Shown here: positions 1 through 16,049 of the stretch, piece by piece
How the letters are laid out: each line of letters begins with the position of its first letter
Position numbering within the stretch: position 1 is the stretch's first letter
Origin: Myxococcota bacterium
Lineage (GTDB): Bacteria > Myxococcota_C > UBA6777
DNA length: 16,049 bases
Reading direction: 5' to 3'
Assembly: GCA_023150835.1 (NCBI GenBank)
Contig: JAKLKB010000147.1
Location: 1-16,049, forward strand
Notes under the pieces: generated by a model
What the model was told of the DNA's origin: nothing
The model's input: the letters and a program-made list of their open reading frames with translations, nothing else
Databases searched by the model: none
Position numbers and translations under genes: made by a program

Positions 1-17
1 GGCAGCGTCTGCGCGTC

Positions 18-89
18 GTGCATACAGCGTGTGTCATGGAACACCAAAACCTCGCTGCCTCCGACTTTCGCTCCCTCCCCTGTTCACGG
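18..89 (+). repeat. 72-base direct repeat, copy 1
   Basis: Matches 203-274 at an offset of 185 bases with three differences (positions 23, 34 and 70). The right end runs into a small GC hairpin: arm 73-80 (CCCTCCCC) pairs with 89-96 across an 8-base loop. This copy carries the whole hairpin and the following G-rich tail, so it is the more complete of the two. Confidence 0.85.
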
Positions 90-121
90 GGGAGGGCTGG
101 GGTGGGGGGGCCAACAAGCGC

Positions 122-164
122 TAACCTAGCGCGTATGGGGCGCTGCCCCATAGGCGTTAGGTTA
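122..164. repeat. Long near-perfect hairpin between the direct repeats
   Basis: The arms 122-141 and 145-164 pair over 20 positions with one G-T wobble (129/157) and one mismatch (133/153), around a 3-base loop GCT. The centre is TATGGGGC-GCT-GCCCCATA and the outer ends are TAACCTA and TAGGTTA. A further short pairing, CCAAC at 111-115 with GTTGG at 177-181, lies outside. No T-run follows on either strand, so it looks like a palindromic dispersed repeat or miniature element rather than a terminator. Confidence 0.75.
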
Positions 165-202
165 AGCACGGGGGAAGTTGGAGCAGGCAAAGACGCTCTC
201 TT

Positions 203-274
203 GTGCAAACAGCGTGTGGCATGGAACACCAAAACCTCGCTGCCTCCGACTTTCTCTCCCTCCCCTGTTCACGG
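203..274 (+). repeat. 72-base direct repeat, copy 2 (truncated)
   Basis: Second copy of the unit at 18-89. Similarity stops abruptly after 274, inside what would be the 3' arm of the GC hairpin. The hairpin seen in copy 1 is therefore missing here, which suggests this copy was cut off by a rearrangement. Confidence 0.85.
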
Positions 275-417
275 TCTTTGGCTCTTACAGGAGGACAAAT
301 CGCGTGACGCTCACCCCTGCCCTTCGGGCGTCTCCTCTCCCTGCGACGCTCGCAAAGCCTCGCTGCTGCCGCGAGGGGGAGGAAGGCAGAAAGTCTGAGC
401 GCACAGAGAAACCCCGT

Positions 418-496
418 CTCCGTACTTCCGTACTATCCGTACCTTCCGTGCTTTCCGTGCCTTCCGTACTTTCGGTACTTTCCGTGTTTTCCGTGG
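418..496. repeat. 9-base tandem repeat, about nine copies
   Basis: The core CCGT (one copy CGGT) recurs at 420, 428, 437, 446, 455, 464, 473, 482 and 491, an exact 9-base period after the first step, with consensus TTTCCGTGC / CTTCCGTAC. Read on the minus strand it would give a Ser-Thr-Glu-rich peptide. I treat that as a by-product of the repeat, because it lies downstream of the minus-strand gene's terminator and has no ribosome binding site that I can see. Confidence 0.8.
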
Positions 497-539
497 ACTC
501 TTCTTTTCGATCACACATCACCGGGTATCGTATTACATC

Positions 540-563
540 TAAAAATCGCTTTTTGCGAGCGAT
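540..563 (-). terminator. Rho-independent terminator of the DUF6159 gene
   Basis: Read on the minus strand, the stem ATCGCT (563-558) pairs with AGCGAT (550-545) across a 7-base loop and is followed by a run of T (plus-strand A run 541-545). It begins 25 bases after the stop codon of the minus-strand gene. The left arm plus loop is duplicated at 576-588, overlapping the stop codon, so an alternative longer hairpin can form with the same right arm. Confidence 0.65.
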
Positions 564-587
564 GGTTCGCGGTTGTTTTGCGAGCGA

Positions 588-1424
588 TTATTCGAAGGTT
601 TTCACTGCGAGGAGGAGTTCCTCTTCGCGGAAGCCCTCGCCGATCATGCCGTCGCGTGCGTACAGATACAATGCGGCTTGGAAGATCGAGGACAGCACGC
701 CTTGGATCAGCGCGATCCCGACGACACCAAGGGCACCGATCCCCAACAGCACGAACATCATCGGACCGCCGAAAACGATCCCAAAGCCCATCAACGCGAA
801 AAAAGGCAGGGAAAGCAAAAAGCCCAACAGACCAAAGCTAAAGTTGCCGATGATCTGTTCTCCCCAACGTTCGCGGAACAGGCGACCCGACTCTTTTAAG
901 GTGTCGATGGGACCGAGGTTTTGCGCCACCAGCACAGGGATCGCAAAGAAGGTCACCAGTCCCCAGATCGCCCCCAAGACCGCAGAGATCACACGTCCCA
1001 AAAACTCCAGACGCTCTTCGATCAGATGCAAAACCAGCCCAACAGTCCCCGACAACAACGACCAGCCCAAGATCAGATGAAGCCTTTTTCCTGCTTCACG
1101 CAGACCATAACCCACCGTCGGATCTCCGCCTTGGAGCCGCTCGATCGCGCACGCCACGATCGCTGTGTTGAAAAACACGATGATGAACGTCGCGCCAAGA
1201 TAAAACAGAAAAAGGTACGCGTACACCAAAACATTGATGGTCGCCTCTTTTGAGTTGGAAGAAAGCAAGGAACCCGTAAAGATCAGCACATAGAAAAAGC
1301 AAGCCATCATCAAAAGCATTGTGACACCCGAGATGATCGGAAAGATCATCAGCTCCTTGTCTTTTCTCAAGACGCGCATACAGCAGGTCATGATCTCCCA
1401 TGTTTGCGAGGTCCGTTCAAACAT
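588..1424 (-). CDS. DUF6159-type multipass membrane protein
   Basis: The protein has 278 residues and is predicted to sit in the cytoplasmic membrane with about six hydrophobic segments (roughly 27-50, 65-92, 116-133, 142-165, 190-213 and 215-245). The N-terminus, with WEIM..C.RVLRKDKELMIFP, and the segment FFNTAIVACAIERLQGGDPT followed by GYGLREA match what I recall of the DUF6159 family, whose function is unknown. Later features of that family, a TFFAIPVL-type membrane segment and a KESGRLFRERWGE loop, are also present, and the length is normal. The ATG at 1424 is supported by GGAG (plus-strand 1431-1434) six bases upstream. The gene is divergent from the giant surface-protein gene and is followed by its own terminator. 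No enzymatic motif is visible. The family name rests on remembered consensus, not a search. Confidence 0.85.
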   Translation of the reverse strand: MFERTSQTWEIMTCCMRVLRKDKELMIFPIISGVTMLLMMACFFYVLIFTGSLLSSNSKEATINVLVYAYLFLFYLGATFIIVFFNTAIVACAIERLQGGDPTVGYGLREAGKRLHLILGWSLLSGTVGLVLHLIEERLEFLGRVISAVLGAIWGLVTFFAIPVLVAQNLGPIDTLKESGRLFRERWGEQIIGNFSFGLLGFLLSLPFFALMGFGIVFGGPMMFVLLGIGALGVVGIALIQGVLSSIFQAALYLYARDGMIGEGFREEELLLAVKTFE

Positions 1425-1738
1425 CGACGTCTCCGTTGGTTGGTGAGGGGAAGCAATAGAGGCTCTGCCCGACGCAAAGCCTCAAAAACAGCGCAATGAA
1501 GCATAGGACGATAGGGAAGAGTCTTTTTGAGGTCAAGGTGAGAGCCGTTGCTGTAGCCTTCGAGAAGCCCAAGGTGCGAGATTGTTGAGATAAAAAGCGA
1601 GGTCATGTGGTCTCTTGTGCGAGGCATGGAAAAACGTATCGTCACCGCGATCTTGTGAGGTCTTGCGCCTGATGGCACAGGCCGAAACAGGCAAACACGA
1701 CCAAAGCAAACATACCAACAAACGAAGGAGTCCTCATT
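1425..1738. other. Divergent intergenic region
   Basis: These 314 bases separate two divergent genes and must carry the promoters of both. I see no convincing sigma-70 -35/-10 pair, operator palindrome or RNA fold. Short open frames exist on both strands but lack a good ribosome binding site and recognisable sequence, so I leave them out. The only clear signal is the ribosome binding site at the right edge. Confidence 0.5.
1725..1730 (+). promoter_or_regulatory. Ribosome binding site of the giant surface-protein gene
   Basis: AAGGAG lies eight bases upstream of the ATG at 1739. It fixes this start, which is also the one that gives a clean signal peptide. Confidence 0.85.
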
Positions 1739-4700
1739 ATGCGTTTTGGTTTGTCTTTTTGGGGCGCATATTGCGCCCTTGTATTGGGAGGGGTGGGTGT
1801 GGCGCACGCGCAAACGCCCTTGCCACCCACCAATCTTCAAGCCCAATTCCAACGAAACGGAAACTACACCGATCTCCAATGGCGGATGCAAGGGCGTTAT
1901 CAAGTTGCCGCTGATCTGCGACTGAACAGCCAGTACAACTTCCCCGTCGCAGAAGTCTTGGGATCGTGGGATCAACAAGGAGGTTCATGGAGTGTAAACG
2001 GCGCGGTATTGAGCCAGATCAGCGCAGGTCTCTCACCTGTATTTCGGGCGTGGCCGGGTGGTTTGGCGATGCGCGATTATGACTTTTCTGTTCGCGTCCG
2101 TTCTTCTGTTTTGACGGGCTTTGTGGGCGTTGCGTTTCGCTTCTCGAATGCCAACAACTCTTATTACGTTGCGATCGAGCCTTTGCGTGTGGCCTTGTAT
2201 CGACGGGTCAACGGAACAGATACTTTGCTCGCGCAACAAGCGGCCATTCGGGCTGTGAACACATGGTACTTGGTGCGTGTCTCTCCTCAAGGCACGACTC
2301 TTCGCGCAACTGTCGGCAGCATCACGCTTTCTGCAACCGACAACAGCCATCCCGAAGGTTCTGTTGCGCTCATCTCTAGCGGGATCACTTCGGATTTTAC
2401 AGGACCAACGACAGAGCTTGAGTTGCGCAATTCGGGGGGCATGGTGCGCTTTACGCCGACGCAGCTTTTTAGTGGGTGGACGCGGTTTGGCGTGGGAACG
2501 TGGGCCGTCAGCCCCAACGGCTACGAACTTCGTCAATCGATCAACACTCCCGAAGATACGGGCTATTTCAACCCAAAGCACACCACGCTCCGCGATTACA
2601 CCTACATCCAACAGATGCGCATTGATCCGCTCAATGACGACGATGTGATCGGTGTGGTAGTGCGTTACACCCAAAACCAAGCGACGCCTCACCGTTTTAC
2701 AGCGTATCTGTTTGAGTGGAATCGTGGAGGAGCCGGTGGAGTGCCGAACCGCCGGCTTGTACGTGTGACCAACGGGGGTTATGGAACCCACGGTGGTACG
2801 TGGCCGCGCATCAACCATACCGTCCTCTTTTCGGACAACGTGACGTGGGTTGGCAGCACATGGTACACGATCCGCGTCACCGTCCTCGGCCAGCGTATCC
2901 GTATCTGGATCAACGGTGTCTTGTGGGCCGATTATACGGACAACAACAGTGCTTGGATCCAACAAGGGGCTGCCGGCCCGCTCAACTGGTCGAACCCCAA
3001 CTACAATACACGCCACTTTACGCTGTATTACGCCAACGATGTCTTTGCCAACGCCACCGCAACCACTCCTGCGATCTCTGACATCACAAGCTCTTATGCT
3101 CGTCTTAACACCACCAACGTCAGCACGCTCCTGACCACACCGATCACGACATGGGCCACCACAAACGATATCCCCTTGGCCTTTTTGTCCGTCGATCAGT
3201 ACCGTGTGGTGTTCGAGGATCCTTCGACCTTTGAAGGGCTGATCAGCCCCGATGGGGTGGCCTCGACTCCGACCGATGGATCGGCCTTTGCGTACGGTCG
3301 TCAACGCGCTGGAACGCTGCGTTATCACGTCTATCGAAACAACACACGCCTCACCACCACCCCCGTCACTACGCAGACCTATCGCGACACCTACACCGCT
3401 TGCATTCCTGCCCCCAACACGACCTACAACTACCAAGTGACCGCCCTCAACCCCGCCAACAACGAAAGTGGGCGCTCAAACACCGCAAGCATCACCACCG
3501 CCAACGATCCACCCACCATCAGCGGAGTCCCCGATCAATCGGGAGCGCATGGTACTTCGTGGACGCTCGATCTGACGCCCTACATCAACGACCCGAACGC
3601 CGCCAAAAATACCCTTGTGATCACCGAAAATAGCGCCTTTGTCACCGTCTCTGGACAAACGCTGACGTTCCTTTATCCCGCTGCTTCGGGCGTCACTGCC
3701 GAGAATGTTATCCTCACCGTCACAGACTGCCACGGCGCACAAGCCTCCCAAACGATCCGCGTCACCCTACAAAACCGCCCACCCGTCTTTACGACCACCG
3801 CCCCCAACGCAGCCACCGAAAAAGCCACTTATGTGTACGACGCCAACGCCAACGATCCCGATACAGGCGATGTCGTCAACTACAAACTTACGCAAGGCCC
3901 CGCAACGGCGACCATCGACCCAACGACGGGCCGTGTCTCATGGACGCCCACCAACGCCGACTCTGGAAAGACCCTCACCTTCGAGATCGAGGCGTGCGAC
4001 AATCGCACTCCCCCCGCTTGTACGCGCCAAACGTGGCAAGTGACAGTCAGCAACGTCAACGATCCACCCACCATCACCTCAACCCCCCCAACCACCGCCA
4101 CCGAAGACCAGCTTTATACTTACCAAGTGACGGCTACCGACCCCGATACTGGCGACACCCTCAACTACAAGCTCAAAACCGCCCCTTCCACCGCGACCAT
4201 CGATCCCAACACAGGCGCGATCCGCTGGACGCCCGGGGATGCCGATGCAGGCAAAGATATCGACTTTGAAGTCGAAGTCTGCGACAAAGCAGGCGCTTGT
4301 GTCACCCAGTCTTGGAAAACCAAAGTCACCAACGTCAACGATCCACCCGTGATCTCTTCGACGCCACCGGCCTCTGCCACCGAAGATCAAGCCTATACTT
4401 ACGAGCCTACCGTCGCTGATCCCGACCCGAACGACACCCATACATGGAAGTTCAAAAAGTCTCCCACAGGCGCCACCATCGACCCCGCCACCGGCAAGAT
4501 CAACTGGACGCCCGGGGATGCCGATGCAGGCAAAGACGTCGACTTTGAGATCGAAGTCTGTGATGCCGCTGGTGTCTGTGTTTCGCAGTCTTGGAAGACC
4601 AAAGTCAACAACGTCAACGATCCACCCGTGATCACTTCGACACCTCCTCCAACCACCGATGAAGGCACCGCTTTTTCTTACAAACCCACCGCTACCGATC

Positions 4701-7408
4701 CCGATCCAAACGACACTCAGACATGGAAACTCACCAAAGGCCCCGCAGATGCGCAGATCAATCCGCAAACAGGCGAGGTGACATGGACCTCCAAAACAGG
4801 CGATGCCAACAAAGAGATCGATTTTGAGATCGAAGTCTGCGACGCTGCGGGAGCTTGCACCCGTCAATCGTGGAAAACCAAAGTCAACAACGTCAACGAT
4901 CCGCCTGTGATCACTTCTTCTGCCCCCACCGAAGCCTTTGTCGGGCGCGGGATGAACTACAAACCAACCGTCACAGATCCCGATACAGGCGACACCCACA
5001 CATGGAAGATCACCAAAGGCCCCGCAGGAGCCACCCTCGATCCCGCAACGGGCGAGATCAAATGGACTCCCGCAACCGCTGATGCCGGAAAAGACTTCGA
5101 GTTTATCGTCGAAGTCTGCGACAACGGCACGCCCCCACGCTGTTCTACCCAAACCTTCAAGGTCAAAGCCAAGCTACCTTGCGTCGTCGACATCGACTGC
5201 CCAACAGGCGAGATCTGTAGTGATGGCGCTTGCATCCCTGCTGGATGCGCCTCTCAAACACCCCAATGTGCGGCCTCAACCAACGTCTGCCTCAAGTCTC
5301 AGTGCGTCGCCGACCCTTGCGCAAACAAGACCTGCGCGGCTGGCGAGATCTGCCGTCCCACCGATGGTTTGTGCATCAAGCCTTGCGCGGGTGTCACTTG
5401 CCCCCAAGGCGAAGTCTGCGTCGATGGAACCTGTGCAACCGATGCTTGCGTCGCTGTTGGAAAAACCTGCGCCACAGACGAGATCTGCGACGGCAGCAAC
5501 GGCCAAAATCCGCAATGTATCAAAAACCCTTGCAACGCCACTTCTTGTCGTTTTGGCCGTGTCTGTTCGCAAGGCTCGTGCGTCGATGATCCCTGCCCGA
5601 AGATGGCCTGCCCCGATCCCTCAGGGCAACGCTGCGTCGCAGGACAGTGCATCGACCGCCAGACCTGTAAGGTCGATCTCGATTGCCCTTCTGCCGAGAT
5701 CTGCGTCACGGGCCGTTGTGTGCCTTCGGGATGCCACACCCAAACCCCCGTCTGTCCCCAAGCCAACCAGCTCTGTCTCGATGGCGGATGCAAGGACAAC
5801 ACTTGCATCACTTCTAGCGGAGCAAGCCCTTGTGCCAATGACGAATACTGTCGTCCCGTCGATGGAAAGTGCGCAAAACCTTGCGCCACCGTCCAATGCC
5901 CGACAGGGCAGCGTTGTGTCGATGGTGGCTGTCAAGCCGATCCTTGCGCCAATGTCCAATGTTCTGCGGGCCAAGTCTGTATCGCAGGGCAATGTCAACC
6001 CGATAACTGCAATGCCTCAAACGTCTGCAAACACGGGCGGATCTGCCGTTCAGACACCAACACCTGCGCCAGTGATCCTTGTGGTGGTGTCACCTGCCCC
6101 GACAATCGGCAGGTGTGCAGCCTCGGCCAATGTACCGCCCCTCCCACTTGCACCTTTGACAAAAATTGCCCCAACAACGCGCTCTGTGTGGGCGGAAAAT
6201 GCGTCCCTTCCAACTGCGATCCCAACACGCCTTGCCCCCAAGGAAAGCTTTGTAACAACGGGACTTGTCTCGAAGATCCTTGCACCAGCGTCACCTGCCC
6301 CACCGATCAGGTCTGCAAAGCGGGAACCTGCGTCGGAAGCTGCTTTGGCGTCTTTTGCCCCAAAGGACAGATCTGCTCCAACGGACAATGCAACCTTGAT
6401 CCTTGTGCCTCCATTCAATGTGCCCAAGGCGAAGTCTGTAAGGGCGGTATCTGCACGCCCAACACCTGCCAAAGCGACTCTTGCAAGCAGGGGCGGTTGT
6501 GCGAAGTCAACCGCTGCACCGACGATCCTTGCAACGGCTTGCGTTGTCCGACAGGAAGCACCTGTCAAAACGGTCAATGCGTCGGAGACAAACCTTGCAA
6601 AAATGACGCTGGCTGCGGTGGTGACGGTGTTTGCATTCAAAAGATCTGCAAAGACCCGGGATGCTACCGCGACGGCTGCCCCCAAACAAAGCTGTGTTTG
6701 GCCGGGCAATGTGTGGACGATCCTTGTGCTGCCAAGCAATGCGCAACAGGTGAACGCTGTCGCCCCGCAGATGCTGCGTGCGTCAAAGACTGCCCCGCTT
6801 GCCCCGCTGGACAGCGCTGCACCAACGGCCTGTGCGAAGCGGATCCTTGCGCGAGTGTGACCTGCAAAGACGGTGAGCGCTGTGTCAACGGGACTTGTGT
6901 CACCGACGCCTGCACCAATCCCAACGCCAAACTCTGCAAGTTCCAGCGCGCTTGTGACGCCGAAACGTGCAGCGACGACCTTTGCCTCGGTTTGCAATGC
7001 GCAGCCAACCAAACTTGTCGTGCAGGGATCTGTGTCGATTCTACAGGCACCACCGAAGGCACCACCGAAGGCATCACCGAAGGCATCACCGAAGGCACCA
7101 CCGAAAGCACCACCGAACCGATCTCTGACGCCTCGGAGTCTACGAGCGAAACCACTTCCGAACCGTCCAGCGAAACCACTTCGGAACCATCAAGCGACGG
7201 CACGTTGCCCGACGGAACCACCAACACCGAAGATTCTACAGGCGACAAGACCGTCGCAGAATCGGGCGCTGATAACGCCCAAGGCGATACTGGCGCAGGT
7301 ATCGTCGGCGGTGGTTGCAATTGCAGCACCTCCACGCCTTCTGCATCATGGTTCTTTGGTTTGTTCTGCCTGCTCTTGCTTTCTCTTCGCCGTCGTCTCC
7401 GCTCCTGA
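1739..7408 (+). CDS. Giant secreted multidomain surface protein with MYXO-CTERM-like anchor
   Basis: The product has 1,889 residues. A signal peptide ends at AHA-QT (cleavage after residue 24). Next come two beta-sandwich, LamG/thrombospondin-C-like domains (about 70-228 and 244-440), an FN3-like domain (480-590) and an Ig-like domain (591-680). Five tandem Ig/cadherin-like domains start at residues 681, 776, 869, 962 and 1055; each opens with PPVI/PPTI and carries DPDTGD-type and DPxTG motifs. Residues 1148-1765 hold 112 cysteines in four-cysteine units. A TTEG/Ser/Glu-rich linker leads to GGGCNCS (C1860, C1862), a hydrophobic helix (about 1869-1883) and RRRLRS. That tail matches the MYXO-CTERM plan of proteins that are processed and displayed on the surface of myxobacteria. 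The likely role is adhesion or an extended surface stalk; no catalytic motif is seen. It is transcribed alone and divergently from the DUF6159 gene. Confidence 0.93.
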   Translation: MRFGLSFWGAYCALVLGGVGVAHAQTPLPPTNLQAQFQRNGNYTDLQWRMQGRYQVAADLRLNSQYNFPVAEVLGSWDQQGGSWSVNGAVLSQISAGLSPVFRAWPGGLAMRDYDFSVRVRSSVLTGFVGVAFRFSNANNSYYVAIEPLRVALYRRVNGTDTLLAQQAAIRAVNTWYLVRVSPQGTTLRATVGSITLSATDNSHPEGSVALISSGITSDFTGPTTELELRNSGGMVRFTPTQLFSGWTRFGVGTWAVSPNGYELRQSINTPEDTGYFNPKHTTLRDYTYIQQMRIDPLNDDDVIGVVVRYTQNQATPHRFTAYLFEWNRGGAGGVPNRRLVRVTNGGYGTHGGTWPRINHTVLFSDNVTWVGSTWYTIRVTVLGQRIRIWINGVLWADYTDNNSAWIQQGAAGPLNWSNPNYNTRHFTLYYANDVFANATATTPAISDITSSYARLNTTNVSTLLTTPITTWATTNDIPLAFLSVDQYRVVFEDPSTFEGLISPDGVASTPTDGSAFAYGRQRAGTLRYHVYRNNTRLTTTPVTTQTYRDTYTACIPAPNTTYNYQVTALNPANNESGRSNTASITTANDPPTISGVPDQSGAHGTSWTLDLTPYINDPNAAKNTLVITENSAFVTVSGQTLTFLYPAASGVTAENVILTVTDCHGAQASQTIRVTLQNRPPVFTTTAPNAATEKATYVYDANANDPDTGDVVNYKLTQGPATATIDPTTGRVSWTPTNADSGKTLTFEIEACDNRTPPACTRQTWQVTVSNVNDPPTITSTPPTTATEDQLYTYQVTATDPDTGDTLNYKLKTAPSTATIDPNTGAIRWTPGDADAGKDIDFEVEVCDKAGACVTQSWKTKVTNVNDPPVISSTPPASATEDQAYTYEPTVADPDPNDTHTWKFKKSPTGATIDPATGKINWTPGDADAGKDVDFEIEVCDAAGVCVSQSWKTKVNNVNDPPVITSTPPPTTDEGTAFSYKPTATDPDPNDTQTWKLTKGPADAQINPQTGEVTWTSKTGDANKEIDFEIEVCDAAGACTRQSWKTKVNNVNDPPVITSSAPTEAFVGRGMNYKPTVTDPDTGDTHTWKITKGPAGATLDPATGEIKWTPATADAGKDFEFIVEVCDNGTPPRCSTQTFKVKAKLPCVVDIDCPTGEICSDGACIPAGCASQTPQCAASTNVCLKSQCVADPCANKTCAAGEICRPTDGLCIKPCAGVTCPQGEVCVDGTCATDACVAVGKTCATDEICDGSNGQNPQCIKNPCNATSCRFGRVCSQGSCVDDPCPKMACPDPSGQRCVAGQCIDRQTCKVDLDCPSAEICVTGRCVPSGCHTQTPVCPQANQLCLDGGCKDNTCITSSGASPCANDEYCRPVDGKCAKPCATVQCPTGQRCVDGGCQADPCANVQCSAGQVCIAGQCQPDNCNASNVCKHGRICRSDTNTCASDPCGGVTCPDNRQVCSLGQCTAPPTCTFDKNCPNNALCVGGKCVPSNCDPNTPCPQGKLCNNGTCLEDPCTSVTCPTDQVCKAGTCVGSCFGVFCPKGQICSNGQCNLDPCASIQCAQGEVCKGGICTPNTCQSDSCKQGRLCEVNRCTDDPCNGLRCPTGSTCQNGQCVGDKPCKNDAGCGGDGVCIQKICKDPGCYRDGCPQTKLCLAGQCVDDPCAAKQCATGERCRPADAACVKDCPACPAGQRCTNGLCEADPCASVTCKDGERCVNGTCVTDACTNPNAKLCKFQRACDAETCSDDLCLGLQCAANQTCRAGICVDSTGTTEGTTEGITEGITEGTTESTTEPISDASESTSETTSEPSSETTSEPSSDGTLPDGTTNTEDSTGDKTVAESGADNAQGDTGAGIVGGGCNCSTSTPSASWFFGLFCLLLLSLRRRLRS
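3779..5176 (+). repeat. Five tandem Ig/cadherin-like domain repeats in DNA
   Basis: Units begin at 3779, 4064, 4343, 4622 and 4901. The first is 285 bases and the next three are exactly 279 bases (93 residues). Parts are almost identical in DNA between units 2 and 3, for example the stretch encoding GDADAGKD (around 4237 and 4516), and the boundary encoding NVNDPP is nearly invariant. This indicates fairly recent duplication or gene conversion. Each unit carries a conserved Cys pair near its end (CDxxGxC or CDNxTPPxC). Confidence 0.9.
5180..7033 (+). repeat. Two-level cysteine repeat: 4 modules of 7 four-Cys units
   Basis: Modules begin at 5180, 5666, 6149 and 6596 (residues 1148, 1310, 1471 and 1620). 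Each contains exactly 28 cysteines by hand count, arranged as seven units of the form C-x4/5-C-x5-C-x4-C with a G before the last Cys. The sixth unit of every module has a basic CRFGRVC / CKHGRIC / CKQGRLC / CKFQRAC signature, which shows the modules are homologous as wholes. DPC or similar marks most unit starts. The spacing resembles small disulfide-rich EGF/TIL-like knots, but I do not assign a named domain. Confidence 0.85.
7049..7120 (+). repeat. 12-base tandem repeat, six copies, encoding T-T/I-E-G
   Basis: Six consecutive 12-base units (ACCACCGAAGGC and close variants) encode the TTEG/ITEG/TTES/TTEP linker between the cysteine-rich region and the C-terminal anchor. It is a likely length-variable spacer by slippage. 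Confidence 0.85.
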
Positions 7409-7443
7409 TCTCTCCTCTCTCTGTCTCGTCGATCCTCGCAAAC

Positions 7444-7527
7444 ATGGCATTTTGTATGCCCTCCCCCACCGAAAAGCCATCTGAGATGGCATTTTGTATG
7501 GCCTTCCCCATTGAAAAGCGATCTGAT
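7444..7527 (+). repeat. 42-base repeat, two tandem copies
   Basis: Units 7444-7485 and 7486-7527 begin ATGGCATTTTGTATG and end AAAAGC(C/G)ATCTGA(G/T). Right after the second unit, ATACAAAAT (7526-7534) is the inverted complement of ATTTTGTAT (7491-7499), so the copy can fold back on itself. There is no spacer between units and no cas gene. It looks like a dispersed intergenic repeat. Confidence 0.8.
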
Positions 7528-7563
7528 ACAAAATCCACAGGGCGCGTGATCGTAAAAACGTAG

Positions 7564-7585
7564 GGGCAGCCCCCCGTGGCTGCCC
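7564..7585. repeat. REP-like GC hairpin
   Basis: A perfect 8-base stem, GGGCAGCC (7564-7571) with GGCTGCCC (7578-7585), encloses a six-base loop. It is flanked by GTAG on the left and AATAA on the right, with no T-run. Similar short GC palindromes are typical dispersed intergenic repeats. It could weakly terminate or stabilise the mRNA of the giant gene ending 155 bases upstream. Confidence 0.6.
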
Positions 7586-7643
7586 AATAATCCGGCGTTT
7601 ACATACGACCCTTTGTGTACACATCACTCGGATATCGTATGAG

Positions 7644-7702
7644 ATGGCGTTTTGTATGCCCTCCCCCATCGAAAAGCGATCTGATATGGCGTTGGGTGTG
7701 GG
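7644..7702 (+). repeat. 42-base repeat, third copy plus partial fourth
   Basis: A full unit (7644-7685) closely matches the pair at 7444-7527. It is followed directly by a fragment, ATGGCGTTGGGTGTGGG, that diverges after about ten bases. The unit contains ATGs in frame with the downstream SNF2 gene and creates a false upstream start for it. Confidence 0.75.
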
Positions 7703-7811
7703 TTGTTTTTTGCTTGCGGCACTGGTAGACGCAGAAGGGAAGCGATGTCGAAGAGTACCGCGATGGAAAAAGAAGCGACGTTGTGATGGAACGAGGAGCG
7801 GCGTAGGGCGG

Positions 7812-10800
7812 ATGTTTTTTCTTCATGCGGGTTTGTGGTTGGATCGATTGGTTTTGTGGGCGGAGACGAAAACAGAGGAGTGTCCGACGAATGCGCGTGT
7901 TTGGGAAGATCGGTCGCGAGGCAAGAAGTGGTGGCTGCATCCGTATGCAGCGGAGTCAAAAGAACTGTTAAAGAGTGCAAAACACGGTGCGTTGGGGAGG
8001 TTTTTGGTGGGGAGCGAGGTGGAGATGTTGTGTGCATGGTTGCCGACACGACAGAACCTTCCGCTGCCATCGCAGGCGCGGGTGTTGGGGACTTTTCCGA
8101 GAGAGGGGGTGGTGGAACTGCGCCCTTGGTGTGTGGATGTTTTGGTGTTGGATGGATTGAAGGGGTGGTCTTTCTTGCAGCATCTGCAAGCGGGTGGTGA
8201 GTTGGGCGGGGATATCTGGCCCTCGGCGGAGATCTCGCAGATAGGGCGAGTGGTGGGGGTGGTGGGGCGCTTGTTGGCCCAACAGCGGTTTGTTCCGACG
8301 CTTTCGTTGGAGGAGGAAGAGAGGGCGGTATGGTCTCCGTTGTTGTATCGTGGGGATAAGGCTTTTGGAGAGTTGAAACGATCGCTGCCGGCGGTTTTTT
8401 TTGCGCTTTCGGAGATGGAGGAGGATGCAGCGCCCGAAGTGGATCGGTATGCGTGTTTGGGGCGGTGGGTGGGGCGTTATGTGGACTGGTGCGTGCATAC
8501 CTTGGCTGAAAAGATCGTGGATCTGCCGAAGGAGCCGAACGAAGAGGTGGAGATCTTGCCGAGGGTTCGGACAGGGGGGAGAGGGCGAGGGCCTGCCACA
8601 AGAAAGCAGTCAACGCAGCGGGCGGTTCAAAGCGGAGAAGAGGTGGAGATCTTGCCGAGGGTTCGGACGGGGGGGAGAGGGCGAGGGCCTGCCACAAGAA
8701 AGCAGTCAACGCAGCGGGCGGTTCAAAGCGGAGACGAGCGGGTCCACGAGCGCTGGTTGCGAGGGCTGTGCCGCTCGGCGTACCAAATCAAGGGGACAGT
8801 GAATGAGTTGGGTTCGTTAAAGAGCCAAGCGGAGACATGGGTGCGCCCGTTGCGGATCGCCGCGTCGTCTTCGTACCGTTTGGTGTTTCAGTTGGTGTCC
8901 CCAGACGAAGCGGATCTGTGGAGAGAGCCGGCAGAACAGCGAGAAGGATGGGAGGAAGCTGAACGGTCAGGCGAGCGGGGAGTGGAGACATCGGGGGGAT
9001 GGTCTTTTTCGAGCGCTTCTTTGGAAGAAGAGATCGAAGAGGCGGAGGATTGGACGTTGCGGTTGTTGGCGCGGCATCAAGAGGAACACAGTACGTTGTT
9101 GCCGTTGTCGCGTTTGGTTCAAGAAGATGCGGGAGCTTATGAGTATGCGTTGAGCGCGCTTGGACGGGCGACGCGGCTTGATCCGCAGTTCACGAAGCTG
9201 TTGGAACGAGCCGAAGAGATCGATCGATTGAAGCTGAGCACAGAAGAAGCTGCGCACTTTTTGACGGTGGTTGCGGAGATGTTGCAGCGTTCGGATGTGG
9301 AAGTGCTGTTGCCGTCGTGGTGGCGAACGGGGATCCAAGAGCGGTTGAGGACCAAGATCCGCGTCGAGACACCGAAGGAAACGGGAGGGGTCTTTTCGCT
9401 GGAGCAGTTGATGCGTTTTCGGTGGGAGGTGGCGCTGGGTGATCAGTCCTTGAGTGTGGAAGAGTTGAAGCGGTTGGCGGCGTTAAAGCGGGAGCTTGTG
9501 AAGATCCGAGGGCGTTGGGTGTTGCTTGATCCCGAAGAACTCAAAGAAGCTGCAAAGCTGTTGCGCTCACGAAAAGAGCAAGCCTCGATCCGCGACTTGC
9601 TGTTTGCATCGTTGGGGATGGAGTCGCCTGAGATGCCGTTGCCTGTGGGAGAGGTGGTGTCGGAGGGCTGGATCGAAGAGATCTTTTCGCAGTTTCAAAA
9701 AGGAGCGTCAGGCTTTGGACCGATGGAAGAACCGCAAGGCTTTGTGGGGAGCTTGCGGCCTTATCAGCGGCGTGGGCTGGCGTGGTTGTGTTGGATGGGG
9801 CGTTGGGGATTGGGGGCTTGTTTGGCCGATGACATGGGGCTAGGAAAAACCATCCAGACGTTGGCGATGTTGCAACACCATCTTTCGCAAACAACGAAGG
9901 CTTCGGAGAAGAAGCCCTCGCTGTTGATCTGTCCGATGTCTGTGCTGGACAACTGGCAACGCGAAGCCATCCGCTTCACACCGAAGCTGCGAACGATGCT
10001 GCATCACGGTGCGTCGCGTCAGACGGGAAGCGAGCTACAGCGAGCGTTAAAGAAAACGGATCTGGTGATCTCGACGTATGGGACGCTGCTTCGTGATATC
10101 GAAAGCTTGTCAAAGATCGCGTGGCGGGTGGTGATCCTCGACGAGGCGCAGGCGATCAAAAACCACCAGACCAAGACTTCGCGTGCTGCGGCTTCTTTGG
10201 AGGCGCAGCAACGGATCTCCCTGACAGGAACGCCCGTCGAAAACCATGTCTTTGATCTGTGGAGCCAGATGCAATTTTTGAATCCGGGCTTGCTCAAAGA
10301 TCGGGCGTGGTTCTCTCGGCACTTTTATGTGCCGATCCAGCTCGAACGCGATCCAAAAGCCAGTCAACGGCTCAAGCGCATCAGCGGCCCGTTTGTGTTG
10401 CGACGGCTAAAAACAGACAAAGATATCATCGACGATCTGCCCGACAAGATCGAGTCCAAGGTGTACTGCCACCTGACCAAAGAACAAGTCGGTCTATACG
10501 AAGCAGCATTAGAGCAGATGACTGTGCGGATCGAGACGACGGAAGATCCGATGCAGCGGCGCGGATTGATCTTGTCGTTGTTGACGCAACTCAAGCAGAT
10601 CTGCAACCATCCGGCGCATTTTCTCAAAGAAGGCATCGCGCAAGCCGAACGCTCAGGAAAACTGTTGCAGCTTGATATGTTGGCGGCTCAGATCATTGGG
10701 CGCGGAGAGGCCGTTTTGTTGTTCACGCAGTACACAGAGATGGGCCGTTTGTTGGTGCGTTATCTCGAAGAGCGCTTTCATCGCGATGTGTTGTATCTGC

Positions 10801-11192
10801 ATGGCGAGATCAGTCGAGCAAAACGCACAGAGATGGTGTCTGCGTTCCAAGCTGCCGCAGGACCGCCTTTTTTTGTGCTGTCGTTGAAGGCGGGTGGAAC
10901 GGGGCTGAATCTGACGCGAGCGTCGCATGTGGTTCACTTTGATCGGTGGTGGAATCCAGCGGTGGAAAACCAAGCGACCGATCGGGCGTTTCGGATCGGT
11001 CAGACGCAAAAAGTGCAGGTGCATAAGTTCGTTTGTGTGGGTACGTTTGAGGAAAAATTAGACGAAAGCATCGAGCGCAAGGTCTCGATCGCAAAGGATG
11101 TGATCGCAGACGGTGAGACGTGGTTAACCGAGCTTTCGGATAATGCGTTGCGTGAAGTGTTTCGTTTGCGTGGAACCCTTGGAGAAGAATAA
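7812..11192 (+). CDS. SNF2-family DNA-dependent ATPase (DEAD/DEAH superfamily 2)
   Basis: The protein has 1,126 residues from this start. Helicase motifs are complete: GLGKT (676-680), DEAQ (777-780), SLTGTPVEN (motif III), RRLKTD, SLKAGGTGLNLT, and QATDRAFRIGQ (from 1054) as motif VI. Such enzymes use ATP to translocate on duplex DNA and remodel protein-DNA complexes. The N-terminal half resembles the DUF3670 region often joined to bacterial SNF2, with EEAAHFL and VLLPSWW around residue 480-500. The frame is open to 7644, but I choose 7812 because MFFLHAGLWLDRLVLWAE fits the usual family N-terminus, the upstream part is intergenic repeat, and GAGGAG (7793-7798) precedes it, though 13 bases away. 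It heads an operon with the SWIM and kinase genes. An in-frame 96-base duplication lies near residues 244-307. Confidence 0.92.
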   Translation: MFFLHAGLWLDRLVLWAETKTEECPTNARVWEDRSRGKKWWLHPYAAESKELLKSAKHGALGRFLVGSEVEMLCAWLPTRQNLPLPSQARVLGTFPREGVVELRPWCVDVLVLDGLKGWSFLQHLQAGGELGGDIWPSAEISQIGRVVGVVGRLLAQQRFVPTLSLEEEERAVWSPLLYRGDKAFGELKRSLPAVFFALSEMEEDAAPEVDRYACLGRWVGRYVDWCVHTLAEKIVDLPKEPNEEVEILPRVRTGGRGRGPATRKQSTQRAVQSGEEVEILPRVRTGGRGRGPATRKQSTQRAVQSGDERVHERWLRGLCRSAYQIKGTVNELGSLKSQAETWVRPLRIAASSSYRLVFQLVSPDEADLWREPAEQREGWEEAERSGERGVETSGGWSFSSASLEEEIEEAEDWTLRLLARHQEEHSTLLPLSRLVQEDAGAYEYALSALGRATRLDPQFTKLLERAEEIDRLKLSTEEAAHFLTVVAEMLQRSDVEVLLPSWWRTGIQERLRTKIRVETPKETGGVFSLEQLMRFRWEVALGDQSLSVEELKRLAALKRELVKIRGRWVLLDPEELKEAAKLLRSRKEQASIRDLLFASLGMESPEMPLPVGEVVSEGWIEEIFSQFQKGASGFGPMEEPQGFVGSLRPYQRRGLAWLCWMGRWGLGACLADDMGLGKTIQTLAMLQHHLSQTTKASEKKPSLLICPMSVLDNWQREAIRFTPKLRTMLHHGASRQTGSELQRALKKTDLVISTYGTLLRDIESLSKIAWRVVILDEAQAIKNHQTKTSRAAASLEAQQRISLTGTPVENHVFDLWSQMQFLNPGLLKDRAWFSRHFYVPIQLERDPKASQRLKRISGPFVLRRLKTDKDIIDDLPDKIESKVYCHLTKEQVGLYEAALEQMTVRIETTEDPMQRRGLILSLLTQLKQICNHPAHFLKEGIAQAERSGKLLQLDMLAAQIIGRGEAVLLFTQYTEMGRLLVRYLEERFHRDVLYLHGEISRAKRTEMVSAFQAAAGPPFFVLSLKAGGTGLNLTRASHVVHFDRWWNPAVENQATDRAFRIGQTQKVQVHKFVCVGTFEEKLDESIERKVSIAKDVIADGETWLTELSDNALREVFRLRGTLGEE
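8541..8732 (+). repeat. In-frame 96-base tandem duplication inside the SNF2 gene
   Basis: Copies 8541-8636 and 8637-8732 differ at a single base (in the G-run encoding the TGGRGRGP segment). Each encodes 32 residues beginning EEVEILPRVRTGGRGRGP. The near identity indicates a recent duplication in a linker between N-terminal segments; the frame is kept. Confidence 0.9.
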
Positions 11193-11195
11193 GTC

Positions 11196-12083
11196 ATGGG
11201 ATTTTGGCAATTCTTTGAGCGATACGCTCCCACAGCCCCGCGAGAAGTGCGGGCAGGGATCAAGGCCAAAAGCAAGCGCGGTGCGATCGGCGAGACCCCT
11301 TGGGCCGAAGCATGGCGCAACGTCCTCGAAAGGCAAGACGATCCGCGCCTCAGTCGGGGGCGTTCGTATGCGCGGCGCGGCCAAGTCTTCGATCTGCACC
11401 TTCAATCGGGGCTTGTGGAAGCCCATGTCCAAGGCTCACGCCCCACACCCTACAAAGTAAAACTCGCCATACGCACGCTGCGAGAAAGCGATTGGACGGT
11501 GGTGTTTGGGATCTTGGCGCGAAACCCGTTGCATGCAGCCAAGCTGTTGGCAGGACAGCCATCGATGGAAATGTTTGAGCTTTTCCGAAAGGCGGGGGTG
11601 GGGATCCTGCCGCTTTTAAGCGATCTGACCTTCTCTTGCAATTGCCCCGACTGGGGCGCTCCGTGTAAGCACGCAGCGGCGGTCTTTTATCTGATCTGCG
11701 AGCGTTTGGACAAAGATCCGTTGTTGCTGTTTTTGTTGCGTGGAAAAGAGCGGGAGGCCGCGTTGTTGGCTTTGCAAAAAAGCGCGCACGAAGAACAGAC
11801 CGAATCTGCGACCGTTTGCGAACCGCTGCCGGTTGATCTTGCTCTGTTTTGGGGTGGTGCAGACAACGCAGAGATGCCGACCCCGCCGTTGCTTTTACCC
11901 GAGCAGGGGTTTTGTATGTTGGATTCGCTCGGTGCGTTTCCTTTTTGGCAAGGCGAAGTCGAGATTGTGGAAGCGTTGCGCCCCTTGTATCAGGCGTGTC
12001 AGGAGGTTGGAGTGCATCTTTCTGATGCGCAACAAGGAACGAGTGGTGTAGAACAGGATGATACCGAAGAAGATATCCCATGA
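11196..12083 (+). CDS. SWIM zinc-finger protein, partner of the SNF2 ATPase
   Basis: The protein has 295 residues. The SWIM motif is CNCPDWGAPCKH, with C148, C150, C157 and H159 as zinc ligands; SWIM fingers bind nucleic acid or protein. Upstream conserved blocks RLSRGRSYARRGQV (51-64) and VQGSRPTPYKV (78-88), and downstream LDKDPLLLFLLRGKERE, match the SWIM proteins usually encoded next to bacterial SNF2 ATPases. The C-terminal third (about 190-295) is poorly conserved and acidic at the end. It starts three bases after the SNF2 stop, with GGAGAA (11181-11186) inside the end of that gene as ribosome binding site, so the two are translated as a pair. Its stop overlaps the first possible start of the kinase gene. 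Confidence 0.9.
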   Translation: MGFWQFFERYAPTAPREVRAGIKAKSKRGAIGETPWAEAWRNVLERQDDPRLSRGRSYARRGQVFDLHLQSGLVEAHVQGSRPTPYKVKLAIRTLRESDWTVVFGILARNPLHAAKLLAGQPSMEMFELFRKAGVGILPLLSDLTFSCNCPDWGAPCKHAAAVFYLICERLDKDPLLLFLLRGKEREAALLALQKSAHEEQTESATVCEPLPVDLALFWGGADNAEMPTPPLLLPEQGFCMLDSLGAFPFWQGEVEIVEALRPLYQACQEVGVHLSDAQQGTSGVEQDDTEEDIP

Positions 12084-14830
12084 TACGGGAGGTTGAAGAA
12101 TTGATGCGTCCGTCCTGTCTGCAATGCAAAAGAGAACTTGATGAGGAGCTTCCTTTTTGTCCGTGGTGTCGTTTTCCTCGCAAAGTGCTTGCGGGAAAAT
12201 ACCGCTTGTTGTCTTTGCTTGGCGAAGGCGGTATGGGCATCTTGTATCATGCCGAACACATCGGCCTTTCGATGGATCGAGACCGCGCCATCAAGTTGAT
12301 CCCCGAAGCCCTCTACCAACAGCCTTCGATCGCCAAGCGCTTGCGCCGCGAGATCGAAGTCACTTCCTTTCTGTCCAAAAAGTGCGATCACATCGTCAAA
12401 GTCTACGATGACTTCGGCGAAGAAGACGACATGGGCTTCTTTTATGTGATGGAACTTTTGTCGGGAAAGAGCCTGCGCGATTTTTTGCGACACCACGGAT
12501 ACTTGTCTTTCTCTGTGGCGCTGCACTTGTTCGGACAGATCTGTGAAGCCATCCATCTCGCCCACCAACACGAGATCTTGCACCGCGATCTCAAACCCGA
12601 AAATATCTTCCTGATCCAACGCCCCGAAGATCCGCTTTTTGTCAAAGTGATCGATTTTGGCATCTCGCGTTTTCTGCACGATGCCAATACGCAACTTACG
12701 CGTGGAGTCGTCGGAACACCCGTCTATATGGCCCCCGAACAGTTTGGTAGCACCGAAAGCAGCCCACGCACCGACATCTACGCACTCGCGCTGATCTTTT
12801 ACGAGATGCTCACGGGCGCTGTGCCATTTGTTCTTGCCGACGACAGCCCCGTCGCCATCGGCATGAAACGATTGACCGAGCCTCCCCCCCACCTTTCGAC
12901 CCATTATCCCTCTTTGCAGATCCCCCACCACGTCAGCGATCTGCTGGTTCAATGCCTGCGCACACACCCGCATCAGCGCCCCGAAAGCGTCGCCGCTCTT
13001 TGGTCCCAACTTGCACCCTTCGCAACACCCGCTGCTGTACTTCGTTTGCCTGATCTTTTTTCGCAAACGCCCACACATCGAGGACTTCCCCTTTCCTCGG
13101 GAGTCCCTGTCGACATGGCTCTCGGCGCTTTGCAAGCACAGCCTCCGCTGGATCCCGCTCAATCCCCACCACCTGCTTCTCCCTTAGAACATCCGCATGG
13201 ATCCAAGTGGCTGCGCGTGTTTTTCGGTGGACTCGCCCTCTGCACAAGCCTTGTTCTCGGTGTCTGGGGAGCTTCATTTGTCGCCAAACGCCTTTCCTCC
13301 CCAATGCCTCGCGCCCTCGCTCCGCTCCATTCCACGCCTCCCTCGCAAATCACGCCTCCCTCGAATCTGCCGAGGCTATCACAACCATCCAATCTACCGA
13401 GTCTATCACAACCATCCAATCTACCGAGTCTATCACAACCATCCAATCTACCGAGTCTATCACAACCATCCAATCTACCGAAGCTATCGCAACCCTCGCA
13501 AATTACGCCGCCCTCGCAACCCTCACAACCCTCGAATCTGCCGAAGCTATCACAACCCTCGAATCTGCCGAAGCTATCGGGATTGGAAAAGCTGTCGAAG
13601 TTGCAAAAGCTGTCGAAGTTGCAAAAGCTGTCGAAGTTATCGCAACCGACAATCCCCTCGCTGCCCTCGCAACCGACGATCCCATCCCAACAGCCGCAAC
13701 GGCCTCCCTCGCCGCCGTCACAACAGCCGCAACGGCTACAATCGCCGCCACAACGGCCACAATCATCGAGGGCGACGGAGCCGTCTGCACCGTGGTTCAG
13801 CGTGTTGCCTGATCCGATACCTGTTCGTCTTCCTACAATGCAAGAGCCTGTGCGAGAACGCCCGATGGTGCGCGTACAAGAGCCTGTGCGAGAACGCCCG
13901 ATGGTGCGCGTACAAGAGCCTGTTGTGGCTCCTCGGGTCGCCACAGATTCGGGAGGGCCGTCGGTTCGTCCCGCGCAGCGGGGGAAGATGCGTGTTGAGC
14001 GCACACGCGAGCAGATCGTGGCGGAGATCGCACGCGAACGAGCCGAGGAAGAACGCCAGATGCGCGCAAAACAGCGGGGCGTGGAAGATGGGCTACCTGC
14101 GCGTTTTGTGACGCCCGTCAAGCCGCCCGAGATGAAAGAGTGGACCGAGGACACCGCAGAACGAGCGCGCTATCAGCACCAAACGGACGATCCTGCGGCG
14201 GATATCCGCCGAAAGATGGAGATCTACCGATTTTTGTTGATGCGCCGTTATCTTGCCCTCGAAAAGAGCGGATACAGCGATGTGCGCAGCTTTGGTTATT
14301 TTCTTGGCGACATCGAGCGGGTGTGGCAGCGTGCAAAGCAGCATCTTTCGGCGAAGGAGATCGCTGCGTTTGGGGATATCTATGCGCTTTCGATCCTGTT
14401 GAAGATCCGTATGGATGAGGGGTTGCACTATCACAAGTATTGGGCGATCCCGATCCCTGATCTGTATTCCGCAGCGGGTCATGCCGAAAAAATGCACGAG
14501 ATGCTGTTGCGTTGGGAGGCAGCATACAACCAGCATTCTTCGTTGATATCGTCCTTGGCTCCGCGTTGGTGGAGTTGTGCGTTGTTGGATCTTTTGCGAG
14601 CGGGGATCATGAGTTCGCGGTTGATTCGGACTTTTCGGCCATCCCAAGGCGATCAAAAAAAGTGGCCCGATTGGCCTGAGACGATGGTTAACGTCGAGCG
14701 ACGGGAACAAGCCTTGCGCAAGGAGATCAGGCGCCTCTTTTTGGAAAGCAGGCGTTTGCAACGAAAGCACCGCCTGAAGGGATGGGCCTGTTCGGATCTG
14801 GCGGATGCGCTGGGCAAGCACGCACGTTGA
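12080..14830 (+). CDS. Hanks-type Ser/Thr protein kinase with zinc ribbon, membrane helix and repeat linker
   Basis: The protein has 916 residues. An N-terminal zinc ribbon (C13, C16, C27, C30) precedes a complete kinase domain: GEGGMG (48-53), K72, HRDLKPEN (168-175, catalytic D170), DFG (192-194) and APE (218-220). The domain ends near residue 315. A single membrane helix follows (about 376-401). Then comes a Pro/Ser/Leu/Gln repeat linker (405-585), a doubled VREPRPMV-like segment (VRERPMVRVQEP), a charged Arg/Glu helix (around 635-660) and an unrecognised, mostly helical C-terminal domain (about 680-916). Topology suggests a cytoplasmic kinase and an exported C-terminal part. The ATG at 12080 overlaps the SWIM stop as ATGA, giving translational coupling; the ATG at 12104 (residue 9), with GGAGG upstream, is an equally good start. 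Linkage to SNF2-SWIM is tight, but substrates are unknown. Confidence 0.93.
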   Translation: MIREVEELMRPSCLQCKRELDEELPFCPWCRFPRKVLAGKYRLLSLLGEGGMGILYHAEHIGLSMDRDRAIKLIPEALYQQPSIAKRLRREIEVTSFLSKKCDHIVKVYDDFGEEDDMGFFYVMELLSGKSLRDFLRHHGYLSFSVALHLFGQICEAIHLAHQHEILHRDLKPENIFLIQRPEDPLFVKVIDFGISRFLHDANTQLTRGVVGTPVYMAPEQFGSTESSPRTDIYALALIFYEMLTGAVPFVLADDSPVAIGMKRLTEPPPHLSTHYPSLQIPHHVSDLLVQCLRTHPHQRPESVAALWSQLAPFATPAAVLRLPDLFSQTPTHRGLPLSSGVPVDMALGALQAQPPLDPAQSPPPASPLEHPHGSKWLRVFFGGLALCTSLVLGVWGASFVAKRLSSPMPRALAPLHSTPPSQITPPSNLPRLSQPSNLPSLSQPSNLPSLSQPSNLPSLSQPSNLPKLSQPSQITPPSQPSQPSNLPKLSQPSNLPKLSGLEKLSKLQKLSKLQKLSKLSQPTIPSLPSQPTIPSQQPQRPPSPPSQQPQRLQSPPQRPQSSRATEPSAPWFSVLPDPIPVRLPTMQEPVRERPMVRVQEPVRERPMVRVQEPVVAPRVATDSGGPSVRPAQRGKMRVERTREQIVAEIARERAEEERQMRAKQRGVEDGLPARFVTPVKPPEMKEWTEDTAERARYQHQTDDPAADIRRKMEIYRFLLMRRYLALEKSGYSDVRSFGYFLGDIERVWQRAKQHLSAKEIAAFGDIYALSILLKIRMDEGLHYHKYWAIPIPDLYSAAGHAEKMHEMLLRWEAAYNQHSSLISSLAPRWWSCALLDLLRAGIMSSRLIRTFRPSQGDQKKWPDWPETMVNVERREQALRKEIRRLFLESRRLQRKHRLKGWACSDLADALGKHAR
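12088..12092 (+). promoter_or_regulatory. Ribosome binding site for the alternative kinase start at 12104
   Basis: GGAGG sits 11 bases upstream of the ATG at 12104, which would begin the protein at MRPSCLQC, directly at the zinc ribbon. The upstream ATG (12080) has only a weak AGAAG (12068-12072). Both starts give the same protein apart from eight residues. Confidence 0.5.
13364..13588 (+). repeat. 27-base tandem repeat encoding NLP(S/K/R)LSQPS
   Basis: Five consecutive 27-base units run from 13364 to 13498; units 2-4 are essentially identical. A 36-base interruption follows, then two more units (13535-13588), the last one degenerate. They encode the linker after the kinase's membrane helix. 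Identity at DNA level suggests active expansion and contraction. The unit stays open in other frames and on the other strand, which produces long false open frames there. Confidence 0.9.
13589..13642 (+). repeat. 18-base tandem repeat encoding KLSKLQ
   Basis: Three units (13589, 13607, 13625), the third diverging at its end, encode KLSKLQ-KLSKLQ-KLSKLS. The stretch is Lys/Leu-rich and directly follows the NLPxLSQPS repeats; in a helix it would be amphipathic and positively charged. Confidence 0.85.
13841..13912 (+). repeat. 36-base tandem duplication in the kinase linker
   Basis: Two identical copies, 13841-13876 and 13877-13912, begin CAAGAGCCTGTGCGAGAACG. A third partial copy (about 11 bases) starts at 13913. 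They encode the duplicated 12-residue segment QEPVRERPMVRV. Confidence 0.9.
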
Positions 14831-14947
14831 GGCGGTGGGTCGGGGGTCTCGCGAGGGCTGGCCTTGCGTGTTAGGGCGGCTTGCTCTGTTATGGACTGCG
14901 GGATATCTTTTTAGAGTCAAAACGTTTCTTCTTCATCTATTGGGTGC

Positions 14948-15949
14948 ATGATGAGTAACATTTCTGTTGGTAGCGTGTGTTCTGGAATTGAGGCCGCCTC
15001 TGTGGCATGGCAAGATATCGGTTTTGAGTTCAAATGGTTCTCCGAGATCGCCGAATTCCCTTCAAAAGTATTGAAATTGAAGTATCCTCGGGTCCCCAAC
15101 CTCGGAGATATGCGCGAGATCCCTAAAAAGTTACGCGATGGCCAAATCGACTCGCCAGATCTGATTTGCGGCGGCACACCTTGTCAGGCCTTCTCCCTCG
15201 CGGGGTGGAAAAAGGGACTGGACGATCATCGAGGAAACCTAACACTCAAATTCGTCGACATCATCGACGAAAACGATCGAGTTCGAATGTTGAACGGTTT
15301 GCCGCCAAGTCTCGTACTCTGGGAAAACGTTGAAGGCGTTCTTCGCGACAAAACAAACGCGTTTGGTTGCTTTCTCGCATCGCTTGCAGGATTTGACGCT
15401 GAGATATCTATGGCGCGATGGCCGCAGGCTGGTGTCATACATGGTCCGAAACGAAACATCGCGTGGAGGGTTCTTGATGCGAAATACTTTGGTGTACCAC
15501 AGCAGCGTAGGCGGTTGTATGTTCTCGCTGGAGGGATAGATTTTTTTTCCGAACAAGTTCTCTTCGAATCTTCCGTGCTACTCCAAAACACACCCAGTTC
15601 CGATTTTCCTTTGTCTTTTACAAAGGAGGGGCACAGTATTGAAGTTTTTCGGTCATACACCGACTGCCTCTACTCCGCTTATGGAACGAAGTGGAATGGA
15701 AATGCAGCTGCCTACAACGGGTCGTTGTTCGTGTTCCAAGACAACCGCCTTAGGCGGTTCACACCAATCGAGTGCGAGCGCCTTATGGGATTCCCGGATA
15801 ACTATACGGAAATTCCAACAGCAAAACCAACGGCCAGATATCAGGGCGTTGGGAACTCTTGGGCAGTTCCTGTGGTGAAGTGGCTGGGGAAAAGAATCGT
15901 GACGCAAGGACCCACCTTCCGCACTGAACATTTGAATCCAAAGAAATAA
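14948..15949 (+). CDS. Phage-type DNA (cytosine-5) methyltransferase
   Basis: The protein has 333 residues and transfers a methyl group from S-adenosylmethionine to C5 of cytosine in DNA. Motif I region VCSGIEAASVAW (10-21), motif IV GGTPCQAFS with catalytic C79, motif VI ENV (126-128), motif VIII QQRRR (185-189), FTPIECERLMGFPDNYT (271-287) and motif X GNSWAVPVV (302-310) are all present, so it should be active. The target-recognition part between motifs VIII and IX is short (about residues 195-265) and does not reveal the site. The N-terminus is like phage and prophage enzymes of this family. It lies 117 bases after the kinase with no strong ribosome binding site; a second ATG follows directly at 14951. 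GC is lower than in the neighbours (hand count 25 of 60 at 15541-15600, against 40 of 60 at 8701-8760), which suggests transfer. No partner nuclease is visible. Confidence 0.95.
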   Translation: MMSNISVGSVCSGIEAASVAWQDIGFEFKWFSEIAEFPSKVLKLKYPRVPNLGDMREIPKKLRDGQIDSPDLICGGTPCQAFSLAGWKKGLDDHRGNLTLKFVDIIDENDRVRMLNGLPPSLVLWENVEGVLRDKTNAFGCFLASLAGFDAEISMARWPQAGVIHGPKRNIAWRVLDAKYFGVPQQRRRLYVLAGGIDFFSEQVLFESSVLLQNTPSSDFPLSFTKEGHSIEVFRSYTDCLYSAYGTKWNGNAAAYNGSLFVFQDNRLRRFTPIECERLMGFPDNYTEIPTAKPTARYQGVGNSWAVPVVKWLGKRIVTQGPTFRTEHLNPKK

Positions 15950-16007
15950 CACGGATTCAAAGGGCATAACACCGCTGCACCTCCTCTCCAAAACAGCGAA
16001 GTATCCG

Positions 16008-16049
16008 ATGATGGAGATCTGTGAGGTTGAGTATCATACGTTTCAGCAC
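16008..16049 (+). CDS. Possible start of a further gene, cut by the window edge
   Basis: An open frame begins at two adjacent ATGs (16008, 16011) and stays open for 14 codons to the edge, reading MMEICEVEYHTFQH. It lies 58 bases after the methyltransferase stop. The ribosome binding site is weak and the piece is too short to recognise. Its place suggests a gene co-acquired with the methyltransferase, for example a restriction or accessory protein, but that is a guess. Confidence 0.25.
   Translation, partial: MMEICEVEYHTFQH

Follow-up and report, generated by a model that had tools for sequence, protein, structure and literature searches.

The seven-unit block described here, in which seven four-cysteine units follow one another in a fixed order, is a real and well-conserved super-repeat in a protein whose kind is already known, and apparently one not previously described as a unit. 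Four such blocks in series form the cysteine-rich array of a large protein encoded in the window, i.e. the whole 16,049-nucleotide stretch of contig JAKLKB010000147.1 that was analysed, from a Myxococcota assembly of 7.56 Mb. The array probably serves a surface protein of the outer membrane as a disulfide-locked stalk that presents Ig-like and LamG-like domains, the protein being anchored by a MYXO-CTERM-like tail. The features of the gene are collected in Table 1.

Table 1. Predicted features of the gene and its product in the window
Feature	Residues	Position	Strand	Basis or remark
Complete gene; its product a secreted surface protein anchored by the tail	1889 aa	1739..7408	+	
Sec signal peptide	1-24	1739..1810	+	Sequence inspection; likely cleavage after AHA (MRFGLSFWGAYCALVLGGVGVAHA/QT)
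N-terminal head: jelly-roll/LamG-like region and FN3-like stretch	26-590	1814..3508	+	PF06439 match
Tandem He_PIG / Big_9 Ig-like domains, about five He_PIG-type	591-1147	3509..5179	+	Pfam
Stalk module 1, seven units, 28 Cys	1148-1309	5180..5665	+	Clade M1, support 100/97
Invariant unit-6 Arg, module 1	R1274	5558..5560	+	Arg at Cys3-2
Stalk module 2, seven units, 28 Cys	1310-1470	5666..6148	+	Clade M2, support 99/96
Unit-6 Arg, module 2	R1434	6038-6040	+	Counterpart of R1274
Stalk module 3, seven units, 28 Cys	1471-1619	6149..6595	+	Clade M3, support 98/86; AF2-modelled
Unit-6 Arg, module 3	R1586	6494-6496	+	Counterpart of R1274
Stalk module 4, seven units, 28 Cys	1620-1765	6596..7033	+	Clade M4, support 97/90
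Unit-6 Arg, module 4	R1737	6947-6949	+	Counterpart of R1274
Low-complexity acidic Thr/Ser/Glu linker (TEGTTEGITEG...)	1766-1856	7034..7306	+	12-bp repeat
MYXO-CTERM-like tail: GGGCNC motif, membrane helix, RRRLRS	1857-1889	7307..7405	+	TIGR03901 just under cut-off

Periodicity of the array

The translation bears out the original count of 28 cysteines in each of four modules, 112 in all within residues 1148-1765, and cutting the array at every fourth cysteine yields 28 units, seven C-C-C-C units per module as had been proposed. The typical unit comprises about 21 residues with the spacing C-x4-C-x5-C-x4-C. The period was tested by aligning the 28 units all against all, averaging the score per lag and shuffling the unit order 20,000 times. 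Units pair at a distance of seven (mean score 53.7) and not with their neighbours (35.5); the means at lags 14 and 21 are 50.8 and 46.3, while those at all remaining lags up to 20 lie between 32 and 38.5. Best pairing between adjacent units, which had been named beforehand as the pattern that would refute the block period, was therefore not observed. The excess score of same-position pairs is 15.8, a value reached by none of the 20,000 shuffles (mean 0.0, SD 1.7, maximum 7.8), and the best partner of a unit stands at the same module position in 17 of the 28 cases, against 3.1 expected. Within the window protein the modules are about 40-49% identical to each other, cysteines included.

Conservation and growth of the array

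The source genome codes for two further full-length arrays, 53% and 51% identical to that of the window protein, and for more than a dozen proteins with shorter array matches, further ones being present in relatives. Within the phylum, the comparison set consisted of five genomes, all from one family; in these related genomes the 112-cysteine array occurs in 13 proteins that are 46-95% identical, and all 112 cysteine columns are invariant in their alignment (cluster counts of 114 cysteines take in two from the Ig domain that precedes the array). The orthologue in the second species of the genus (L047) has an open reading frame and an array of 95% identity. Between these two species dN/dS is 0.05-0.09 in the head, the Ig-like domains and the array, and the value for the array, 0.09, indicates that it is under purifying selection. 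Both dN and dS of the Thr/Ser/Glu linker exceed those of the head, Ig-like domains, array and tail.

In a tree of 52 modules, modules 1 to 4 form four separate clades (bootstrap 97-100), each with all 13 proteins, and the four-block array is thus older than the split of these paralogues. The search for homologues with other multiples of seven units, suggested by the original prediction, was rewarded with block numbers of 1, 2, 3, 4, 5 and 6: two blocks in L066, three in L057, L058, L063, L065, L082 and L083, five in L078 and six in L079, with 42 units in register. The arrays of L055, L056, L059 and L062 are irregular by a few cysteines. In a wider quick tree, supported by SH-aLRT only, the four-block and three-block Ig proteins fall into one group (99), with the three-block arrays corresponding to modules 2-4, and the five- and six-block pair forms a group of its own (87). 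This topology, with its moderate support, suggests separate rounds of block amplification. The proposal that the array grew by duplication of a seven-unit block and not of single units thus stands in its first part, given the period of seven, the clades and the range from one to six blocks, and is too strong in its second, which applies to the later step only: homology among the seven units means that duplication and divergence of single units came first and the block was copied later.

The tandem-repeat finder, which detects a 279-bp repeat at 4045-5122 in the Ig-like region and a 12-bp repeat at 7045-7117 in the Thr/Ser/Glu linker, found no DNA-level tandem repeat in the array, and a recent DNA duplication was accordingly rejected as the origin of the period. 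A rival reading takes the array for an unstructured cysteine-rich spacer of which only the length matters, with a period left by such a duplication. Some cysteine-rich repeats of TraA, a protein of comparable architecture, are indeed dispensable for function (PMC6626042); yet the modules of the window protein have diverged to less than half identity and predate the paralogues, every cysteine is invariant and dN/dS is low, so that a mere spacer is very improbable. A viral origin was likewise rejected, as the array profile found no relative when run against IMG/VR.

Register marks and single blocks

Register was counted on 44 modules from 11 proteins, two near-identical proteins having been left out. 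That unit 6 is basic in every module had been noticed in the window protein, where it is true of 4 of 4 modules, and the observation extends to all 44. An arginine two residues before the third cysteine (Cys3-2) is present in 44/44 copies of unit 6 and in 0/264 of the other units, and a lysine or arginine directly follows the second cysteine of unit 6 in 44/44; the mean net charge of the unit-6 loop is +1.98, that of the remaining unit classes -0.14 to -1.02. The linker after unit 3 has three residues and the linkers after units 1, 2, 4 and 6 have four, without exception in the 44 modules. Apart from the cysteines, only the Asp of unit 1 and the Arg of unit 6 are invariant columns. Seven four-cysteine units, the three-residue linker, the unit-1 Asp and the unit-6 Lys/Arg and Arg occur together in each of the four modules of the window protein and in every one of the 44 counted. 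Judged by sequence, the unit-6 Arg, the unit-6 Lys/Arg and the three-residue linker are register marks of the block.

The block also extends beyond the multi-block proteins. Profile matches in other Myxococcota proteins are concentrated on module 3 and mostly terminate at the last unit of the array, and many other Myxococcota surface proteins end in a lone block whose units follow the same order. When 30 such arrays were compared over their seven terminal units, the register in which the last unit equals unit 7 was the best in 28, and in 13 of the 15 arrays outside the family. The three-residue linker after unit 3 is found in 27/27 single-block arrays (13/13 outside the family), a count that leaves out two out-of-register arrays, and almost nowhere else; the arrays were gathered by profile similarity and are therefore a biased sample, although the linker position was not directly selected. 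Their hosts include Kofleriaceae and Sandaracinus-type MAGs, together with a few MAGs under other labels.

In these single-block arrays the unit-6 Arg is kept in 10/14 inside the family and in 4/13 outside. This bears on the possibility that the blocks themselves bind, the basic patch on unit 6 of each block attaching to LPS, extracellular DNA or exopolysaccharide and the array thereby offering a multivalent surface. The strict retention of both basic residues in the 44 modules, amid loops that are otherwise neutral to acidic, and the place of the Arg as one of just two invariant non-cysteine positions would agree with such a role. An invariant Arg may equally be structural, however, and outside the family the block persists where the Arg is mostly lost, which leaves binding by the blocks a rather unlikely function.

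Predicted structure

AlphaFold2 modelled module 3 from 44 rows with a pLDDT of 90.4 and a pTM of 0.72; each of the seven units forms a beta-hairpin in this model, centred on its Cys3 and Cys4. In the model of the whole array nearly all hairpins are kept (pLDDT 83.7), but the pTM of 0.47 makes the stiffness of the 28-unit array less certain than that of one module, and the model falls short of showing a straight, rigid rod. The earlier expectation of an ordered, defined structure, as opposed to a random cysteine-rich spacer, is nevertheless upheld by the module prediction and by the invariance of all 112 cysteines. The earlier figure of about 56 disulfides stays a prediction; two disulfides per unit are likely, because the number of cysteines is even, a secretion signal is present and hairpins are predicted.

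The very high cysteine content might alternatively recall a metallothionein-like store of free thiols or metal. The signal peptide and surface tail would place the protein in an oxidising space, however; the hairpins are predicted confidently, the cysteine spacing differs from the CxC/CxxC of metallothioneins and a conserved unit order would be needless, all of which renders such a store extremely improbable.

Sequence comparison with solved structures gave no homologue at E<=1. For the module, Foldseek returned no match at E<=0.001, the matches being mostly EGF-array and other cysteine-rich receptor proteins with TM of about 0.1-0.2, and none of the 259 chains compared by VIA-align reached Z>=2. 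For the full array, Foldseek returned NEL (E 4e-6) and LRP2 (E 9e-4) at TM of only 0.02-0.08; these were rejected as the same fold and read as EGF-likeness. In these fold comparisons, the overall arrangement of the predicted module and array thus had no counterpart in the PDB, whereas the models do resemble EGF-type arrays locally.

Gene architecture and predicted surface anchoring

Scanned against Pfam, the window protein shows in its head a match to PF06439 (3keto-disac_hyd) at residues 283-410 (31.5 bits, cut-off 26.8), and the head may, to judge from the sequence, include an FN3-like stretch; the Ig-like domains score 127.5 bits with PF05345 and 97.7 bits with PF17963. The tail lies just under the cut-off of 20 bits for TIGR03901: the genome search gave it 19.7 bits and the scan of the whole protein 14.3 bits. 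The paralogue L045 passes with 22.8 bits. The source genome holds 30 MYXO-CTERM loci over the cut-off, a match to an MrtX-like protease (NF040593) at 98.9 bits, under the cut-off of 180, and two type II secretins GspD over the cut-off of 351 (492 and 484 bits). For TraA of Myxococcus xanthus, likewise a MYXO-CTERM protein, cleavage by MrtX and surface anchoring have been demonstrated experimentally (PMC11980579). Sister proteins also have the array flanked by Ig-type domains and by a GGC-C/membrane helix/Arg tail; their heads vary while the stalk is constant, which is what a display device of standard design would show.

Comparison with known families

The closest parallel in architecture is TraA of Myxococcus xanthus, which likewise has a signal peptide, an N-terminal domain (for recognition in TraA), cysteine-rich repeats and a MYXO-CTERM tail. 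TraA contains 71 cysteines in nine repeats, the first five of them in tandem, and its authors proposed that the repeats form a rigid stalk (PMC3325183); by analogy, the present array probably acts as a stalk as well. The two proteins differ in the head, which is PA14 in TraA and LamG/Ig-like here (scanning the window protein with Pfam gave no PA14 match at E<=10), and a seven-unit super-repeat is not described for TraA. Membership in TIGR04201 (Myxo_Cys_RPT), which the literature search found only in the TraA paper, was rejected, the best score being 18.4 bits at 5180-5233 against a cut-off of 25.

Among Pfam families, PF23416 (DUF7107) covers part of the block. Module 3 scanned alone scores 36.4 bits over units 1-2 (cut-off 24.6), and at E<=0.1 the family is matched by 36 of the 44 modules; the whole window protein, at 18.8 bits, stays under the cut-off, and the paralogues L051 and L054 reach 27.3 and 28.5 bits. 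The DUF7107 model, of unknown function, has 48 positions and covers two units without the seven-unit order. A second parallel is Drosophila Dumpy, an extracellular protein in which EGF-DPY-EGF arrays, with a DPY module of 21 residues, form a higher-order repeat (PMC2930355). Like the block, it sets short disulfide modules in an ordered higher-order repeat; unlike it, Dumpy belongs to the animal extracellular matrix and alternates EGF with DPY. PF21164 (DPY) matches 17 of 44 modules weakly (best E 6e-5) and the full proteins L050, L053 and L058 at 17-19 bits, below the cut-off of 27, and it is absent from the Pfam matches listed for the window protein; the resemblance is likely convergence.

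Weak matches to FOLN (the follistatin/osteonectin EGF-like hairpin), Dickkopf_N and the EB module, in 1, 9 and 5 of 44 modules (best E 0.02, 0.001 and 0.012, respectively), reflect small cysteine-rich modules of similar pattern, for which homology is not established. Strung protease-inhibitor or toxin-like knottins, which sub-threshold haemadin matches (19.5 bits in L054 against a cut-off of 25; 3 of 44 modules at E<=0.1) might suggest, are most improbable in view of the four-cysteine hairpin units and the many competing weak matches to other EGF-like modules. The heads of some sister proteins match the N-terminal models PF24907 and PF24908 of SIBA-E, the integrin-beta-like (Sib) adhesion proteins of Dictyostelium, with PF24907 below the cut-off and one PF24908 match above it; neither model matched the window protein in the Pfam scan. 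The Pfam and NCBIfam scans yielded no family covering the whole seven-unit block, and a literature search on dickkopf-type repeats in Myxococcota found no publication on it.

A proposed stalk model

In the proposed model of a displayed stalk, each unit would fold as a small beta-hairpin, probably with two disulfides, and seven non-identical hairpins in fixed order would make up one structural block, its register set by the short linker after unit 3, the longer first loop of unit 1 with its Asp and the basic unit 6. Four blocks in series would form a long stalk. The protein would be exported by Sec, its MYXO-CTERM-like tail processed by a myxosortase-type protease and, after type II secretion, it would be lipid-anchored at the cell surface, where the stalk may raise the Ig-like and LamG-like domains off the membrane for contact with a partner surface or polymer. 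More tentatively, the block could be one repeat of a disulfide-locked superhelix, copied whole (1, 2, 3, 4, 5 or 6 times) by Myxococcota-type bacteria as a molecular ruler for the stand-off of adhesive heads from the outer membrane, in which case the basic patch, present once in each repeat, may pack adjacent stalks together.

Biological significance

Cysteine-rich stalks of bacterial surface proteins are easily overlooked as low-information repeats. In the present case, the order, count and register of 28 four-cysteine units are kept among paralogues that are only about 50% identical, and growth proceeds by sevens, which defines a domain that can be modelled, solved and counted across genomes. 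Many surface proteins of myxobacteria and related bacteria contain the block in one to six copies. The number of blocks may offer a testable link to the distance at which surface proteins stand off the cell, in a group whose contact-dependent behaviour is well known.

Block number and neighbouring repeats

The block of seven ordered four-cysteine units also occurs in other numbers, the array of locus L079 (contig G004:C65) comprising six blocks and that of L078 five, all in register, and these two arrays probably arose by an amplification separate from that of the other arrays. At L065, L082 and L083, repeats of the CDGxDNDCDG type (MopE-like) precede a three-block array, in place of Ig domains. 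The Ig-domain repeat of the main gene is visible at the DNA level, thus indicating that these domains were duplicated or homogenised later than the cysteine blocks.

A further repeat lies directly 3' of the main gene, and its core recurs once more where the following ORF begins; a genome search with the 20-bp core found no further copies elsewhere. Coding repeats are also found in the SNF2-type helicase gene, where 32 residues are doubled, and in the Ser/Thr kinase-like gene, where they encode the peptides SQPSNLPKL and LSKLQK.

Coordinates of repeats and of the protease match
Feature	Position	Remarks
279-bp tandem repeat (DNA level)	window 4045-5122	72% matches; within Ig domains of main gene
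42-bp repeat	window 7444-7526	
Further copy of its core	window 7644-7666	
96-bp direct repeat	window 8541-8738	98% matches; SNF2-type helicase gene
27-bp and 18-bp tandem repeats	window 13364-13638	Ser/Thr kinase-like gene
MrtX-like protease match	G000:C16:11515-11829	98.9 bits; C-terminal half of model only

Protease and adhesion-like heads

The MrtX-like match, which shares its contig with a gene for a MYXO-CTERM protein, is perhaps a divergent myxosortase.

The heads of the sister proteins L045, L050 and L054 begin with ASHFRGGTL and resemble the integrin-beta-like Sib adhesion proteins of Dictyostelium: in a Pfam scan, those of L045 and L050 scored 22-25 bits against PF24907 (below the cut-off of 28.1), and that of L054 scored 28.8 bits against PF24908 (above the cut-off of 27.8). 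Transfer of an adhesion head, or common ancestry, may possibly link these proteins with Sib.
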